Notes under the pieces: model-generated
Told to the model about the DNA's origin: nothing
Databases searched by the model: none
The model's input: only the letters and a program-made list of their open reading frames with translations
DNA from: Bacteroidaceae bacterium
GTDB taxonomy: Bacteria > Bacteroidota > Bacteroidia > Bacteroidales > Bacteroidaceae
Length of the DNA: 57,360 nucleotides
Reading direction: 5' to 3'
Assembly (NCBI GenBank): GCA_024401225.1
Contig: JAKSLM010000014.1
Span: forward strand, 1 to 57,360
Shown here: positions 1-57,360 of the stretch, one piece after another
How positions within the stretch are numbered: position 1 is the first letter of the stretch
Layout: every line of letters begins with the position of its first letter
Program-made: the position numbers and the translations under genes

Positions 1-28
1 TTGATGTCATTGTTTTTGTTTGACGCTG

Positions 29-36
29 CAAAGGTA
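29..36 (-). promoter_or_regulatory. -7 box of a leftward promoter
   Basis: CAAAGGTA on the plus strand reads TACCTTTG on the minus strand, the Bacteroidota -7 consensus. It would drive a gene beyond the left edge of the window. Confidence 0.5.
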
Positions 37-435
37 CGGACTTTTCACAGGGTGCAGCGTGTTCGTTGTGAAAACCAAACGTACAAATTGTGAACTTCAC
101 ATCATGTCCGCATCTTTCACGAAATGTACGTGTTTTGGGCATAGCATCAGCCGTTTTAGAGCCGTTTTTTGGCGTCAGTGGTTTTTTATAGTGATGTTTT
201 GAAATTTTTTACAAGAGGATAATATGCTAATATATAGCAGATTGCGTGTTTTATAGCTTGTTTTTTCACGTTTTCCTTTAAAACTCTTTAAACGCCTACG
301 CGTAGTAAAGGGTTTTTAGATATAAAGTATATAAAATAAAGGAATAACAGGGTATACTACTATAGACCACCAAGTTACGTGACGGTGTTTTTTCTCAGTT
401 TGCCACTAAAAAAATCACTACCCCTCTCAAACGCT

Positions 436-494
436 CAACTCCTTGCAAGGATTCAGTCGAACCATTGCAAGGAGTTGGGCTAATGATTGCAAGG
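436..494. repeat. TTGCAAGGAGTT-type inverted repeat
   Basis: CAACTCCTTGCAA (436-448) is followed after 16 bases by its exact complement TTGCAAGGAGTTG (465-477), then by a third, partial copy TTGCAAGGACA (about 484-494). The same motif forms an array at 21180-21264 after another gene. Confidence 0.75.
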
Positions 495-566
495 ACATGC
501 CCTGCGTCTTACTACGAAGTAAGAAGTAATTAGTAAGAAGTATGAAGTAAGAAAAACGTCCTTACT

Positions 567-1931
567 TCACGGCTTTTGCCTTTGCATGTTTTTCTTGCGA
601 AAGTTTACTGCAAACATGACAATGGCAGTAAGCAATTCGGCAAGAGGCAGGGCAAGCCACAGGCCTGACACTCCGATAAGCATGGGAAGGATGATGAAGC
701 ATGGGATGGACAGGACGAATCCCCTGAGAAGGGTGAAGAGGGTTGCCTGGCGTGCTGCCTCTATGCTCTGCAGATAGCCTATGTACATCACATTGACTGC
801 TATGACCAGAAAGGCTGGCGAATAGAGGGGGAGTCCCTCACGGCACAGCTGGTAGGCTGTACATCTGGTGTCGAGGAAGGTGGCGGCTACGAAGTCGGAT
901 CCCAGGCACATGATGATCATACCTGCCAATCCGCTTATCAGGGCTGTACGCAATGCAAGGCGGCGAGCATCGGCAAGGCGCTCCCCATTGCCCGCACCAT
1001 AGGCGAAGCTCATGATGGGCTGCATGCTGTTGGCGATGGCATTTCCGATCATGAACACGATAGGCAGGCAGTAGCATGCCACGCTATAGGCTGCAACGCC
1101 ATCCTCGCCAAGGTAGTGGATGAACACGTAGTTGCCTACGATGAGGATGGACGATATGGCCAGTTCGCCGAGCAGTCCCGACACGCCTATACGCATCTGG
1201 TACACGAGGTTGCGCAGGGTGAGGCGCAGGCTGGTCATGGTGAGCTTGATGCGCTGGAAATGCACCTTCTCAAGATGGGTGAGTATGAACCACATCAATG
1301 GGATGTTGCCGAGCGAGAAGGCTGTGCTTGTGGCTATGGCAGCTCCCTCAAGCCCCATGTGAAGGGGGAAGATGAGGATGTAGTCGAGCAGCATGTTGAG
1401 TCCTGCCATGCCGCAGTTGATGAGCATGGCAAACTTAGGATGCCCATCGAGGCGAACCATGAACATGGCTGTCATGCCGAACAGGTTGAATGGCACCATC
1501 AGGGCTATCCACTTCATATAGGAACAGGCAAGCGGCACCAGTGCCTCGCTGCATCCGAACAGCAGGCACAACTCGCGTTGGAAGGTGTAGATGAGGACTC
1601 CAAGTACGATGCCGATGAGCACCGACACTCCCACGCCCTGCGTGAGGTTGATGTTGGCAGCATGAGCATTGCCCTTGGCAAGATGGATGCTTGCCACCAC
1701 GCTGCTGCCTATGCCGAACATGAGGCCAATGGCTCCCATAACCATGAAGAGGGGAGCGACGATATTGACTGCTGCCAATGCGTCACTTCCCACTCCATGG
1801 CCTACGAAGGCCCCATCAGTTATGTTGAGCACCACCATCGACACCATGCCTATCAGGGTAGGAAAGAACATGTGCCGAAAGAGGCTGCCTACGGGTTCCT
1901 TGGCGAAATCGAGCGAATCGCGGTTACTCAT
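567..1931 (-). CDS. MATE family efflux transporter
   Basis: Predicted 454-aa inner-membrane protein with about twelve hydrophobic segments, the usual MATE size. It resembles the MATE/polysaccharide-export superfamily, which exchanges cations for drugs or metabolites. The N-terminus has the typical layout of a short polar stretch, then a GxxVxMVVLNITDGAFVG-like first helix. The substrate cannot be read from sequence. The start codon overlaps the stop of the upstream SDR gene by one base (TAATG), so the two are almost certainly one transcript with coupled translation. Why a dehydrogenase and an exporter are paired is not evident. Good confidence in the family, low in the substrate. Confidence 0.88.
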   Translation of the reverse strand: MSNRDSLDFAKEPVGSLFRHMFFPTLIGMVSMVVLNITDGAFVGHGVGSDALAAVNIVAPLFMVMGAIGLMFGIGSSVVASIHLAKGNAHAANINLTQGVGVSVLIGIVLGVLIYTFQRELCLLFGCSEALVPLACSYMKWIALMVPFNLFGMTAMFMVRLDGHPKFAMLINCGMAGLNMLLDYILIFPLHMGLEGAAIATSTAFSLGNIPLMWFILTHLEKVHFQRIKLTMTSLRLTLRNLVYQMRIGVSGLLGELAISSILIVGNYVFIHYLGEDGVAAYSVACYCLPIVFMIGNAIANSMQPIMSFAYGAGNGERLADARRLALRTALISGLAGMIIMCLGSDFVAATFLDTRCTAYQLCREGLPLYSPAFLVIAVNVMYIGYLQSIEAARQATLFTLLRGFVLSIPCFIILPMLIGVSGLWLALPLAELLTAIVMFAVNFRKKNMQRQKP

Positions 1932-2734
1932 TATTTAGGTTGCTTGCCGATGTATGCAAGGATACCACCATCGACATAGAGCACATGACCATTGACTGCA
2001 TCCGATGCCTTTGAAGCAAGGAACACGGCTGGACCTCCGAGCTCGGAAGGATCGAGCCAACGGCCTGCAGGTGTCTTGGCACAGATGAACGAATCGAATG
2101 GATGACGGCTGCCATCAGCCTGGCGCTCACGGAGAGGTGCTGTCTGTGGAGTAGCGATGTAGCCAGGGCCGATACCGTTACACTGGATGTTGTACTCGCC
2201 GTACTCAGAACAGATGTTGCGGGTGAGCATCTTCAGACCTCCCTTGGCTGCTGCATAGGCAGACACGGTCTCACGGCCAAGCTCTGACATCATCGAACAG
2301 ATGTTGATGATCTTGCCCTCCTTGCGTTCCATCATCTCAGGAAGTACGGCTGAAGAACAGATGTATGGTGCCACGAGGTCGATGTCGATGACCTGCTGGA
2401 ACTCTGAGCGCTTCATCTCGTGCATTGGGATGCGCTTGATGATGCCTGCATTGTTGACGAGGATGTCGATCTGGCCTACCTCGGCATGGATCTTGTCGAC
2501 GAGAGCCTTGACGCCCTCTTCATCAGTAACGTCGCACACATAGCCCTTCACGTTGGTGATGCCTGCTTCCTTATAGTTTGCGAGACCACGCTCAAGGGCT
2601 GCCTCGTTGATGTCGTTGAAGATAATCATGTTGGCACCTGCCTCAACAAATGCCTTTGCAATATTGAAACCGATTCCGTACGAAGCGCCTGTGATCCAAG
2701 CGTTCTTGCCTTCAAGTGAAAATGGATTTGCCAT
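1931..2734 (-). CDS. SDR dehydrogenase, gluconate 5-dehydrogenase-like
   Basis: Classical short-chain dehydrogenase of 267 aa. Visible features are the NAD(P)-binding motif GASYGIG (residues about 16-22), NNAG near 91, a catalytic Ser in ICSMMSELG, the YAAAK pair (Tyr, Lys) near 160 and a PGYI segment after it. Closest family by eye is gluconate 5-dehydrogenase/KduD, which interconverts keto-sugar acids in hexuronate use. No uronate genes (kduI, uxaC) are adjacent, so the substrate is open. It is the first gene of a two-gene unit with the MATE transporter. A -7 box lies 48 bases upstream of the start. Confidence 0.85.
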   Translation of the reverse strand: MANPFSLEGKNAWITGASYGIGFNIAKAFVEAGANMIIFNDINEAALERGLANYKEAGITNVKGYVCDVTDEEGVKALVDKIHAEVGQIDILVNNAGIIKRIPMHEMKRSEFQQVIDIDLVAPYICSSAVLPEMMERKEGKIINICSMMSELGRETVSAYAAAKGGLKMLTRNICSEYGEYNIQCNGIGPGYIATPQTAPLRERQADGSRHPFDSFICAKTPAGRWLDPSELGGPAVFLASKASDAVNGHVLYVDGGILAYIGKQPK

Positions 2735-2781
2735 AATAGTTTTTTTTCTGATTAATTGGTTTGTTAGTATTAATTAGCGTG

Positions 2782-2789
2782 CAAATATA
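2782..2789 (-). promoter_or_regulatory. -7 box for the SDR-MATE unit
   Basis: CAAATATA reads TATATTTG on the minus strand, a good TAnnTTTG match, about 48 bases before the SDR start codon. Confidence 0.6.
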
Positions 2790-2803
2790 ATACAATTAAT
2801 TAA

Positions 2804-2831
2804 GAATTAAGAATTAGGAATTAAGAATTTT
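2804..2831. repeat. heptamer tract GAATTAA/GAATTAG
   Basis: Four consecutive heptamers GAATTAA, GAATTAG, GAATTAA, GAATTTT. The stop codon and last codons of dusB lie inside the tract. Related heptamer tracts occur at 3965-3998, 22219-22279, 44171-44240 and 46732-46787. Confidence 0.75.
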
Positions 2832-3903
2832 GAGAAAACAGGATAATTTTTTCCTTTGCCTCGTCGAGAAGGGCGAAAAGCTGCTCCTGCGTTTCTGCCT
2901 GAAGGATGCTGATGCGAGTGTGGCGGAAGTCGGGAATGCCCTTGAACAGGGGGCAGTTGGCAAGGTGGCGGCGCACATGGATGATGCCTCCCAGTTCGGT
3001 ACGCTTGCGCTCCTTCAGTTCGTTGTCGCCACGCAGACTGTATTCGACCGATTTCTGCACCTGACGCCTCAGCACGTCGAACTTCCAGTCGAGCGTCATG
3101 CTGTCATCGTGCACTCCGGTGTCGAGATACGACCTGACATCCTTGAACAGCCATGGCTGGCCGAACGTGGCACGACCTATCATCACCGCATCGACACCAT
3201 ACTGGCTGAAGCACTCCTTGGCACGCTCGGCTGTGGTGATGTCGCCATTGCCGATGATAGGGATCGACATGCGTGGATTGTTTTTCACCTCACCGATGAG
3301 TGTCCAGTCGGCCTCACCCTGGTACATCTGGCTTCGGGTGCGTCCATGGATGGTAAGAGCCTTGATGCCGCAGTCCTGCAAGCGCTCGGCAAGTTCGACG
3401 ATGTACGGCCGGCCGACAGGAGCATCGGGCAGGAAGTTGCGGGCATCGTACATGGTCGGCACATCCCATCCGAGGCGTGTCTTCACGGTGACCGGGATGC
3501 TGACTGCCTTGACCACCTCGCGGGTGATGTCGAGCATCAGTTCTGGAGTACGCAGCATGCCCGACCCTGCACCCTTGCCGGCAATCTTCTTCACCGGGCA
3601 ACCGAAGTTGATGTCAAGAATGTCAGGATGAGCCTCACTCTCCACTATCTTAGCAGCTTCGACCATCGAAGGCACATCGCGGCCATATATCTGAATGGCT
3701 ACGGGACGCTCACGCTCATCGATCTTCATCTTCTCAAACTGTCGCCCCACATTGCGTATCAAAGCATCGGCACTCACGAACTCGGAATACACCATCGATG
3801 CGCCGAACTCCTTGCACAGGAGACGGAACGCCTGATCGGTCACATCCTCCATCGGTGCCAGCATGACCGGCTGGCGGCCTAAGTCTATATCTGCTATCTT
3901 CAT
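2821..3903 (-). CDS. dusB: tRNA-dihydrouridine synthase
   Basis: FMN-dependent reductase that converts uridine to dihydrouridine in the tRNA D-loop; cytoplasmic. It shows the Dus layout: APMEDVTDQAFR near the N-terminus, NFGCPVKKIAGKGAGSG with the catalytic Cys, VTVKTRLGWD, ALTIHGRTRSQMYQG and a GNGDI/MIGRATFG FMN-phosphate site, then the helical C-terminal domain. I use the start at 3903 (MKIADIDLG, 360 aa): the alternative ATG at 3933 lies only about 19 bases from the -7 box and adds residues not typical of the family. The final residues FSQNS and the stop are made of the heptamer repeat, so the extreme C-terminus may be recent. Confidence 0.93.
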   Translation of the reverse strand: MKIADIDLGRQPVMLAPMEDVTDQAFRLLCKEFGASMVYSEFVSADALIRNVGRQFEKMKIDERERPVAIQIYGRDVPSMVEAAKIVESEAHPDILDINFGCPVKKIAGKGAGSGMLRTPELMLDITREVVKAVSIPVTVKTRLGWDVPTMYDARNFLPDAPVGRPYIVELAERLQDCGIKALTIHGRTRSQMYQGEADWTLIGEVKNNPRMSIPIIGNGDITTAERAKECFSQYGVDAVMIGRATFGQPWLFKDVRSYLDTGVHDDSMTLDWKFDVLRRQVQKSVEYSLRGDNELKERKRTELGGIIHVRRHLANCPLFKGIPDFRHTRISILQAETQEQLFALLDEAKEKIILFSQNS

Positions 3904-3951
3904 TTTATAAATTAAGGTGTGATTTGTTATCAATTGCCACTAATTGTTACG

Positions 3952-3959
3952 CAAAGGTA
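3952..3959 (-). promoter_or_regulatory. -7 box for dusB
   Basis: CAAAGGTA, i.e. TACCTTTG on the minus strand, about 49 bases before the chosen dusB start. Confidence 0.65.
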
Positions 3960-3964
3960 CTAAT

Positions 3965-3998
3965 AATTATGATTTATGATTTATGTTTTATGATTTTT
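3965..3998. repeat. heptamer tract GATTTAT
   Basis: AATTAT followed by GATTTAT, GATTTAT, GTTTTAT and GATTTTT, sitting between the divergent dusB and chromate-transporter promoters. Confidence 0.65.
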
Positions 3999-4001
3999 TA
4001 G

Positions 4002-4009
4002 TAACTTTG
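4002..4009 (+). promoter_or_regulatory. -7 box for the 4105-9308 operon
   Basis: TAACTTTG matches TAnnTTTG. The next genes run without a clear internal promoter to the helicase at 9308. Confidence 0.6.
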
Positions 4010-4036
4010 CACGAATTCTTGATAAAGAAAAGGAAA

Positions 4037-4108
4037 ATGAAGTTACGTTTTTTGGACAATTGCCTTCAATCAACGGACAATTGCCTCTCATTAAACGCCT
4101 ACAAATGA
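4037..4108 (+). CDS. possible 23-residue leader ORF
   Basis: A short frame starts with ATG about 28 bases after the -7 box and ends in a TGA that overlaps the ATG of the chromate-transporter gene (ATGA, 4105-4108). It contains a direct repeat GGACAATTGCCT (from 4054 and 4076). The overlap would suit translational coupling, but a frame this short can arise by chance and no codon bias can be judged. Confidence 0.25.
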   Translation: MKLRFLDNCLQSTDNCLSLNAYK

Positions 4109-4638
4109 ATATATATACTGATCTGTTTATTACTTTTTCCAAGATAGGCGGATTCACCCTCGGTGGCGGCTATGCTATGGTGCCTGTGATGGAAAAGGAA
4201 ATTGTAGACAATAAGAAATGGCTTACGAAGGAGGAATTCATGGATATCCTCGTTGTGGCACAATCGACTCCAGGACTATTTGCCATCGATATGGCATCGC
4301 ATATCGGCTACAAGTACAAGGGTACGCTGGGCGGCATCGTGTCGGCACTTGCCGTGGCTTTCCCATCCATCGTGTGCATACTGCTCATAGCCATGTTCTT
4401 CCAGACATTCAAGGACAATGTATACGTGGAGAAGTTCTTCATGGGCGTGCGTCCTGCCGTCGTGGCGCTGATTCTCGTACCATGTTTCAGCATGGCACGA
4501 TCGGCAAAGCTCAACAAGCACAACTGCTGGATACCACTGGTATGCGCCCTGCTCATCTGCGCCTTCGGCGTCAGCCCAATATGGTGTATTCTCGGTGCAG
4601 CCCTGCTGGGTGCCGCAATCGGTAAAATGACTAAATAA
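4105..4638 (+). CDS. chrA: chromate transporter family protein, first half-size subunit
   Basis: 177-aa membrane protein of the CHR family, short (one-domain) type. It has the GG-rich first helix motif FTLGGGYAMVPVME, then WLTKEEFMDILVVAQSTPGLFAIDMASHIGYK, matching the conserved FxxxxxxxQxxPGP region of ChrA, and further hydrophobic segments. Short CHR proteins normally come as two adjacent genes forming an antiparallel pair; the partner follows 9 bases later. The ATG at 4105 is chosen over an in-frame TTG at 4060, which would add 15 polar residues. Known members export chromate; the natural substrate in gut-type bacteria is unclear. Confidence 0.85.
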   Translation: MNIYTDLFITFSKIGGFTLGGGYAMVPVMEKEIVDNKKWLTKEEFMDILVVAQSTPGLFAIDMASHIGYKYKGTLGGIVSALAVAFPSIVCILLIAMFFQTFKDNVYVEKFFMGVRPAVVALILVPCFSMARSAKLNKHNCWIPLVCALLICAFGVSPIWCILGAALLGAAIGKMTK

Positions 4639-4647
4639 TACTGTAGC

Positions 4648-5223
4648 ATGCTGATATTACTGAAACTGTTCATCACATTCACCAAGATAGGCATATTCAA
4701 CTTCGGAGGAGGATATGCCATGCTCTCGCTCATTCAGGACGAGGTGGTGCACAAGAACCATTGGCTCACGACGGCCGAGTTTACCGACATCGTTGCCATC
4801 AGCCAGTCCACACCGGGCCCGATAGGCATCAACTGTGCCACCTACACCGGCTATACTGCCGTAGTGAACGAGGGATTGCCTGCATGGGTGGGAGTGATCG
4901 GCGCTCTCATCGCCAGCCTCAGCATCATGTGGCTGCCGTTCATACTGATGATAGCCATAAGCCGCTATCTGATCAAGAACAAGGATTCACGCCACGTCAA
5001 GAGCATATTCGCCATGCTTCGCCCTGCCATAGTGGGGTTGCTCGCTGCTGCAGCCATCATGCTCATGTCGGTCGAGAACTTTGGCAGCCCAAGCCAGAAC
5101 ACATTCGTATTCATCGTGAGCATCATCATATTCCTCTTCGCATTCATCGGCACCCGCCTGTTCAAGGTTCACCCGATACTGATGATCCTACTATGCGGCG
5201 TTGCAGGACTACTGATTTACTAA
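4648..5223 (+). CDS. chromate transporter family protein, second half-size subunit
   Basis: 191-aa paralogue of the preceding gene with the same N-terminal pattern (FTKIGIFNFGGGYAMLSLIQDE, then WLTTAEFTDIVAISQSTPGPIGINCATYTGY). The QSTPGP motif is intact. It has about six hydrophobic segments. With its neighbour it likely forms the two-chain equivalent of a full ChrA. The gap to the first gene is 9 bases and to the peptidase ORF 42 bases, so all are probably co-transcribed. Confidence 0.85.
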   Translation: MLILLKLFITFTKIGIFNFGGGYAMLSLIQDEVVHKNHWLTTAEFTDIVAISQSTPGPIGINCATYTGYTAVVNEGLPAWVGVIGALIASLSIMWLPFILMIAISRYLIKNKDSRHVKSIFAMLRPAIVGLLAAAAIMLMSVENFGSPSQNTFVFIVSIIIFLFAFIGTRLFKVHPILMILLCGVAGLLIY

Positions 5224-5265
5224 TTTCCACCACCGTAGAAGGAAGCATTTTTTTTACAAAGTGAG

Positions 5266-5904
5266 ATGAAGGAGATATTCAACACCTTTACATTACCCTC
5301 AGGCATGCGTGTCATCCACGTGTCGTCGCCCACTCAGGTGGCTTACTGCGGCATCAGCATCGATGCTGGCACTCGCGACGAACTAGACACCGAGCAAGGC
5401 ATGGCACACTTCTGCGAGCACATGATGTTCAAAGGCACGGAGCACCGAAAGGCTTGCCACATCATCAACAGGATGGAATCGGTGGGCGGCGACCTCAATG
5501 CCTACACCAACAAGGAGGAGACTGTGGTCTACTCCGCATTCATGAAGGAGCATCTGCCACGCGCCGTCGAACTCATCTACGATGTCGTGTTTCACAGCGT
5601 CTATCCTCAGCACGAGATGGACAAGGAGGCAGAGGTGATCATCGATGAGATTGAGAGCTACAACGATTCGCCAGTTGACCTGATATTCGACCGCTTCGAG
5701 AACATCATCTACGGAGGCAAGGATCTTGGTCACGACATTCTGGGCCGTGCAGAGGATGTGCGCCGATTCACCAGCGAGGATGCAAAGGCATTCACCGACC
5801 GACTCTACAAGCCAGAGAAGATGATCATGTTTGTGATGGGCGACTACGATTTCAAATACGTAAAAAGGACAATAGAACGATATGCGAACGATAATAGAAG
5901 ATAG
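5266..5904 (+). CDS. M16 zinc peptidase, N-terminal part (broken gene)
   Basis: 212-aa ORF matching the N-terminal half of an M16B peptidase. It contains the inverted zinc motif HFCEH (residues about 46-50), the GGDLNAYTNKEETVVYS segment, and the downstream EVIIDEIESY stretch with the third ligand Glu. Its frame ends at TAG 5902-5904 in the linker before the second half, which continues in the +1 frame from 5882. An intact M16 half-pair is normally one chain of about 410 aa. The linker is also shorter than I would expect, so a small out-of-frame deletion is likely. Zinc residues are intact, so a two-chain enzyme cannot be excluded. Confidence 0.8.
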   Translation: MKEIFNTFTLPSGMRVIHVSSPTQVAYCGISIDAGTRDELDTEQGMAHFCEHMMFKGTEHRKACHIINRMESVGGDLNAYTNKEETVVYSAFMKEHLPRAVELIYDVVFHSVYPQHEMDKEAEVIIDEIESYNDSPVDLIFDRFENIIYGGKDLGHDILGRAEDVRRFTSEDAKAFTDRLYKPEKMIMFVMGDYDFKYVKRTIERYANDNRR

Positions 5905-6430
5905 AGGCACCCACCAGGCTCATGTGATGATAGGGTGTGCAGCCTACGGATCGAAGGACGATCGCCGCATCGCACTCTATTTCCTCAACAACATACTGGG
6001 CGGTCCGGGCATGAACTCACGCCTCAACATTGCCCTGCGCGAAAAGCGAGGACTGGTATACACCGTCGAGAGCAGCCTGACCAACTACACCGACACCAGC
6101 ACATGGGCAATATACTTCGGTTGCGACCCTGAGGATGTGGACCGCTGCTGCAAGATAGTACGTAAGGAACTCGACCGACTGATGGAGAAACCGCTTACAC
6201 CATCGCAGTTCCAGTCGGCCATGAAGCAGATAAAAGGACAGATAGGCGTGGCTTGCGACAACTTCGAGAACTACATACTCGACACCGCAAAGGCATTCCT
6301 GCATTACAATAAGTTTGAAGGCATGGAGGACACCTTTGCCCACCTCGAAAGCCTCACTCCCGAAAAGCTCCAAAAGGTAGCGCAGGAGATTTTTGACGAC
6401 AACAACCTGACAACACTTATATTCAAATGA
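5882..6430 (+). CDS. M16 zinc peptidase, C-terminal part (broken gene)
   Basis: 182-aa ORF holding the second M16 half: THQAHVMIG, the glycine-rich NNILGGPGMNSRLN segment, the paired Arg and Tyr of LREKRGLVYTVES, and the C-terminal helices. The ATG at 5882 lies 23 bases inside the N-terminal ORF. An in-frame TAG at 5873-5875 blocks extension further upstream, so continuation with the first half must occur between 5873 and 5904. Re-initiation at 5882 is possible. The last bases overlap the kinase start (ATGA at 6427-6430). Confidence 0.75.
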   Translation: MRTIIEDRGTHQAHVMIGCAAYGSKDDRRIALYFLNNILGGPGMNSRLNIALREKRGLVYTVESSLTNYTDTSTWAIYFGCDPEDVDRCCKIVRKELDRLMEKPLTPSQFQSAMKQIKGQIGVACDNFENYILDTAKAFLHYNKFEGMEDTFAHLESLTPEKLQKVAQEIFDDNNLTTLIFK

Positions 6431-7356
6431 GAAAGATAATAGGAATCGGTGAAACGATTCTCGACATAATATTCAAGAACGAGCAACCTACGGCAGCCGT
6501 GCCAGGAGGAAGCGTGTTCAACGGCATCATCTCGCTGGGACGCCTCGGCCTCAACGTAGGCATGATCACAGAGACAGGCAACGACAAGGTAGGTGGCATC
6601 ATCAAGCGATTCATGAAGGACAACGGAGTGGACGACTCAGCCGTATGCATGTACAGCGACGGACGCACAGCCATCTCGCTTGCCTACCTCAACGACAAGA
6701 ACGATGCCGAGTACACTTTCTACAAGGACTATCCAAAGGCTCGCCTCGATGTCGAGTGGCCTACAATAGAGAAGGACGACATCATCATGATGGGATCATA
6801 CTTCGTGCTCAACCCCGTGCTTCGCGACAAGACAAAGGAGTTTCTCGACTATGCACGCAAGCAGGGAGCATTCATCTACTACGACATCAATTTCCGTTCC
6901 ACTCATGCCAACGAAGCCATCAAGCTTTACTCTACCATCCTCGAGAACTTCGAATATGCTGACATAGTACGCGGATCGACCGAGGACTTCTACAACATGT
7001 TCGGCATCTCCGACCCGGAGAAAGCATACCGCCAGGAAGTATCATTCTACTGCAAGCGCATGCTCTGCACCGATGCCGATGGCGACATACGCCTCTTCTC
7101 CCCTACTGCGACTAAACATTATAAGGTAAATAAGATAGAAACCGTGTCGACCATCGGAGCAGGCGACAACTTCAATGCTGGATGCGTATACGGTATAGTA
7201 AAGAACCACGTGATGCGAGACGACCTTGACACACTCGACGAGGCTATATGGGACGACATAGTCCGTACTGGTCAGGACCTTGCAGCACAGGTTTGCCAAA
7301 GTTTTAATAACTCCATCAGCAAGCAGTTTGCTGAGCAATACAAAACAAACATTTGA
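6427..7356 (+). CDS. PfkB-family sugar kinase
   Basis: 309-aa ribokinase/fructokinase-type kinase. Visible are the N-terminal GETILDIIF and PGGSVFNGIISLGRLG substrate motif, YYDINFRSTH in the central part, and the C-terminal anion hole and catalytic base in TIGAGDNFNAG. It phosphorylates a sugar or nucleoside with ATP; fructokinase is the likeliest role but the substrate cannot be fixed. Its ATG overlaps the upstream stop (ATGA), and its own TGA overlaps the helicase start (TTGA), so three consecutive genes are translationally linked. Confidence 0.88.
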   Translation: MRKIIGIGETILDIIFKNEQPTAAVPGGSVFNGIISLGRLGLNVGMITETGNDKVGGIIKRFMKDNGVDDSAVCMYSDGRTAISLAYLNDKNDAEYTFYKDYPKARLDVEWPTIEKDDIIMMGSYFVLNPVLRDKTKEFLDYARKQGAFIYYDINFRSTHANEAIKLYSTILENFEYADIVRGSTEDFYNMFGISDPEKAYRQEVSFYCKRMLCTDADGDIRLFSPTATKHYKVNKIETVSTIGAGDNFNAGCVYGIVKNHVMRDDLDTLDEAIWDDIVRTGQDLAAQVCQSFNNSISKQFAEQYKTNI

Positions 7357-9308
7357 AAACATTTGAACAGCTTGGCGTTTCAGGAGAGATACTCCGCGCC
7401 ATAACAGAGATGGGCTACGAAAGCCCGATGCCAGTACAGGAAGAAGTGATTCCATACCTGCTTGGCAACAACAACGATGTGGTAGCCCTTGCGCAGACCG
7501 GTACAGGAAAGACCGCTGCCTACGGACTGCCAGTACTGCAGAAGATCGACACCTCACGCCTCGTACCTCAGGCAGTAGTCATAGCACCGACGCGTGAGCT
7601 TTGCCTTCAGATCACAGACGATCTCAAGGACTACTCAAAATACATCGACAATCTCCATGTGCTTGCCGTATATGGAGGTGCCAGCATCGAACCGCAGATC
7701 CGTGCCCTCAAGCGCGGCGTACAGGTCATCGTTGCCACACCGGGCCGACTCGTCGACCTTATGAATCGTGGAGTGGCAAAGCTCGACCAGGTAGAGAATG
7801 TGGTGCTCGATGAGGCCGACGAGATGCTCAACATGGGATTCTCCGAGAGCATCGACGACATCCTTGCCGGAGTGCCAAAGGACCGCAACACCCTCCTCTT
7901 CTCTGCCACCATGAGCAAGGAGATCGAACGCATCGCAAAGAACTACCTTACCGATGCCAAGGAGATCGTGGTCGGTTCGCGCAACGAAGGTGCTGAGCAC
8001 GTCAACCACATCTACTATCTCGTATCTGCTCGCGACAAGTACAATGCTCTCAAGCGAGTGGCCGACTACTATCCTGAGATCTATGCCATCATCTTCTGCC
8101 GCACCCGAATGGAGACTCAGGAGATAGCTGACAAGCTCATTCAGGATGGTTACAATGCAGAGTCGCTTCATGGCGAACTATCACAGGCACAGCGCGACCT
8201 CACAATGCAGCGTTTCCGCCTCCATCGCGTACAGCTTCTCGTAGCTACCGACGTCGCAGCACGTGGACTTGATGTTGACGAACTTACCCACGTCATCAAC
8301 TACGGACTCCCTGATGACATCGAGTCGTACACTCACCGTTCGGGACGTACAGGCCGTGCAGGCCGCAGCGGTACCAGCATCTCCATCATTCATGTCAAGG
8401 AGAAGAGCAAGGTGCGCGCCATCGAGAAGCAGATCCAGAAGAAGTTTGTGCCGGGCATCCTGCCTTCTGGTCAGGAAATATGTGCAAAGCAACTCTACAA
8501 GGTAATCGACGACATCGAGAAGGTCGAGGTCGATGAGGACGAGATTGCACCATTCCTTCCAGAAGTGTTCCGCAAGTTTGACACAATGGACAAGGAGGAC
8601 ATCATCAAGCGAATGGTATCGATGGAGTTCAACACCTTCCTTAATTATTATAAGAACGCGCCTGAGATCATCCAGCCATCGGAAAAGGGCGACCGCAAGG
8701 AGAAGGGCGATGCAGACAAGAAGACCTACAAGGACCGTAAGGGCGACCGTGGAACAGAACGCTCACGCAAGGCAGAGAAAGGCTACTCACGACTGTTCAT
8801 CAACCTCGGAAAGAAGGACAACATCAATCCTAAGGTGTTCATGGGATTCATCAACCGAGTGGCAGCAGGCAAGAAGATCGACCTCGGCCGCATAGACCTG
8901 CTCCAGAACTTCTCGTTCTTCGAGGTTCCACAGGATCAAGCACAGATGACTATCAGCGTGCTCAGCGGACAGGAGTTTGACGGACGTATCGTAAACGTAG
9001 AGTTGACCGACAACCGCCAGGAACGCGCAGACGAAGCAAACGGTGGCAACGGTTCACGCCGCCACGAAGATGAGCTACGAGCTCGTCGCGACAGGGAATC
9101 GCGCCGTGGAAAGCGTGGTGCCGAGCGCTTCGAATCCGTACGTTCACGCGCCAAGCAGCCTAAGAGCGGCAAGCCATCAAGAGAAGAACGCGGTTATACT
9201 GACAAGCGTGGGCCTAAGGGACCTGCCGAATGGGCAAAATACTTCGAAGGTCAGGTAGAGAACCAACCATTCTACGGTGAGTTCGCAAAGAAAAAGAAGA
9301 AGAAATAA
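7353..9308 (+). CDS. deaD: DEAD-box RNA helicase, DeaD/CsdA-like
   Basis: 651-aa ATP-dependent RNA helicase. Motifs in order: Q motif (FEQLGVSGEILRAI to PVQ, from residue 4), AQTGTGKT (motif I), PTRELCLQ, GG, TPGRL, DEAD, SAT, then the RecA2 motifs including ARGLD and HRSGRTGRAGRSG. A DbpA-type RNA-binding domain follows (YSRLFINLGKKDNINPK, about residues 475-550), then a basic tail ending in KKKKKK. It probably acts in ribosome assembly or cold-adapted RNA remodelling. The start must be the TTG at 7353 because no ATG precedes the Q motif; it forms TTGA with the stop of the kinase gene. Confidence 0.92.
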   Translation: MKTFEQLGVSGEILRAITEMGYESPMPVQEEVIPYLLGNNNDVVALAQTGTGKTAAYGLPVLQKIDTSRLVPQAVVIAPTRELCLQITDDLKDYSKYIDNLHVLAVYGGASIEPQIRALKRGVQVIVATPGRLVDLMNRGVAKLDQVENVVLDEADEMLNMGFSESIDDILAGVPKDRNTLLFSATMSKEIERIAKNYLTDAKEIVVGSRNEGAEHVNHIYYLVSARDKYNALKRVADYYPEIYAIIFCRTRMETQEIADKLIQDGYNAESLHGELSQAQRDLTMQRFRLHRVQLLVATDVAARGLDVDELTHVINYGLPDDIESYTHRSGRTGRAGRSGTSISIIHVKEKSKVRAIEKQIQKKFVPGILPSGQEICAKQLYKVIDDIEKVEVDEDEIAPFLPEVFRKFDTMDKEDIIKRMVSMEFNTFLNYYKNAPEIIQPSEKGDRKEKGDADKKTYKDRKGDRGTERSRKAEKGYSRLFINLGKKDNINPKVFMGFINRVAAGKKIDLGRIDLLQNFSFFEVPQDQAQMTISVLSGQEFDGRIVNVELTDNRQERADEANGGNGSRRHEDELRARRDRESRRGKRGAERFESVRSRAKQPKSGKPSREERGYTDKRGPKGPAEWAKYFEGQVENQPFYGEFAKKKKKK

Positions 9309-9330
9309 ATAAGTAAGTGTGCAGAATTAT
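9307..9330 (+). repeat. single end of the AAGTA(A/G)GTGTGCAGAATTAT repeat
   Basis: AAGTAAGTGTGCAGAATTAT just after the helicase stop matches the terminal sequence of the MITE-like element at 42103-42272 and a degenerate copy at 53493-53541. Only one end is seen here. Confidence 0.65.
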
Positions 9331-9334
9331 GTAA

Positions 9335-9375
9335 TAAAAAAGAAATGGCTCCATCGCGAGTCATTTCTTTTTTTC
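9335..9375. terminator. bidirectional terminator
   Basis: AAGAAATGGCT pairs with AGTCATTTCTT with one mismatch, flanked by A-tract upstream and T-tract downstream. It fits between the convergent helicase and YitT-type genes and can serve both strands. Confidence 0.75.
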
Positions 9376-9394
9376 AATTATCTCTCTTTTGCGT

Positions 9395-10633
9395 TTATTT
9401 CTTTTTCTTCTCGAGATATTCCATAAGCCCCTCCAACGTGTCGAAACGCTTGATGTCGAACTGAGGAGCGTAATAGTCATCCTCGATAAACACGGTCTTG
9501 CCATCATGACTGAAGTAGAAGGTATCAAAACCGAAGTGGCGCTTGACGTATGCACAGCGATCGCCTGCCTCCATCTCGAAGATGCCACTATAGAGTTCCT
9601 TGCTTGTGTCGCAACCTATCTGGTAAAGCGAACGGACATCGTACTTATCGCCCAACAACTTCTGCGCCTGCTCAATCTTTACGATATTGTTGGTAGCACA
9701 CACCAATGGACGCTTGCTCTTGAACTTACGCCTATCCGCCACTTTCATCTTGTCGAATCCCTCTCCCCACACACTATTAGCATCGCTCATGGACACGAAG
9801 CAGTAAGGGTCGATGTCCTTGATGAGGCGGAGCATGGCTGACTTTTCGCGATGGCGAACCACGCAAACTACTACTCGGCGGTCGGTATGGGTATACCATC
9901 CCTCACCATTGAGCACGGTGACTCCATGACCGTCCTTCACAAGATCGTCGGCTATAGCATCAGCATTGCGCGAGAAAATCATGAACTGAACCGACTGGTT
10001 GAGTCGACGCAGACTATAGTCGAGCGTCATCGAGGCAACGAAGAGGATCACGAATCCGTAGATCACACGTGCCCAGTCGTGGAAGATGAAGTAGCACGAA
10101 GAGATGATGATGACATCGCAAGCCATGATGACGGATCCGAGCGACATGTTCCTGTACTTATTTACAATGGCTGCAATGATATCCGTGCCACCTGTGGAAC
10201 CGTTGTTCTCAAAGCAGAAGGCAAGTCCCAATCCGCTACAGATAGAACCCAACACACTGGCCATAAAGAGCTCATCGCCTATGACACGAGGCAGCATCAT
10301 TGCACCCGGATTGGCAGGGTCGGGCGTCTCAAGCAGTCGCTGGAAGAGCCACATGGCAAACGACAGCATAGCGACTGCCCAGATGGTCTTCACGCAGAAA
10401 CGAAATCCAAGAATCTTGATAGCAAAGGCAAGCAGAAATACATTGATGGTCATGTAAGTGACCTGCACCTCAATACCAGTAGCATAGTATATGATGGCTC
10501 CGATACCTGCCACGCCACCCATGGTGAGGCCATAAGGAAGCATGAATACGGTGAAGCCGAGCGCATAAAGACATACGCCCACAAGAATGAGGGCGTAGTC
10601 TTTAATTTCATGTAATAAATGTGATTTGGTCAT
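9395..10633 (-). CDS. YitT-family membrane protein with fused HAM1/RdgB-like domain
   Basis: 412-aa protein in three parts. Residues 1-210 are a YitT (DUF161) membrane region with about five or six helices and the family motif STGGTDIIA (146-154). Residues 215-290 are a DUF2179-type cytosolic domain (VLNGEGWYTHTDRRVVVCVVR). Residues 308-382 align without gaps to the N-terminus of the RdgB encoded at 41499-42101 (about 26 identities in 69 positions by eye, including VCATNN, KYDVRSL, IGC and YVKRHFGFD). The RdgB catalytic DDSG is replaced by SHDG and the later SARY region is absent, so this domain is probably a non-catalytic sensor or scaffold. The gene follows leuS by 2 bases. The function of YitT proteins is unknown. 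Confidence 0.85.
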   Translation of the reverse strand: MTKSHLLHEIKDYALILVGVCLYALGFTVFMLPYGLTMGGVAGIGAIIYYATGIEVQVTYMTINVFLLAFAIKILGFRFCVKTIWAVAMLSFAMWLFQRLLETPDPANPGAMMLPRVIGDELFMASVLGSICSGLGLAFCFENNGSTGGTDIIAAIVNKYRNMSLGSVIMACDVIIISSCYFIFHDWARVIYGFVILFVASMTLDYSLRRLNQSVQFMIFSRNADAIADDLVKDGHGVTVLNGEGWYTHTDRRVVVCVVRHREKSAMLRLIKDIDPYCFVSMSDANSVWGEGFDKMKVADRRKFKSKRPLVCATNNIVKIEQAQKLLGDKYDVRSLYQIGCDTSKELYSGIFEMEAGDRCAYVKRHFGFDTFYFSHDGKTVFIEDDYYAPQFDIKRFDTLEGLMEYLEKKKK

Positions 10634-10635
10634 AT

Positions 10636-13494
10636 TTATTTCTTCAGAACGATATTGATCATCTTACCTGGCACTACGATAACCTTGTTGACCTGGAATC
10701 CTTCCATCCACTTTGCCGACTGCGGATCAGCAAGGGCAGCAGCCTCGGCAGCCTCCTTTGTGACATCAGCAGGGAACTCGAGTGGGAAGCGTGCCTTACC
10801 ATTGAAGGCAACCATCATCTTGACTGAATCCTCCTTGAGGTAATCATCGTTGAAGGCTGGCCATGGAGCATCGCATACGGTAGTATCGTGACCAAGCATC
10901 TCCCAGAGTTCCTCAGCGAGGTGAGGACAGAATGGAGCGATGAGAACCACGAGCGTCTCCTTGACTTCACGGCTTGTAGACTTGATCTTTGTGAGTTCGT
11001 TGAGGCAGATCATGAAGGCAGCGATACTTGTGTTGTAAGAGAACTGCTCAATATCGCCAGTCACCTTCTTGATGAGTGTATGGAGTGCTTTAAGCTCTTC
11101 CTTCGATGGAGCATCGGCTGTAGCAACGAGCTGATCGTCCTTACCGATGAAGAAGTTCCAGAACTTCTTGAGGAAGCGGTGGCAACCATCAATACCGTTT
11201 GTATCCCATGGCTTCGACTGCTCAACAGGACCAAGGAACATCTCGTAGAGACGGAGTGTATCAGCACCAAACTTCTCAACAATCATGTCTGGATTAACAA
11301 CGTTGAACATCGACTTCGACATCTTCTCAACAGCCCATCCACATACGTACTTGCCATCATCGTTGAGGATGAACTCGGCAGTTGCATATTCAGGACGCCA
11401 AGCCTTGAATGCTTCTACATCGAGGATATCGGCCGAAACGATGTTGACATCCACATGAATTGGAGTGACATCGTAGCCATCCTTCTTATCGAGCGAAACG
11501 AATGTGTTGGTATCCTTGATACGATATACGAAGTTGCTTCGTCCCTGAATCATACCCTGGTTGATGAGCTTCTGGAATGGTTCTTCCTTCACGCTAACGC
11601 CTAGGTCGAAGAGGAACTTGTTCCAGAATCGTGAGTAGATGAGGTGACCAGTAGCATGCTCCGAACCACCGACATAGAGGTCAACGTTCTGCCAGTACTG
11701 TGCAGCCTGCTCAGAGAGGAGTCCCTTGTCGTTGTGTGGATCCATGTAGCGGAGATAGTAGGCAGAAGAACCTGCGAAGCCTGGCATGGTGTAGAGTTCG
11801 ATTGGGAACACAGTCTCGTTGTCGATCTTTGTGTTCTCAACAATCTTCTTGTTTGCCTCATCCCACGCCCATACGGTAGCGTTGCCGAGTGGTGGTTCAC
11901 CAGTCTCAGTTGGGAGGAACTTATCGACCTGTGGGAGTTCGATAGGCAGACACTCCTCAGGAATCATGGTAGGTATACCTTTCTTATAATATACAGGGAA
12001 TGGCTCACCCCAATAGCGCTGGCGCGAGAAGATGGCATCACGCAGACGGTAGTTAACCTTCACACGTCCGAGATTGTGCTTCTTCACGAACTCCTTAGTT
12101 GCCTGGATGGCCTCCTTGATGGTCTTGCCGTTGAGGATGAGAGCCTCGCCATCATATTCCACAGCAGGATTGCCTTCGGCTGGCGAGTTGGTCACAATAC
12201 CTTCCTTTGCATCGTAGCTTTCCTCGCTAACGTCAGCACCCTCGATGAGAGGAACGATAGGGAGGTCGAAATGCTTAGCGAACGAGTAGTCGCGTGAGTC
12301 GTGGGCAGGAACCGCCATGATGGCACCAGTACCGTAGCCAGCAAGCACGTACTCTGCAATGTAGATAGGACACTTGTCGCCTGTGATTGGGTTGATACCG
12401 TAAGCACCGGAGAACACACCTGTCACGGTGTGATCAATCATACGCTCACGCTCTGTGCGTCCCTTTACATATTTAATATATTCATCGACTGCAGCACGCT
12501 GGTCAGGAGTAGTCACCATGTCCACGAGCTCGCTCTCAGGAGCAAGAACGAAGAATGTGACACCGAACATTGTATCGGCACGAGTAGTGAAGATAGTGAA
12601 GTCAACATCGCTGTCAGCTACCTTGATCTCGATCTCTGTACCCTCAGAACGACCAATCCAGTTCTTCTGAGTCTCCTTGATGGAATCGGACCATTCGATT
12701 GTCTCAAGACCATCGAGAAGGCGCTGTGCATAAGCGCTGACACGAAGACACCACTGGCGCATCTTCTTCTGCTCAACAGGGAAACCTCCACGCACGCTGA
12801 CACCATCGACTACCTCATCGTTGGCAAGCACGGTACCAAGACCTGCACACCAGTTGACCATAGTCTCGCCCATGAAGGCAATACGATAGTTCATCAGCAC
12901 ATCGCTCTTCTTCTTGTCGTCCCATGAGTTCCACTCATCGGCTGTGAACGACATGGTCTCGGTGCATGCCAGGTTGGTCCAGTCGCCTGTACCTTCCTTC
13001 TCGAAGTGTTCGATGAGCTTCTCAATAGGCATAGCCTTCTGATGCTTGTAGCAGAAGAACGAATTGAACATCTTCTGGAATGCCCACTGAGTCCAGTGGT
13101 AATAGCCAGGAGCACATGTGCGTACCTCGCGGTCCCAGTCGAAGCAGAATCCGATCTTGTCGAGCTGCTCGCGGTAGCGGTTGATGTTGGCAAATGTAGT
13201 CACCTCAGGATGCTGACCAGTCTGGATAGCATACTGCTCTGCTGGCAATCCGTAGGCATCATAACCCATTGGATTGAGCACGTTGTAGCCCTGAAGGCGC
13301 TTTGCACGTGCATAGATGTCGGATGCAATGTATCCGAGTGGGTGGCCTACATGAAGTCCCGCACCTGATGGGTAAGGGAACATATTGAGGACATAAAACT
13401 TCTTCTTGTTCTCATCTTCGGCAACCTTGTAGGTCTTGTTCTCGACCCAACGAGCCTGCCACTTCTTTTCTATCTGTTGAAAATTATATTCCAT
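10636..13494 (-). CDS. leuS: leucyl-tRNA synthetase
   Basis: 952-aa class I aminoacyl-tRNA synthetase that charges tRNA-Leu. The HIGH-type motif is HVGH within [16 protein letters not shown] (residues about 42-57) and KMSKS is present near 710, with an inserted editing domain between them and an anticodon-binding domain after. The length is somewhat over that of E. coli LeuS (about 860), as is common in Bacteroidota. It overlaps the end of ybeY by 11 bases and is followed by the YitT-type gene after 2 bases; the whole block from purL appears to be one transcript. Confidence 0.97.
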
Positions 13495-13921
13495 ATATTT
13501 TTAATGCTTTGTTTTCTTCGGCTTCCATAATCTCGCGTTCGCCCGGTCCCTTATCGTTGATGCCACAGAGATGGAGCACACCGTGTATGATGACACGATG
13601 CAGCTCCTCTTCGTATGTTGTGCCTTGCTGTTCGGAGTTGGACTTTACGGTATCGAGACTGATATAAATGTCGCCAGCTATGCAGTCGGGCTTGCCCATC
13701 ATGGCAAAGTCCTCGCAATAGTCGAAGGTGATGATGTCGGTATAGTAATCGTGCTGCAGGAACTGGCGATTGACCTCAAGGATCTTCTCGTCGTCGCAGA
13801 ACACGTAGCCAATCTCGCCCACCTTCTTGCCATAAGAGGCAGCAACAGCCTTGATCCAGGCACTGATATCACGCCTCCTGATCTTTGGCATCCTAACGCC
13901 ATCGACATTGTACGATATCAT
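13484..13921 (-). CDS. ybeY: rRNA maturation endoribonuclease YbeY
   Basis: 145-aa UPF0054 protein, a zinc-dependent RNase acting in 16S rRNA 3'-end maturation and ribosome quality control. The metal site is [13 protein letters not shown] (residues about 110-122). The usual third His of HxxxHxxxxxH is replaced by the NDK form; from memory this is the usual Bacteroidota variant, so it is not a loss specific to this strain. It sits 5 bases after purL and overlaps leuS by 11 bases. Confidence 0.9.
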
Positions 13922-13926
13922 AGTGC

Positions 13927-16900
13927 TTACTTCTTGTTTGCTTCAACCCACTTGCGAGCATTGACGAATGCCTCAATCCAAGGTGTAACCTCCTCCATAC
14001 GGCGATCGGCAGGATAGTTGGCCTGCTGCCATGGGAAGATGGCACGTTCGAGGTGTGGCATCATGGCGAGGTGGCGACCATCAGCTGAACAGAGACCTGC
14101 CACATCGTATGTAGAACCGTTAGGGTTGGCTGGATAACCAGAATAGTTGTACTTAGCTACTACGTTGTACTCACTCTCAGCCTTTGGCAAGCGGAAGTTG
14201 CCTTCACCGTGAGCTACCCAGATACCGAGCTTATTGCCTGAGAGCGACTTGAACATCACGCTCTCGTTCTGAGGAATCTGGAGAGTGACGAACTCTGACT
14301 CAAACTTATGGCTGACGTTGTGGAGCATCTGAGCGTAGTCCTTAGCGTCGGTTACGGCGTGGTCATTGTTGAGCAGACCGAGCTCTACCATGAGCTGACA
14401 TCCGTTGCAGATACCGAGCGAGAGTGTGTCCTTACGTGCATAGAAGGCATCGAGTGCTGCCTTTGCCTTAGGGTTGAAGAGGAATGCACCTGCCCATCCC
14501 TTTGCCGAACCGAGTACGTCGGAGTTAGAGAATCCACCACAGAATACGATCATGTTGATGTCCTCGAGTGTCTCACGTCCGCTTACGAGGTCAGTCATCA
14601 TGACATCCTTCACATCGAAGCCTGCAAGATAGAGTGAGTAAGCCATTTCGCGCTCACCGTTAGTACCCTTCTCACGGATGATGGCTGCCTTGATGCCTGT
14701 GCTCTCACGACGATCGGCTGAGATGCCGTACTGAGCGAGCATACCTGTGAAGTCTGCGTTGAACTTATGCTCGATAGGCTGGTTCTTATAGTTCTGGTAG
14801 CGCTCCTTTGCCATGCCGTTGAACGACTGCTTAGTGTCGAGACGGTACGAAGCAGAGTACCAAACATCACGAAGAGCGTCGATGTCGAATGTGCGTGTAC
14901 GGCCATCCTTCTTTACTATAATGTTGCGCTCTGCGATTGGCTTACCGATCTCAATAGCACCGATACCGGCACCTTCGAGCATCTTGAGCACATCTGCCTT
15001 GTCAGAGTTCTTTACCTGAACCACTACACCTGGGTTCTCAGCGAAGAGAACCTTTACGATGTCGCTTTCAGCAATGCCCTTGAGGTTAGCCTCAATACCG
15101 CCCTTTTGGTTAGCAAAGGTCATTTCGAGGAGCGTAGTGATAAGACCGCCGGCAGAAATGTCGTGACCAGCGAGAAGGAGACCTTCCTTAACGAGGTCGT
15201 TGACTGCAAGGAATGCATCGCGGAAGTATTCTGCGTTCTGAACTGTAGGTACGTCGCTGCCTACCTTGCCGAGGCTCTGAGCAAATGCCGAACCACCAAG
15301 CTTGAGAGTGTCGAACGAGAAGTCGATGTGGAGAAGCGTAGTATCAGGATCGTTTACGATGACTGGGCTTACCACCTTCTTTACATCGCTTACCTCACCG
15401 CCAGACGATACGATAACCGTACCTGGGCTGACAATCTTGCTGCCATCAGGATACTTCTGAGTCATCGAGAGCGAGTCCTTACCAGTTGGCACGTTGATCT
15501 GAAGTTCGCAGCAGAAGTCTGAAAGTGCCTTTACACCTGCGTAGAGACGTGCATCCTCACCCTTCTGTGAACGGCAAGGCCACATCCAGTTAGCAGAAAG
15601 GCTTACAGAGTCGAGTCCCTCAGCCATTGGAGCCCACACGAGGTTGGTGAGCGACTCAGCAACAGCGAGAACCGAACCTGCTGCAGGATCAGCAAGACCT
15701 GCCTGAGGTGCATGACCGATGGCTGTAGCGATACCCTTTGTGCCACGATAGTCGAGAGCTACACAACCACAGTCGGAGAGTGGGAGCTGAATCTCACCCT
15801 GACACTGCTGGCGAGCAATCTTACCTGTCACGGAGCGGTCCACCTTGTTGGTCAACCAGTCCTTACAAGCCACAGCCTCAAGCTGGAGCACATTCTGGAG
15901 GTAAGTATCTATGTCGTTGTATGAATATGTTGCATCTTCGTACTTGCGAACCACAGTCTCGTCGCGCATGTAAGTCTTTGGAGAGTGACCGAACATCTGT
16001 GCCACGTCGAGGTCGAATGGACGAACACCGTCGCCCTGCTCGAATGCAAAGTGAGCATCGCCTGTACATTCACCGACTACGTACAGCGGAGCACGTTCAC
16101 GCTCTGCAATCTGGCGTACATGGTCGATGTGCTTCTCGTCGATGAGGAGTCCCATACGCTCCTGCGATTCGTTTGCAATGATCTCCTTCGATGAGAGTGT
16201 CTGGTCGCCGATAGGAAGCTTGGTCATGTCGATTACACCACCACACTCCTCTACGAGCTCTGACAAACAGTTCACATGACCAGCCGAACCGTGGTCGTGG
16301 ATAGAAACCACTGGGTTGACATCCTCTTCGCAGAGTGCACGAACGAGGTTGTTGGCACGCTTCTGCATCTCTGGGTTGGCACGCTGTACGGCGTTGAGCT
16401 CGATACCTGATGAATAACGGCCAGTATCAACCGACGATACCGAACCACCACCAAGACCGATGCGGTAGTTATCACCACCCACTACGACAACCTTGTTGCC
16501 CTTCTGAGGCTCGCCCTTGAGGCAGTCGCGCTTTGTGCCGTAGCCTACACCACCAGCAAGCATGATCACCTTGTCGTAACCGTACTGCTCGGTTGTGTCG
16601 CCCTGCTGCTCTGCATGCTCGAATGTGAGCACCGAACCGCAGATGAGTGGCTGGCCGAACTTATTACCGAAGTCGCTGGCACCATTCGATGCCTTGATGA
16701 GTATCTGCTCTGGAGTCTGATAGAGCCACTTGCGGATTGGGAGGATCTGTTCCCACGAACGGATGTCACCGTCCTTATCCGACTTTGTCCACTTTGGATA
16801 GCTGTGAGGCTGAGTAGGAGCCACACCATTGCGTGGATATGAAGTCATGTAGACTGCAGTACCTGCGATAGGCCATGAACCAACACCACCACCCATACGG

Positions 16901-17712
16901 TCGCGGATCTCACCTCCGGTACCTGTCGAAGCACCGTTGAATGGTTCGACTGTGGTTGGGAAGTTGTGAGTCTCTGCCTTGAGCGAGATCACCGACTCGA
17001 TGTCCTTCACCACGAAGTAGTCAGAAGTAGAGTGGTCCTTAGGTGCGAACTGCTCTACGATAGGACCCTGGCTGAATGCCACATTGTCCTTGTATGCTGA
17101 GAGGATCTTGTTAGGATTCTCCTGAGTAGTCTTCTTGATCATCTGGAAGAGCGACGATTCCTTCTCCTCTCCATCGATGATGAATGTACCGCCGAAGATC
17201 TTGTGGCGGCAATGCTCAGAGTTGATCTGTGCGAAACCGAATACCTCCGAGTCAGTAAGCTTGCGTCCGAGCTGACCTTCTACCTTGTGAAGGTACTCGA
17301 TCTCCTCTGGCGAGAGAGCCAGACCTTCCTTTTCGTTGTATTCCTCAAGGTTCTCGATCGAGATGATTGGTGCAGGCTCGATATTTACAGTAAAGATTCC
17401 CTGGTCGAGTCCGTTGTACATACGCTGGAGCATTGGGTCATGCTCAGCATCTTCCGATTCTACTGGGAAATATTCCTCTATGCGCTGCACGCCCTTGATT
17501 GCCATGTTCTGAGTAATCTCAACAGCGTTGGTCGACCATGGAGTGATCATCTCACGGCGTGGTCCTACAAAATACCCCTTTAGGGCTTGTTCATTGAGTA
17601 GTGTAGCTTCGCCATACAGCCAGCAAAGCTCCTGTGTCTCGTCTGCGTTGAGCTGATGGTCTACGCTGGTAGCCACGATGCTCTTGGCAGGAGTCTGAAA
17701 GAAATAAATCAT
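13927..17712 (-). CDS. purL: phosphoribosylformylglycinamidine synthase
   Basis: 1261-aa large-type FGAM synthase, step four of de novo purine synthesis (FGAR plus glutamine and ATP to FGAM). The N-terminal PurS-like and linker regions precede two AIRS-like halves, including the conserved EQINSEHCRH-like segment (GFAQINSEHCRHKIFGG), KAETHNFPTTVEPFNGASTGTGGEIRD and a second ATP site. The C-terminal glutaminase has its nucleophile in GICNGCQLM and a His/Glu pair toward the end. It is the first gene of the purL-ybeY-leuS-YitT unit; a -7 box lies about 44 bases upstream. Confidence 0.96.
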   Translation of the reverse strand: MIYFFQTPAKSIVATSVDHQLNADETQELCWLYGEATLLNEQALKGYFVGPRREMITPWSTNAVEITQNMAIKGVQRIEEYFPVESEDAEHDPMLQRMYNGLDQGIFTVNIEPAPIISIENLEEYNEKEGLALSPEEIEYLHKVEGQLGRKLTDSEVFGFAQINSEHCRHKIFGGTFIIDGEEKESSLFQMIKKTTQENPNKILSAYKDNVAFSQGPIVEQFAPKDHSTSDYFVVKDIESVISLKAETHNFPTTVEPFNGASTGTGGEIRDRMGGGVGSWPIAGTAVYMTSYPRNGVAPTQPHSYPKWTKSDKDGDIRSWEQILPIRKWLYQTPEQILIKASNGASDFGNKFGQPLICGSVLTFEHAEQQGDTTEQYGYDKVIMLAGGVGYGTKRDCLKGEPQKGNKVVVVGGDNYRIGLGGGSVSSVDTGRYSSGIELNAVQRANPEMQKRANNLVRALCEEDVNPVVSIHDHGSAGHVNCLSELVEECGGVIDMTKLPIGDQTLSSKEIIANESQERMGLLIDEKHIDHVRQIAERERAPLYVVGECTGDAHFAFEQGDGVRPFDLDVAQMFGHSPKTYMRDETVVRKYEDATYSYNDIDTYLQNVLQLEAVACKDWLTNKVDRSVTGKIARQQCQGEIQLPLSDCGCVALDYRGTKGIATAIGHAPQAGLADPAAGSVLAVAESLTNLVWAPMAEGLDSVSLSANWMWPCRSQKGEDARLYAGVKALSDFCCELQINVPTGKDSLSMTQKYPDGSKIVSPGTVIVSSGGEVSDVKKVVSPVIVNDPDTTLLHIDFSFDTLKLGGSAFAQSLGKVGSDVPTVQNAEYFRDAFLAVNDLVKEGLLLAGHDISAGGLITTLLEMTFANQKGGIEANLKGIAESDIVKVLFAENPGVVVQVKNSDKADVLKMLEGAGIGAIEIGKPIAERNIIVKKDGRTRTFDIDALRDVWYSASYRLDTKQSFNGMAKERYQNYKNQPIEHKFNADFTGMLAQYGISADRRESTGIKAAIIREKGTNGEREMAYSLYLAGFDVKDVMMTDLVSGRETLEDINMIVFCGGFSNSDVLGSAKGWAGAFLFNPKAKAALDAFYARKDTLSLGICNGCQLMVELGLLNNDHAVTDAKDYAQMLHNVSHKFESEFVTLQIPQNESVMFKSLSGNKLGIWVAHGEGNFRLPKAESEYNVVAKYNYSGYPANPNGSTYDVAGLCSADGRHLAMMPHLERAIFPWQQANYPADRRMEEVTPWIEAFVNARKWVEANKK

Positions 17713-17755
17713 AACTTGTGTGGTATGACAATTTAATAAATTACGTAATTTTGCG

Positions 17756-17763
17756 CAAAGGTA
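17756..17763 (-). promoter_or_regulatory. -7 box for purL unit
   Basis: CAAAGGTA, i.e. TACCTTTG on the minus strand, about 44 bases before the purL start. No purine riboswitch-like fold is evident in the short leader. Confidence 0.65.
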
Positions 17764-17803
17764 GTAATTATTTCGCTAATAAGCAGAAAAAAGCACAAAA
17801 ACT

Positions 17804-17833
17804 TTTGAGTTATGAAAATAATAAGTACCTTTG
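17804..17833 (+). promoter_or_regulatory. promoter of the 1082-aa secreted protein
   Basis: TTTG (17804-17807) and TACCTTTG (17826-17833) are spaced by 18 bases, a good Bacteroidota -33/-7 pair. The leader to the start codon is about 60 bases. Confidence 0.7.
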
Positions 17834-17897
17834 CACGCGAGATTTCAAATAATAATTCTATTATCCAAACCAAACTTATCAAACTAATCTTTATTTT

Positions 17898-20800
17898 ATG
17901 AAACAAAAATTACTCTTTTTGTTTGCATCTTTGTTAGTGTGTGTTGGAGCTATGGCTCAGTGGACACACCCAGAACCATCAAAGATGGACATTGTGTACG
18001 GTGACACAGTTTACCTGTACAATGTAGAAGCTCAGGCTTTCTTCCGTGGAGCCAATTCATGGGGTACTCGTGCCTCAGTCGATGCAGCTCACGGTTACAA
18101 GTGCGTACTCCTCGAGGAGGAGGGGAAGATTGCCATCAAGGACTCGGTTGAGGACAAGGGCAAGATGTTCTACGTACGTGCAAAGAACTTCGACGACATC
18201 TATGTAGACTGCAACGATGCCGACATGGGCTACCGTTTCTGGTCGTTCACACCACAGGCTGACGGTTCGTACACCATCCAGAGTCTTACTGAAGGCTTCG
18301 CTGGCCACCTCTTCGGTGTCGACCTCACATCCGACAACAACACAGTCCTCTGGCTCATCGACCCAGCAGAGTATGCTCCTGAGCAGATCCAGACCAAGTG
18401 GTGGATCGTATCGATGAAGGCTTACGACGAGTACATGGCTAAGTACAGCACTTACGCTGCTGCTACTGCCCTCGCTGCCAAGATCGAAGAGGCTAAGGGC
18501 TTCGGACTCGATGCAGCTGCTGCTGAGGGCGTTTATGCCAACACAGCTTCCACAAAGGAGGAACTCGATGCTGCAACTGAGGATCTCCAGAAGGCTATCA
18601 ACAACTACAAGGAGGGTGCCGCTACTCCTGACAATCCTCAGGACCTCACAAGCACTTTCATCCCTGACGGTGACTTCGAGCTCAACCAGGGAGCAGGCGT
18701 ATGGCAGCGCACTCACTCGGCACAGAACTACCAGACTTCAGGTACTCCTGGCAAGATGGGCGACAGCACTACATTCCTTGAGGCATGGCACGGAAGTGCA
18801 TTCACAGGTAAGATGTATGTGCCAATCACAGGTCTTCCAAACGGCGTATACCAGTTCTTCCTCTCTGTTGCAACCAACGGTGGTAACGGATGTTACGTAT
18901 ATGCTGGTACAGACTCAGTCGAGGTTACTACAGGCGACAACATGACTGCTTACACAGTCTTCACTCGCGTTGAGGATGGTACACTCGAGGTTGGTCTCAA
19001 CATGCCTAACGCAGTTCAGAACTGGGTAGGTATCGATGATGCTAAGCTCCTCTACCTCGGCAACAGCGTGGCTTCTTACGCTTACTGGGTAAATACTAAC
19101 ATGCAGAATGCTCCTCAGTACGATGAGGACTCGTTCGTTCAGGCATCGCTCGTTGCTGAATACACGGATATGCTTGGCACCGACCTCAATGCATTCACAA
19201 CTGTTGCTGACGTGCTCGCATTCAACGACAAGTTCAACGAGACAGTCACCACTATCAAGGCCAACGCTGAGGCTTACGCTAAGTACGCTGAGCTCTGCGA
19301 GGAGGCTGAAGGACTTCAGACTGCAGGCTATACAGGTGCTGAGGCTGACGACCTCTACGACTACATCTCTGAGACTGTTGAGGACATCATGAATGCCAAG
19401 GAGCTCTCGACTGAAGAGATGCTCGCTGAGTACGACAAGCTTCACGAGATGGTGGAGACAGTCAAGGCTAAGTGTCTTGCTGCAGGTATGGACTGTACAA
19501 ACCTCATGGTCAACCCTAACTTTACAAGCCGTCTCGACGGATGGACAAGCGACAGCAACTATGCTTCAGTAGCATGGGGCGGTCTCAGCTCTAACCCATG
19601 TGTTGAGCGTTGGAACGACAACTTCGACTTCTACCAGCAGCTCACAGGCGTGCCAAACGGTGTCTACGAGCTCAAGGTTCAGGCATTCTACCGTCCTACA
19701 GGCGACACTAAGGAGTCGTACAACAATTATATAGAAGACCCTAAGAAGGACGAGATCCTTGCTTACATCTATGCAAATACTACTGAGACTCCAGTCCTCA
19801 ACATCGGTGCTCACACATTCGCAACCAACCTCGAGGACAACTGTACTGTAGTAGGCGACAACCTCTACGTGCCAAACGGCATGAACTCAGCATCCAACGC
19901 ATTCTCACAGGGCGCATACGAGAACACAGTAGTAGGTGTAGTAACTGACGGCACGCTCAAGGTAGGTATCAAGTCGACTACAGGTTCTGCTTCTGGTCGT
20001 TGGACCCTCTGGGACAACTTCCGCCTCACATTCATCGGTATGGACAAGGATGCAATCGCCAATGTTGTCGAATCTCTCTTGCCAGTTATCGAAGAACTCG
20101 AAGCAAACAAGATGAACAAAGACGTACATGAGGCTCTCCAGGCAGCTTACTCTGCAGCAAACGATGCAGCTACAGGCGAAGAGAAATTCGCTGCCCTCAC
20201 TAAGCTCCTCGCAGTCATTGCAGAGACAAAGGAGAACATAGCAGCCTACAACAAGCTCAGCGCAGCACTTGAAGAATTTGCTACACTCATCGAGGGCAGC
20301 ACAGCTTCTGAAGCTACAACTCTTGCAGCTACTGATCTGTTCAACGACACTTGGGAAGGATGCGACAATGGTGTTTATACAACAGCCGAAGCCCTCGCTA
20401 AGATCGAAAAGATCAACGAGCTCTCTGCAGCACTCCGCGTTCCTGCTCACGATGATGCTTCTGACGCTACTCCAGTCGACATGACTCAGGTCATCATCAA
20501 CCCAGACTTCGAAGCTAACGCTGCTTCTCAGCAGGCTACAGGTTGGACACTCGTTAAGGGCGAAGGCGCTTCAGGCAACTACCAGGTACAGAATGGCTAC
20601 GATGGTGGCGTATCAATGGAGTTCTGGAGCAACACGAACGGTAGCGGTACTAAGTACGACTTCTACCAGCACATCACAAGCCTCCCTGCAGGTACATACG
20701 AACTCACAGCCGAGGCATCCAACTCGCTCAACGGCCAGCAGGCTGGTCCAGGCGAAGGCCGTGCATACATCTATGCAGGTGCTGCCAAGGGTGAGGATAT

Positions 20801-21146
20801 CCGCACTCTCCTCAGCGAGCCAATCGCTATCCAGACAGAGGGATGTACAGAAGCACGTGGCAACTACTCAGTCATCATCACTCTCAAGGAAGGTGAAGAC
20901 CTCATCATCGGTTCGAAGAATATCGGCGAACTCAGCGCACGTTGGGTGATGATCGACAACTTCAAGCTCACTTACTATGGTACTTCAAGCTCTAAGCAGG
21001 AGTCGCCAGAGGATGCTTCATCAATCGACTACGTTCAGACTGCTCCAGCAGCTCCAGCAGCAATCTACAACCTCAACGGTCAGCGTCTGCTCCAGCTCCA
21101 GAAGGGCATCAACATCGTAGGTGGAAAGAAGATTCTCGTGAAGTAA
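17898..21146 (+). CDS. large secreted modular protein with three lectin-like repeats
   Basis: 1082-aa exported protein of unknown function. The signal peptide ends AMA and the mature chain starts with Gln21. Residues about 25-175 form a beta-rich domain. Three copies of a galactose-binding-like module follow (about 250-390, 535-710, 865-1025), each with NPxF...GW, then FYQxxTxLPxGxYEL, YIYA or YVYA, and W..xDNFxLTYYG. They are separated by helical bundle segments rich in Ala, Glu and Lys. The last 30 residues carry YNLNGQR...GINIVGGKKILVK, a tail common on Prevotella-type exported proteins. Codon use is as strongly biased as in frdA, suggesting very high expression. It stands alone; glycan binding is an inference. 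Confidence 0.85.
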   Translation: MKQKLLFLFASLLVCVGAMAQWTHPEPSKMDIVYGDTVYLYNVEAQAFFRGANSWGTRASVDAAHGYKCVLLEEEGKIAIKDSVEDKGKMFYVRAKNFDDIYVDCNDADMGYRFWSFTPQADGSYTIQSLTEGFAGHLFGVDLTSDNNTVLWLIDPAEYAPEQIQTKWWIVSMKAYDEYMAKYSTYAAATALAAKIEEAKGFGLDAAAAEGVYANTASTKEELDAATEDLQKAINNYKEGAATPDNPQDLTSTFIPDGDFELNQGAGVWQRTHSAQNYQTSGTPGKMGDSTTFLEAWHGSAFTGKMYVPITGLPNGVYQFFLSVATNGGNGCYVYAGTDSVEVTTGDNMTAYTVFTRVEDGTLEVGLNMPNAVQNWVGIDDAKLLYLGNSVASYAYWVNTNMQNAPQYDEDSFVQASLVAEYTDMLGTDLNAFTTVADVLAFNDKFNETVTTIKANAEAYAKYAELCEEAEGLQTAGYTGAEADDLYDYISETVEDIMNAKELSTEEMLAEYDKLHEMVETVKAKCLAAGMDCTNLMVNPNFTSRLDGWTSDSNYASVAWGGLSSNPCVERWNDNFDFYQQLTGVPNGVYELKVQAFYRPTGDTKESYNNYIEDPKKDEILAYIYANTTETPVLNIGAHTFATNLEDNCTVVGDNLYVPNGMNSASNAFSQGAYENTVVGVVTDGTLKVGIKSTTGSASGRWTLWDNFRLTFIGMDKDAIANVVESLLPVIEELEANKMNKDVHEALQAAYSAANDAATGEEKFAALTKLLAVIAETKENIAAYNKLSAALEEFATLIEGSTASEATTLAATDLFNDTWEGCDNGVYTTAEALAKIEKINELSAALRVPAHDDASDATPVDMTQVIINPDFEANAASQQATGWTLVKGEGASGNYQVQNGYDGGVSMEFWSNTNGSGTKYDFYQHITSLPAGTYELTAEASNSLNGQQAGPGEGRAYIYAGAAKGEDIRTLLSEPIAIQTEGCTEARGNYSVIITLKEGEDLIIGSKNIGELSARWVMIDNFKLTYYGTSSSKQESPEDASSIDYVQTAPAAPAAIYNLNGQRLLQLQKGINIVGGKKILVK

Positions 21147-21179
21147 TCGACCGATCCACATAGACGATTCATACACCAT

Positions 21180-21264
21180 CAACTCCTTGCAAGGAAACAG
21201 CAATGTCCTTGCAAGGAGTTGAACGTTTTATTGCAAGGAGTTTGACGTTTCCTTGCAAGGAGTA
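21180..21264. repeat. array of TTGCAAGGAGTT repeats
   Basis: One inverted and three direct copies of CCTTGCAAGGAGTT with spacers resembling GAACGTTT, at a period of roughly 20-25 bases. The first two copies can pair to form a hairpin shortly after the stop of the secreted-protein gene, where it may act as a terminator or mRNA-stabilising structure. The motif also occurs at 436-494. Confidence 0.75.
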
Positions 21265-21298
21265 TTCTGAGGCGAGGCAAAATATGCATTCGTAGCGT

Positions 21299-21461
21299 TG
21301 TCATCTTGTCAATTGTCATGATTGTCATTAAGAAAATGAAAAGTGAGCATCAGGCCCAATATAGAAGTAAATATTTAAAATATAATTATATATCTCTGTT
21401 TTGCACGATTTTCATCAATCTCCAATCCTTAATGACAATCATGACAATTGACAATATGACA
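21299..21461. repeat. MITE-like element with 34-bp terminal inverted repeats
   Basis: The left arm (21299-21332) and right arm (21428-21461) are complementary over 34 bases with one mismatch and built from TGTCATT/TGTCAAT units. They enclose 95 bases of AT-rich sequence with no ORF. No clear target-site duplication is visible. Confidence 0.65.
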
Positions 21462-21472
21462 ATATCCCTATA

Positions 21473-21509
21473 AAGAAAAACAGCGTGCAGAACGACATTC
21501 CACACGCTG
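21473..21509 (-). terminator. terminator of the cytoplasmic FKBP gene
   Basis: CAGCGTG (21481-21487) pairs with CACGCTG (21503-21509). Read on the minus strand the stem is followed by TTTTTC, as expected after the gene ending at 21537. Confidence 0.7.
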
Positions 21510-21536
21510 ATATAATAAAATAAGGAAGATATACTA

Positions 21537-22145
21537 TCAAAGCACCTTGATGAGTTCAACATCAAAGATGAGTGCCGAATAAGGAGGAATCATGGCTCCT
21601 GCACCACCCTCGCCATAGGCAAGCATATAAGGGATGTAGAAGCGGAACTTGCTGCCTTCCTTCATGAGCTGAACACCCTCAGTCCATCCTGCGATGACCT
21701 GCTGCAGACCGAAATCTGCTGGTTCATTGCGCTTGTACGATGAGTCAAACACTGTGCCATCGAGCAAGCGACCCTCATAGTGGCAACGTACTGTATCTGT
21801 AGCCTTTGGCTGAGCACCAGTACCCTCTGTGAGCACCTCGTACTGCAGACCGCTGGCAGTAACTGTCACGCCCTCCTTCTTAGCATTCTCAGCGAGGAAT
21901 GCAGCACCTGCTTCCTTAGCAGCCTTGCCAGCCTCCTCGGCAGCAGCCTTCTGCTTCTTTTCCATCTCCGAGAAGAATGAGTTGATGATCTGCTGAGCAG
22001 CAGCGTTTGAAATCTTGAGGTCGTTGTCCTGAAGTACGTCAACGATCGATGCTGTGAAGTCCTCGATGACGAGTGTGTCCTTCAGGCCCATCTGCTTGAG
22101 TTGCTGGCCAATGCCAAGGCCGAGCGAATAACTTAAATTGTCCAT
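21537..22145 (-). CDS. FKBP-type peptidyl-prolyl isomerase, cytoplasmic
   Basis: 202-aa protein without signal peptide, of the FKBP22/Mip layout: an N-terminal helical dimerisation region (residues 1-85, SYSLGLGIGQQLK), an Ala/Lys-rich linker helix, and a C-terminal FKBP domain from about 100 (VTVTASGLQYEVLTEGTGAQP, HYEGRLLDGTVFDSSY, GWTEGVQLM, IPYMLAYG, YSALIFDVEL). It catalyses cis-trans isomerisation of Xaa-Pro bonds. Two exported relatives lie at 24020 and 24890. Confidence 0.92.
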   Translation of the reverse strand: MDNLSYSLGLGIGQQLKQMGLKDTLVIEDFTASIVDVLQDNDLKISNAAAQQIINSFFSEMEKKQKAAAEEAGKAAKEAGAAFLAENAKKEGVTVTASGLQYEVLTEGTGAQPKATDTVRCHYEGRLLDGTVFDSSYKRNEPADFGLQQVIAGWTEGVQLMKEGSKFRFYIPYMLAYGEGGAGAMIPPYSALIFDVELIKVL

Positions 22146-22199
22146 TGTTTTGTCTGTATTTTTTGTTGTTTATCAATTATATTCACACTAAATCGAATG

Positions 22200-22207
22200 C
22201 AAAGGTA
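22200..22207 (-). promoter_or_regulatory. -7 box for the cytoplasmic FKBP gene
   Basis: CAAAGGTA (TACCTTTG on minus), 55 bases before the start codon. Confidence 0.65.
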
Positions 22208-22218
22208 CGAATAATTAT

Positions 22219-22279
22219 GAATTATGTCATCGATTATGTCGCTTTTTTTGCAAAAAAAGAATTATGAATTATGAATTAA
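22219..22279. repeat. heptamer repeats around an 18-base palindrome
   Basis: GAATTAT at 22219-22225, then GAATTAT, GAATTAT, GAATTAA at 22259-22279. Between them CTTTTTTTGCAAAAAAAG (22242-22259) is a perfect palindrome. All lie between two divergent promoters. Confidence 0.6.
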
Positions 22280-22283
22280 TTCG

Positions 22284-22291
22284 TACCTTTG
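22284..22291 (+). promoter_or_regulatory. -7 box for the thioesterase-dprA pair
   Basis: TACCTTTG, 34 bases before the thioesterase start. Confidence 0.65.
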
Positions 22292-22324
22292 CATCCGATT
22301 TACTAAAACAGACTAAAAAATATA

Positions 22325-22732
22325 ATGGTAAAATACATCTTCGAACTCAAGGATAAGGTACGCGACTACGAGTGCGACCTTCAGGGCATCGTGAACAATG
22401 CCAACTATCAGCATTTCCTTGAGCATTGCCGTCACGAATTTCTGCTGAGCCACGGCATCAGCTTCGCCGAACTGCACGATAAGGGCACCGATGCCGTAGT
22501 GGCACGACTCACCATGCAGTTCAAGTTGCCTCTGCGCAGCGGCGATGAATACATCTCAAAGCTGTGGGTAAAGAAGGACGGCCTCAAATACGTCTTCATG
22601 CAGGACATCTTCAGGGCTTCGGACATGAAGCTTTCCATCCGTGCTCAGGTGGAAAGCGTATGCCTGGTAAACGGTAAGCTCGACGAAAGCCCAGAGCTGA
22701 ACGAGAAGTTTGCACCGTTCCTAAAACAATGA
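22325..22732 (+). CDS. acyl-CoA thioesterase, 4HBT/YbgC type
   Basis: 135-aa hotdog-fold protein. The N-terminal YECDLQGIVNNANYQHFLEHCR corresponds to the YbgC/4-hydroxybenzoyl-CoA thioesterase active-site segment, with the catalytic Asp and the following N-terminal helix. It probably hydrolyses short acyl-CoAs; the physiological substrate is unknown. Its stop overlaps the dprA start (ATGA at 22729-22732), so the two are co-translated. Confidence 0.85.
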   Translation: MVKYIFELKDKVRDYECDLQGIVNNANYQHFLEHCRHEFLLSHGISFAELHDKGTDAVVARLTMQFKLPLRSGDEYISKLWVKKDGLKYVFMQDIFRASDMKLSIRAQVESVCLVNGKLDESPELNEKFAPFLKQ

Positions 22733-23880
22733 CTTCCGATCAAGAAATACTATACTCCATAGCCCTGTCGAAGATCAAGGGTATCAGCTTGATAAATGCC
22801 AACCAGCTGTATCAGGCCATGGGCGATGCTACGAGTGTGTTTGCCAACCGCAACGACATCAGAAGCTACGTGCCAGAGGCCTCCCAGCGAGTGGTCGACA
22901 TCTTCAAGGATGTGGACTATGCCATAAGAGAAGCTGAACGCGAGCTACAGTTTATGGAAGGCAAGTCGGTAAGATGCCTCACACAGAAGGATGCCGACTA
23001 TCCACGCCGACTCCGAAACTGCACCGACGCACCGATAGCGTTATACTACTGCGGTAATGCCAACCTCAACAATGCCAAAGTGATAAGCATGGTCGGCACT
23101 CGCAAAATCACACCCTATGGGGCAGGCTTATGCAAGGAGTTTGTGGCGGATCTGAAGAGGATTTGTCCCGATGTCCTGATAGTCAGCGGACTGGCCTACG
23201 GAGTGGACATCCATTGCCATAGGGCTGCATTGGACAACGATATGGAGACGGTAGGTGTACTGGCTCACGGACTGGACCGCATCTACCCTTATAAGCATCG
23301 TGCTACAGCCGTGGAGATGACTCGCCATGGAGGTCTGCTCACCGAATACACTTCCGGCACTCAGCCCGAGCGATACAATTTCATAAGCCGTAACCGAATA
23401 GTGGCAGGAATGTGCGACCATTGCATCGTGGTGGAAAGCGCAGAAAAGGGTGGCTCGCTCATCACAGCCGACCTGGCAAACGGCTACGAACGTGAGGTAC
23501 ATGCTTTCCCTGGCCGCACCACCGACCTCTATAGCGCTGGATGCAACAAGCTCATACAGCAACAGAAAGCACGCCCCATTCACAATGCTCAGGAATTTGC
23601 CAACTGGTGCGGATGGAGCAGCCAACATACGGATAGGACACAGCCCCTGCAACAGGAACTGTTCGTACAGCTATCAGCCGAGGAGCAAGCCATCGTAAAA
23701 GCCCTTGAAGGCACCGACACACGGCACATCAACGAGATAGTGAACGCCACGGGAATGAGCAGTTTCTCGATCAGCGCCACACTCTTCGACATGGAGATGA
23801 AGGGACTGGTAAGTGCATACGGAGGTGGCAGATACAAGCTTTCGGACACGATAATACAGGGTAGAAATGCAATAATTTAA
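22729..23880 (+). CDS. dprA: DNA-processing protein DprA
   Basis: 383-aa protein that loads RecA onto incoming single-stranded DNA during transformation. An N-terminal HhH/SAM-like region (residues 1-75) precedes the Rossmann-like DprA domain: VISMVGTRKITPYG (about 120), SGLAYGVDIHCHRAAL, VLAHGLDRIYPYKHR, GGLLTEYTSGTQPERYNFISRNRIVAGM and a KGGSLITADLANGYEREVHAFPG motif. The C-terminal 65 residues form the winged-helix DML1-like domain. No competence genes are adjacent. Confidence 0.95.
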   Translation: MTSDQEILYSIALSKIKGISLINANQLYQAMGDATSVFANRNDIRSYVPEASQRVVDIFKDVDYAIREAERELQFMEGKSVRCLTQKDADYPRRLRNCTDAPIALYYCGNANLNNAKVISMVGTRKITPYGAGLCKEFVADLKRICPDVLIVSGLAYGVDIHCHRAALDNDMETVGVLAHGLDRIYPYKHRATAVEMTRHGGLLTEYTSGTQPERYNFISRNRIVAGMCDHCIVVESAEKGGSLITADLANGYEREVHAFPGRTTDLYSAGCNKLIQQQKARPIHNAQEFANWCGWSSQHTDRTQPLQQELFVQLSAEEQAIVKALEGTDTRHINEIVNATGMSSFSISATLFDMEMKGLVSAYGGGRYKLSDTIIQGRNAII

Positions 23881-23932
23881 CTTTTTTAGCATATTTTTTG
23901 CCGAATAAGTATAATTCAAAGAATTAAAATCG

Positions 23933-23940
23933 TAACTTTG
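23933..23940 (+). promoter_or_regulatory. -7 box for the exported FKBP pair
   Basis: TAACTTTG, about 80 bases before the first start codon. Confidence 0.6.
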
Positions 23941-24019
23941 CACGCTGAAAGCAATTCCTATGCTCTTATCATTAAGGAATAAAACAAAAAATAATTAACA
24001 TAAAATCAAAGACAAAGTA

Positions 24020-24880
24020 ATGAAGAAGTTTTTCATGATGGCAGCAATCGCTGCTTCAGCAATGGCATTCACAGCTTGTAACGGCAGTGGCAGTGCAAAT
24101 CTTAAGGACGATGTAGACAGCCTCACATACGATCTCGGTGTGGCTCAGTCAGAGAGTCTCAAGCAGTACATGACTATGCAGCTCGGTGTTGACTCTACAT
24201 ATATCGACGAGTTCATCAAGGGTATGAAGGAAGGCGCTATCAACGAGGCTGATCCTAAGAAGGAAGCTTACATGCAGGGTCTTACAGTAGGTAAGCAGAT
24301 CCAGCAGATGGCTCAGGGTCTCTCAAACGAGGTATACGCTGGCGACTCAACTCAGACAGTTAACGTTAACAACCTCCTCGCAGGTTTCGTAGACGGTCTT
24401 AAGGGTAAGGCTGCAAAGACAGGCGAAGAGGCTATGGCAAGCTTCCAGGCTAAGCTCGAGCCAATCAAGACTGCAAACCTCGAGAAGCAGTACGGCGACA
24501 ACAAGACTGCTGGTGAGAAGTATCTCGCTGACAACAAGAAGAAGGACGGCGTAACGGTTCTTCCTTCAGGCGTTCAGTACAAGGTGCTCACAGAGGGTAC
24601 AGGTGCTCTCCCAACTGATACTACTGTAGTAAAGGTTAACTACGAGGGTAAGCTCATCGACGGTACAGTATTCGACTCTTCATACGAGCGCAACCAGCCA
24701 TTCGAGGTTAACATGGCTGCACCACGCGTTATCGAGGGATGGACTGAGATCCTCAAGCTCATGCCAGCTGGTTCAAAGTGGGAGGTTGTAATCCCTCAGG
24801 ACAAGGCTTACGGTGCTCAGGACATGGGTCAGATCAAGCCATTCTCAACTCTTATCTTTACTATCGAAGTATTGAAGTAA
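24020..24880 (+). CDS. FKBP-type peptidyl-prolyl isomerase, lipoprotein
   Basis: 286-aa exported isomerase. The signal peptide ends in a lipobox (AFTAC, Cys20) followed by a Gly/Ser-rich stretch. Residues about 30-150 form the FKBP_N helical domain (DSLTYDLGVAQSESLKQYM), and the FKBP domain starts near 180 (VTVLPSGVQYKVLTEGTGALP, NYEGKLIDGTVFDSSYERN, GWTEILKLMPAGSKW). It probably folds periplasmic or outer-membrane proteins. Codon use is strongly biased, indicating high expression. It is paired with the next gene after 9 bases. Confidence 0.92.
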   Translation: MKKFFMMAAIAASAMAFTACNGSGSANLKDDVDSLTYDLGVAQSESLKQYMTMQLGVDSTYIDEFIKGMKEGAINEADPKKEAYMQGLTVGKQIQQMAQGLSNEVYAGDSTQTVNVNNLLAGFVDGLKGKAAKTGEEAMASFQAKLEPIKTANLEKQYGDNKTAGEKYLADNKKKDGVTVLPSGVQYKVLTEGTGALPTDTTVVKVNYEGKLIDGTVFDSSYERNQPFEVNMAAPRVIEGWTEILKLMPAGSKWEVVIPQDKAYGAQDMGQIKPFSTLIFTIEVLK

Positions 24881-24889
24881 TAACAGACG

Positions 24890-25954
24890 ATGAAGAAAGC
24901 ATTTATCATCATAGCAGCGTTTGCATTTGCAAGCGCTGCTTTTGCTCAGAGCACATCCGAAGCCCTCTCTCCTAAGGAAGTGAAGGCAAAGAAGGCTGCT
25001 GAGCTCAAGGCATTCAAGGAGAAGCAGAAGGCCGATCTCGAGGCATTCATTGCACAGCAGAATGCTCCACAGGCAAATAAGAAACCAGTGATGAACAACC
25101 AGGGCGACTCGGTAGCCTACATCATGGGTGTGGCACAGTCGAACGGACTGATGCAGTACATCAAAAACAATCTTGGAGTCGACACAGCCTTCGTTGACGT
25201 GTTTGCCAAGAGTGTGATGGAAAGCATCGGCGTCGACCTTTCTGACCCAAGCAACAAGGCAAAGGATGCTGGACGCCAGATAGCAAGCCAGATACGCACC
25301 ATGACTGAGAACTTCTCAAAGGACTACTACTCAGCCGATCCTGGCATGACAGTCGACCCATCGATCGTGGCTCAGGGCGTGATGGACGGACTGCTCGGCA
25401 CAAGCGGCATTCGCCCTACCGAAGCAGGCACTCACTTCCAGGACGTCATCACCAAGCGACAGGCAGCCAACAAGGAGAAGCTGTGGGGACCTAACCGCGA
25501 GGCTGGTGAGAAGTTCCTTGCTGAGAACAAGACTAAGCCAGGCGTGGTGACTCTCCCTTCAGGACTCCAGTACAAAGTCATCACAGAGGGTACAGGCGAG
25601 AAGCCTACTGCAACTGACAAAGTGACTGTACACTACGAGGGTACTCTCATCGATGGCACAGTATTCGATTCTTCCTACAAGAGAAGCTCTCCTACCACAT
25701 TTGGTGTAACACAGGTAATCAAGGGATGGACCGAGGCTCTGCAGCTCATGCCGGAAGGATCAAAGTGGATGCTCTACATCCCTTACGACCTCGCTTACGG
25801 CGACCGCGAGACAGGCAAGGAGATCAAGCCTTACTCAGCACTCATCTTCACAGTCGAGCTGATCAGCATCGTAAAGCCAGAGGCAAAGAAGGCTGAGGAC
25901 GATGCAAAGAAGATGACTGGCGCAAAGGGCAAGACTACAACCAAGAAGAAGTAA
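24890..25954 (+). CDS. FKBP-type peptidyl-prolyl isomerase, secreted
   Basis: 354-aa paralogue of the preceding gene. It has a signal peptidase I signal (AFA, mature Gln20), then a charged Lys/Glu/Ala helix (about 25-65), FKBP_N region (SVAYIMGVAQSNGLMQYI) and FKBP domain (VTLPSGLQYKVITEGTGEKP, HYEGTLIDGTVFDSSYKR, GWTEALQLMPEGSKW). The tail is Lys-rich (KKMTGAKGKTTTKKK). It likely arose by tandem duplication and is co-transcribed with its partner. Confidence 0.92.
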   Translation: MKKAFIIIAAFAFASAAFAQSTSEALSPKEVKAKKAAELKAFKEKQKADLEAFIAQQNAPQANKKPVMNNQGDSVAYIMGVAQSNGLMQYIKNNLGVDTAFVDVFAKSVMESIGVDLSDPSNKAKDAGRQIASQIRTMTENFSKDYYSADPGMTVDPSIVAQGVMDGLLGTSGIRPTEAGTHFQDVITKRQAANKEKLWGPNREAGEKFLAENKTKPGVVTLPSGLQYKVITEGTGEKPTATDKVTVHYEGTLIDGTVFDSSYKRSSPTTFGVTQVIKGWTEALQLMPEGSKWMLYIPYDLAYGDRETGKEIKPYSALIFTVELISIVKPEAKKAEDDAKKMTGAKGKTTTKKK

Positions 25955-25998
25955 TGACGCATTGAAACGTGTTTGCACGTTCTTAATAGCAAAATGAT

Positions 25999-26029
25999 AG
26001 GCGGACTTTGAAAAGTTCGCCTTTTTTTT
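25999..26029 (+). terminator. terminator after the FKBP pair
   Basis: GGCGGACTTT pairs with AAAGTTCGCC around a two-base loop, followed by eight T residues. Confidence 0.85.
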
Positions 26030-26082
26030 GACATTACAATAAGCAATTTACGTAATTATTGAATTTTTATAGCACAAACACA

Positions 26083-26112
26083 TTGTTATATGAAAAGAAA
26101 TGCTTAATTTTG
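26083..26112 (+). promoter_or_regulatory. promoter of the Lrp-family gene
   Basis: TTG (26083-26085) and TAATTTTG (26105-26112) are 19 bases apart, fitting the Bacteroidota -33/-7 layout, about 53 bases before the start codon. Confidence 0.5.
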
Positions 26113-26165
26113 CTGACAAATTGTTATTCTGTTGACAAAAATCAATAAAAGAAAAAATATTAAAG

Positions 26166-26687
26166 ATGGAAAAGATTGACAAACTGGACAAGCAGATTAT
26201 GGAGATAATCTCTAACAATGCACGCATACCATTCAAGGATGTTGCAGCTGTTTGTGGTGTATCACGTGCAGCTATTCACCAGCGAGTACAGCGCTTGATT
26301 GATATGAACGTTATTGTAGGTTCAGGATATCATGTAAACCCTAAGAGTCTTGGCTACAAGACTTGTACATATGTTGGTATTAAACTTGAAAAAGGTTCGA
26401 TGTACTCAAGAGTAGTTGAAGAACTGAAAGAGGTGCCGGAAATCGTGGAGTGCCACTACACTACTGGCCCTTACACCATGCTTATCAAACTCTACGCACG
26501 CGACAACGAACAACTTATGGACCTCCTGAATCGCCGCATTCAGGGCATCCACGGTGTTGACTCAACAGAGACACTCATTTCGCTCGACCAGAGCATCAAG
26601 AAGGAAGTGCCAATCAACATCAATCCAGATGAAGCCATAGCGCCTATCAACACTTCGGACGAAGTGGAAGACGACGTGGAGGACTAA
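26166..26687 (+). CDS. Lrp/AsnC family transcriptional regulator
   Basis: 173-aa regulator. The N-terminal winged helix-turn-helix (residues 4-60: DKLDKQIMEIISNNARIPFK, then VSRAAIHQRVQRL as recognition helix) is followed by the RAM ligand/oligomerisation domain (about 67-145). The C-terminus is a 25-residue acidic tail longer than in typical Lrp. Members sense amino acids and bind DNA as octamers. Its 3' end overlaps the convergent ATP-grasp-like gene by 41 bases, so the acidic tail is encoded in shared DNA. Confidence 0.92.
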   Translation: MEKIDKLDKQIMEIISNNARIPFKDVAAVCGVSRAAIHQRVQRLIDMNVIVGSGYHVNPKSLGYKTCTYVGIKLEKGSMYSRVVEELKEVPEIVECHYTTGPYTMLIKLYARDNEQLMDLLNRRIQGIHGVDSTETLISLDQSIKKEVPININPDEAIAPINTSDEVEDDVED

Positions 26688-27633
26688 TCATCAGTTTGCC
26701 ATCCTCAACCTTGGCCGAAAAGCCATCTTCGCGTTGAGGAGTCAGGTAGATAGGCTGTTGCATGCCTTCTACCACAATCTTATCGTACATATTGAGGGCG
26801 AGAATACCCATGTTCATCCTCATATTGATCTCTATGACAGGATGAATCCTGCCATCCATCAGTCGGATCATGTCAATACCTACAGGACCATGATAATCGA
26901 TGGTGGAGAGGTGAGCAATATGGTAGTCTATGAGCCAGTCCAACAAGCGAGCATCGGCACCGATTCTCGCTTTTAGTTTGTCCTGGCTCTCCACGTAATT
27001 ATAACCATACGCTCCGCCCGTTGCCGTCTCGAAGACTGAATAGCCAAGGAAGTCCACACGATGATCGGCATGTACCATGAATTCCATTGCGAAGTCGACA
27101 GCCTTATCCTCGTAGAAGGTGTCGGCCACATAGCCTCCCTGATTGTGTATGTAGCCTTTGAGGCGTGTGATGGTCTTCTCATCCATCTCGTTGCACACAA
27201 ACACTCCGCGCCCTGAACTGGACCAAGGCGACTTGAAGATGGCGGGCAGGGATGCATCGGTCTCCACGGACTCGAGGTAACGCATATCTGCTCCTACCAA
27301 AACATCGGCAAGATTCCTATCACCAAGCACCGCCGTTCCTGCATGGGATGCCTCAGCAAGAAGGTCGTGAATGTATTCGCAGGCAAACTGCCGTGAACTC
27401 AATCTCCGCACTTCATCCAGCCACTCATCGGTAGGGAGGTCGCTTTCAACCACACCCTTGTGCTTGTACCTCTGCTTCGTAGCGCGGCTCCATCCCCACG
27501 GACCTTCCTTCCAAAAGTGACAGATGTCAGTCAGATCCTTCTCCATTTGCTGTATGCGCTTTGGAGGCAGGTACTGAGTGACATTAGCGGCAAGTGCCAT
27601 GTCGTTCGAACAGTTGAATATGGTAGGAAGCAT
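26647..27633 (-). CDS. ATP-grasp-like protein of unknown function
   Basis: 328-aa cytosolic protein. The central stretch IFKSPWSSSGRGVFV resembles the nucleotide-binding loop of ATP-grasp ligases, and the C-terminal IHPVIEINMRMNMGILAL resembles their metal-binding Glu-x-Asn motif. The N-terminus (LPTIFNCSNDMALAANV) and a Trp-rich segment (FWKEGPWGWSRATKQRY) are not ones I recognise from named enzymes. It may ligate a carboxylate to an amine, but no partner gene points to a product. It overlaps the Lrp gene tail-to-tail by 41 bases. Confidence 0.75.
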   Translation of the reverse strand: MLPTIFNCSNDMALAANVTQYLPPKRIQQMEKDLTDICHFWKEGPWGWSRATKQRYKHKGVVESDLPTDEWLDEVRRLSSRQFACEYIHDLLAEASHAGTAVLGDRNLADVLVGADMRYLESVETDASLPAIFKSPWSSSGRGVFVCNEMDEKTITRLKGYIHNQGGYVADTFYEDKAVDFAMEFMVHADHRVDFLGYSVFETATGGAYGYNYVESQDKLKARIGADARLLDWLIDYHIAHLSTIDYHGPVGIDMIRLMDGRIHPVIEINMRMNMGILALNMYDKIVVEGMQQPIYLTPQREDGFSAKVEDGKLMISPPRRLPLRPKC

Positions 27634-27707
27634 GGTAATGATTCTATGGTTTTTATTTTGATAATAAGGAAGTTATTCAACTTTCCATAACTTGATGAAT
27701 CGTATCT

Positions 27708-27833
27708 GTTTTCTTTTGTTTTCTGTGTTTTCTTTTGTTTTTTCAAATAAGCCTACGGCAACCATCGAGCCAGTTTAGTTGCGCAAAGCGCTATTTATGA
27801 AAACAAAAGAAAACACAGAAAACAAAAGAAAAC
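27708..27833. repeat. long hairpin with 34-bp perfect arms
   Basis: The arms 27708-27741 and 27800-27833 are exact complements over 34 bases, made of TTTTCTTTTG/TTTTCTGTG units. They enclose 58 bases with a GCGCAAAGCGC-like core. It lies between the GH2 stop and the start of the ATP-grasp-like gene. The rest of 27634-27898 shows no gene and no clear promoter. Confidence 0.75.
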
Positions 27834-27898
27834 CATGACAATTAATAAATTGTGATTTGCTAAACTTGAACAAGGAAGTCTATTAGTCCACTATCAGC

Positions 27899-30682
27899 CT
27901 AATGCTTATAGTCAGTCTCGTTCTTCACGCCTTGAATGTCGCGTATCTTGGTCTCTGAATAGAGCAAAGTGCGGAGGGCATCGGGAGTGATCTCGATGGT
28001 AGGATTGAAAGTCTGGGCATACTTCATTACGGCATTTCGGTATGCACGTCCCTCTACAAAGTCGCTGATGCTCTCAAGGTCGGTGGTGCAGATGAGCAGT
28101 TTGCCCTTGCCACACTTGAACTCCATGAGGATGCCAAGTTTGTGGTTGCGCTCCACGTTGTCGACCGTCTGGATGATAGGGCGATAGTCCTTTGGAAGCG
28201 AATTGAGGATAAGCGGACGGCTATGCTTTGCTACGCACCACCATTGCCAGTCGGTATAGCCTTCGGTTGGGAAATCGTCAAAGAGTGGCGACAACTTATC
28301 CATCAGCATGCCAAGCGAACCCGGCGAGACTGGTTTGCCATTGTTTTCCGAGATGGTCTTGAACATCGCATAGTTCCAATAGTCAGGTGTGAACAAACCG
28401 CCTATGCTCTGCTTCTCGATGGATGGGAACGATGGAGCGAGCAGCACCGTCCTACCCTTTTCCAAAGCTTTGAGCACAGCAGCATCGAGGGTGTCAGCCA
28501 TCATCACATCCGACTTCATCTCCTTAACTTCGGGGTACACCCATACGTTGTATTCGTTGCTGTAGTTGCCTGTCTTCAGGGTGATGGTATTGACTACTGC
28601 CGAATCATCTGGGCAGAATATCATTCCTCTCAACGAGTCGACAACCAGCACATCGCCCTGCCCTACATGGCATGCCGTAGTGAGAGTCTTCACGTTCTTT
28701 CCACACTTTACGACTACCTCTATAGGTTGGGTCCAATCACCCTCCATATAGTTGCAAAGGGCAATGTGCGCCTTGAACTCCTCTTCGTTGCTCCAGCAAT
28801 ACTTGTCCATGAGAAGCATCGGCACTACAGGCTGCATGACGTTCACCACCTTTGAGTCGGCCTTCGACTTCTGATTCATGAAGGCATCAAGAATGCCGCA
28901 AAGGGCTGAACCCTGACCAGGATAGTCCTTCAGGTCGAGCAACTGATAGCCGCCAAATCCCTTGGTGCGCACGCAATACTCGATGTCTGCCTTGTAGCAC
29001 TCCAGTCCCCATGCCGTAGTGGCAGTCACGAAGTCCACCGACTGATCGGTAAGACCATTCTCGTCCAAACGACTACGGAACACCTCAAGGTTGTAAGGAT
29101 ACAGCACACCCTTGTAGCGACCTATCTGATTGTAGTTAGGGTACATCTGAAACTGGCATGTCTCGTGTGCCACGATAGGTCGTGCAGTCTTGCTCACAGG
29201 AAGTGAGAAGTCGTCGCGTGTATTAGGGCGAGTGTGATTGAGCAGACCTCCTTCATCCTCATCGGCAAATGAGAACGAAGTACGCGTATTGGCGCTGTAG
29301 TGCTCGCCTCCCCCAACACGGCAAGTGACCATGTAGTCCTCACCCTCGTGCACCTGCCATCCAAGCCAGTTGTTCGAACCGAAGCAATAGAGGTGGCGAT
29401 CGTCCTGCTTGCGGAATCCCTCAAGCCATTCAGCCATCGTATCGGCCTCGCCCCACAGTTCGTTGCCAAGTCCCATGCTCATGAACGAAGGATGATTGCC
29501 AAACGCATCCAGTTCGCCATGGGCTTCATGGAGAAGGAAGTCGTTGAGCGTGCCGTTCTTCTTCTCGATCGTACCCCATACAGGCAGTTCGCATTGCAAG
29601 TATATTCCCTCCAGATCGGCAGCCACGAACGCCGCCTCGGTAGGGGTGTAGGAGTGGAATCGGTAATGATTGATGCCGTATGCCTTTGCTATGCGGAACA
29701 CTCGCTGCCACTCGTACACATCGGTCGGGCAATAAGCCGTGAGAGGGAATACGCAGGCATCGTGGGTGCCTCGAAGGAAGGTCTTATTGCCATTGATGAC
29801 AAACTGCGTGCCTTCAATCCCAAACTTTCGCATGCCGAAGCTTGTGACATACTCATCCTCCGCACCGATGCGTGCCGTAAGACGGTAAAGTGCTGGGTGA
29901 AACTCGCTCCAAAGCAATGGTGCATCGCCCATGGAGAGCGTAGCCTCAACCGTATTCTCGCCGGCAGTAAGCACTACAGCCTCCCGATGCTTCAATGGGG
30001 CGGCAGCCTGCTGAGTGTTGTAAGCCTCGGCGTTGAGAGTCAGGGTGGTCTTCAGCGCCTTGTCCGACACTACCGTCATCCTCACCCTCGCCTTCCTGCC
30101 ATCCACATCAGGGTAGACATACACCTTATTTATATACGCATGCGGGCGAGCCTCGATGTAGAAGTCGCCAAGTATGCCGTTCCAGTTGGTCTGAGTCGAC
30201 TCCGCCCATGCGTGCGAACCATGCACGGCATCGGGCACAGCACCATCGCTATTGTCGATGCGTATCCGTATCTCATGCCTTCCAGCCGACAGCGTAGGAA
30301 GCTGATACTCGTGTGCGCAATACAGTTGGCAGATGCTGCCCACGCTGTCGCCGTCTATCCATAGGGTGCTTGGCTTGGTGCGCTCCATGCAGAGCACCAT
30401 CGGGCATGCAGCCATGGACTGCGGTATGTCGACCGTACGGGTGTACGTCACCGGACCGCTGTATGCATACAGGCGTGTGAGCTGCGAGGTGACATCCTTA
30501 CGGCTGGCAGGGTTGCCAAGCTTGTTCTCGTCGGTAGTGCCCGGCAAGCGGCAATCGCCCAGCGTGCTGCTCCACGTGCCGCTCAGGTCCAGTCGCTCCC
30601 TTAAAGGCGCAATGGTCTTCTGTGCCTGCATCTGAGAGCTCAGCACGAAGACCATTGAGAAGAGTGTTATAATGTTTTTCAT
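27899..30682 (-). CDS. secreted glycoside hydrolase family 2 protein
   Basis: 927-aa exported enzyme; the signal peptide ends MQA with mature Gln21. The architecture is GH2: N-terminal sugar-binding jelly roll (about 35-180, LDLSGTWSSTLGD and TYTRTVDIP), an immunoglobulin-like domain (185-290), and a TIM barrel from about 295 (FGMRKFGIEGTQFVINGNKTFLRGTH). The acid/base Glu lies in GLGNELWG (about 409), and the likely nucleophile Glu in IVAHETCQF (about 507). The C-terminal third has no clear counterpart in the short GH2 forms. Linkage specificity (beta-galactosidase, -glucuronidase, -mannosidase) cannot be assigned. It follows lgt by 51 bases. Confidence 0.85.
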   Translation of the reverse strand: MKNIITLFSMVFVLSSQMQAQKTIAPLRERLDLSGTWSSTLGDCRLPGTTDENKLGNPASRKDVTSQLTRLYAYSGPVTYTRTVDIPQSMAACPMVLCMERTKPSTLWIDGDSVGSICQLYCAHEYQLPTLSAGRHEIRIRIDNSDGAVPDAVHGSHAWAESTQTNWNGILGDFYIEARPHAYINKVYVYPDVDGRKARVRMTVVSDKALKTTLTLNAEAYNTQQAAAPLKHREAVVLTAGENTVEATLSMGDAPLLWSEFHPALYRLTARIGAEDEYVTSFGMRKFGIEGTQFVINGNKTFLRGTHDACVFPLTAYCPTDVYEWQRVFRIAKAYGINHYRFHSYTPTEAAFVAADLEGIYLQCELPVWGTIEKKNGTLNDFLLHEAHGELDAFGNHPSFMSMGLGNELWGEADTMAEWLEGFRKQDDRHLYCFGSNNWLGWQVHEGEDYMVTCRVGGGEHYSANTRTSFSFADEDEGGLLNHTRPNTRDDFSLPVSKTARPIVAHETCQFQMYPNYNQIGRYKGVLYPYNLEVFRSRLDENGLTDQSVDFVTATTAWGLECYKADIEYCVRTKGFGGYQLLDLKDYPGQGSALCGILDAFMNQKSKADSKVVNVMQPVVPMLLMDKYCWSNEEEFKAHIALCNYMEGDWTQPIEVVVKCGKNVKTLTTACHVGQGDVLVVDSLRGMIFCPDDSAVVNTITLKTGNYSNEYNVWVYPEVKEMKSDVMMADTLDAAVLKALEKGRTVLLAPSFPSIEKQSIGGLFTPDYWNYAMFKTISENNGKPVSPGSLGMLMDKLSPLFDDFPTEGYTDWQWWCVAKHSRPLILNSLPKDYRPIIQTVDNVERNHKLGILMEFKCGKGKLLICTTDLESISDFVEGRAYRNAVMKYAQTFNPTIEITPDALRTLLYSETKIRDIQGVKNETDYKH

Positions 30683-30733
30683 CTGGAAAACATCTATCTG
30701 TGTCTTATTGTTTGTATCTTACAAATGCGTTCA

Positions 30734-31693
30734 TCATCCATGCTGCTTGATGCGTCGTAGCGCATTCCATATAAGCCAGGCACCGATGAGAATGAATGGT
30801 ATGCTCAGTCGCTGACCGATGTTGATGGTCATGTCAAGCTCCGATGCCACCTGCTCCTTCTTGATGAGTTCGACAAAGATGCGGAACGTGAAGATGGTGA
30901 TGAGCGTAAATCCGAAGAAGAAACCATTGCCCACGAAGGTCTTGCCACCACGAAGGTCGTAAGCGCCAGCACCCGCGATGGCCTTCTGTCCTGCCTTGAA
31001 CATCTTCGTCTCCTCCTTTTGGGCAGGAGCAAAGTGAGGCATGTCGTGCTTCTTGAAGATGTACAGCTGGATGAAGAATATCACGAGGTAAGCCATAGCC
31101 TCATACAACTGCGCCGGATGGCGTGGCACCAACTCACCATCCACCATAGCCTCGTGCGTATGGAAGATGAATGCCCATGGCACATCGGTCACGCTACCTA
31201 TGATCTCTGAGTTCATCAGGTTGCCCAGACGTATGCAGCACGACACCAGAGGTACGCTGAGAGCCACATTGTCTATGACTCCGAGCATGCCGAGCTTATG
31301 ATTGCGTGCATACAGCCACAACGCCACGAAGAGGCCTATCGTACCGCCATGGCTTGCCAGTCCCTCATAGCCGCGGAAAGTCCAGTCCGACATGTCGGGA
31401 GCGAAACGGATAGGCAGTATCATCTCAGCCACGCCACGCATGGAGCCCAGGTAGTAGTCCGCCTCGTAGAACAGGCAATGCCCCAGACGGGCACCTATCA
31501 GCACACCCAAGAAACAATAGAAGAACAGCGGGTCGAACTTCTCGTCCGCCACCTTCTCAAGCTTATATAGTTTGCCCACTATCACATAGGCAGAAAGCAA
31601 TCCAAGGCACCACAGCATCGAGTACCATCGAAGCACGAGGGGACCCAAGGCTATGATTTCGCCATTTGGTTGCCAGTCGATAAATGCCAACAT
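30734..31693 (-). CDS. lgt: prolipoprotein diacylglyceryl transferase
   Basis: 319-aa inner-membrane enzyme that transfers diacylglycerol from phosphatidylglycerol to the lipobox Cys, the first step of lipoprotein maturation. It has seven hydrophobic segments, the ASHGGTIG motif with the essential His, and the Lgt signature CCIRLGNLMNSEIIG. A charged insertion near residues 225-250 (KKHDMPHFAPAQKEETKMFK) is longer than in the E. coli protein, as is common in Bacteroidota. It lies between ychF (17 bases upstream) and GH2. Confidence 0.93.
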   Translation of the reverse strand: MLAFIDWQPNGEIIALGPLVLRWYSMLWCLGLLSAYVIVGKLYKLEKVADEKFDPLFFYCFLGVLIGARLGHCLFYEADYYLGSMRGVAEMILPIRFAPDMSDWTFRGYEGLASHGGTIGLFVALWLYARNHKLGMLGVIDNVALSVPLVSCCIRLGNLMNSEIIGSVTDVPWAFIFHTHEAMVDGELVPRHPAQLYEAMAYLVIFFIQLYIFKKHDMPHFAPAQKEETKMFKAGQKAIAGAGAYDLRGGKTFVGNGFFFGFTLITIFTFRIFVELIKKEQVASELDMTINIGQRLSIPFILIGAWLIWNALRRIKQHG

Positions 31694-31710
31694 AGGTTTG
31701 TTATAAACTA

Positions 31711-32814
31711 TTACACATTGAAGCGGAAATGCATGATGTCGCCATCCTGCACCAGATACTCCTTACCTTCCACACCCAGCTTGCCAGCCTCGCGCACAGC
31801 AGCCTCGCTGCCATACTTGATGTAGTCGTCGTACTTGATGACCTCGGCACGGATGAATCCCTTCTCGAAGTCGGTATGGATCACACCGGCACACTGTGGA
31901 GCCTTCCAGCCCTTGCGGTAGGTCCATGCCTTCACCTCCATCGGACCAGCGGTGATGAATGTCTCAAGGTTGAGCAGCGAATAGATGGCCTTGATGAGGC
32001 GGTTGCATCCACTCTCCTGCAGTCCCATGTCCTCAAGGAACATCTGCTTCTCCTCGTAGCTCTCGAGTTCGGCTATATCAGCCTCCGTTTGCGCCGATAT
32101 CACCATCAGCTCAGCATCCTCGTCCTTGATCGCCTCACGCACAGCCTCGACATAGGCATTGCCGGTAGCAGCCGAGGCATCATCGACATTGCATACGTAG
32201 AGCACAGGCTTGGTGGTGAGAAGGAACATAGCCTTCGATGCCTGCGCCTCGTCGTCGTTCAGGAACTCGACCGTACGTGCGCTCTTGCCCTGCAGCAATG
32301 CCTCCTTGTAGCGCACCAGGAGCTCATACTCCACCTTCGCATCCTTGTCGTGGCCCACCATGGCGAGCTTCTCCGTCTTCTTGATGCGAGCCTCGACCGT
32401 CTCCAGGTCCTTGAGCTGAAGTTCAGTATCGATAATCTCCTTGTCGCGCACAGGATCGACCGACCCGTCCACATGCACTATATTACCATTGTCAAAGCAA
32501 CGGAGCACATGGATGATGGCGTCGCACTCGCGTATGTTACCGAGAAACTGGTTGCCCAGTCCCTCACCGCGGCTTGCGCCCTTCACCAGTCCTGCTATGT
32601 CGACAATGTCGCACACAGCAGGGACAATGCGTCCCGGATGCACCAATTCTGCAAGCTTCGTGAGTCGCTCATCAGGCACGCTGACCTGTCCGAGCTGCGC
32701 ATCGATAGTACAGAAAGGGAAATTAGCTGCCTGTGCCTTAGCACTCGACAGACAATTGAAAAGTGTTGACTTGCCTACGTTAGGAAGTCCAACAATACCT
32801 GCTTTTAATGCCAT
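31711..32814 (-). CDS. ychF: ribosome-binding ATPase YchF
   Basis: 367-aa Obg-family P-loop protein that prefers ATP. Motifs: GLPNVGKSTLFN (residues 8-19), switch II DIVDIAGLVKGASRGEGLGNQFL, and a C-terminal TGS-like domain (ITAGPMEVKAWTYRKGWKAPQCAGVIHTDFEKGFIRAEV). It associates with ribosomes and influences oxidative-stress responses. A TACCTTTG promoter lies 29 bases upstream; the gene likely heads a unit with lgt. Confidence 0.95.
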   Translation of the reverse strand: MALKAGIVGLPNVGKSTLFNCLSSAKAQAANFPFCTIDAQLGQVSVPDERLTKLAELVHPGRIVPAVCDIVDIAGLVKGASRGEGLGNQFLGNIRECDAIIHVLRCFDNGNIVHVDGSVDPVRDKEIIDTELQLKDLETVEARIKKTEKLAMVGHDKDAKVEYELLVRYKEALLQGKSARTVEFLNDDEAQASKAMFLLTTKPVLYVCNVDDASAATGNAYVEAVREAIKDEDAELMVISAQTEADIAELESYEEKQMFLEDMGLQESGCNRLIKAIYSLLNLETFITAGPMEVKAWTYRKGWKAPQCAGVIHTDFEKGFIRAEVIKYDDYIKYGSEAAVREAGKLGVEGKEYLVQDGDIMHFRFNV

Positions 32815-32842
32815 ACATTAATGTGTTTACGTTTTATTTGTG

Positions 32843-32850
32843 CAAAGGTA
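32843..32850 (-). promoter_or_regulatory. -7 box for ychF
   Basis: CAAAGGTA (TACCTTTG on minus), 29 bases before the ychF start. Confidence 0.65.
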
Positions 32851-32914
32851 CGAAAAATGAGCGAATATCCATGCGTGTTGCCATGGAAAAGTGAAAAGAG
32901 AAAAGAGAAAAGCA

Positions 32915-32944
32915 TTGCCGTATGACAGAAAATGGTTATATTTG
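32915..32944 (+). promoter_or_regulatory. promoter of the YhcH-family gene
   Basis: TTG (32915-32917) and TATATTTG (32937-32944) are 19 bases apart. Because the box ends at 32944, the start codon must be the ATG at 32974 rather than any site inside the promoter. Confidence 0.6.
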
Positions 32945-32973
32945 CCGCACAAAACAAACAAACATTATCGCTC

Positions 32974-33606
32974 ATGAAAACCCTCATCCTCGCGGCATCC
33001 CTCCTGCTGGCATCGGCAGCACATGCCCAGACGTACACCAACCAGTATCCAAAAGAAGTGCAGAAACTGGCAGCCAAATGGCTGAAGAAAGGCGAATGGA
33101 GACACGGATTCACCAAGGCGGTGCCTGCCCCAACCGTCAACATCGCCGAGTTCTACCTTCAGTACCACAAGAACCCCGAGCAGTGGAAGGCACTCTTCCA
33201 GTGGCTTGAATCGACCGACCTCCTCGCCATCCCAGGCGGCAAGCACCCCATCCCCGGCACCAACCTCACCGTGAGCGTGGAGGACAGCGAGAACTGGTGC
33301 TCCGATGCCGACCTCCGCGAAGGCAAGGGCAGCGAGAGCCACTGGCAGAAGATCGACTTCATGTACGTAGTCAAGGGTAAGGAAGGCTTCGCCCGTCTCG
33401 ACCACGACACCTCCACCCCCAAGGCGGACTACAAAAAGGACCGCCTCGAGTACACATTCCTTGCCGATCGCCTCGAGCGCTTCGAGTCCATCCCCGGCAC
33501 CTTCAACATCATGTTCCCTTGCGACTGGCACGTAGCAAAGGTCAAGACCAGCGACCCCTCGCAGCAGCTCCGCGTACTGGTGATCAAGATGGACAACGCC
33601 TTCTGA
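32974..33606 (+). CDS. secreted YhcH/YjgK/YiaL family protein
   Basis: 210-aa protein with a signal peptide ending AHA and mature Gln20. The rest matches the YhcH/EbgC (DUF386) cupin-like family, whose characterised members include sugar anomerases such as NanQ. Metal-binding residues seem to be present (a His/Glu cluster in WQKIDFMYVVKGKEG and a final CDWHVAKV). The export signal is unusual because the classical members are cytosolic. Its stop lies 2 bases from the convergent neighbour. Confidence 0.8.
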   Translation: MKTLILAASLLLASAAHAQTYTNQYPKEVQKLAAKWLKKGEWRHGFTKAVPAPTVNIAEFYLQYHKNPEQWKALFQWLESTDLLAIPGGKHPIPGTNLTVSVEDSENWCSDADLREGKGSESHWQKIDFMYVVKGKEGFARLDHDTSTPKADYKKDRLEYTFLADRLERFESIPGTFNIMFPCDWHVAKVKTSDPSQQLRVLVIKMDNAF

Positions 33607-33608
33607 CG

Positions 33609-34934
33609 CTATTTTTCCGTAGCCCGTTCCTTCTCCCCTACCGTGGCTTCGTATGCCTTCATCACCGCCTCTCTTTCAGCACGTTCACGCTCATCCTCCT
33701 CCTCCATCTTCTTGATGAGATCGAGCGCACGACGCTTGCTCCTTTCGCGTTTGCGGTCATACAGCCAGTAGGATGGACTGAGGGCATTGTACGTCGGGCG
33801 ACTATTGAGGCGCGCATCGATCATGTCCTGAATCGTGGTGCGAGGTGTGTAGTCGGTGCTTTTGCGACCCAGTACCTGGACTTCCTGCAGCCTGATGCTG
33901 CCATCGTCGGGAGCCGGGGTATCGAGGTGTCGGCGCTGAAGGACTATGTCCATAAACAGGGATGCCCTCATGCTGCCTGTTATCGACTGCTCCCTGGCTA
34001 CGCAAGCGGAATCCATGCGAGCGCCGTCCTCGTCCGTAGGTCCGTAATATAGGTACTGATCGCAATTGAATATGTGGGCATGCTCATAGCTCTGTATGAA
34101 CATAGGGAAGTACTTTGATGCCAGACTTGTGCTGTCGTTGATTGGCAGGTCGAGCAGGAATGAGTAGTTGCGAGGGTTGGAGATGGCATCAATGTCCTTG
34201 TCTTGTTCGGGAAGTGCCTGCCACCCTTCCTTGTGCCGGCGTCCGTACGAATCCAACTCTGCCGACTTGTAGGGCGCAAATTCAAATATCCAAAGAGCAA
34301 ACTGCAATCTCACATTGTTGGTAGCCATCCGTCGTTCTGCATCCGTGAATCCATAGCGGTCGGCTATGCTTGCTACGCTATCGACTGCATGATTCATCCT
34401 CTTCACTATCCGTTGCAGAAACTGTGGGAAGTCTGCCCCCTTTCTATCGGACTCAAAGTCGGCTGCCGTATAGAACACGGAGTTGGAGATGTCGTGACGC
34501 AACATGTTTTCGTACTTCACGCGTCCGCCATCCTTTCGCGCGTACCCTATCACCTTACCAGTCCTTGTCACGTTGACTATCAGCGAGTCTCCGGGCTCCA
34601 CATAGAAGGGTATACGTGCCGTGCTGCCAGGCACAATCTCATCGTAGAGTGGGTGGTTGAGTTCAAAGTCGAGCGCCGTAACATTATCCCTGTACAGCTC
34701 CGATCCCACCTTGCACTCCTGGTTTGTGTATACATCGTTCATGTGGAAATACGAATGTGGCACCACGGTGAAAAACTTCTTCTCGCCCATTGGTGTTTGA
34801 ACAGGCTTAATGTCATACACCAACTCTATGTGTACATTCTTCTTCTGTGGAGGCACAGCACCCATCATCGCCGTTGTGGCAAGGAGGAGTGCGCCACATA
34901 TCACCAACATCTTACAAATGAAACTATCACGCAT
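33609..34934 (-). CDS. exported protein of unknown function
   Basis: 441-aa protein with an N-terminal hydrophobic export signal (ICKMLVICGALLLATTAMMG). I do not recognise a family. A beta-rich N-terminal region (about 30-140, including IPFYVEPGDSLIVNVTRTGKV, resembling the DUF4369-like start of some thiol-disulfide proteins) is followed by a helical middle. A strongly charged tail (about 400-441, Arg/Glu/Lys rich) is probably a coiled coil. No CxxC is present. The start at 34934 is chosen because the upstream ATG at 34958 lies inside the -7 box. Confidence 0.7.
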   Translation of the reverse strand: MRDSFICKMLVICGALLLATTAMMGAVPPQKKNVHIELVYDIKPVQTPMGEKKFFTVVPHSYFHMNDVYTNQECKVGSELYRDNVTALDFELNHPLYDEIVPGSTARIPFYVEPGDSLIVNVTRTGKVIGYARKDGGRVKYENMLRHDISNSVFYTAADFESDRKGADFPQFLQRIVKRMNHAVDSVASIADRYGFTDAERRMATNNVRLQFALWIFEFAPYKSAELDSYGRRHKEGWQALPEQDKDIDAISNPRNYSFLLDLPINDSTSLASKYFPMFIQSYEHAHIFNCDQYLYYGPTDEDGARMDSACVAREQSITGSMRASLFMDIVLQRRHLDTPAPDDGSIRLQEVQVLGRKSTDYTPRTTIQDMIDARLNSRPTYNALSPSYWLYDRKRERSKRRALDLIKKMEEEDERERAEREAVMKAYEATVGEKERATEK

Positions 34935-34955
34935 TGCTTTTCTTGAATTTTGATG

Positions 34956-34963
34956 CAAAGGTA
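34956..34963 (-). promoter_or_regulatory. -7 box for the 441-aa protein
   Basis: CAAAGGTA (TACCTTTG on minus), 22 bases before the chosen start, giving a short leader. The rest of 34964-35238 holds only hairpins. Confidence 0.6.
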
Positions 34964-35110
34964 TATATTTACAATCGTACCTGCCAATTAATTAAATTCA
35001 ATTATTGACTTTTAAGGTTCATTATGCCTATAGTGTTAAATGGTAGAAAAATGCGATAAACGATGTTAAAGCCTCAGCATGCCACACGATCCATTGTTCC
35101 ATAAAACATA

Positions 35111-35179
35111 AGAGTGGTGAAGAGTCGAGCATGACTCTTCACCACTCTTCATCTCTGTTCACTCTCGTATCCTGAGAGT
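35111..35179 (-). terminator. two hairpins downstream of the 366-aa secreted protein
   Basis: A perfect 16-bp stem with a 6-base loop (35111-35126 with 35133-35148) and a smaller stem ACTCTC/GAGAGT (35161-35179). On the minus strand the large stem is followed by TTATGTTTTAT, a weak U-tract. Probably the 3' end of the transcript that contains the gene ending at 35239. Confidence 0.55.
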
Positions 35180-35238
35180 TATGGCTTTTATATGTTATTG
35201 TTTCTCTGCTTCTCTCGTCTGTCCTTTGTTTCATTCAT

Positions 35239-36339
35239 TTATCTCTTCGGTTTTGCAATGTATTTCTTGCCATTTTGGATATAAATGCCATTTGGTATGT
35301 TTGCAGGATTGCCATTGAGATTGTACATGTGGTTTTTATTTTTGTACAGCGTCTGAGATGATATAGATGCAGGCTCATTATATATGATACGCTTTTCGCC
35401 TGTATCAGTTAGTATATAATATTTACCTTCAATAAAGAAACCATTGAAATATAAATCTACTTTATAAGCACCTACACCATCATCCAATGGCTCAGGTTCA
35501 ACAACTTTTATGTCGATCCTTTCTCCATTACTAGAACAGTATATGTATTGATTCGGGTTGCATGATGTCCACATAGTACCATATATGTGAAGGGTTTGAG
35601 GTCCCGTGAATTCATAATTCAAATTGTCACGTCCACGCATTTCGGCAGGAATGTCGGATGTGACATCTTCTCCAAGTACAAGCTGTTGTCCTCTGAATCC
35701 ATTCCAGTCAAATCGATCTGCTATTAAGCCACATTGAGGAGTTGTTATATATGGGATTATAGACGTCCACCTTCCTGGCACATCGCCATTACGTGGTTGG
35801 CATATAGGCGCATCGCCTCCGAATTCTTCTTTCCATACATTCTGTTCCGCAGGATATGTTATATCATAGATATCATGGTGATATATTGATGTAAATGTTA
35901 TGCACTTCAGTCTCTTATCTCCATGCATTTCGTATGTCACATCATATACGGTACACTGAAATTTGCCAGCACCAGTTCCATAGTCATCAATCTCATCCAG
36001 CCAGAAAGTATCTCCTACATTTAGTGTAAAGTCATAAAGCAGATATTCCCTTTGCGATGGTTCGTTGAATATGTATACTTTCCCATTTTCCTCTCTTATG
36101 ATGGCATAAGTGCTGCCGTCTTTAGTCACTCGTAAATAATCTGTGCCAGCAATGGTAGTGTCACATTCAGCTCCAATACAAAGATCATATTCTTCATCTA
36201 CTCCTTTGAAATTGCACAACGACATCATTGTTTTGGTATTAAGTTCAAGTACATGCCAAGTCTTACCCTTATATGCAAACGACTGCGAGTATAAGTACAT
36301 AGATGTCAAAAATAATACGATTGTAAAAAGATGTTTCAT
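35239..36339 (-). CDS. secreted protein of unknown function with Prevotella-type C-terminal tail
   Basis: 366-aa exported protein; the signal peptide ends LYS with mature Gln19. The body is beta-rich and aromatic with no motif I can assign. The last 30 residues carry MYNLNGNPANIPNGIYIQNGKKYIAK, the same tail type as in the 1082-aa protein at 17898, possibly an anchoring or sorting signal. Codon use is AT-richer and less biased than in neighbouring housekeeping genes. It follows a 75-codon ORF by 11 bases and shares its promoter. Confidence 0.7.
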   Translation of the reverse strand: MKHLFTIVLFLTSMYLYSQSFAYKGKTWHVLELNTKTMMSLCNFKGVDEEYDLCIGAECDTTIAGTDYLRVTKDGSTYAIIREENGKVYIFNEPSQREYLLYDFTLNVGDTFWLDEIDDYGTGAGKFQCTVYDVTYEMHGDKRLKCITFTSIYHHDIYDITYPAEQNVWKEEFGGDAPICQPRNGDVPGRWTSIIPYITTPQCGLIADRFDWNGFRGQQLVLGEDVTSDIPAEMRGRDNLNYEFTGPQTLHIYGTMWTSCNPNQYIYCSSNGERIDIKVVEPEPLDDGVGAYKVDLYFNGFFIEGKYYILTDTGEKRIIYNEPASISSQTLYKNKNHMYNLNGNPANIPNGIYIQNGKKYIAKPKR

Positions 36340-36350
36340 AAGATAAACAA

Positions 36351-36578
36351 TTAAGGATTAATATTACCATTGACCAAATTTAATATTGCACCCAAAGGTA
36401 CGGAAAATTCTTCATTAGAACAAATATTTATTGATCCACCATTAATAATTTCCAAATTACTTCCTGATTCCATTATAATTTTTGCATTTTGTAATATAGA
36501 AGCATCAATTACCAATTTACCGCCATTTTGGATAGTCAGGGTAGTATTATTATACATTAAAGAAAATAACTTGTTCAT
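36351..36578 (-). CDS. short beta-solenoid-like ORF, probably a fragment
   Basis: 75-codon ORF of AT-rich composition. Residues 12-50 (TLTIQNGGKLVID, IMESGSNLEIINGGSI) look like coils of a right-handed beta-helix such as those ending in T9SS or adhesin-type proteins. There is no signal peptide, so it is likely the remnant of a longer secreted protein, or else a small ORF fused to the leader of the next gene. A -7 box at 36625-36632 precedes it. Confidence 0.45.
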   Translation of the reverse strand: MNKLFSLMYNNTTLTIQNGGKLVIDASILQNAKIIMESGSNLEIINGGSINICSNEEFSVPLGAILNLVNGNINP

Positions 36579-36624
36579 GTATATCGTAAATTTAGTTAAA
36601 CATAGCTGAATGCGTCAGCGGTTG

Positions 36625-36632
36625 CAAATTTA
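36625..36632 (-). promoter_or_regulatory. -7 box for the 36351/35239 unit
   Basis: CAAATTTA reads TAAATTTG on the minus strand, about 47 bases before the 75-codon ORF. Confidence 0.5.
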
Positions 36633-36707
36633 CGATAATACAGCTAATTTATAGTGCTAATGCTGTTGAATAATTGTTGAATTATGCAAACTGCATTTGT
36701 AACTTAT

Positions 36708-38321
36708 TCATAATGAAAGCAGATACTCATCCCAATCTTTTGCCTTTCCTGCACGTCCAAAGGTCTTTTCATACATCTTTTTTCTTGCAGCGGTGACGGT
36801 TGACCTCTCTCTGCCTATCAAAATTGATACATTTACAGGTGTGAATTCCATCTTAGTCAACATGCAAATGTGCATGTCAGTTTCGTTCAGTGTGCGCAAT
36901 TCTTTCAGGGTTGACAAGAATGCAGGATATACATCATCCAATAAGCAAGTAACGTTTTGCCAGTCTTCGCCTGACATTATTTGTTCCTTATCCAATAGAG
37001 CCAATAAATCCTTTGTCACATGTGACGAGTTGATCCTATTCTGGCGTTCTGTCCGAATTGGTTGGCAGTTCTCCTTTTGCATCATTGACATCTTCTCTTC
37101 CAGATGGCGATAACGTGCCAGCTGGATGTCCGACTTTAATTGTTTCATCTGATAGTGGCGCAGTATTATAACTATCAAGAGAAGTATGACAATAATGATG
37201 AATATGCAAACAGCAATCACTCGGTTCTTACTTATTTCTCGGATTTGCAGTTCGTGAATCTTTTTCTGCTTGACATGGTAATTGTATAGATGATGCATAT
37301 TTATTACTGCTTCCGTTTTTGCACGAGCATTAATGGAGTCAGAACATTCCATGTATTGGTTAATATAGCGGGTGGCACTCTCAATATCGTTGGAGCGAAC
37401 GGCAATATTAATTAAGCTGCCATAGGCTGCTCTTCTGGTGTACAAAGAGCTATTGCTAATAGCAGTCTTAAGAAAAACAATTGCCGAATCCGGTTGGCTT
37501 AACGCATCGTACACCATTCCGAACATTGCACTAATACCGTCTCTTGATTCCGGATAGCATGATTGTATTTCTTTCAGACACCTCAACGCTTTGGCATTTT
37601 CGTGCATATTGAGATATAAGCATGATCTTTGAAACAGCACATGCGATATTCCATTTTTATGATTGATATGCCTAAGCACGATCTCTGCCTTATCGTAATA
37701 TTGCGCTGCAGAATCGTAAAGGTTCATTTCCCTATACGCATTGCCGATGTCAGTCAGGTCTGTACCAATATTAACGCTATCCTTAAGTCTTGTGTCACAA
37801 TCAAGCGCCTTTAGCATGTATTCCTTTGCTTCATCATACAGAGACTGTCTGTCATAGAGATAGCCAATCTGCGAGCAGAGAATGCTCTTCTGTTTTATTG
37901 TAGCGTGTGTCAAAGAGTCGTCGACAGATACGTCAATAGCGTTTTCAAAACACATAAGCGCCTGGGGAGCATCACCAAGATCGCGGTACACGCATCCCAG
38001 CAGGTAGTGCGCCTCCACCTGTTCGTTGGCTGTGCCGTGGGCATCGTAGTACGCCACGACCTCCTTCATGATGCTGTCGGAGGTGAAGTCGACGTATGCC
38101 TTGTTCTGCGCCTTGGCATGAAGCAGATGGTAGCGCATGCGCTGCGAACGTGAGTAGCCATCGGTCATGTATGCCACGCTATCGAGCATGGCGAGTGCGG
38201 AGTCAGGATGCTCGTCCATCAAAGCCTCTGCACGGGCAAAGAGTTCACTCGCCTCTCTGCTTCCGCATGAGACGAGCAGCAAGGCAATAAAGGATGTGAT
38301 GATTAGTGACGTATATCTCAT
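36708..38321 (-). CDS. TPR lipoprotein with transmembrane helix and HTH-like tail
   Basis: 537-aa signalling-type protein. A lipobox (LLLVSC, Cys19) is followed by at least six tetratricopeptide-like repeats (about 30-350), one strong membrane helix (about 370-392, VIAVCIFIIIVILLLIVIIL), a coiled coil, and a C-terminal region (about 470-530) resembling a LuxR-type helix-turn-helix (ETDMHICMLTKMEFTPVNVSILI, then RSTVTAARKKMYEK). This suggests a periplasmic sensor arm linked to a cytoplasmic DNA-binding head, a layout known but uncharacterised in Bacteroidales. It is a single gene with its own promoter; targets are unknown. Confidence 0.8.
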   Translation of the reverse strand: MRYTSLIITSFIALLLVSCGSREASELFARAEALMDEHPDSALAMLDSVAYMTDGYSRSQRMRYHLLHAKAQNKAYVDFTSDSIMKEVVAYYDAHGTANEQVEAHYLLGCVYRDLGDAPQALMCFENAIDVSVDDSLTHATIKQKSILCSQIGYLYDRQSLYDEAKEYMLKALDCDTRLKDSVNIGTDLTDIGNAYREMNLYDSAAQYYDKAEIVLRHINHKNGISHVLFQRSCLYLNMHENAKALRCLKEIQSCYPESRDGISAMFGMVYDALSQPDSAIVFLKTAISNSSLYTRRAAYGSLINIAVRSNDIESATRYINQYMECSDSINARAKTEAVINMHHLYNYHVKQKKIHELQIREISKNRVIAVCIFIIIVILLLIVIILRHYQMKQLKSDIQLARYRHLEEKMSMMQKENCQPIRTERQNRINSSHVTKDLLALLDKEQIMSGEDWQNVTCLLDDVYPAFLSTLKELRTLNETDMHICMLTKMEFTPVNVSILIGRERSTVTAARKKMYEKTFGRAGKAKDWDEYLLSL

Positions 38322-38363
38322 GGTTTTGATGTCTGTATGCTTAAGCCGTTAACTAAGAGATTG

Positions 38364-38371
38364 CAAAGGTA
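38364..38371 (-). promoter_or_regulatory. -7 box for the TPR gene
   Basis: CAAAGGTA (TACCTTTG on minus), 43 bases before the start codon. Confidence 0.65.
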
Positions 38372-38715
38372 GGCAATATGCTTCTATTTTCAAAGAAAAA
38401 TCGAAAGAAAAAATTCATCGTGAATTCATCCATGCACTAAAGAACTGAAAATAAAGTATATGTAATACCTTCCGCACGACAAATATGAAAATTTTTGTTT
38501 TATAAAAAACCTTAAAAGCTCTAAAAGTTCTCGGCAGGAGGCGATTGGGAATGAATTAAATTGTATGTTTAAAGGACTTAGTTGACTCATTGCAATGTTC
38601 GTGCCGATGCCTTGCAATAGAACAGCAAAGTCCGAGTAAAGTTTTCACCTACCAACCAAGGCTGGTAGGTTCTCTTACAAACCTCTCTTTTCGCAAACGC
38701 ATATTTTAAAATGTG

Positions 38716-38825
38716 TTTTCACTATACATACTCTACATGGAAAGTACAATCGATTGTTTTTCTGCACACTATACTATGTAGAGTAGTATGTAGAGTGGTC
38801 ATTTTCACTATACATTACTCTACAT
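38716..38825. repeat. CACTATACAT(T)ACTCTACAT direct and inverted copies
   Basis: TTTTCACTATACATACTCT-ACAT at 38716-38738 recurs with one inserted T at 38802-38825. Between them two inverted partial copies ATGTAGAGTA and ATGTAGAGTG (38776-38797) follow CACTATACT. The arrangement can fold into alternative hairpins. Confidence 0.65.
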
Positions 38826-38847
38826 ACCGAAGTAAGGAGATACAGAT

Positions 38848-38906
38848 AAGATATACTATCTTATTTCGTAGGATAGTATATCTTCCGAAATAAGATAGTA
38901 TATCTT
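38848..38906. repeat. perfect 21-bp inverted repeat with internal third copy
   Basis: The arm 38848-38868 (AAGATATACTATCTTATTTC-G) is exactly complementary to 38886-38906. The 17-base loop carries a third, partial copy, ATAGTATATCTT. It lies about 295 bases before the sigma-factor start. Confidence 0.75.
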
Positions 38907-39201
38907 GTTATTAATCTCAAAGAAGACGAATGGCGTACAAGAATAAACAGTTTTTGGTTTCATAATAGTAGGAAAGGCCACGGGAAGGTGAACAGTTCCA
39001 CCACGCATACAAGGATTAAGCCATCATAGCAGCAGCACATAGCAGTATGCCCAAGTTCTCCAACGGCGTTGCAAAGCTACTTTTATGCCGTAAACGAACT
39101 TTTTCTCATTTCTTTGCTAAGATGTTAAATAATGTGTACTATAAACAAAAATATGCGTTAGGGGGTAATTGATTTACCTCCTTATTCGTTATACAAGTAA
39201 A

Positions 39202-39732
39202 ATGGTCACAATAATGATTTCGATACTCCGACATAAACAACGAAAAGATGATGAAGAGTTTGACGAGTTGTTCCGCTCGTCATACCAATGTCTTTATCAT
39301 CATGCTTATTCACTTTTGCATGATGTTGAGGATAGCAGGGATGTCGTGAGTGATGTGTTTGTAAAGGTTTTGGAGATGAAGGATAGCGGAAATGTAAATG
39401 CAGGGTATTTGATGGCGATGGTACACAACAAAGCTCTGGATGTACTGAAGGACAGGAAGGTGGACGACGAGGCGAGGCAAACGATGCTATCGGACTATCA
39501 GACCTTCATGCTGCCCAACAGGCATAAGGAGGAACGGCTTAAGGAGATACTGCAATTCGTAGAAACGGAACTGACACCACAAACCCAAAGAATACTGCGG
39601 ATGTGCTATGACGAGAAGAAGTCGTACAGGCAGGTGGCTGACGAGCTCAACATAAGCATACAAGCTGTCAACAAGCACATTTCGCAAGCCTTACGGAAAC
39701 TGCGAGATAAGTTTAATCCACAACAAGAATGA
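39202..39732 (+). CDS. ECF-type RNA polymerase sigma factor
   Basis: 176-aa sigma-70 family protein with region 2 (FDELFRSSYQCLYHHAYSLL, then DVEDSRDVVSDVFVKV) and region 4 (TPQTQRILRMCYDEKKSYRQVADELNIS, AVNKHISQALRKLRDKF). It redirects RNA polymerase to an extracytoplasmic-function regulon. The start is not certain: ATG 39202 or 39214 are preferred over an in-frame TTG at 39169. No TonB-transducer or FecR gene is adjacent, unlike most Bacteroidales ECF loci. Instead three small envelope genes follow within 3-8 bases of one another. Confidence 0.9.
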   Translation: MVTIMISILRHKQRKDDEEFDELFRSSYQCLYHHAYSLLHDVEDSRDVVSDVFVKVLEMKDSGNVNAGYLMAMVHNKALDVLKDRKVDDEARQTMLSDYQTFMLPNRHKEERLKEILQFVETELTPQTQRILRMCYDEKKSYRQVADELNISIQAVNKHISQALRKLRDKFNPQQE

Positions 39733-39738
39733 CAATAT

Positions 39739-40140
39739 ATGAAGAATGATAATAAATACCTGATGGAGCAGGAACTCATGGAGGCCTTCACCTATGCGGA
39801 AGGTGCTGACATCGGCATGCCAGACGTTGATGCCGAACTTCTACGGGTGCGCCAAAAGGCGGCGAAGCGCAGGAAGAAGCCATCGGGCATAGCACGTATT
39901 GCCTCTATTGCTGCAGGTATAGCCGTTGTGTTTGCACTTGGATGGTATATAAATTCAGGCGTGAGTGAAACGGAGAACCTGCATGCCGACGATAGCAAGA
40001 GCTTCTGTGTAGCCTATGTTGCAGGCGAACGTATGACAGATGAGCAACAGATCATGGACATGATGAGTGAAGACATTATGAACATGAACGATGGGTGTGA
40101 CATTATTGATACTCAGTTGAACGATTTCTTTAACGAATAG
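39739..40140 (+). CDS. small single-helix membrane protein, putative anti-sigma factor
   Basis: 133-aa protein: about 50 cytosolic residues ending in a basic patch (RQKAAKRRKKPSG), one membrane helix (about 51-71), and a 60-residue acidic periplasmic part rich in Met and Asp. It follows the sigma gene by 6 bases. This layout and position suit an anti-sigma factor, but no ZAS or FecR motif is visible, so the role is inference from context. Confidence 0.7.
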   Translation: MKNDNKYLMEQELMEAFTYAEGADIGMPDVDAELLRVRQKAAKRRKKPSGIARIASIAAGIAVVFALGWYINSGVSETENLHADDSKSFCVAYVAGERMTDEQQIMDMMSEDIMNMNDGCDIIDTQLNDFFNE

Positions 40141-40143
40141 ATT

Positions 40144-40590
40144 ATGAGACAATTTATCAGTACATTATTTTTAATGCTTGCGATTCCTCTGACATTGTTA
40201 GCACAAAAGGATCTGAGTACGGGCAGAATACTTGATGGTCACTACAAGAAGAATACGGCTGTGACAGACGTTGAGATAGTAGGAGACCGACTACGCGACT
40301 ATGGTCTCACCTATTATCATAGCTTTACGGTTAGGGACGATGATAAATTGATGCAGGAAGTCGTCGACGCATTTCTTGCTGACGAGCCGAAAGCCGCGGA
40401 TAAGGAGCTGACTAAAATGGGTGGAAAACTCATCGCGGGTATGTACCGGCTAAAGTATGATGGCAATACCAATCGATTCTTGTTTTTCAAAGACATGAGG
40501 CTGGCCAATCAGAGGCAAAATGCCGTCATGGTAATATATATGGAAGGCAATATCTCGCTCAAGTCATTACAAAGAAAATTCAAAAAATAA
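40144..40590 (+). CDS. periplasmic protein of the sigma operon, unknown function
   Basis: 148-aa exported protein; the signal peptide ends LLA and the mature chain starts Gln21. It has a compact alpha/beta pattern with a C-terminal strand-helix (NAVMVIYMEGNISLKSLQRK). It may belong to the Bacteroidales family annotated DUF6108, but that is from memory and unchecked. No enzyme motif is seen. It starts 3 bases after the putative anti-sigma gene. Confidence 0.7.
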   Translation: MRQFISTLFLMLAIPLTLLAQKDLSTGRILDGHYKKNTAVTDVEIVGDRLRDYGLTYYHSFTVRDDDKLMQEVVDAFLADEPKAADKELTKMGGKLIAGMYRLKYDGNTNRFLFFKDMRLANQRQNAVMVIYMEGNISLKSLQRKFKK

Positions 40591-40598
40591 GCAATAGT

Positions 40599-41483
40599 AT
40601 GAAAAGATTGATCATTACGTCGTTGGTTGCATCCCTGTTTGCAGCCAATACAAATGCACAAACTGACACTCTTGTCGTTCGTCAGCCAAAGGAGGTAAAA
40701 CTGATAACAACAGGCGACACGTTGAATATCAGCGTAAAGGGCAGTAAGGAGAATCCTGCTTACTACTACAACAAGACGGTAGTTGTGGATTCCAGAAAAG
40801 AGGAGATCACCACATCGTCCAATAATGTTGGTTCAGGAATGGGGTGGGATTTTAGCCTCCTTGAAGATGAAAATTCTACGACATTGATAGAACTGTCCCT
40901 GAAGGCACAGTTGTATGCAGGATGGAACTTCTTGCTTAATAATCCTTCCGGCATGAAGTTGAAGTGGTTCAAGTCGGGTGAAGGGGGCATTGACATTGTC
41001 CACTTGGCTTTTTATCCTCGCACCAACAAATGGTGGCTGTCATTTGATTGGGGTATAGTGTTAAGCCAATATCACTTCAAGGACAACATGATGATGACTG
41101 CCCCAGACGGCACAATCGCCATGGCTCCCTATCCGAATGGAAGCAGTTCCCAGTCATCTTCGTTCCGAACCTTATCTGGCAACCTTACGTTTATGGGACA
41201 CTATCGACTGGCAAAAGAGCACTCTATTGGCTTGGGCTTGGTATGGAACTCGAAGATAACGGACAATTGCAACTATAAAACCAAATACACGTTGGCTGAC
41301 GGCACTTCTGTTACCAACATGAACGAGCTACCTATCCGCAGCAACCTCCTTTCCATCAAAGCCGAATATATGTTTGACGATAAGATAGGCTTGTACCTTC
41401 GCTACACTCCAATGTCAATATTCAAGAAGGACAAAGCACCAAAAGTCAGCGAACTGAACGCAGGTTTCCAGATAAGATTTTAG
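40599..41483 (+). CDS. outer-membrane beta-barrel protein of the sigma operon
   Basis: 294-aa exported protein; the signal peptide ends TNA with mature Gln21. Alternating hydrophobic and polar strands from about 95 on, with aromatic girdle residues, and the terminal strand LNAGFQIRF ending in Phe fit an eight- to twelve-strand outer-membrane barrel. Residues 21-85 are periplasmic and polar. It is the last gene of the sigma operon, 8 bases after its neighbour, and could be a sensor or the product under the sigma factor's control. Confidence 0.75.
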   Translation: MKRLIITSLVASLFAANTNAQTDTLVVRQPKEVKLITTGDTLNISVKGSKENPAYYYNKTVVVDSRKEEITTSSNNVGSGMGWDFSLLEDENSTTLIELSLKAQLYAGWNFLLNNPSGMKLKWFKSGEGGIDIVHLAFYPRTNKWWLSFDWGIVLSQYHFKDNMMMTAPDGTIAMAPYPNGSSSQSSSFRTLSGNLTFMGHYRLAKEHSIGLGLVWNSKITDNCNYKTKYTLADGTSVTNMNELPIRSNLLSIKAEYMFDDKIGLYLRYTPMSIFKKDKAPKVSELNAGFQIRF

Positions 41484-41498
41484 TATACTCCCCCCTTT

Positions 41499-42101
41499 TT
41501 ACCCCAAAAACTCCACAAGCTTAGCAACGGCGCGGGCACGGTGGCTGATGCCATTCTTGATGTCGGCACCAAGCTCGGCAAACGTTTGGTCGTAACCACG
41601 GGGCACGAAGATAGGATCGTAGCCGAAGCCCTCGCTGCCACGGCGCTCGCGGATGATGTGCCCCTCTACGATGCCATCAAAATAGTGCGTAGCACCCTCG
41701 TAGATAAGGGCTATGCTGGTGCGGAAGCAGGCGCTGGTGTCGGGCGCTGACTCTGCCGAAGGCCAGAGCTTGGAGAGCAGCACCTGCATGTTGGCTGCGT
41801 CCTTGGTAGGCACCTCGTCCACACCATGCATACGGGCATAGCGCGCCGAATACACGCCCGGTTCGTCGCCAAGAGCATGCACCTGAAGTCCGCTGTCGTC
41901 GGCAAAACAGTCGTAGCCGAAGTGATCCTTGACATACTGAGCCTTCTGCAAGGCGTTCTGGCGGAAGGTGGTACCCGTCTCGGGGATGTCGGCGGTGCAG
42001 CCTATGTCGCTGAGCGACTTGACGTCAAACTTTCCAGCCAGCATGCTACGTATTTCTTCCAACTTATGGGCATTATTGCTCGCAAATACTAATGTTTTCA
42101 T
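41499..42101 (-). CDS. rdgB: XTP/dITP diphosphatase
   Basis: 200-aa HAM1-family pyrophosphatase that removes ITP, dITP and XTP from nucleotide pools. Motifs: VFASNNAHKLEEI (residues 5-17), catalytic FADDSGLQV (about 66-74), GVYSARYA, and a C-terminal FGYDPIFVP with SHRARA. The start at 42101 (MKTLVFASNN) is the family start; the extra upstream codons read through the hairpin element. The end of that element lies 2 bases from the start codon. Confidence 0.95.
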   Translation of the reverse strand: MKTLVFASNNAHKLEEIRSMLAGKFDVKSLSDIGCTADIPETGTTFRQNALQKAQYVKDHFGYDCFADDSGLQVHALGDEPGVYSARYARMHGVDEVPTKDAANMQVLLSKLWPSAESAPDTSACFRTSIALIYEGATHYFDGIVEGHIIRERRGSEGFGYDPIFVPRGYDQTFAELGADIKNGISHRARAVAKLVEFLG

Positions 42102-42102
42102 T

Positions 42103-42272
42103 CTTAAGTAGGTGTGCAGGATTATTTTTATAATGATTGTATTCAATAGTGATGCATATTCTGCGACTAATAAAAAGGAGTGTAGTGACTCCTACTCGAC
42201 TGTTATTAGATGCCGAAGATGCACAGTAGAGAGTGCAAAGATTGTATAAATAATTCTGCACACCTACTTATT
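42103..42272. repeat. MITE-like element filling the rdgB 5' leader
   Basis: AAGTAGGTGTGCAG(G/A)ATTAT occurs at both ends in inverted orientation, and the arms stay partly complementary inward to a GGAGTGTAGTGACTCC-centred core, so the whole 170 bases can fold as one long imperfect hairpin. Related single ends are at 9307-9330 and 53493-53541. It lies entirely between the rdgB promoter and start codon. Confidence 0.7.
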
Positions 42273-42289
42273 TTTTCATTTTAATGGTG

Positions 42290-42297
42290 CAAAGGTA
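42290..42297 (-). promoter_or_regulatory. -7 box for rdgB
   Basis: CAAAGGTA (TACCTTTG on minus). The leader from here to the rdgB start, about 180 bases, is almost all hairpin element. Confidence 0.6.
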
Positions 42298-42319
42298 GTC
42301 ATAATCCAAGATAATTTCG

Positions 42320-42327
42320 TAATTTTG
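42320..42327 (+). promoter_or_regulatory. -7 box for the PuuD-M19 gene
   Basis: TAATTTTG, 24 bases before the start codon, divergent from the rdgB promoter. Confidence 0.6.
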
Positions 42328-42350
42328 CACCATAAAAATGTGATAAAACG

Positions 42351-44186
42351 ATGAATTTCGACTGGCAAGCAGAATACTCTGACATAATTACGGACTTCAA
42401 AACGACCGAAGCACGCCCCGTGATTGGCATTACTGGCAATTACGACAAGGAGACGTGCACCCTCGCCGAAGGCTACTACCAATCGGTGCTGAAGGCTGGA
42501 GGCATACCACTCATCATACCGCCATTCGAGACGAAGGCACAGTTGCCCGAACTACTGGACCGACTGGATGGCATCATCTTCTCGGGAGGTGGCGATCCGA
42601 ACCCTTTGCTATTTGGCGAACAGCCCATCAAGGAGCTGCATGGCATCACGCCCCAGCGCGACATGCAGGAACTGCTGCTGGTGCGCCTTGCCTACGACCG
42701 TCAGATACCTATGCTCGGCATATGCAAGGGCATACAGATGATCAATGCCGCCCTGGGTGGCACCCTGTATCAGGACATTCACGTGCAGATGGAGGGCACG
42801 CGCATCAAGCACAGTCAGGATCAGGACCGCCGCTACCCTTCCCACACGGTAAGACTGGAGGAGGGAAGCATACTGCACCGCCTGTTCAAGGCTGACGAGA
42901 TAGCGGTCAACTCCTTCCACCATCAGGCTTGCAAGGATGCTGCCCCATGCCTCAAGGTGACGGCAAGGAGCACGGACGGGGTGATAGAGGCGGTGGAGTC
43001 GAACGAATACAAGAGCATACTCGGAGTGCAATGGCACCCTGAGCCTTACATACTGAGGCTGAGCGAGGAGATGCTGCCCATATTCCAATGGCTGGTGGGC
43101 GAGGCTGCCGAATACAAGGCTGCAAAGGCTATGCACAGGAGGGTGCTGACGCTCGACAGCCATTGCGACACGCCTATGCTGTTCAACCAGAACATCAATT
43201 TCGCTTCGCGCGACCCGAAGATCCTGGTCGATCTGCACAAGATGGCTGAAGGTCACCTCGACTCAACGATCATGGTTGCCTACCTGCAGCAGAACGAACG
43301 CGATGAGGCATCGCTCGAGAATGCCACAGCCAAGGCCAACCAGATACTCACACAGATAGAGAAGATGGTAGCTGCCCATTGTACAGCGGTCGACATAGCC
43401 TACACCCCCGACGACCTGTGGCGACTGAAGGCGCAGGGCAAGCGCGCCATAATGCTGGGCATCGAGAATGGCTATGCCATAGGCAAGGATGTGAGCAATG
43501 TGGAGGCATTCCGCAAGCGAGGCGTGGTATACATGACTCTGTGCCACAATGGCGACAACGATTTATGCGACTCTGCCCGCCACCGCGTCAACACGTGCCA
43601 TCCGCTCGACTCGAGCTTCGATCCCGACGGACTGAAGGGTGAGCATGGTGGTGTGTCGGCATTTGGCGAAAAGGTGATAAAGGAGATGAACCGTGTGGGC
43701 ATGATGGTCGACCTCTCGCATGCCAGCGAGGAGAGCTTCTACGATGCCCTCGACATAAGCAGCACACCTATAGTATGTTCGCACTCGTCGGCAAAGGCGC
43801 TATGCGACCATCCGCGCAACCTCACCGACCACCAGATGCGCAAGCTTGCCGAGCGGGGAGGCGTAGCTCAGGTGACCCTCTACCACGGATTTCTCACGAA
43901 GGGTTCGCCCGACTTCAACCATGGTCCTCTGCTGCCCAACGAGGCGACCATCCTCACAGCCATCGACCACCTGAACCACATGGTCAATGTGATGGGTGTG
44001 GAGCATGTGGGCATCGGCACCGACTTCGATGGCGATGGTGGCATACGCGGTTGCGCATCAGCCAGCGAACTGATCAACTTCACCCGCCGACTGATGAAGG
44101 AGCGCTACTCGGAGCAACAGATTCAGATGATATGGGGAGGTAACTTCCTGAGGGTGATGAGGGAGTGTGAGAATTATGAATTATGA
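42351..44186 (+). CDS. fusion of gamma-glutamyl hydrolase (PuuD-like) and M19 dipeptidase
   Basis: 611-aa cytosolic two-domain enzyme without signal peptide. Residues about 20-255 are a class I glutamine-amidotransferase-like gamma-glutamyl hydrolase with nucleophile Cys in LGICKGIQ (about 124) and GVQWHPEP (about 226-233). Residues 263-605 are a renal-dipeptidase (M19) domain with LTLDSHCDTPML, a bridging Glu in GIENGYAIG, metal His in DLSHASE and CSHSS, and GIGTDFDGDG. Together they could cleave a gamma-glutamyl peptide and then the dipeptide. The last codons and the stop come from a heptamer repeat tract. Confidence 0.9.
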   Translation: MNFDWQAEYSDIITDFKTTEARPVIGITGNYDKETCTLAEGYYQSVLKAGGIPLIIPPFETKAQLPELLDRLDGIIFSGGGDPNPLLFGEQPIKELHGITPQRDMQELLLVRLAYDRQIPMLGICKGIQMINAALGGTLYQDIHVQMEGTRIKHSQDQDRRYPSHTVRLEEGSILHRLFKADEIAVNSFHHQACKDAAPCLKVTARSTDGVIEAVESNEYKSILGVQWHPEPYILRLSEEMLPIFQWLVGEAAEYKAAKAMHRRVLTLDSHCDTPMLFNQNINFASRDPKILVDLHKMAEGHLDSTIMVAYLQQNERDEASLENATAKANQILTQIEKMVAAHCTAVDIAYTPDDLWRLKAQGKRAIMLGIENGYAIGKDVSNVEAFRKRGVVYMTLCHNGDNDLCDSARHRVNTCHPLDSSFDPDGLKGEHGGVSAFGEKVIKEMNRVGMMVDLSHASEESFYDALDISSTPIVCSHSSAKALCDHPRNLTDHQMRKLAERGGVAQVTLYHGFLTKGSPDFNHGPLLPNEATILTAIDHLNHMVNVMGVEHVGIGTDFDGDGGIRGCASASELINFTRRLMKERYSEQQIQMIWGGNFLRVMRECENYEL

Positions 44187-44240
44187 ATTATGATTTATGA
44201 ATTATGATTTATGAATTATGATTTATGAATTATGATTTAA
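44171..44240. repeat. ten tandem heptamers GAATTAT/GATTTAT
   Basis: GAATTAT three times, then GATTTAT alternating with GAATTAT to 44240. The stop codon of the PuuD-M19 gene lies inside, and the tract ends 17 bases before the next gene. Confidence 0.85.
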
Positions 44241-44257
44241 TGTAAAATCAATACGAT

Positions 44258-45256
44258 ATGAACAGAATATTCCTATGGCTTTCGCTCAGCCTTGGCATGC
44301 TGGCAACGGCAAGCTGCGGCGGCGGAACAAAGACTACCGACCCGCTGGTGTACGAACCCGTAGCACCAACTTTCTGCGAGGATTCGGCATACGCCTATGT
44401 GGAGAAGCAATGCAGCTTCGGTCCACGCACCATGAACTCAGAGGCACACGCTATGTGTGGCGAATGGATAGCTGAGAAGTTCCGATCGTTCGGCGCTACA
44501 ACTATCATACAGAGTGCTGAGTCAAAACTGTACGACGGCACCGTGGTAAGCATGCAGAACATCATTGCCAGCATGAATCCTTCGGCTACCGTACGTGTCA
44601 TCATATCAGGACATTGGGACTCACGACCTTGGGCGGACAATGATCCCGATGAGTCCAATCACCACACCCCTATTGACGGTGCCAACGATGGTGGCAGCAG
44701 CATAGGCGTTATGCTCGAGATAGCCCGTCAGATGGCTCTCCAGGGCGACACCTGCGGAGTGAAGGTGGGCATCGACTTCATATGCTGGGATGCTGAGGAC
44801 TGCGGTACGCCAAAGTTTGACGACAATGCGGGCATCGATAATGCCAACACATGGTGTCTCGGTTCGCAGTACTGGGCTGACAACCGTCACGCAGAGGGCT
44901 ATCGCGCTCGATGGGGCATGAACCTCGACATGGTGGGCGGCAACAATTCGCAGTTCAAGAAGGAGGCGTACAGCATGCACTATGCTCCAAGCTACGTGGA
45001 CCGCATATGGAGCACAGCACGCAAGCTCGGCTACGACAATTACTTCGTCAATGAGGACGGAGGAGGCGTGACGGACGATCACGTTCAGGTGAACATAAGC
45101 GGCATACCTTGCGTGGACATCATTGCCAACAAGTCGGACGACTTCGGATTCCCAGAGACGTGGCACACCATCAACGATAACATCAGCAACATAAGCAAGA
45201 ACACCCTCAAGGCAGTAGGACAGACTGTGATGGAGGTGATATGGAACGAACAGTAA
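44258..45256 (+). CDS. M28-family glutaminyl-peptide cyclotransferase-like lipoprotein
   Basis: 332-aa exported lipoprotein (lipobox TASC, Cys20). The fold is M28: zinc residues in SGHWDSRPWAD (His, then Asp of the DGANDGGSS segment), FICWDAEDCG, NLDMVGG and a final DDHVQVN. The RPWADNDPDE run is typical of Bacteroidota glutaminyl cyclases, which convert N-terminal Gln to pyroglutamate in the periplasm, rather than of aminopeptidases. That fits the many exported proteins here with mature N-terminal Gln. An aminopeptidase role remains possible. Confidence 0.8.
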   Translation: MNRIFLWLSLSLGMLATASCGGGTKTTDPLVYEPVAPTFCEDSAYAYVEKQCSFGPRTMNSEAHAMCGEWIAEKFRSFGATTIIQSAESKLYDGTVVSMQNIIASMNPSATVRVIISGHWDSRPWADNDPDESNHHTPIDGANDGGSSIGVMLEIARQMALQGDTCGVKVGIDFICWDAEDCGTPKFDDNAGIDNANTWCLGSQYWADNRHAEGYRARWGMNLDMVGGNNSQFKKEAYSMHYAPSYVDRIWSTARKLGYDNYFVNEDGGGVTDDHVQVNISGIPCVDIIANKSDDFGFPETWHTINDNISNISKNTLKAVGQTVMEVIWNEQ

Positions 45257-45271
45257 TCACACATCAGCATC

Positions 45272-45694
45272 ATGACAATAGAAGATATACAGCAAGAGGT
45301 CATCGAGGAGTTCGCAGACTACGATGACTGGATGGACAAATACCAGTTGCTCATCGACCTTGGCAGCGAACAGGAACCGCTGCCTGCACAGTACAAGGTG
45401 GAATCGAACCTGATAGATGGATGCCAGAGCCGCGTGTGGCTTCAGGCCGACATGACTCCCGAAGGCACCATACACTTTCAGGCTGAGAGCGATGCGCTGA
45501 TAGTAAAGGGCATCGTGACGCTCCTCATCCGAGTGCTTGACAACCAGACTCCCGACGACATCCTCAATGCCGACCTTCACTTCATCGAGGACATCGGCCT
45601 CAAGGAGCACCTGTCGCCTACCCGCTCCAATGGCCTTCTCGCCATGCTGAAGCAGATGAAGCTTTACGCAATGGCGTTTAAGGCGAAAGGATAG
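45272..45694 (+). CDS. sufE: SufE-family sulfur acceptor protein
   Basis: 140-aa SufE homologue that accepts persulfide from a SufS-type cysteine desulfurase for Fe-S cluster assembly. The acceptor Cys is in NLIDGCQSRVWL (about residue 51). No sufS or sufBCD is nearby, so it acts with a distant partner. Its last 31 bases overlap the convergent ribD. Confidence 0.92.
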   Translation: MTIEDIQQEVIEEFADYDDWMDKYQLLIDLGSEQEPLPAQYKVESNLIDGCQSRVWLQADMTPEGTIHFQAESDALIVKGIVTLLIRVLDNQTPDDILNADLHFIEDIGLKEHLSPTRSNGLLAMLKQMKLYAMAFKAKG

Positions 45695-46644
45695 AGGGTG
45701 TTCACGTATTTCTCAATCACTCTACCCATATATGTCCGTCTTTCTGCAAGGCGGGCATTTTTCATTACCGGAGCCTGCACCGAACCATGGATGGCAGCAT
45801 CGCCAATCTCGACATAGCACTCGTCCCACAGCCCGCTGTCGATGAACGACTGATGCAGTTTGGCACCTCCCTCGACGAGTAGTGTCTGAATACCATCCTC
45901 ATGCAGCTTCTGAAGCATGGTCGGTATGGTGCCCACCAAGCGCTCGAAGCCGGCTGACGGATCGGGGTGGAAATCGGGATCGTTGCTCACCACGTATCTG
46001 CGCGGATCGGGACCATACCATTCGCGTGTATTAAGTCCAGGGCTATCAGTATCATAAGTGGTTCGTCCCACAAGGATGGCCTGATGCTCAGCACGGCGCT
46101 TGTGGCATATCATCTGCGTGAATGGGGTGGAAATGTGACCATCGATGTATCCATCGGCCGACTGTGCCCACTTCAGCGTGACAAAGGGACGGTGGAGGGC
46201 ATGGTACGTCATGAAGCGCTTGTTGAGTGCCATGCACTCGGCCTCAAGCACTCCCACCGTAACCTCGATGCCAGCATCGCGCAGCTTCTGGATGCCGCGT
46301 CCCTGAACCTTCGCAAAGGGGTCCTGGCATCCGACAACGCATCGCTTGAAGTGCTTGCTCACCAAGAGGTCGGCACAAGGAGGCGTCTTGCCATAATGGC
46401 TGCAAGGCTCAAGGCTCACGTAGATGGTGGAGTCGGCAAGCAGATGCTCATCCTCCGGACGCACCGAAGCACAGGCATTGACCTCTGCATGGCCCTCGCC
46501 ATGACGGATGTGGTAGCCCTCACCGATTATCCTGCCATCAGGGGCAACGATCACAGCACCCACCATCGGATTGGGCTGCGCATTCTGCTGTCCGTTGCTT
46601 GCCAATTGAATGCAACGAAACATGTACTTTTCGTCTGTTGTCAC
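45664..46644 (-). CDS. ribD: bifunctional riboflavin deaminase/reductase
   Basis: 326-aa enzyme for the second and third steps of riboflavin synthesis. The N-terminal deaminase has the zinc motif HAEVNAC (about 50-56) and PCSHYGKTPPC (about 79-89). The C-terminal RibD reductase (about 150-320) contains KWAQSADGYID and LLVEGGAKLHQSF. It ends tail-to-tail with sufE, overlapping by 31 bases. A TACCTTTG box lies 46 bases upstream; the leader is too short for an FMN riboswitch. Confidence 0.95.
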   Translation of the reverse strand: MTTDEKYMFRCIQLASNGQQNAQPNPMVGAVIVAPDGRIIGEGYHIRHGEGHAEVNACASVRPEDEHLLADSTIYVSLEPCSHYGKTPPCADLLVSKHFKRCVVGCQDPFAKVQGRGIQKLRDAGIEVTVGVLEAECMALNKRFMTYHALHRPFVTLKWAQSADGYIDGHISTPFTQMICHKRRAEHQAILVGRTTYDTDSPGLNTREWYGPDPRRYVVSNDPDFHPDPSAGFERLVGTIPTMLQKLHEDGIQTLLVEGGAKLHQSFIDSGLWDECYVEIGDAAIHGSVQAPVMKNARLAERRTYMGRVIEKYVNTLYPFALNAIA

Positions 46645-46689
46645 GCTTAGATTGAATTAAAAATAAAAAAACAATACTGATTCTCTTGG

Positions 46690-46697
46690 CAAAGGTA
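46690..46697 (-). promoter_or_regulatory. -7 box for ribD
   Basis: CAAAGGTA (TACCTTTG on minus), 46 bases before the ribD start. Confidence 0.65.
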
Positions 46698-46717
46698 CAA
46701 ATTTTATTAATAATTAC

Positions 46718-46725
46718 TATCTTTG
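46718..46725 (+). promoter_or_regulatory. -7 box for the 64-aa protein
   Basis: TATCTTTG, about 70 bases before the GTG start; the leader is largely heptamer repeat. Confidence 0.55.
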
Positions 46726-46731
46726 CAGTCG

Positions 46732-46787
46732 ATAATTCTTAATTCATAATTCTTAATTCATAATTCTTAATTCATAATTCTTAATTT
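46732..46787. repeat. eight tandem heptamers ATAATTC/TTAATTC
   Basis: Strict alternation of ATAATTC and TTAATTC, the reverse complement of the GAATTAT/GAATTAA family. It fills the leader of the small gene at 46796. Confidence 0.85.
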
Positions 46788-46795
46788 TTCATATC

Positions 46796-46990
46796 GTGAG
46801 CGACGGAAACTTCAACAGACAACTCCTGCCCAAGACAGAGCTTGCCTCAGGACTCAGAGCAGGAAAAGCACAGATGCGAGCAAAGGCCGAACAAGCCTTC
46901 ATGGCGTTTCTCAATGAGGAATGCGGTGACTTGTCCACTGAACAAAAGCAAAGAAAATTGGAAAAGTTTATGAATATGCTGAGAAATTAA
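46796..46990 (+). CDS. small conserved-looking protein before frdC
   Basis: 64-aa ORF starting with GTG. It is polar and helical (RAGKAQMRAKAEQAFMAFLNEE, then LSTEQKQRKLEKFMNML), with no membrane helix. It lies in the plus-strand direction of frdCAB, which has its own promoter 55 bases further on. The frame has a good amino-acid composition and a TATCTTTG promoter, so I regard it as real, function unknown. Confidence 0.55.
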   Translation: MSDGNFNRQLLPKTELASGLRAGKAQMRAKAEQAFMAFLNEECGDLSTEQKQRKLEKFMNMLRN

Positions 46991-47044
46991 AAGCCTTCGC
47001 AGCATATTTTTATTGTTTTGCTTGCTGATGTGCTCCAAAAATAT

Positions 47045-47052
47045 TATTTTTG
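47045..47052 (+). promoter_or_regulatory. -7 box for frdCAB
   Basis: TATTTTTG, 66 bases before the frdC start; a possible -33 TTG lies at 47021-47023. Confidence 0.55.
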
Positions 47053-47117
47053 CACATCTTAAACACATCGAAAAAAATCATCAAACAATATTAATTAATT
47101 TAAAATCTTACATTTTT

Positions 47118-47828
47118 ATGTGGTTATGTAACTCTTCAATCGGAAGAAAGGTGATCATGTCAGTCACTGGTGCTGCACTCATCCTCTTCCTTACGTTCCA
47201 TGGTTGCATGAACGTAGTAGCTCTTTTCAGTGAGAGTGCGTACAACCAGATCTGTAAGCTTCTTGGTAGCAACTGGTATGCTATCGTTGCAACTATGGGT
47301 CTTGCTGCTCTCATGGCACTCCATGTAGTGTACGCATTCATTCTCACATTCCAGAACCGCAAGGCTCGCGGTAACAACAAGTATGCTGTGACAAGCAAGC
47401 CTGCCATCGTAGAATGGGCAAGCCAGAACATGCTCGTGCTCGGTATCATCGTGGCACTCGGTCTTGTTCTTCACCTTCACGACTTCTGGGCTAACATGAT
47501 GTGGGCAGAGATTATCGGTGCTGAGGGTCTTCAGTGCCCTCCTACTGATGGCTTCGGCTGGATCAAGTTCACATTCTCTAATCCTGTGTTCGTAGTTCTC
47601 TACCTCATCTGGATTGCAGCTATCTGGATGCACCTCACTCACGGCTTCTGGTCAGCTATGCAGACTCTCGGCTGGAGCGGCCACATCTGGTTCAACCGCT
47701 GGAAGTGCATCGGTTACGTATGGTCATCAGTCGTTATGGCTATGTTCGCAATCGTTGCTATCGCATTCACTTTCTGTCCTGACTGTCTCGGCAAGTGCGA
47801 CGGAAACGTTCTTCCATTTATTTTCTAA
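47118..47828 (+). CDS. frdC: fumarate reductase/succinate dehydrogenase cytochrome b subunit
   Basis: 236-aa membrane anchor of the type B enzyme (one cytochrome b with five helices, two haems). Helices carry the expected His residues (LTFHGCMNVVALF, ALMALHVVYAF, LVLHLHDFW, WMHLTHGFW). It passes electrons between menaquinol and the FrdB clusters. The start at 47118 (MWLCNSSIGRKVIMSVTG) fits the family; earlier in-frame ATGs lie upstream of or within the promoter. Codons are strongly biased, matching high expression. Confidence 0.93.
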   Translation: MWLCNSSIGRKVIMSVTGAALILFLTFHGCMNVVALFSESAYNQICKLLGSNWYAIVATMGLAALMALHVVYAFILTFQNRKARGNNKYAVTSKPAIVEWASQNMLVLGIIVALGLVLHLHDFWANMMWAEIIGAEGLQCPPTDGFGWIKFTFSNPVFVVLYLIWIAAIWMHLTHGFWSAMQTLGWSGHIWFNRWKCIGYVWSSVVMAMFAIVAIAFTFCPDCLGKCDGNVLPFIF

Positions 47829-47851
47829 TTCGTAAAATATTTTAGATTATT

Positions 47852-49834
47852 ATGGCAATCAATATAGATTCTAAAATCCCTGAGGGACCAGTTGCTGAGA
47901 AATGGTCAAACTACAAGGCACACCAGCGCTTGGTAAACCCTAAGAATAAGCTCAAGCTCGACGTTATCGTCGTAGGTACTGGTCTTGCAGGTGCTTCGGC
48001 TGCTGCATCACTCGGTGAGATGGGCTTCAACGTCCTCAACTTCTGTATTCAGGACTCTCCACGTCGTGCACACTCTATCGCTGCACAGGGTGGTATCAAT
48101 GCTGCAAAGAACTATCAGAACGATGGTGACTCAGTATACCGTCTCTTCTACGATACAGTAAAGGGTGGTGACTACCGTGCTCGCGAAGCTAATGTATACC
48201 GCCTCGCTGAGGTTTCAAACTCTATCATCGACCAGTGTGTTGCACAGGGCGTTCCTTTCGCTCGTGAATACGGCGGTACACTCGCTAACCGTTCGTTCGG
48301 TGGTGCTCAGGTATCACGTACATTCTACGCTAAGGGTCAGACAGGTCAGCAGCTCCTCCTCGGTGCTTACTCTTCACTCTCTGCACAGGTTCAGGCTGGC
48401 AAGGTAAAGCTCTTCACTCGCTATGAGATGGAAGACCTCGTAATCGTTGACGGTCACGCACGCGGTATCATCGCAAAGAACCTCGTAACAGGTGAGCTCG
48501 AGCGCTTCACTGCTAACGCTGTAGTTATCGCTACTGGTGGTTACGGTAACGCTTACTTCCTTTCTACAAACGCTATGGGCTGTAACTGTACAGCAGCTAT
48601 CCAGTGCTACCGTAAGGGCGCTATGATGGCTAACCCTTCATACGTTCAGATTCACCCAACATGTATCCCAGTTCACGGTGACAACCAGTCTAAGCTTACT
48701 CTTATGTCTGAGTCTCTCCGTAACGACGGTCGTATCTGGGTACCAAAGAAGCTTGAAGACGCTAAGGCTCTTCAGGCAGGCACAAAGTACGGTTGGGATA
48801 TCCCAGAAGAGGATCGCGACTACTACCTCGAGCGCCGTTACCCAGCATTCGGTAACCTCGTTCCACGTGACGTTGCTTCACGTGCTGCCAAGGAGCGTTG
48901 CGACAAGGGCTTCGGTGTGAACAACACAGGTCTCGCAGTTTACCTCGACTTCTCTGAGTCTATCCAGCGCCTCGGTCTCGACATCGTGCTCCAGCGCTAC
49001 GGCAACCTCTTCGATATGTACGAGGAGATCACAGACGTAAACCCAGGCGAGAAGCGTGCTACAGTAAACGGTGTTGACTACTACAACCCAATGATGATCT
49101 TCCCTGCTATCCACTACACAATGGGTGGTATCTGGGTTGACTACGAGCTCCAGACTTCTATCCCAGGTCTCTTCGCTATCGGTGAGTGTAACTTCTCTGA
49201 CCACGGTGCTAACCGCCTCGGTGCTTCTGCCCTCATGCAGGGTCTTGCTGACGGTTACTTCGTTCTCCCTTACACTATCCAGAACTACCTCGCTGACCAG
49301 GCAATCTGGCCTAAGATCTCTACCGATGCTCCAGAATTTGCAGAGGTTGAGAAGGCTACAGAGGCACGTATCCAGAAGCTCATGAACATCAAGGGTAAGC
49401 GTTCGGTTGACTCTATCCACAAGGAACTCGGCCACATCTGCTGGGAGTACATCGGTATGGGACGTACTAAGGAAGGTCTTGAGAAGGGTATTGAACTCCT
49501 CAAGGGCATCCGTAAGGAGTTCGAGACAAACCTCTTCATCCCAGGCGATCGCATGGGTCTCAACGTTGAGCTCGACAAGGCTATCCACCTCGACGACTTC
49601 ATCACAATGGGTTCACTCATGGCTCACGACGCACTCTCACGTGAGGAGTCATGTGGTGGTCACTTCCGCGAGGAGCACCAGACAGAGGAAGGTGAGGCTA
49701 AGCGTGACGATGCTAACTTCTTCTATGTAGGCTGCTGGAAGTATGAGGGTTCAGATGATGCTACACCAACTCTCATCAAGGAGCCACTCGAGTATGAGGC
49801 AATCAAGGTACAAACTCGTAACTATAAGAACTAA
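47852..49834 (+). CDS. frdA: fumarate reductase flavoprotein subunit
   Basis: 660-aa flavoprotein that reduces fumarate to succinate (or the reverse). It has the FAD motif [19 protein letters not shown] (about 36-54), the [10 protein letters not shown] segment with the His that carries covalent FAD, the active-site region [15 protein letters not shown], and the catalytic Arg/His area [12 protein letters not shown]. Length and type fit the type B enzyme of Bacteroidota and Wolinella. It lies between frdC (23 bases) and frdB (5 bases). Confidence 0.97.
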
Positions 49835-49839
49835 TCACA

Positions 49840-50595
49840 ATGGCAAATATATCATTCACAGTAAAATTTTGGAAGCAGAATGGTCCTAAGGATGCTGGTC
49901 ACTTCGATTCACACGAGTTGAAGAACATCCCAGACGACACTTCATTCCTCGAGGCTCTCGACATCCTCAATGAGGAACTCATCGCAGAGGGCAAGGAACC
50001 ATTCGTATTCGACCACGACTGCCGCGAGGGTATCTGCGGTATGTGTTCACTTTACATCAACGGTACTCCACACGGCAAGACTGAGCGCGGCGCTACAACT
50101 TGTCAGCTCTACGTTCGTAAGTTCAAGGACGGCGATGTAGTAACAGTTGAGCCATGGCGTTCTGCTGGTTTCCCTGTTATCAAGGACTGTATGGTTGACC
50201 GTACAGCATTCGATAAGATCATTCAGGCTGGTGGTTACACAACAGTTCGTACAGGTGCACCTCAGGATGCTAACGCAATCCTTATCCCTAAGCCTGATGC
50301 TGATGAGGCAATGGACTGCGCATCTTGTATCGGTTGCGGTGCTTGTGTTGCTGCTTGTAAGAACGGTTCTGCTATGCTCTTCGTTTCATCTAAGGTAAGC
50401 CAGCTCGCTCTCCTCCCACAGGGTCGCGTAGAGGCTGCTAAGCGTGCCAAGGCAATGGTTGCCAAGATGGACGAACTCGGCTTCGGTAACTGTACTAACA
50501 CACGTGCTTGCGAGGCTGTATGTCCTAAGTGCGAAACTATCGCCAACATTGCTCGCCTCAACCGTGAGTTCATCAAGGCTAAGCTCGCTGACTAA
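49840..50595 (+). CDS. frdB: fumarate reductase iron-sulfur subunit
   Basis: 251-aa electron-transfer subunit. The [2Fe-2S] ligands are in [15 protein letters not shown] and the later TTC, the [4Fe-4S] ligands in [14 protein letters not shown], and the third cluster uses [14 protein letters not shown]. It links FrdA with the cytochrome b FrdC. It is the last gene of the operon, followed by a strong terminator. Confidence 0.97.
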
Positions 50596-50618
50596 TAGTT
50601 ACACATTATTTATATATA

Positions 50619-50646
50619 GGGTAGGGTTCGCGCCCTACCCTTTTTC
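50619..50646 (+). terminator. terminator of frdCAB
   Basis: GGGTAGGG pairs exactly with CCCTACCC around TTCGCG, followed by TTTTTC. Confidence 0.92.
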
Positions 50647-50661
50647 TTTTCTGTTTCATTT

Positions 50662-51207
50662 ATGAACATTGCCTTTCGCCCTGCTACAATCGACGATGCA
50701 CCATTCGTTGCCACAGTAATGATGGAGGCCGTGGAGATTCCCATGATGGAGGAGAAGCGCACTCCCGAACCTCATCTCATTGACATTTGCCGACGTACGG
50801 ACACCTTATACTCGTATAAGAATGCCATAATCATCGAGGATGGAGAACGCCCTATCGCTGGACTGATATCATACGAAGGTGCCGGATACCATGAAGTGAA
50901 GATGCGCACATTCGGTATGGTAAAGGATAAACTGCCTTTCGACTTTGAGACTATGGATGATGAGACACGGGAAGGTGAATACTACCTTGACAGTCTGGCT
51001 GTACTGCCCGAATATAGGGGAAGGGGCATAGGTCGTAGAGCCATTGAGCATGGTGTCTCCATAGCACGCGAAAGGGGACTCCTTCCCATTCTTGCATGCG
51101 ACCCTGACAATACCAACGCATACAATCTATACAAAAAAATAGGTTTCCACGAAGACGGCAAACTATTCATCTTCGGAGAAACCTATCTTAGAATGGTGTT
51201 CGACTAA
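50662..51207 (+). CDS. GNAT family N-acetyltransferase
   Basis: 181-aa acetyltransferase with the acetyl-CoA motif YLDSLAVLPEYRGRGIGRRAIEHG (about 112-135) and the later NAYNLYKKIGFHEDG. The substrate is unknown. It begins 16 bases after the frdB terminator tract, with no clear -7 box, so it may depend on read-through or an unrecognised promoter. Confidence 0.85.
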   Translation: MNIAFRPATIDDAPFVATVMMEAVEIPMMEEKRTPEPHLIDICRRTDTLYSYKNAIIIEDGERPIAGLISYEGAGYHEVKMRTFGMVKDKLPFDFETMDDETREGEYYLDSLAVLPEYRGRGIGRRAIEHGVSIARERGLLPILACDPDNTNAYNLYKKIGFHEDGKLFIFGETYLRMVFD

Positions 51208-51295
51208 ACGTTCTTTTCAGACAACACCTTATTTATATATACTTATTACATTATTCAACTTTCGCAAGACACTAACCTGCTCAACTTACATTACA

Positions 51296-51900
51296 TTACT
51301 TCTGGATGAGTCCCTTGAGGGCTGAACCGAATATAATGTACTGAGTATTGCCGGCTATCGTACCTTCGTTCTGTCCCCAAAGGAATGGCCAGTCATCATA
51401 GTTTTCAAAATGGTCTGGACGACGGAATAAGAGTCCTGGAGCCATATTGCCAGGGATGAACGAGAAGTCAGCACGGTTATTACCGTAGAACACAGCCTTT
51501 GGACGTGCAGCACCTACAGCAGCTACAAGCGAATAGTTGTGGTATGGGTGACATCCAAAGAGGAAGTTTGCAGCACGGAAGATGTCCGACTTTTCCACAA
51601 TGTCTCATTGACTTTTCTGCTTGTGGTCTTAGGTACAAGGTCCCATTGCTCTGGTGTGTTGTTCAGACGAACAGCTCCTCCCTGAACAGTACGAACTCCA
51701 TGATGAATAATCTCAATACCTGAGTTTTTCTCATCATTGAATCCACCATTGAAATTATTACTATACACAAGCACATTAACGCCTTGCTTTTCAAAATACT
51801 CTAAGTCGTTCAGCTTGAGATCCTGTGCCGAACAAGGCTTAGCAAGCATAACAGCCATAGAGGCAGCTATGCCACATTTGGTAATTAAATTTATTTTCAT
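51296..51900 (-). pseudogene. remnant of a secreted GH9 cellulase-like gene
   Basis: Two frames, 51523-51900 and 51296-51598, encode the two ends of one protein. The first has a signal peptide ending CSA (mature Gln) and an N-terminal Ig-like start (LEYFEKQGVNVLVYSNNFNG). The second, in a different frame, is the GH9 C-terminus: HNYSLVAAVGA and WPFLWGQNEGTIAGN with the catalytic Glu. The central catalytic domain (roughly 350 aa in an intact GH9) is missing and the junction near 51600 is out of frame. Deletion with frameshift; not expected to be active. Confidence 0.75.
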
Positions 51901-52010
51901 CGCGTAAAATTAGTATTGTTTGTGCAACTAATTTTTTCGATTATGACAAATAAATTTGTCACAAGGTTTAAAAAAGTCTTTATATGAACGATTTTTAAAT
52001 AAATATTCTT

Positions 52011-52018
52011 TACCTTTG
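52011..52018 (+). promoter_or_regulatory. -7 box for the thioredoxin-esterase gene
   Basis: TACCTTTG, 68 bases before the chosen ATG at 52086. An in-frame ATG at 52038 would put 16 polar residues before the signal peptide. Confidence 0.65.
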
Positions 52019-52085
52019 TGGCAAGTTTTGGTCAATAATGCCAAACACATATTACAACTACCTAAATAACAAAAACATTCACACG

Positions 52086-53432
52086 ATGAAAAAGAACCTT
52101 CTTATTATATTCGCTTTGCTGATGTCTATGAGCTACTCAGCTATGGCACAGAGTGCAGGCGATGTTGACAGTCTTACAGCCAATCATCCTGAATATCAAT
52201 CTACCCTTCCCATTGGAAGCGTAGTGCCTGAGATTGCAGCTCCCGACACACTTGGTAACACCGTTAGACTCTCTTCATACAGAGGCAAATACGTAGTTCT
52301 TGACTTCTGGGCTACATGGTGCGGCGACTGCCGACGCGAGATTCCAAGACTGAAGGAAGTGTATGAAAAGTACAAGGATATGAAGGTCGATGGCAAGTCT
52401 GTTGAATGGCTGAGTCTCAGTTTCGATACCAGTGCCGAATCGTGGAAGAACATTATCCGTAAGGAGAGATTCCCTTGGACACAGATATCCAACCTTAAGT
52501 CAACACGCGAAGACTCTACCTTCAAAGACTATCAGTTGCATTGGATACCAGCCTTCCTCATCATCGATCCAGAAGGAAAACTCGTTTCCACAGCTATCAC
52601 AGCCGACGCATTGGAGAACAACCTCTTCATGCTCAAGAAGCCAGATGTTTACAACCTTTGGCCCGACGGTGCACCTACGAGCAATGGCATCACAGCTCCA
52701 GAAGAAGACCACACACAATTTGTAGTAAATGTCACAAAACCAGTACTTACTGTTTATATGCCTGAGAATCCTAATGGACTTGCAGTACTTGCTTGTCCAG
52801 GAGGCAGTTACCTTCAGGTATGGCAAGGCACAGAAGGTCACAACATGGCAAAGTGGTACACAGATCAGGGTATAGTTTACGCTGTGCTCAAATATCGTTT
52901 GCCAAACGGACACAAGGAAGTGCCATTGAACGATGTTCACGAAGCAATGCGAATCATGAAAAGCAACCAGTCAAAATACGGATTCACAAAACTCGGCATC
53001 CAGGGATGCTCTGCAGGAGGACATCTTGCATCTACTGCAGCCACACACTTCACAAATACCGACAATCGTCCTGACTTCCAGATACTCTTCTACCCAGTAA
53101 TCTCGTTTGATCCATCCTTCACTCACATGCTTTCACGCGAGGATCTCATAGGCAAGAATGCAAAACAGGATATCGTCGATCTCTACAGCAACGAAAAACA
53201 AGTCACTCGCGACACCCCACCAGCCTTTATTGCTTCAAGTAGCGATGACGGTCTTGTTCCCGTTCGCAACAGCATCGAATACTACAATGCCCTCGTTGCC
53301 AACAAAGTTCCCGTTTCAATGCATCTCTACCCTACTGGTGGCCATGGATGGTTCGGCAATACTTCCTTCATCCACCGCCCTCAATGGACAAACGAACTGA
53401 AAGCATGGCTCCAACAACAAATTGAAAAGTAA
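52086..53432 (+). CDS. secreted fusion of TlpA-like thioredoxin and alpha/beta-hydrolase
   Basis: 448-aa exported protein; the signal peptide ends AMA with mature Gln23. Residues about 40-175 form a TlpA/ResA-type thioredoxin domain with DFWATWCGDCRREIP (active site CGDC) and a cis-Pro-like WIPAFLIID. Residues about 190-445 form an esterase of the BD-FAE/acetylxylan-esterase type: CPGGSYLQVW oxyanion region, nucleophile Ser in GCSAGGH (about 308), Asp in SSDDGLVP, His in GGHGWFG. Both active sites look intact. Neighbours are a GH9 remnant and a CE2-like esterase, pointing to plant polysaccharide deacetylation. What the thioredoxin does is unclear. Confidence 0.88.
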   Translation: MKKNLLIIFALLMSMSYSAMAQSAGDVDSLTANHPEYQSTLPIGSVVPEIAAPDTLGNTVRLSSYRGKYVVLDFWATWCGDCRREIPRLKEVYEKYKDMKVDGKSVEWLSLSFDTSAESWKNIIRKERFPWTQISNLKSTREDSTFKDYQLHWIPAFLIIDPEGKLVSTAITADALENNLFMLKKPDVYNLWPDGAPTSNGITAPEEDHTQFVVNVTKPVLTVYMPENPNGLAVLACPGGSYLQVWQGTEGHNMAKWYTDQGIVYAVLKYRLPNGHKEVPLNDVHEAMRIMKSNQSKYGFTKLGIQGCSAGGHLASTAATHFTNTDNRPDFQILFYPVISFDPSFTHMLSREDLIGKNAKQDIVDLYSNEKQVTRDTPPAFIASSSDDGLVPVRNSIEYYNALVANKVPVSMHLYPTGGHGWFGNTSFIHRPQWTNELKAWLQQQIEK

Positions 53433-53456
53433 TTACATTATTATATTTATAGCATA

Positions 53457-53492
53457 AATAAAGCTTCAGCCGTAATGCTGAAGCTTTATTTG
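53457..53492. terminator. terminator between the two esterase genes
   Basis: AAATAAAGCTTCAGC pairs exactly with GCTGAAGCTTTATTT around CGTAAT. It is nearly symmetric and can serve both convergent genes. Confidence 0.88.
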
Positions 53493-53541
53493 TAAGTAAG
53501 GGATGCAGATATTATAAAAATAATTCTACACACTTACTTAT
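53493..53541. repeat. shortened copy of the AAGTAAGTGTG...ATTAT repeat
   Basis: TAAGTAAGGGATGCAGATAT and the inverted ATAATTCTACACACTTACTT meet around a short centre, like the two ends of the 42103-42272 element joined with the middle lost. Confidence 0.6.
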
Positions 53542-53562
53542 TAATATGTGAACATATCCGTT

Positions 53563-54666
53563 TTAGTACCACTGCATGAGGGTGCGGAGATAGGCGGTGA
53601 GTTCACCAGCCATTTTCTCATGCTGCCAGTAGCTTGGGTGATAGTCGGCACCATACTTGAGGGAACCATTGTGAGGTTCAAAGTCGAAGCGGTAGACCTC
53701 CTTGTCGCCTGCCTTGTGGGCATCGGCCATGGCTGTATCCATACACTTCTTGGCAAGGATGAGGGCATCACCATTCATCATGCTACCGCAGAGGAATACT
53801 ATCTTGGCAGATGGGTAGCTGCTGCGCACCTGTGAGTATAGATCCTTATAGCCCTTGAGGAGAAGACGTTCGTCGGCACCAGTGGTAGAAGTATCGTTAG
53901 TACCAAGGTTGATGCATACTACCTGTGGAGTGTAGCGCGAGAAGTCCCACTTCTCCTTATTATCATAGAGCAAAGTGTTCTTGTACTCTGTGTTCATATT
54001 GATCTTATCGCCCTCACGAGGACCGTTGTAGTTGCGATATACTCCAATACCTGAACGAGCAACAGTCACATGCTGAGCCTCAAGTGCCTGGGCAGTGCGA
54101 GTGGCATAGGTGTAGTAATGGTTGGCTGTCTCCTCAAAGTAATGCTCCTTTTCCGATACTGCCTCTACGCCATATCCGCATGTAATACTATTGCCTATGA
54201 ACTCAATGCGTCGCTCTGGAAGTGCAGGAGCTGAAGTAAGACTGCATCCCTTTTCTACTATGAATCCATGAAATTCAGGACGACGCTCATAACCTTCACT
54301 TATATACATCAGTTTCAACTGGTGCTCACCTTTAGGCAATGCAGCTGCAAGAGTTATCACGCTATCGCGCTGTGAGTTGTAGCATACCTTGAAAGCCTCG
54401 CAATCGTCTATCTGAGCCATGAAATAGCCGCTGTTTGGCTTTGCTATCATCTTGATGCTGCTGCCTGTGAATCCTGTGCGTATCTGTACTCCAGGATAAG
54501 TCCACATAGGTGCTTCAGGGTTCTTAAAACTGATGCGGCCAATGTACTGGATATGACTATCGGTCGGAGATATAGTTGTGCCACGCTGCTGCATTGTGTT
54601 GCTTTGTCCACATGCTACCGACGATGTCATCAATACCAATGCTATCGTACTTACTAACTTGTTCAT
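53563..54666 (-). CDS. CE2-like SGNH acetyl esterase
   Basis: 367-aa exported esterase. The signal peptide ends near VACGQ, either signal peptidase I with mature Gln or a weak lipobox. An N-terminal jelly-roll domain (about 35-145) precedes an SGNH domain: EFIGNSITCGYG (Ser), GxN-type NLGTNDTS, and DYHPSYWQH (Asp, His). This two-domain order is that of CE2 acetylxylan/glucomannan esterases. It is convergent with the thioredoxin-esterase gene. Confidence 0.88.
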   Translation of the reverse strand: MNKLVSTIALVLMTSSVACGQSNTMQQRGTTISPTDSHIQYIGRISFKNPEAPMWTYPGVQIRTGFTGSSIKMIAKPNSGYFMAQIDDCEAFKVCYNSQRDSVITLAAALPKGEHQLKLMYISEGYERRPEFHGFIVEKGCSLTSAPALPERRIEFIGNSITCGYGVEAVSEKEHYFEETANHYYTYATRTAQALEAQHVTVARSGIGVYRNYNGPREGDKINMNTEYKNTLLYDNKEKWDFSRYTPQVVCINLGTNDTSTTGADERLLLKGYKDLYSQVRSSYPSAKIVFLCGSMMNGDALILAKKCMDTAMADAHKAGDKEVYRFDFEPHNGSLKYGADYHPSYWQHEKMAGELTAYLRTLMQWY

Positions 54667-54999
54667 AATGTTTTTACTTTTTTATGTTAATATTGTTGTT
54701 GTTTTATTAGAATTATGACTGCCTCCGAAGACGAAGTTATTGCGAAACGATTGGCTTGCCAAGAACAAAGAGCTATGAGTTAATTATTTTTTCCCGAATT
54801 TGAGATTTATAGAATCTTCATATCGCATCAATGTGCTTGAATTATATTAGAATTTGAGAGAGTCCTTGCGAGGACTCAGCTAGCCGAACAGCATTCAAAG
54901 CGCTGAGCGCAATTCAAAATAATTCAAAATTTCGATAAATTCATCAATTCGGGATAAATATATCTTCATTCTCTTTGGATGCAAAATCTTATCATTTAC
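54667..54999. other. gene-free stretch
   Basis: AT-rich, between two leftward genes. I see no ORF and no clear -7 box for the CE2 gene. A short palindrome GAGTCCTTGCGAGGACTC at about 54861-54878 resembles the TTGCAAGGAGTT repeats with one change. Confidence 0.5.
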
Positions 55000-56097
55000 T
55001 TAGAACCTTACACAAAAATTGATCTGAGCATCTCCCTCACGGCTGTGGGTTCTGAATCCACGATCGTTACTGTATAGATACTGACGATAATTGACAAGCA
55101 GGGAAAGGAGGTACCTGTCCCAACTGTAGTTGGTAGCAAAACGTGCAAAACCATTCACTACAAACTTTGGTGTGCCAGTGATGGAATTGTAAAACCTATC
55201 ATAATCATAGTCGCGCGGTATGCCCAGTTCCTCTTTTATGTCATTCTCATCGTAGATGGAGTGCGACACCTTCTGATAGAGAGAGAACATAGGGATGAGG
55301 GAAGCATGGAATACAAGATGGCTGTTGCACATCACAAGGTTGTAACCATAGCCTCCGCCAAAGCTTATCTGAGAAGTACGAAACACCTCCTTTGCCCCAT
55401 GAAACAGTTCCTCGCCAGTGTATATGCTTCGACTGAAGTTTCCCATCACGAATGCTCCACCCTGGCTCCTCTTCTGTATCATGTCGGAATAGAGTCCCGC
55501 AGCCAACGAGAATCGCTTATTATTGAACACGTAGTAACCCTCGACGAAGAAATTCTTAAGGTTGTTCAGGTTGTCAGGAATAGTATCAACCCTTATTCCT
55601 GTGTTCTCAATGCTTCCGTTCATGTGCCTCATATACTTGTAGCGTATGCGGAAACCCCACACCGAACCATTCTTAGCCAGTCCAAGGCTGAAGTTATATA
55701 GATTGTGAAGCGGAATGGGAAGCTCGATGGCAAGGCCCTTGTAGTCGATGCCAAGCTCCATCTCAGCCTGAATGGCATGCATATTCACATCATAATACGA
55801 TCCCTCCTTTACAGTACGTACCCCATCCATCGAGTCGTCGTAGGGGAAATGCAGGTCATAATGCTGCCAGTATCCGTATGTACCAACGTACAACTGTCGG
55901 TTAAGGTCGGGCCTGCCAATGTAATTGGAGTCCACACCCTGCATCTGGGAATACTCAAGATAATCGTCAGCCTTCTTCAACAGTTTTCCTATTCCCTTAC
56001 CCCAAAAAGAGCTCTGCGCAAACGCTTCTCCGCCACAATATATAAGAAGAAAAAAGAATATACAGACAGTCGATATAAACCTCTTTTTATTTAACAT
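55000..56097 (-). CDS. outer-membrane protein, DUF4421-like
   Basis: 365-aa exported protein; the signal peptide ends AFA with mature Gln29. After a short helical start (KLLKKADDYLEYSQ) it contains DSNYIGRP, then many alternating strands, ending in INFCVRF with a terminal Phe, typical of an outer-membrane beta-barrel. The pattern resembles the uncharacterised DUF4421 family. It is a single gene with a TATATTTG promoter. Confidence 0.75.
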   Translation of the reverse strand: MLNKKRFISTVCIFFFLLIYCGGEAFAQSSFWGKGIGKLLKKADDYLEYSQMQGVDSNYIGRPDLNRQLYVGTYGYWQHYDLHFPYDDSMDGVRTVKEGSYYDVNMHAIQAEMELGIDYKGLAIELPIPLHNLYNFSLGLAKNGSVWGFRIRYKYMRHMNGSIENTGIRVDTIPDNLNNLKNFFVEGYYVFNNKRFSLAAGLYSDMIQKRSQGGAFVMGNFSRSIYTGEELFHGAKEVFRTSQISFGGGYGYNLVMCNSHLVFHASLIPMFSLYQKVSHSIYDENDIKEELGIPRDYDYDRFYNSITGTPKFVVNGFARFATNYSWDRYLLSLLVNYRQYLYSNDRGFRTHSREGDAQINFCVRF

Positions 56098-56124
56098 TGT
56101 ATTATCCGTTTATCAAATCGTGTG

Positions 56125-56132
56125 CAAATATA
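56125..56132 (-). promoter_or_regulatory. -7 box for the outer-membrane protein
   Basis: CAAATATA reads TATATTTG on the minus strand, 28 bases before the start codon. Confidence 0.6.
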
Positions 56133-56217
56133 CTTCTATTCTAATAAAAAACACTATAAAAAGGCAGACTAAATGCAAATTTCATAAATTTTTAACGCTT
56201 TATTTTTATTTATATAT

Positions 56218-56225
56218 TATCTTTG
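56218..56225 (+). promoter_or_regulatory. -7 box for pckA
   Basis: TATCTTTG, giving a leader of about 110 bases. The leader is AT-rich with no clear fold; a 70-codon open frame across this region (56120-56332) covers the promoter and is not considered a gene. Confidence 0.6.
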
Positions 56226-56339
56226 CAGTGAAATATGCATATATCCTAATTGCCAAAAAGATTATTTGGGATAAGATAATATACAGAGTAAAAAGATTAC
56301 AAACATACAAATATTTACTAAATCAATTTTAACAACACT

Positions 56340-57360
56340 ATGGCATTAGATTTGACAAAGTACGGCATCACTGGTTCTACAGTGATCGCTCACAATCCTT
56401 CTTACGAAGTACTCTTCGAGGAGGAGACAAAGGCTGGCCTCGAAGGTTATGAGGTAGGTCAGAACACAGAACTCAACGCAGTTAACGTAATGACTGGTAT
56501 CTACACAGGTCGTTCGCCTAAGGATAAGTACATCGTAATGGATGAGAACTCAAAGGACACTGTATGGTGGACTTCTGACGACTACAAGAACGACAACCAC
56601 CCAATGTCTGAGGATGTTTGGGCTACAGTTAAGGATCTCGCTGTTAAGGAGCTTTGCAACAAGAACCTTTATGTAGTTGATGCATTCTGTGGTGCAAACA
56701 AGGATACTCGTATGGCTGTTCGTTTCATCGTTGAGGTTGCTTGGCAGGCTCACTTCGTAACAAACATGTTCATCCAGCCAACAGCTGAGGAACTCGCTAA
56801 CTTCGAGCCAAACTTCGTTATCTACAACGCTTCTAAGGCTAAGGTAGAGAACTATAAGGAGCTCGGTCTCAACTCTGAGACTTGCGTTGCTTTCAACGTA
56901 ACTTCACGTGAGCAGGTTATCATCAACACTTGGTACGGTGGTGAAATGAAGAAGGGTATGTTCTCTATGATGAACTACTACCTCCCACTCCAGGGCATCG
57001 CTTCAATGCACTGTTCAGCAAACTGTAACATGGACGGTAAGGAGACAGCAATCTTCTTCGGTCTCTCAGGTACAGGTAAGACTACTCTCTCTACTGACCC
57101 TAAGCGTCGCCTTATCGGTGATGACGAGCACGGTTGGGACGACAACGGTGTATTCAACTTCGAAGGTGGTTGCTACGCTAAGGTAATTGGCCTCTCAAAG
57201 GAGAACGAGCCAGACATCTACGGTGCTATCAAGCGCAATGCTCTCCTCGAGAACGTAACAGTTGCTGCTGATGGTAAGATCGACTTCAACGACAAGTCAG
57301 TTACTGAGAACACTCGTGTATCTTACCCAATCAACCACATCAACAACATTCAGCCAGGTT
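56340..57360 (+). CDS. pckA: ATP-dependent phosphoenolpyruvate carboxykinase, 5' part
   Basis: The first 340 codons are in the window; the gene continues past the right edge. The enzyme interconverts oxaloacetate plus ATP with PEP, CO2 and ADP; in succinate producers it runs toward oxaloacetate and feeds fumarate reductase. Motifs: [15 protein letters not shown] (about 51-65), [10 protein letters not shown], the kinase-1 loop [13 protein letters not shown] (about 240-252) and [24 protein letters not shown]. Codons are strongly biased as in frdCAB. Confidence 0.96.

Follow-up and report, generated by a model that had tools for sequence, protein, structure and literature searches.

A YitT-DUF2179 membrane protein encoded on a Bacteroidaceae bacterium contig continues past its DUF2179 domain into a C-terminal tail of 113 residues, which raises the question of where this tail came from and whether it is maintained as a functional part of the protein. 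The window, meaning the whole stretch of 57,360 nucleotides that was analysed, contains the following features relevant to this question.

9395..10633, reverse strand: whole open reading frame, YitT-DUF2179 plus mini-HAM1 tail, 412 aa (exact bounds of the frame)
9941..10600, reverse strand: YitT_membrane domain, residues 12-231 (Pfam PF02588, 192.5 bits, over the cut-off)
9764..9928, reverse strand: DUF2179 domain, residues 236-290 (Pfam PF10035, 69 bits, over the cut-off)
9398..9736, reverse strand: mini-HAM1 tail, residues 300-412, predicted to be a folded alpha/beta domain
9518..9712, reverse strand: tail residues 308-372, aligned at the sequence level to the N-terminal half of RdgB (BLASTP 26/65, E 1.2e-11; hhalign E 6.8e-13)
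9677..9694, reverse strand: retained TxNxxK loop, T314-K319, reading TNNIVK in the window and kept in most short tails
9398..9502, reverse strand: strands and final helix of residues 378-412, which would replace the excised middle and end of RdgB on an internal-deletion reading (fold match; weak on sequence alone)
10636..13494, reverse strand: leuS, directly upstream, with 2 nt between its end and the start codon of yitT; the usual yitT neighbour in relatives
41499..42146, reverse strand: standalone RdgB with catalytic motifs (Ham1, 205.6 bits)

Residues 1-290 carry YitT_membrane followed by DUF2179, both over the cut-off, and form an ordinary YitT-DUF2179 member. The Pfam description calls YitT "uncharacterised", and hydropathy analysis of the protein gave no clear topology. 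Genome-wide, the standalone RdgB is the only match over the Ham1 family cut-off. A second YitT-DUF2179 protein of the same genome, on another contig (L033 3404-4627, G000:C1:103000-111000), has a frame of 408 aa and a more diverged HAM1-like tail (36% identity); its counterpart in G030 is L034.

We conclude that the tail is very probably a remnant of RdgB (HAM1) that has been kept as a non-catalytic mini-HAM1 domain, and not debris. The homology, the predicted fold, the loss of motifs, the series of locus forms and the purifying selection that lead to this conclusion were all computed, and are described below.

Homology of the tail to RdgB

When residues 300-412 were compared by BLASTP with the 350 stop-to-stop frames of at least 60 aa in the window, the standalone RdgB was matched with 26 of 65 identical residues and no gaps (E 1.2e-11). 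Besides the tail itself and RdgB, a single other row was returned up to E 1, at E 0.10. An earlier note on this DNA had counted 26 of 69 identities by eye, which is nearly exact. Against family models, the tail reached 12.4 bits for Pfam Ham1p_like (PF01725), below the cut-off of 22.5, and its residues 310-372 reached 25.7 bits (E 8.5e-6) for NCBIfam NF011398, below the cut-off of 272; PF01725 was matched at E up to 1 by 2 of 31 tails, the best at E 0.0014. A profile built from 22 tails matched the window RdgB at E 6.8e-13 using hhalign. In profile-profile comparisons, the tail profile matched five of the long degenerate fusions found in relatives (see below) at E 6.5e-18, and a 31-tail profile matched 17 intact fused RdgB domains at E 1.5e-23. 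A PDB sequence search with the long degenerate form found a HAM1 chain; with the short-tail profile no HAM1 chain was found in PDB, and the remaining matches of short tails in the PDB and Pfam profile searches looked like chance.

The fold of the tail was predicted with confidence by AlphaFold from an input alignment of 31 rows, consisting of tail relatives only. Residues 8-111 of the predicted model align over residues 1-197 of RdgB, placing the tail, as modelled, in the Ham1 fold. For residues 378-412 taken by themselves, the hhalign score against a long degenerate fusion was 21.5, compared with 21.2 for the best of 60 shuffles; an intact RdgB domain gave no hhalign match. The earlier note had proposed a degenerate HAM1/RdgB fold attached to YitT-DUF2179, to be given up if a HAM1 profile match were absent or if the tail were disordered or of another fold. 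The profile-profile matches (E 6.8e-13 and E 1.5e-23) and the confidently predicted HAM1-like fold support this proposal. Chance or convergent resemblance, which would account for the score of the single tail sequence under the Pfam cut-off and for the PDB search by tail profile without a HAM1 chain, can be rejected with near certainty on the BLASTP match in the window (E 1.2e-11), the profile-profile match (E 1.5e-23), the fold match and the existence of full-length intermediates at the same locus.

Forms of the yitT-rdgB locus among relatives

The family search covered 399 genomes, and fusions were counted from the matches listed. Four states of the locus occur in the family, mostly beside leuS: separate genes, intact fusions, long degenerate fusions and short tails. 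Frames were read directly for 19 intact, 7 long and 29 short loci, for 2 paralogues and 2 loci of g215, and for G429 and G434. Among the relatives, 29 loci with a titled record come from metagenome-assembled genomes labelled Bacteroidaceae, Prevotellaceae or Bacteroidales, many of them ruminant-derived.

Where yitT and rdgB are separate, 6 of the 13 pairs that do not overlap have 0-6 nt between the yitT stop and the rdgB start. Because these loci were picked from read-through matches, a shared frame is a biased observation there and was not used as evidence. In G057, which belongs to another family, leuS, yitT and rdgB are consecutive. Intact, in-frame YitT-RdgB fusions were present in at least 29 genomes among the family matches listed, 19 of them established from the frames read and the other 10 from tables only. 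All 19 fusions that were read form one frame of 497-562 aa with leuS upstream, and a Met just before the RdgB part persists in 7 of them. Long fusions with an altered RdgB, again in one frame (545-567 aa), were found in 7 of the 45 genomes of the window's genus.

The earlier note had called for a survey of Bacteroidales YitT proteins for the same tail, and short tails like that of the window were indeed found in 30 of the 45 genus genomes; an assembly or frame error was rejected on this count. They are 108-126 residues long (24 genus loci), the tail in G434 being cut by the contig end, and all 30 matches to short tails in the genus are free of internal stop codons. Long and short forms together give degenerate tails in 37 of the 45 genomes, with leuS directly upstream in 13 of the 17 genus loci that have wide flanks. 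A fused tail was not found in the other 8 of 45, among them the near-complete G016, G017 and G026 (98-99% completeness), and the tail is therefore dispensable; these three genomes offer a natural absence for comparison. Outside the genus, short tails occur in G720 and, at about 95 residues each, in G549 and G468, where an intact separate rdgB directly follows the short tail with an overlap of 13 nt. No fused tail was found outside the family among the matches listed from order-wide (393 genomes) and phylum-wide (296 genomes) searches, and no YitT-RdgB fusion was present at the six flagged loci that were read (G095, G1060, G964, G1030, G1039 and G893). The structural half of the earlier note stands; what it missed is that the tail is one end of a series starting from intact YitT-RdgB fusions.

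The forms also differ in whether another RdgB is present. In 28 of the 29 intact-fusion genomes listed, the fused domain is the sole Ham1 match; the remaining genome, G568, has a second Ham1 match on a 4-kb contig, and the 9 intact-fusion genomes that are at least 90% complete have one match each. Within the genus of the window, a standalone RdgB is present in 42 of 45 genomes, and 35 of the 37 genomes with degenerate tails have a separate RdgB, the exceptions being G001 and G022 (80% and 88% complete). G720, G549 and G468 have one Ham1 match each, in its own frame. This division of labour is given as counts and not as a test, because the genomes of a clade are non-independent and many are incomplete.

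Loss of motifs and selection on the tail

Motifs were counted in one common alignment of the 19 intact, 7 long degenerate and 29 short forms. All tested residues are kept in 19/19 intact fusions, save the loop N (18/19). In the long degenerate fusions, the DD, F, Y, D, K and final R positions are kept in 7/7 and E41 in 4/7, and none of the 7 keeps N in the loop, H in SHR or R in SARY. These fusions (L027-L031, L148 and L149) carry, past the SARY region, an inserted stretch tens of residues long; SHR has become SQR and FGYDP has become FFYDS, and the positions of DD, F, Y, D, K and R are unchanged. Judged by these replacements, the long degenerate fused RdgB is a candidate for a changed substrate or ligand.

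In the short tails, the TxNxxK loop, which we take to be the triphosphate loop of RdgB/HAM1, is largely retained (T or S in 28/29, N in 27/29, K in 27/29). It is damaged in L023, L025, L033, L034, L136 and L137, so ligand binding by the loop is not the job of the tail everywhere. Of E41, D68 and D69, presumably the acidic metal-binding or catalytic residues of E. coli RdgB, the first two are absent in 29/29 short tails; the D69 column, where the alignment is uncertain, has D in 7/29 and E in 2/29. FGYDP, KNxIS and SHR, and with them the residues for base specificity, are gaps in 29/29, and the SARY column contains one R. The alignment therefore confirms the loss of the catalytic DDSG and of SARY that had been noted for the window's tail. 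A passage of PMC5075207 gives SHR as a signature of the ITPase family and places the base-specificity pocket of ITPase in the dimerisation lobe. On this loss of motifs, the idea that the short form has kept RdgB activity was rejected, and by known chemistry the short tail would not be expected to be an ITPase.

Selection was measured by the NG86 method on 188 short-tailed gene pairs, which overlap and were limited to dS values of 0.05 to 1.5 over residues 1-293. Median omega was 0.112 for the membrane domain, 0.090 for DUF2179 and 0.088 for the tail; purifying selection on the tail is about as strong as on the membrane domain. For long degenerate genes (nine pairs), the values were 0.105, 0.110 and 0.117, respectively. 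The tail of the window has changed faster than most, with dN of 0.44-0.59 versus 0.18-0.25 for the membrane domain in 8 pairs among those listed. The most similar tail found, that of G429, is 62% identical (membrane domain, 70%), with pN of 0.23 and pS of 0.73; between these two genes, silent sites are near saturation and the protein has been kept.

Simple decay was rejected on the omega of the tail. A neutral leftover of the fusion, still translated since it is harmless, might be argued from the 8 of 45 genus genomes in which no tail was found and from fast change in some lineages (L023/L025). Such a passenger would hardly show a median omega like that of the membrane part, a confident predicted fold, 15 invariant columns across 22 tails and no stop in the 30 genus matches; selection already disfavours this explanation, which we consider very improbable.

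Proposed history, possible role and known systems

The YitT tree has 78 rows, and its 29 short rows and 7 long degenerate rows group together as a single clade (100/98). Support is 99/85 for the long degenerate rows and 75/62 for the short rows of the genus plus G720, the latter becoming 83/93 without seven long-branched rows (L132, L157, L045, L156, L035, L044 and L043). A single origin of all fusions was rejected (AU test, P = 0.007; 0.0097 without the seven rows), and a separate fusion in G778, G771 and G694 is therefore probable. One clade of all short-tailed rows was rejected when all rows were kept (P = 4e-7) and was disfavoured for the 33 rows left without the seven (P = 0.03); only after their removal do all 40 degenerate rows form one branch (90/84). 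The history of g215 is unsure, since in the tree of all rows it falls together with the long-branched L132. A tree of RdgB made by a quick method unites the 37 standalone RdgBs of the genus in a single clade (99) and places the long degenerate domains, on a stem 1.15 changes per column in length, next to the intact g232 fusions (85).

We propose that an ancestral yitT with rdgB just downstream came to share one reading frame with it, most simply through loss of the yitT stop codon. Lineages with intact fusions would have kept the membrane-anchored RdgB, as a rule the only RdgB found there. The enzyme work would have passed to a separate rdgB in the ancestor from which the window's lineage descends, after which the fused copy would have lost catalytic residues. 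In most descendants an internal deletion probably trimmed it to about 105 residues, leaving what appear to be the strands and helices of the N-lobe, the phosphate-binding loop and the last helix, a unit that is predicted to fold and is still under selection. The internal deletion is weakly indicated by sequence, and the modelled fold match supports it. We infer this order of events, as well as a cytosolic C-terminus and a regulatory or assembly role. RdgB substrates are cytosolic nucleotides, and the intact fusions thus suggest that the C-terminus of YitT lies in the cytosol.

The role of the tail is held far less surely than its origin and maintenance. Our preferred reading is that it serves YitT as a regulatory or assembly domain in the cytosol; the mini-domain would most likely be non-catalytic and would aid assembly or gating with the adjacent DUF2179, perhaps via a phosphate-containing ligand. 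That it is a stability or assembly module only, holding the C-terminus or an oligomer together without any small ligand, has nearly even chances. In its favour, invariant positions occur throughout the fold, with VRSL, GCD and KKxxGFDxF among the stretches that contain them, and not just in the ligand loop, and the loop is lost in some members; however, retention of TxNxxK in most members would be needless for mere stability.

A nucleotide sensor controlling a transporter, the functional half of the earlier note, is unlikely; on this reading YitT would be gated by a tail still capable of binding a purine nucleotide, much as the HAM1-like KomB binds dITP in Kongming defence. The short tail is missing the region with the signature residues (F/Y/D, K and H/R), the specificity pocket belongs to the dimerisation lobe as a passage of PMC5075207 describes it, E41 and D68 are absent throughout the 29 short tails, and the loop lysine is no longer present in several tails. 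With the base pocket gone, the short form is improbable as a specific sensor of ITP/XTP; a looser response to phosphate or nucleotide is possible. Also unlikely is that the mini-HAM1 domain is a repurposed phosphate- or nucleotide-responsive switch gating a YitT that moves purine-related solutes. If this were true, the intact fusions would couple a membrane-anchored enzyme for nucleotide cleaning to a transporter of its own, and this pair would later have become an enzyme-free sensor.

Searches of a library of open-access papers found no pairing of YitT with RdgB and no YitT fusion to a HAM1/ITPase domain. The domains themselves are known; the YitT-RdgB fusion was not found in print in these searches, and its shrunken non-catalytic derivative is kept by selection. 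A fused and preserved RdgB copy ties YitT, an orphan transporter-like family, to nucleotide upkeep, and the intact fusions, whose RdgB is usually the sole Ham1 match (28 of the 29 genomes listed), provide a clue to the working partner of YitT. With separate genes, intact fusions, degenerate fusions and shrunken tails, one family holds a stepwise record from an enzyme to a non-catalytic domain.

Other one-frame joins of RdgB were seen in single examples, and unlike the window's tail their Ham1 parts score far over the cut-off (193-228 bits). They are a DUF2809 protein followed in frame by a complete Ham1 domain (L175 1162-2121, G1039; 320 aa), a class V aminotransferase with a C-terminal Ham1 domain (L173 1626-3368, G964; 581-aa frame) and Ham1 joined to a PorZ-like type IX secretion protein (L161 1-2535, G568:C95; 845-aa frame, the Ham1 start cut by the contig end). 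At L177, a PorZ frame adjoins a separate rdgB.

KomB of the Kongming anti-phage system (8zsg, 9xvc) shares the HAM1-like fold with the predicted tail, and a passage of PMC12948488 describes it as binding dITP as a signal. KomB chains have 180-184 residues and act with KomC, whereas the tail of the window is without the specificity region; the partners of KomB are KomA and KomC, and the neighbour seen beside yitT is leuS. With the RdgB/HAM1/ITPase family (PF01725, NF011398; E. coli RdgB 2q16, human ITPA), the tail has in common the predicted fold, the N-terminal sequence, TxNxxK and the last helix. Solved chains of that family have about 180-210 residues, compared with 113 in the tail, which is attached to a membrane protein and lacks DD(S/T)G, SARY, FGYDP and SHR. 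A passage of PMC6516651 likens the C-terminal domain of BB0017, a YitT protein, to PII and PII-like proteins. Among YitT-DUF2179 proteins (PF02588, PF10035), the window protein is an ordinary member over residues 1-290, to which it adds a C-terminal HAM1-derived domain in the place where related genera have a complete RdgB.
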